The position numbers were made by a program, and so were the translations under genes. Shown here in pieces: positions 1 through 7,760 of a stretch of 7,760 nt of DNA (positions are counted from its first letter, which is position 1; the number at the start of each line of letters is the position of its first letter). The stretch comes from an uncultured Porphyromonas sp. (GTDB lineage Bacteria; Bacteroidota; Bacteroidia; Bacteroidales; Porphyromonadaceae), in assembly GCA_946997275.1 (NCBI GenBank), contig CAMPUN010000040.1, forward strand, positions 1 to 7,760, read 5' to 3'. Under the pieces are notes generated by a model that did no database searches, was not told the DNA's origin, and worked only from the letters and a program-made list of their open reading frames with translations.

Positions 1-1532
1 TGATCAAAGAGGAGGAGGAAAGCTTCCTACGCACCCTCGCTCAGGGACTCAAGCTTCTGTAAAGCAAAATCCAAGAGCTACCTCAAGACGCAAAAGTTCT
101 ATCGGGTGCCGACGCTTTCGTCCTGTACGACACCTACGGCTTCCCACTAGACCTCACGGAGTTGATCCTTTCGGAGCGTGGCATGACGCTCGACCAGGTT
201 GCTTTTGACAAACTGATGCAGGAGCAGAAGCGCCGTGCCCGTCAAGCAGCAGCCGTTGATGCTGCCGACTGGGAAGTCCTCGACGAGGAGACCACTGAGA
301 GCACCTTCGTAGGCTACGAGACGCTCCAGATCGAGACGCATATCCTGCGCTACCGCAAGGTGGCCGACAAGAAGCACAGCTACTATCAGGTGGTACTGGC
401 GGAGACTCCCTTCTACGCTGAGATGGGTGGTCAGGTCGGTGACAAGGGCGTGCTGATCGCCCAGGACGGCACCGAGTACCCGATCCTAGACACCAAGCGG
501 GAGAACAACCTCACCGTCCATATCCTCTCCACCCTCCCTGCAGATCCCAAGCAGCCGCTCATCGCTCGTGTCGGGGCTGAGCTACGTCACCTCACGGAGG
601 CAAACCATACAGCGACGCACCTGATGCACCACGCGCTGAGAGCCGTGCTCGGCACTCATGTAGAGCAAAAGGGTTCGCTCGTTTCGGCAGACCTACTGCG
701 CTTTGACTTCTCACACTTCAAGAAGTTGACTCCCGAAGAGATTGCCGAGGTAGAGCGTCTGGTCAATGCGGAGATTCGTGCCGACAGACCTCGTGACGAG
801 CATCGCAATGTGCCGATTGCTCAGGCTAAGGAGATGGGTGCGATGGCACTCTTTGGCGAGAAGTATGGCGACGAGGTACGTGTCATCAAGTATGGCGACT
901 CGGTTGAGCTATGCGGTGGTACCCACGTGGCTAGCACAGGGCAGATAGGCTTTTTCAAGATCATCAGCGAGGGCTCTATTGCCGCCGGTATCAGACGTAT
1001 CGAGGCGGTCACGGGGCCTAAGGCGGAGGAGTATGTACACCATCTGGAGGAGCAGTTGCAGCTCTTCAACGAGCGACTCAACAATGTGCCCGATCCGCTC
1101 AAGGCGCTAGACCGACTGATTGCCGAAAGTGCCGAGCAGCGCAAGGCTATCGAGCAGTACACCAAGGCTCAGGCGGAGCAAATAGCTCTGCAGGCTCTAG
1201 CCGATCAGACGAAGCATGGCGAGACATCCATCGTCACCGTCAATAAGTCAATGAGTAGCGACGTCGCTAAGGATGTCGCAGGCACCATCCGCGAGCGACT
1301 ACAGGGCTCTTACCTAGCGCTCATCGGTGCTGCCGAGGAGGGCAAGTGCACCCTCACGGTAATCCTCTCGCCAGACCTTGTCGACAAGGGGCTCAACGCA
1401 GGCAAGCTCATCAAGGAGGTCGCCTCGCTCATCAAGGGCGGGGGCGGTGGTCAGCCTCACTTTGCAACGGCTGGTGGACGCAACCCCGAGGGGCTCCAAG
1501 CAGCCATCGACCATATCGTCTCGCTGATTTAG
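1..1532 (+). CDS. alaS: Alanyl-tRNA synthetase, C-terminal part; cut by the left edge and interrupted by an in-frame TAA
   Basis: AlaRS charges tRNA-Ala with alanine in the cytoplasm and hydrolyses mischarged Ser/Gly-tRNA-Ala. The reading frame runs from position 3 to the TAG at 1530-1532, about 510 codons of a protein usually near 870 residues, so most of the catalytic domain lies left of the window. In order one sees IKEEEESFLRTL, the conserved block YDTYGFPLDLTEL (126-164), the editing domain, and the C-terminal DHHA1-type domain with its glycine run (GGGGGQPHFATAGG, about 1437-1480). The editing-site zinc ligands are intact: HTATH at 606-620 and CGGTH at 912-926. A TAA at 60-62 interrupts the frame while homology continues on both sides. 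An open frame from TTG 162 exists, but starting there would lose the conserved YDTYGFP block, so it is not a credible native start. The family assignment is certain. Whether the gene is functional is not: the stop could be a base-call error or a real nonsense mutation. aroB follows 11 nt downstream. Confidence 0.95.
60..62 (+). other. In-frame TAA stop inside alaS
   Basis: Reading frame 3 gives GLKLL-stop-SKIQELPQ, with recognisable AlaRS sequence before and after in the same frame. No frameshift is needed to explain it. One substitution from a sense codon (for example GAA, CAA or AAA to TAA) is enough. Glu is my guess for the ancestral residue, from memory of AlaRS homologues. Confidence 0.85.
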
Positions 1533-1543
1533 CAGCTAGCCAG

Positions 1544-2638
1544 ATGCCACCCCTAGCCTTCATCTCCACCCAGTCAAGGGTGCTCGTGGGCAACCTCATG
1601 GGCGACTACCTGCGGGAGTTGCTCCGCCAAGGCAAGCCCGAGAGTTACTACCTACTGGCAGATGAGCAGGTGTGGCATCTGAGCCAAGAGCTTATAGCGA
1701 AAAACTATCCCGAACTAACGGAGCTACCCCGCTATCTGATCAATGACCCTGAGGAGGCAAAGAGCCTCGAGGGCATCGCCGAGATGGCTCGCTGGCTCCT
1801 AGAGCAGGGTGCCCATCGTGGAGCTACACTCATCGCGCTAGGCGGTGGAGCCGTGAGCGATGCCGTCGGCTTCCTCGCTCAGATCTATATGCGGGGTGTC
1901 TCGCTTGTCCTACTCCCCACGACGCTCCTCGCCATGGCAGACGCTGCTGTGGGGGGCAAATGCGGGGTCAACTTTGCGGGGGTCAAGAACCTCCTCGGAG
2001 CTTTTGCCGATGAAGCTACCACGCTGACGCTCTGCGACACAGCTTGGCTGGAGAGCCTCCCAGAGGAAGAGCTACGCTCAGGCTGTGGCGAGCTGATCAA
2101 GTATGGACTGCTCGTTAGTCCCGACCTGTGGCGTCGGCTGCTACAGGTGCTGCCCGAGCAACCGCTCTCTTTAGAGCAACTCACCCCGCTCATTCGTGAG
2201 GCGGTGCAGTTCAAGCTCGACATCGTGGCTCAGGATCGTCTAGACCAGGGGCTCCGTCACCAGCTTAACCTAGGGCACACCTTCGGACATGCCTTTGAGG
2301 CGTGGAGCCATCAGCACGGTGACAAACCTTTGCTGCATGGCGAGGCGGTCGCTCTGGGACTCGTGCCCGAGCTATATCTCTCGCATGTCAAGCTGGGCTT
2401 CCCCAAGGAGGAGCTACACCAGTTGCTCGCCGTAGTGCAGGAGCTGTACCGTCCGCTCTCCATCACCTGCCGAGACTACGATGCGCTCAGGGAGCTGATG
2501 CTCCACGACAAGAAGAATAGCGATGCACAGCGCATCACCACCGTTGCTCTCTCGGCCATCGGTGAGGTCCACGAGCTACAAAATGCACCTCTCGACATCA
2601 CCGAGGCGCTCGACTACTACCAAGACACGATGCTCTAG
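1544..2638 (+). CDS. aroB: 3-dehydroquinate synthase
   Basis: AroB converts DAHP to 3-dehydroquinate, the second step of the shikimate pathway to aromatic amino acids and chorismate, in the cytoplasm with NAD+ and a divalent metal. I chose the ATG at 1544. It gives 364 residues, close to the family's usual 350-370, and begins just before the first conserved strand. The upstream open extension to 1346 lies entirely inside alaS in another frame and is an artefact. Visible motifs are the glycine-rich nucleotide-binding segment GGGAVSDAVGF (100-110), PTTLLA (125-130), the AVGGKCGVNF block (135-144), and GELIKYGL (182-189). NLGHTFGHA (242-250) and LHGEAVA (264-270) follow. Glu183, His245 and His265 match the three metal ligands, and DKKN (322-325) is also typical. 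Nothing essential is missing. The gene starts 11 nt after alaS with no clear Shine-Dalgarno, as is usual in Bacteroidota, so cotranscription with alaS is plausible. Convergent with the hmu operon. Confidence 0.95.
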   Translation: MPPLAFISTQSRVLVGNLMGDYLRELLRQGKPESYYLLADEQVWHLSQELIAKNYPELTELPRYLINDPEEAKSLEGIAEMARWLLEQGAHRGATLIALGGGAVSDAVGFLAQIYMRGVSLVLLPTTLLAMADAAVGGKCGVNFAGVKNLLGAFADEATTLTLCDTAWLESLPEEELRSGCGELIKYGLLVSPDLWRRLLQVLPEQPLSLEQLTPLIREAVQFKLDIVAQDRLDQGLRHQLNLGHTFGHAFEAWSHQHGDKPLLHGEAVALGLVPELYLSHVKLGFPKEELHQLLAVVQELYRPLSITCRDYDALRELMLHDKKNSDAQRITTVALSAIGEVHELQNAPLDITEALDYYQDTML

Positions 2639-2685
2639 TTTTCATAGTCGAAGCATCATATCGCACTCTATTTCTGACACATGCG

Positions 2686-2775
2686 AGTTCCAAAAAGGGT
2701 TCCCTTCTTGGAACTTTTTAGTTCCAAGGGAGGAACTCTTCGGTTCCTCGGTAGGAAACTCTAGGTTCCTCCGCA
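2686..2775. repeat. Array of short palindromes with a 22-nt period (GGAAC-loop-GTTCC)
   Basis: GTTCC starts at 2687, 2699, 2721, 2743 and 2765. GGAAC starts at 2710 and 2732, and the variant GGAAAC at 2754. The last three units therefore repeat every 22 nt, each a small hairpin: CTTGGAACT / AGTTCCAAG (2707-2715 with 2720-2728, TTTT loop), GAGGAAC / GTTCCTC (2730-2736 with 2743-2749) and AGGAA / TTCCT (2753-2757 with 2766-2770). AGTTCCAA also occurs at 2686-2693, so the 2708-2715 arm can pair either upstream or downstream. Arms are conserved while loops and linkers vary, which suggests that structure matters. It lies 48 nt after aroB. No T-tract follows any unit. The function is unknown: it could aid transcript-end processing, be a protein-binding array, or be a dispersed intergenic repeat. 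Confidence 0.75.
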
Positions 2776-2801
2776 TGAGCGAGCGAAGCATTGGCACAAA
2801 C

Positions 2802-2847
2802 GACAGCCCCCACGGGTTTCTAGTCGTAGAGAGCCGTGGGGGCTGTC
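2802..2847. terminator. Probable bidirectional transcription terminator between aroB and hmuV
   Basis: GACAGCCCCCACGG (2802-2815) and CCGTGGGGGCTGTC (2834-2847) form a perfect, GC-rich 14-bp stem. The 18-nt loop can pair further (TCTA 2819-2822 with TAGA 2827-2830), giving a long rod. It lies between two converging genes, where a shared terminator is expected. Neither side has a strong T-tract; only ATGATTT follows on the plus strand. It is therefore not a textbook intrinsic terminator, and the termination role is inferred from position and stem strength. Confidence 0.65.
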
Positions 2848-2852
2848 ATGAT

Positions 2853-2929
2853 TTAGGGGCTATTTAGGGTCTGGTTAGCGCCCTTTTAGCGATGGGTTAG
2901 GGATGGCTTAGCGGTCTGTGAGGGGGCTG
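2853..2929. repeat. Tandem array with exact 11-nt period, consensus TTAGsGnnnnn
   Basis: TTAG begins at 2853, 2864, 2875, 2886, 2897 and 2908, exactly 11 nt apart. A seventh degenerate unit (TGAG) starts at 2919. The next two bases are GG or CG, and the rest of each unit varies but is G-rich on the plus strand. Because 11 is not a multiple of 3, the TAG (plus strand) and TAA (minus strand) inside TTAG/CTAA fall twice in each reading frame on both strands, so the array blocks translation from either side. It ends 7 nt before the hmuV stop codon, so it is the immediate 3' untranslated region of the hmu operon. The function is unknown. Confidence 0.8.
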
Positions 2930-2936
2930 GCACGCT

Positions 2937-3275
2937 TTACTCCTCGGGGATGTAGATGACCTCGCCATTCTCCAGCTCGTAGGCGATGCCGACGCGCTTG
3001 CCTCGGCGCTGACTGGAGGCGTCCTCGCTGTCGGTCGGTGTGTACCGCTCGATGGTGGAGCCTTTCTTGGAGATGATCTCCATATTGTCCTTGCCAGGGT
3101 TCTTGATGATGGTAAAGTCCTCCTGCGTGAGCATCTCGGTCATGCTAAACTTCGTGACCAGTGCCACCATGAGTGCCACGGCAAAGACCATCGCCACGTC
3201 AAAGAGGTTGCTCACGAGCGATGATGGATCGGTGTCATCGTGGCGCAGTGTGCGTCGCTTACTTCTTCGTCTCAT
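2937..3275 (-). CDS. hmuV: HmuV, DUF2149-type membrane protein, ExbD/TolR-like
   Basis: A 112-residue protein and the last gene of the operon. A basic N-terminus (MRRRSKRR) is followed by one membrane helix at about residues 24-41 and a hydrophilic C-terminal domain of about 70 residues ending in IYIPEE. This is the layout of ExbD/TolR/MotB-type partners: short cytoplasmic tail, one helix, periplasmic domain. The start of the helix, LFDVAMVFAVALM (24-36), resembles the FIDVMLVLLIIFM segment of ExbD as I recall it. It places Asp26 at the position of the essential proton-carrying Asp. The name rests on synteny with the Porphyromonas hmu locus and on DUF2149-like appearance. The ExbD analogy is my inference from the motif and from the hmuU gene next to it. 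The ATG at 3275 lies inside hmuU, a 17-nt overlap that suggests translational coupling and matched stoichiometry. Confidence 0.85.
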   Translation of the reverse strand: MRRRSKRRTLRHDDTDPSSLVSNLFDVAMVFAVALMVALVTKFSMTEMLTQEDFTIIKNPGKDNMEIISKKGSTIERYTPTDSEDASSQRRGKRVGIAYELENGEVIYIPEE

Positions 3276-3876
3276 CTTCAGCTTGGGTTAGGAGTTCGTC
3301 GATGTAGTCGATGTAGATGAGCTCTTGGTGGTGATAGCGGTGGAGTCTCTGCAAGGTTAGATAGCCGATGGCGGAGACGAAGAGTCCCAGCACGGTGGTT
3401 GCAAAGGCGACCTGCATATTGTACGCCATGGTCGCCATATCGCCACTGCTAAGCCCGACGAGCGCTGGTCCCATTGGTATGAGGGTACCCATTAGTCCGA
3501 GGATTGGGCCGAACTTGGTCAAGACTTGCGGATAGACGAGTCGCTTGTCGAGGCGTAGCTCATACTCGCCGATGAGTAGGCTACGCTCAGCTGCGGGAGC
3601 CGTGAGGAGCGAGCGCAGGAGCTCCTCAAAGAGGTCTAGCCGAGCTGTCTCTTGGCTTTCACCGCCTAGCTCTTGGCGCAGTCTGCCGAGTAGTGCGCTG
3701 GCGTCTTCACGCTGATGGGAGAAGTAGCGCTGCTGTAGTCGCTTGTAGCGCTGTGCCCGCTCGATGAGTCCGCCCAGCATGAGGAGGGCTAGGAGGAAGA
3801 GTAGGAGTAGTCCAATGATCACCGGTATGAGGAGACCATTGGAGAGGAGAAACATAGTGTCTGAAATGAATTTCAT
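3259..3876 (-). CDS. hmuU: HmuU, MotA/TolQ/ExbB-family proton channel protein
   Basis: A 205-residue inner-membrane protein. Three hydrophobic segments are visible: about 9-37, 122-143 and 155-176. A charged cytoplasmic stretch (about 38-115) lies between the first two, the usual ExbB/TolQ topology. The second segment has ILGLMGTLIPMGPAL (126-140) and the third VAFATTVLGLFVSAIG (156-171). The GLxGT and T-x-x-G-L patterns match the ExbB/TolQ/MotA channel helices. Thr131 and Thr161 correspond to the channel-lining threonines of ExbB. The predicted role is the ring-forming channel subunit that pairs with HmuV and converts proton flow into work on HmuS. Some annotations call HmuU an ABC permease, but nothing here supports that. 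It starts at ATG 3876, 24 nt after hmuT, and ends inside the hmuV start region. Family assignment is firm; the coupling to HmuS is inferred from the operon. Confidence 0.9.
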   Translation of the reverse strand: MKFISDTMFLLSNGLLIPVIIGLLLLFLLALLMLGGLIERAQRYKRLQQRYFSHQREDASALLGRLRQELGGESQETARLDLFEELLRSLLTAPAAERSLLIGEYELRLDKRLVYPQVLTKFGPILGLMGTLIPMGPALVGLSSGDMATMAYNMQVAFATTVLGLFVSAIGYLTLQRLHRYHHQELIYIDYIDELLTQAEDETKK

Positions 3877-3900
3877 AGTAATCTGTTGTGTGTAACTGTC

Positions 3901-4605
3901 TTATTTGCGTGAGCCTTTTGCCTTGATGAGCATGGCTATATAGCCGACGAGCATGCCACCAGCGAGGGTTGCGAGGAGGATGCACAGCTCTCTAGGTGAG
4001 GAGCTGTCTAGCTGGACCTCTGGAGCTTGGGTGCGCTCTGGTATGAGGATGTAGGCTATGACGCTCCCCACGGCTAGCACCCCAGCCAAGAGCATAGCGA
4101 GCAGACGGAGGAACTCCCGATCACGTATCAGGCGAGGTGTTAGCTCGATGAGTAATAGGAGCACCACAGCAAAGGTTATGGTCACTGCCCAGTAATGGAC
4201 CCCAGGCATGCTGTAGATGACGAAGCTCCTCAGGTAGCATAGCGCAGGTAGCATCAGTAGCGAGGGGAGCCATACAGCTATCTGGTGGCAAGCGGTCATG
4301 ACCGCTACGACTAGTCCCTCTCGATGATAGATCGTATGCAGAGGTCGGCGCGCGGGTCGGTAGGTGACGACCGCCATCGTGAGCAGTAGCTCTAGCGAGA
4401 CCATCATGGCGAGTGTGGAGAGCTGCTCCGCCTGTCGTAGCATAGTGTCGAGGGCTAGCTTGCTCACCCGCAGGGTCGCCTGATGGGTCGCCACCAAGCC
4501 TACGATATAGAGTACCGCATGTGCTAGTCGCACCCTACGGTCAGATCGTACGGCTGTGGTGGTGAGCGCTACTAGGAGCGCAAAGATGGAAACGATGAGT
4601 ATCAT
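3901..4605 (-). CDS. hmuT: HmuT, multi-pass membrane protein of the haem-utilisation operon
   Basis: A 234-residue, strongly hydrophobic protein with about seven predicted membrane segments: roughly 1-17, 27-43, 63-81, 97-124, 137-154, 168-187 and 207-227. It ends in a short basic tail (KAKGSRK). I see no nucleotide-binding motif, enzyme signature or known permease signature. The name comes from position alone: it sits between the CobN-like hmuS and the ExbB-like hmuU, as in the Porphyromonas hmu locus. Candidate roles are an inner-membrane scaffold for HmuS, an exit path for the porphyrin or iron product, or a third motor component. Histidines at 41, 89, 94, 107 and 137 could bind haem or metal if they face the periplasm, but this is speculation. 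It starts 3 nt after the hmuS stop, so it is almost certainly cotranscribed and perhaps translationally coupled with hmuS. Confidence 0.75.
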   Translation of the reverse strand: MILIVSIFALLVALTTTAVRSDRRVRLAHAVLYIVGLVATHQATLRVSKLALDTMLRQAEQLSTLAMMVSLELLLTMAVVTYRPARRPLHTIYHREGLVVAVMTACHQIAVWLPSLLMLPALCYLRSFVIYSMPGVHYWAVTITFAVVLLLLIELTPRLIRDREFLRLLAMLLAGVLAVGSVIAYILIPERTQAPEVQLDSSSPRELCILLATLAGGMLVGYIAMLIKAKGSRK

Positions 4606-4608
4606 CTC

Positions 4609-7600
4609 TTACTTCGTACGCTTCTTACGTCTGCTGTAAAGGATGGAGATCACCAGTATGAGGACGATTACGACGCCTCCGATGATGACTATCTCGGTCG
4701 TGGAGAGACTATCCTGATCCTCTGCAGAGGCAGAGCCTGAGGACTGCTTCTTGCCCTGGGTCTTGTCCGAGTCCTTCGAGAGTACCTGCTGCTTTTGGTC
4801 AGACTGTGAGGTCACCTTGAGCGCTTTGTCTAGGGCGGCGGTGTACCCTTGCTGCTGCTCGGGTGTGAGCTGATCTTGGATCATCTTACGCAGCTTAGCA
4901 TTGTCACAGACCATACCGCTACAGCCAGCACCCGCCTTTGCCAAGCTCTCGGCATGGAGCCGAGCGATGGTCTGCTTTTGCTCTGCAGTCGCCTGCCAGT
5001 ACCCCTTGCGAATGGTCTCCATCATGGAGGCGGTGAGGTCTTGCAGGGCTGCGGGGTTGTTTCGCTCGAAGAAGTCGACCGTGCCGAGCTGATGCTTGTC
5101 CACGACATACATATCGTAGAGGGCATCCCAGAGCTCCTTGTCGATGGCGGAGGGCTTCATAACGTTCCACGCATAGGTATTGCGGATGGTCTCGTCGATA
5201 GCATCTGCCGCTCCAGCGCCCTCTTTGAGCTGCTCACGCACATAGGTGGGGTTGAGGATGGTGGTGCGAGCTTCGATGCCGATAGCTTGCTTGATCTCCT
5301 GCGTCTTGACACGACGACGGTTGCGCAGATCGGTGAAGTAGCCCTCGGGATCCTTGCCTGTGACGTGACGTACGGAGAGGGTGAGCCCGCCCATAAACTC
5401 ATAGACGTGATCCAAGCTTAGCGCGCCCCACGTATTGCTCTGACGGGGCTGAACGACGGCATCCGTGTTTTGCAGTGCCGCCTCAAAGATTCCCTTGGCG
5501 GTCTCGCCCCAGAGCTCTTCGTCTCCATAGATGGCGCCCATATTGTTCATATAAACCTCGGCAATCTCGCTCTCTTTCTCCCAGCGGTCACCGCTCTCGA
5601 CCATCTCTTGAATGCCAGTACCGTAGGCACCGTTGAGACCTCCGAAGATGCGCTTGCCGCTAAGCTTACGAGCCTGCTCGGGGGGTACGCCATGCTCTAG
5701 GAGCACACGCTCCGCCTCGACACGTCCGAGGGCTATCTGGTTGGGAGTCTTGCCATCCTTGGTCTCTGCGACGAGGTCCATAGCCTTTTGCAAGAGGAAA
5801 AGTCGGGAGGCTGCGATGTCTCGGAGTTGGCCCGAGGTCTGTATGACCACATCCACACGAGGTCTGCCGAGCTCCTTGATGGGAATGACGCGCACGTCGA
5901 TCACCTTACCACGGCGGTCACGCACGGGCTCGACACCGAGGAGCGCCATAATCTCAGCGATGGTGGTGCCCTCGCTCTCGATGAAGCTACTGCTCCAGAG
6001 CGTGAAGCTCACCTTGCGGGGTATCGAGTCGTTGTGACGAGAGCGGTAGTCAGCGATAAGCGCATCGGCTAGTTGCTGTCCATCTTCCCACGCCTTTGCT
6101 GTGGGCGTCATCTCGGGATCAATGGCGTAGAGGTTGCGCCCTGTGGGTAGTACGGAGGGACTAGCGATGAAGTCTCCGCCTGGTGAAGGTGCCGTATAGC
6201 CACCACTAAGCGCATTGGCGAGCGAAGCCAGCTCAATCTGTGGCGAAGTGGCCAGCATTCGCTTGTAATATGGTATCTGCGCTACGGAGCGACGTAACAG
6301 ACTGATACCCTCGGCGAGGAGTACCAGCTTGGGGTCTTTCTTCGTCTCGGCACTGGCGGGCTTGCCGTGAGGAGGCATACCGCCACCCATACCTTTGGGC
6401 ATTCCCTTTGGCATACCTTTAGGCATATCCTTTGGCATTCCCTTTGGCATACCTTTAGGCATATCCTTTGGCATTCCCTTAGGCATTCCACCGCCCATCA
6501 TACCTGCAGGCATACCGCCCATCATATCAGTCTGTGCGCTCTCCTCTTGTTGTGCCTTGAGGAACTGATCGGCACGAGCTAGCTCGGCGCGACTAACGCC
6601 TAGCGACTGAATGAGCGCATCGACCTCTCCCGAGGCAATCTCCCGATCCTGAACACGAGCCACGAAGCGGTCGGCAGGACGGAGGTAACGAGCGTTGAAG
6701 TAGACATCGTCCTTGATCTGAGCGTCGGTGATCCGTCCGCGAGACTTGTCCACCTGAGCCAGTGCATAGGCTATTGGGTCGACCGAGAGGAGGCGGACAC
6801 TGGAGCGGATCTTCTCCGAGGAGAAGGGGACGCCTGTCGTGTACATACCGCCCACTATCTTAGCATTGGCTAGCTCGTCGACGAAGCTGGCGATTAGCTC
6901 AATCTCGTCTCTCGTGTAGGGCTTGCTCATCGTGGAGTCTAGCTTCAGATCTCTGTGAAAGCCCTTAGCGATGGTCATCTCTTTGATCCGCTTGGAGAGG
7001 GCGTCGTCATCTTTTTCCGAAGCTAGATAGCGATCGGTCAAATCGCGTAGCGGTTGCATCTCTTTGTCTAGCTGCGTATCGATAAAGGGCGGAGCCAAGT
7101 AAGAGACCGCCTGCCCGTAGGAGCGACGCTTGGCGATCATACACTCGCCGACATTTGCTGTCGTATAGTAATAGATGTGTGGCAGATCACGTACGAGCCT
7201 ATCGGTGTAGTCGTAGTTGCTCAGCGCTACCTGCTTGCCGGGGATAAACTCCAGACTGCCGTGCGTACCGAAGTGCATCAAGACATCAGCGTGCCAGCCG
7301 TTGCGAGCCCACAAGTAGCTGGCTATGTATGGGTAAGCGGGCACGGAGGTGGAGCCATGCACCATCTTGAAGTCTAGCTCTCCGCTACCAGAACCGGGCT
7401 GAGGTAGAAGCGCCACCTTACCATAAGTGAGTCGGGTCACCGCAATGCCCTCGACACCGTCACGCTCTAAAACGAGGTCGTGACCAGGTATCGCCCCGTA
7501 GCGACCCTCTATACTGTCTTTGAGTGCAGTAAGGAAGGTATCGTCGGTCCACTGCGTCAGCTCTTTCGTCGAGACAAAGGCGGGGTAGTTGCTACTTAGG

Positions 7601-7760
7601 AGCAGTTGCTTATTGCCCTCCGCATAGTTGTTGTAGAGTGCGCCACGAGACATCAGATCCTTGGCAAAAGCCTCCTCCGTGTCGGGCAAGCCTGTCAGGT
7701 CGTACCCTTGGCTCTGTAGATACTTCAGAACATTGTAGAGCGAGGGCACTACCTCGATGC
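4609..7760 (-). CDS. hmuS: HmuS, CobN/Mg-chelatase-like haem-processing protein, N-terminus outside the window
   Basis: About 1,050 residues are visible. The frame stays open to the right edge, so the GTG at 7747-7749 is internal. CobN/HmuS proteins usually have 1,250-1,450 residues, so a few hundred, including any signal peptide, are missing. Numbering from that GTG, CobN-family blocks are HADVLMHFGTHGSLEFIPGK (153-172), with candidate metal-site residues His159, His163 and Glu167, then RPRVDVVIQTSGQLRD (629-644), GLNGAYGTG (704-712) and DHVYEFMGGL (780-789). A Cys pair lies at 943 and 948 (GCSGMVC). After a polar linker (about 985-1015) come one membrane helix (about 1019-1038) and the basic tail SRRKKRTK. 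This predicts a periplasmic body anchored in the inner membrane. Real CobN inserts cobalt into hydrogenobyrinate with CobS/CobT, but no cobalamin genes are nearby and the partners are hmuTUV. HmuS of Bacteroides has been reported to remove iron from haem without oxygen; that is recalled knowledge, not shown here. A Met-Pro-Lys repeat occupies 409-460. Confidence 0.9.
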   Translation of the reverse strand, partial: IEVVPSLYNVLKYLQSQGYDLTGLPDTEEAFAKDLMSRGALYNNYAEGNKQLLLSSNYPAFVSTKELTQWTDDTFLTALKDSIEGRYGAIPGHDLVLERDGVEGIAVTRLTYGKVALLPQPGSGSGELDFKMVHGSTSVPAYPYIASYLWARNGWHADVLMHFGTHGSLEFIPGKQVALSNYDYTDRLVRDLPHIYYYTTANVGECMIAKRRSYGQAVSYLAPPFIDTQLDKEMQPLRDLTDRYLASEKDDDALSKRIKEMTIAKGFHRDLKLDSTMSKPYTRDEIELIASFVDELANAKIVGGMYTTGVPFSSEKIRSSVRLLSVDPIAYALAQVDKSRGRITDAQIKDDVYFNARYLRPADRFVARVQDREIASGEVDALIQSLGVSRAELARADQFLKAQQEESAQTDMMGGMPAGMMGGGMPKGMPKDMPKGMPKGMPKDMPKGMPKGMPKGMGGGMPPHGKPASAETKKDPKLVLLAEGISLLRRSVAQIPYYKRMLATSPQIELASLANALSGGYTAPSPGGDFIASPSVLPTGRNLYAIDPEMTPTAKAWEDGQQLADALIADYRSRHNDSIPRKVSFTLWSSSFIESEGTTIAEIMALLGVEPVRDRRGKVIDVRVIPIKELGRPRVDVVIQTSGQLRDIAASRLFLLQKAMDLVAETKDGKTPNQIALGRVEAERVLLEHGVPPEQARKLSGKRIFGGLNGAYGTGIQEMVESGDRWEKESEIAEVYMNNMGAIYGDEELWGETAKGIFEAALQNTDAVVQPRQSNTWGALSLDHVYEFMGGLTLSVRHVTGKDPEGYFTDLRNRRRVKTQEIKQAIGIEARTTILNPTYVREQLKEGAGAADAIDETIRNTYAWNVMKPSAIDKELWDALYDMYVVDKHQLGTVDFFERNNPAALQDLTASMMETIRKGYWQATAEQKQTIARLHAESLAKAGAGCSGMVCDNAKLRKMIQDQLTPEQQQGYTAALDKALKVTSQSDQKQQVLSKDSDKTQGKKQSSGSASAEDQDSLSTTEIVIIGGVVIVLILVISILYSRRKKRTK
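6389..6484 (-). repeat. 12-bp tandem repeat (36-bp higher-order unit) encoding [G/D]-M-P-K repeats in HmuS
   Basis: Eight consecutive 12-bp units run from 6389 to 6484. On the plus strand they follow the pattern AT(A/T)CCCTTTGGC and near variants. Units 6401-6436 and 6437-6472 are two identical 36-bp copies of a three-unit block, so the array grew recently by duplication. On the coding strand each unit reads GMPK or DMPK, in the order G-G-D-G-G-D-G-G. Flanking sequence is also Met/Gly-rich (MMGGMPAGMMGGG on one side, GMGGGMPPHG on the other). Since 12 is a multiple of 3, slippage changes length without breaking the frame. Confidence 0.95.

What the first reader, a model, noticed from the sequence alone, without database searches (positions are those of the whole stretch)
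2937..7760. A chelatase-family enzyme coupled to a proton-motive-force motor (HmuS with HmuT, HmuU, HmuV)
Seen: a CobN-like protein with a single C-terminal membrane anchor is cotranscribed with an ExbB/TolQ/MotA-type protein, an ExbD/TolR-like protein and a seven-helix protein, with overlapping or nearly touching genes. Known: CobN normally works with the AAA+ ATPase pair CobS/CobT, and HmuS has been linked to anaerobic haem use in Bacteroidota. Inference: here the AAA+ motor is replaced by a proton-driven ExbB/ExbD-type motor that powers removal of iron from haem (or opens the enzyme for porphyrin release) on the periplasmic side of the inner membrane. This would be a mechanistically distinct route to iron from haem, different from haem oxygenases.
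Basis: partly seen in the sequence, partly recalled or inferred. Interest (0 to 1): 0.75.

Follow-up and report, generated by a model that had tools for sequence, protein, structure and literature searches.

The report
Proton-driven motor for heme-stripping enzyme
Close to the gene for a predicted heme-iron-stripping enzyme lie two genes for a predicted proton-channel pair that is likely the enzyme's own motor rather than a helper of outer-membrane import, because related genes sit together in methane-making archaea in which no outer-membrane receptor of that type was found.

Summary
On the minus strand lie hmuS (cut by the window edge), hmuT, hmuU and hmuV, 3 and 24 bases apart and then overlapping by 17. 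HmuS matches the solved heme dechelatase and keeps four catalytic residues. HmuU is an ExbB/TolQ/MotA relative; HmuV is DUF2149, not ExbD, but keeps the membrane acid. HmuS dechelation is published; the three papers whose passages on HmuUV I read give the pair to TonB-dependent import or heme transport. My comparison favours HmuS as client. In 45 of 46 bacterial and 24 of 39 archaeal loci found through DUF2149, a CobN-like gene lies close by on the same strand. ExbD and TonB-receptor barrels were found in none of 37 archaeal host genomes; canonical ExbD in 39 of 39 bacterial hosts. A C-terminal membrane helix marks 59 of 63 linked CobN-likes but 1 of 12 comparison CobN/BchH ORFs. Against: purified HmuS works alone for 1-2 turnovers; three bacterial loci hold TonB without canonical ExbB/ExbD; six archaeal loci have the pair without CobN. 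So the motor probably drives loading or porphyrin release, not iron removal. Verdict: partly supported; new variant of a known kind.

The parts
4609..7758 (-). hmuS, CobN-type heme dechelatase, N-terminus cut off by the window edge
   Evidence: ORF; PF02514 777 bits; best PDB match 9d26 HmuS, 1020 bits
4636..4695 (-). C-terminal membrane helix of HmuS, followed by SRRKKR
   Evidence: sequence; Kyte-Doolittle 3.21 in the last 60 aa
7261..7263 (-). codon of His166, equivalent of catalytic His538 of B. thetaiotaomicron HmuS
   Evidence: alignment to 9d26 and column counts; role from PMC12583661
7144..7146 (-). codon of Glu205, equivalent of Glu577
5407..5412 (-). codons of Asp783-His784, equivalents of Asp1208-His1209
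6358..6525 (-). methionine-rich insertion of HmuS (repeated MPKG/MPKD units)
   Evidence: sequence; a methionine-rich insertion is described for HmuS in PMC12583661
3901..4605 (-). hmuT, 7-8 helix membrane protein in the permease slot
   Evidence: ORF; model pLDDT 71; distant profile match of its family to DUF2162
3259..3876 (-). hmuU, MotA/TolQ/ExbB-type proton-channel subunit
   Evidence: PF01618 42 bits; Thr131 and Thr161 conserved; tree
2937..3275 (-). hmuV, DUF2149 subunit: one membrane helix plus a small extracytoplasmic strand domain
   Evidence: PF09919 112 bits; model pLDDT 65
3198..3200 (-). codon of Asp26 in the HmuV membrane helix, the presumed proton carrier
   Evidence: acidic in 89 of 89 aligned rows; role recalled from ExbD
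2802..2847. strong hairpin between the 3' ends of hmuV and the aroB-like gene, possible terminator; it has no T-run and is not among the terminator-like sites
   Evidence: 21-nt arms; -36.9 kcal/mol, z -6.5 on the minus strand

Best explanation
HmuU and HmuV are likely a dedicated proton-driven motor for HmuS, a membrane-anchored CobN-type protein that is predicted to strip iron from heme outside the cytoplasmic membrane. Proposed working: HmuU (ExbB-like ring) and HmuV (membrane Asp helix) let protons through. The motion is passed, through the HmuV outer domain and/or the C-terminal helix of HmuS sitting at the ring, to HmuS. There it would open the head/neck or cleft so that heme is loaded and protoporphyrin is let go. 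HmuT would be the membrane exit or entry for metal or tetrapyrrole. Shown here: gene content, conserved proton-path residues, topology signature, linkage in bacteria and archaea, no detected Ton parts in the archaea. From the literature: dechelation by HmuS, NADH need, no ATP need. Inferred: physical complex, use of the proton gradient, which step is driven.
For: Linkage, in loci chosen by DUF2149 and not by CobN: a same-strand CobN-like gene near the pair (within 1.5 kb, except 3.6 kb in L005) in 45 of 46 bacterial and 24 of 39 archaeal loci; 9 of the 15 archaeal misses are short or cut contigs. No Ton system detected in the archaea: ExbD 0 of 37 genomes, receptor barrel 0 of 37, DUF2149 37 of 37 as positive control. 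Canonical ExbD in 39 of 39 bacterial hosts; four loci carry a complete ExbB-ExbD-TonB set besides HmuU-DUF2149-CobN (L003, L030, L040, L052). Topology: C-terminal helix in 59 of 63 linked CobN-likes against 1 of 12 comparison CobN/BchH ORFs. Proton path: HmuV acid 89 of 89 rows, HmuU Thr131 85 of 85, Thr161 79 of 85. HmuU-type proteins form one side of a 99/96 branch. AAA+ partner: CobT in 1 of 76 hosts; none of CobS/CobT found in T. lovleyi (PMC3403914 passage). Biochemistry: recombinant HmuS stops after 1-2 turnovers; P. gingivalis inner membranes stimulate HmuS, E. coli membranes much less (PMC13227078 passages); ATP is not needed.
Against: Purified HmuS makes protoporphyrin without HmuUV. 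A B. fragilis btuS1 btuS2 double mutant still released protoporphyrin (PMC6460266 passage). TonB-receptor genes lie in 26 of 46 bacterial loci, and in three (L011, L016, L017) a TonB gene lies in the locus with no canonical ExbB/ExbD in the stretch held. Six archaeal loci have the pair with room but no same-strand CobN; in L049 and L078 the neighbours are NosD/DUF11-type secreted proteins. A Cupriavidus CobN-like with a C-terminal helix has no DUF2149 anywhere on its 2.5-Mb record. A published survey lists 981 species with R, T, U, V but no detected HmuS. 33 of 37 archaeal hosts have strong ChlD-like AAA+ hits. The 78 genome loci are the best 80 of 425 by similarity to one query, not a random sample. 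I saw no interaction or protonophore data in the papers read; the HmuV model is weak.
Confidence: 0.55

Rival explanations
1. HmuU and HmuV are an ExbB/ExbD variant that, with a TonB encoded elsewhere, powers the outer-membrane heme receptor HmuR; HmuS works alone. This is the published model.
For: Stated for B. thetaiotaomicron. TonB-receptor genes in 26 of 46 bacterial loci by my profile. In L011, L016 and L017 a TonB_C protein lies in the locus without canonical ExbB/ExbD in the stretch held. Purified HmuS is active alone.
Against: Related pairs with CobN exist in methanogens with no detectable receptor barrel or ExbD. All 39 bacterial hosts have canonical ExbD, and four loci have a full second ExbB-ExbD-TonB set. 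HmuV lacks the ExbD domain. Bacteroides ihuae, a control genome, has ExbD and receptor barrels but no DUF2149.
Confidence: 0.2
2. HmuT, HmuU and HmuV form a proton-driven inner-membrane transporter for heme, porphyrin or metal, and HmuS merely feeds it.
For: A DUF2162 gene is found in 31 of 39 archaeal loci. An ORF of 195-260 aa, counted by size alone, directly precedes HmuU in 20 of 46 bacterial loci. A Runella locus among hydrogenase genes has a protein with sub-threshold NicO/DsbD_2 matches in that slot. P. gingivalis authors presume that HmuTUV moves heme.
Against: In 18 of 46 bacterial loci CobN directly precedes HmuU, with no permease in between, so the lasting core is CobN-HmuU-DUF2149. 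Growth of B. fragilis on heme iron needs FeoAB.
Confidence: 0.17
3. The pair is a general motor for extracytoplasmic membrane-anchored clients; HmuS is one client, TonB and archaeal surface proteins are others.
For: Archaeal loci L049 and L078 with HmuU-DUF2149 beside NosD/DUF11 secreted proteins, in L078 also a TPR-DUF2162 protein; three bacterial loci with TonB but no canonical ExbB/ExbD in the locus.
Against: 45 of 46 bacterial loci have the CobN-like gene.
Confidence: 0.08

Closest known systems
HmuS heme dechelatase of Bacteroides thetaiotaomicron (PDB 9d26, 9p4s; PMC12583661)
   Same: Family, enzyme part seen from residue ~376 on, His538/Glu577/Asp1208/His1209 equivalents, methionine-rich insertion, C-terminal anchor
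   Different: The paper assays HmuS alone and gives HmuUV to the receptor; a motor role is not proposed in the parts that I read
ExbB-ExbD-TonB / TolQ-TolR-TolA / MotA-MotB proton motors
   Same: Channel-type subunit with conserved Thr residues; partner with one membrane helix carrying an acidic residue
   Different: HmuU is on its own well-supported branch with the motif LGLMGTLIP(M/L)GPAL; HmuV is DUF2149, not ExbD; the usual neighbour is a CobN-like protein
CobN-CobS-CobT and ChlH-ChlI-ChlD class I chelatases
   Same: CobN-type large subunit
   Different: HmuS-type proteins carry a C-terminal membrane anchor and sit by a proton-channel pair, not by AAA+/VWA genes
P. aeruginosa PA1922-PA1925 (Zur regulon, PMC9431628 and PMC4542158 passages) and the T. 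lovleyi plasmid cluster (two cobalamin riboswitches)
   Same: Receptor, CobN-like, ExbB-like and DUF2149 genes together
   Different: Regulation points to zinc or cobalamin rather than heme, so the substrate probably varies

Membership tests
HmuS heme dechelatase | CobN/Mg-chelatase domain closest to solved HmuS | tested here: met
   PF02514 777 bits; 9d26 1020 bits against 315 for the next match, ChlH
HmuS heme dechelatase | Catalytic-site residues His538, Glu577, Asp1208, His1209 | tested here: met
   window residues 166, 205, 783, 784
HmuS heme dechelatase | Heme site 1 (Met79, His254) and N-terminal signal/helix | not testable with these tools
   Upstream of the window edge; no genome held
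HmuS heme dechelatase | C-terminal membrane helix | tested here: met
HmuS heme dechelatase | NADH-dependent heme to protoporphyrin activity | not testable with these tools
   Known for the B. thetaiotaomicron protein
MotA/TolQ/ExbB (HmuU) | PF01618 over cut-off | tested here: met
   42.1 bits, cut-off 22.9
MotA/TolQ/ExbB (HmuU) | Channel Thr residues in the last two helices | tested here: met
   Thr131 85 of 85 rows, Thr161 79 of 85; roles recalled from E. coli ExbB
ExbD/TolR (HmuV) | PF02472 domain | tested here: not met
   No PF02472 hit; PF09919 DUF2149 instead
ExbD/TolR (HmuV) | Single membrane helix with acidic residue | tested here: met
   Asp/Glu in 89 of 89 rows; helix 17-50 in the model
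Ton energiser of an outer-membrane receptor | Occurs only where TonB receptors exist | tested here: not met
   0 of 37 archaeal host genomes have the receptor barrel, 0 of 37 ExbD; genome completeness not told
CobNST / ChlHID chelatase | AAA+ partner | tested here: inconclusive
   CobT 1 of 76 hosts; ChlD model over its cut-off in 1 of 76, strong E-values (under 1e-40) in 33 of 37 archaeal and 2 of 39 bacterial hosts; the window's own genome is not held
DUF2162 transporter (HmuT) | PF09930 match | tested here: inconclusive
   No direct Pfam hit; profile-profile probability 93 over 124 columns

The most novel reading that the evidence does not exclude
A proton motor of its own class, HmuU plus DUF2149, spread beyond the outer-membrane world, drives extracytoplasmic CobN-type (de)chelatases in bacteria and methanogenic archaea: a mechanical, ATP-free way to load, open or empty metal-tetrapyrrole enzymes, with heme, cobalamin, nickel and zinc versions.
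Probability: 0.42. Interest if true: 0.88.

Novelty: new variant of a known kind. Interest (0 to 1): 0.72.

Why it matters
How an enzyme of the CobN type works where there is no ATP, and why purified HmuS stops after 1-2 turnovers, are open. If the pair is the missing part, it explains both, re-assigns two genes that are strongly induced in iron-starved gut and oral bacteria, adds a client other than TonB, TolA or the flagellar motor to the ExbB/TolQ/MotA motors, and gives a functional lead for DUF2149, DUF2162 and the unplaced archaeal CobN-like proteins.

Tried and rejected
Structure of HmuV: model pLDDT 65, too weak to search. Structure of HmuT: pLDDT 71; Foldseek has no match at E <= 0.001, and the second look gives only middling Z, 7.7 at best, common for helical bundles, so no fold is claimed. 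Gene fusions of CobN with HmuU or DUF2149: none in loci L001-L086 with my profiles. Viral contig scans: nothing. PDB sequence search with the DUF2149 profile: nothing; with the HmuU profile: only weak matches, best E 0.0098, to MotA and TolQ. RNA families in the window: none, even at E <= 1. Riboswitch as substrate clue: cobalamin aptamers in L003 and L085 only, of 16 sources, the window among them. A complex prediction of the four proteins was not possible with the tools. The idea that AAA+ genes are simply missing from all hosts was rejected for the archaea. The HmuT-DUF2162 comparison and the Pfam scan of the slot used alignment A8, in which row L073 was read in a wrong frame; A10 corrects it, but neither was repeated. 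In the HmuU column counts two of the 84 rows besides the window are canonical ExbB (L040, L052); the tree took only HmuU ORFs of 150-320 aa, and its program warns that long branches meet. Completeness of the host genomes was not told by the tool and many are MAGs, so the zero counts rest on genomes of unknown completeness. The genome loci are the best-scoring ones for one central query and hold few Bacteroidota (L028, L036, L046).
Full report
What is in the window. The minus strand holds hmuS (4609-7758, cut by the window edge), hmuT (3901-4605), hmuU (3259-3876) and hmuV (2937-3275), separated by 3 and 24 nt and then overlapping by 17 nt. The plus strand holds the C-terminal part of alaS and an aroB-like gene, both named from recall, followed by a strong hairpin at 2802-2847. 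HmuS is a CobN-type protein (PF02514, 777 bits) whose best solved relative is the B. thetaiotaomicron HmuS heme dechelatase 9d26 (1020 bits). The residues equivalent to His538, Glu577, Asp1208 and His1209 are all present (window residues 166, 205, 783, 784). HmuU is a MotA/TolQ/ExbB protein. HmuV is DUF2149 and gives no ExbD hit.

What is already known. HmuS as an NADH-dependent, ATP-independent heme dechelatase is published (PMC12583661: abstract, sections 11 and 12, part 1 of the Discussion, and passages read). That paper draws HmuU and HmuV as the drivers of the receptor HmuR and calls the function of HmuT unclear. A 2023 paper says the same (PMC10100974: passages and section 12). A 2026 P. 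gingivalis paper presumes that HmuTUV moves heme across the inner membrane and 'cannot exclude' an effect of HmuT, HmuU and HmuV on HmuS activity (PMC13227078: parts of the abstract and passages). For P. aeruginosa PA1924 a place in the TonB pathway is suggested (PMC4542158 passage), and the T. lovleyi cluster is read as transport (PMC3403914 passages). I found no statement that an ExbB/DUF2149 pair drives a CobN-like protein in the listings or in the passages read. The library is open-access only.

Test 1: which gene travels with the pair? Loci were found by DUF2149, not by CobN: seven plasmid loci fetched of eight hits and 78 loci from the genome scan, which kept the best 80 of 425 relatives. 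All 85 were examined. A CobN-like gene of at least 150 codons lies on the same strand near the pair in 45 of 46 bacterial loci, within 1.5 kb except in L005 (3.6 kb); the one miss, L016, is a 4-kb contig. In archaea it is there in 24 of 39 loci. Of the 15 archaeal misses, nine lie on contigs that are short or end at the side where relatives carry CobN (L041, L042, L047, L051, L060, L061, L071, L074, L079); six have room and no same-strand CobN (L039, L049, L058, L062, L069, L078). L069 has only a 163-codon CobN fragment on the other strand. In 18 of 46 bacterial loci CobN directly precedes HmuU with no permease in between.

Test 2: can the pair serve TonB? The 37 archaeal genomes behind the 39 archaeal loci (two genomes hold two loci each) have ExbD in 0 of 37, the TonB-receptor barrel in 0 of 37 and DUF2149 in 37 of 37. 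Their completeness is not told. Among the bacterial hosts, canonical ExbD is in 39 of 39. Four bacterial loci carry a full canonical ExbB-ExbD-TonB set besides HmuU-DUF2149-CobN: L003 as annotated, L030 by Pfam for all three, L040 and L052 by Pfam for part of the set (ExbD in both, TonB in L052) and by my profiles and the tree for the rest. Against this, L011, L016 and L017 carry a TonB_C protein with no canonical ExbB/ExbD in the stretch held, and 26 of 46 bacterial loci carry a TonB receptor by my profile. The pair therefore is not bound to a Ton system, but it may act on TonB in some bacteria.

Test 3: topology. Of 63 DUF2149-linked CobN-like ORFs of at least 900 aa with an intact C-terminus, 59 have a C-terminal hydrophobic helix (Kyte-Doolittle mean at least 1.6 over 19 residues in the last 60). 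The others are L026 (1.57), L006 (just under 1.6), L005 (1.26) and an interrupted ORF in L066. As a contrast I fetched 11 plasmid loci that I picked from 60 listed of 159 records with a HmuS-like match. They hold 12 CobN/BchH-type ORFs; 11 have no C-terminal helix, and where the record is annotated their neighbours are AAA+/VWA, cob or bch genes. The twelfth, in the unannotated Cupriavidus record (L100), has the helix but there is no DUF2149 on the whole 2.5-Mb record. P. gingivalis authors likewise predict end helices for HmuS and none for CobN or ChlH. An extracytoplasmic CobN-type protein cannot meet a cytosolic ATP-driven partner; this step is reasoning from topology. CobT is in 1 of 76 host genomes. 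ChlD-like AAA+ hits are strong (E under 1e-40) in 33 of 37 archaeal hosts but only in two of 39 bacterial hosts, G062 and G076; the ChlD model's cut-off is passed in 1 of 76. So absence of AAA+ genes is not general.

Test 4: is the pair a working proton channel? The HmuV membrane acid is Asp in 88 and Glu in 1 of 89 rows. HmuU Thr131 is kept in 85 of 85 rows and Thr161 in 79 of 85. That these match the proton-path residues of ExbD and ExbB is recalled, not computed. In a tree of 88 rows, 80 HmuU-type proteins lie on one side of a 99/96 branch from eight canonical ExbB, TolQ and MotA proteins; the program warns of long branches. HmuU-type proteins share the motif LGLMGTLIP(M/L)GPAL.

Substrates probably differ. 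The Bacteroidota operon is iron-regulated (PMC10434189 passages). The T. lovleyi operon has two cobalamin riboswitches upstream and L085 one. A Runella operon lies among hyp hydrogenase genes with a protein of sub-threshold NicO/DsbD_2 similarity in the HmuT slot. The P. aeruginosa operon belongs to the Zur regulon (PMC9431628 passage; PMC4542158 passages). Across 69 CobN-like rows the His538 and Glu577 positions are kept in 66 and 69, but Asp1208 and His1209 only in 45 and 29, which fits varied substrates or chemistry. Two BtuS copies rise with certain iron sources in Methanosarcina barkeri (PMC10846266 passages).

Most likely working, with marks. Known: HmuS dechelates heme with NADH; purified protein lacking its end helices stops after 1-2 turnovers, 27 uM product from 20 uM enzyme. 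Known: P. gingivalis inner membranes stimulate HmuS, and E. coli membranes do so much less. Inferred: HmuU and HmuV form the ring-and-axle motor; the C-terminal helix of HmuS and/or the HmuV outer domain takes up the motion; the motion serves loading of heme or ejection of protoporphyrin and resetting. Not supported: that the proton gradient is needed for iron removal itself. HmuT is a membrane protein of unresolved fold with a glutamate (Glu72) that is invariant in the 13 rows of A12 and nearly so in the 16 of A10; its family has a distant profile match to DUF2162 (probability 93).

Weight. I give 0.55 to HmuS as the main client of HmuUV, 0.2 to the published Ton reading, 0.17 to a HmuTUV transporter and 0.08 to a general multi-client motor. 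The result is a new reading of known genes, with a simple knock-out test in a commensal laboratory strain.

Noticed in passing
window 3-1532 (+): The alaS reading frame has an in-frame TAA at 60-62 near the window start; the frame is otherwise open to 1532. It may be an assembly error or a broken copy; described only.
   Followed up: partly
window 2686-2757: Cluster of overlapping palindromes built on GTTCC/GGAAC between the aroB-like and hmuV genes.
   Followed up: partly
L039, L049, L058, L078: Methanophagales/Methanosarcinales MAGs carry HmuU-DUF2149 pairs without CobN. Pfam shows NosD/DUF11-type secreted neighbours in L049 and L078 and DUF2162 proteins with an N-terminal extension in L039 and L078; L058 and the rest of L039 look alike by eye only. 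Possible other clients of the motor.
   Followed up: partly
L004:1752-16010: In Runella the pair, a permease-like protein, a TonB receptor and a CobN-like gene sit inside a hyp hydrogenase maturation cluster, suggesting nickel.
   Followed up: partly
L003:4960-5426: Two cobalamin riboswitches in tandem upstream of the T. lovleyi receptor-DUF2162-HmuU-DUF2149-CobN operon.
   Followed up: yes
L043, L057, L075, L083: Some methanogens carry two CobN-like genes in tandem after DUF2149.
   Followed up: no
L102:17628-21716 (-): Cupriavidus CobN-like protein with a C-terminal helix next to another CobN without one, with no DUF2149 on the record.
   Followed up: partly
P0001: A 180-aa DUF2149 protein with an internal duplication of the membrane helix region.
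   Followed up: no
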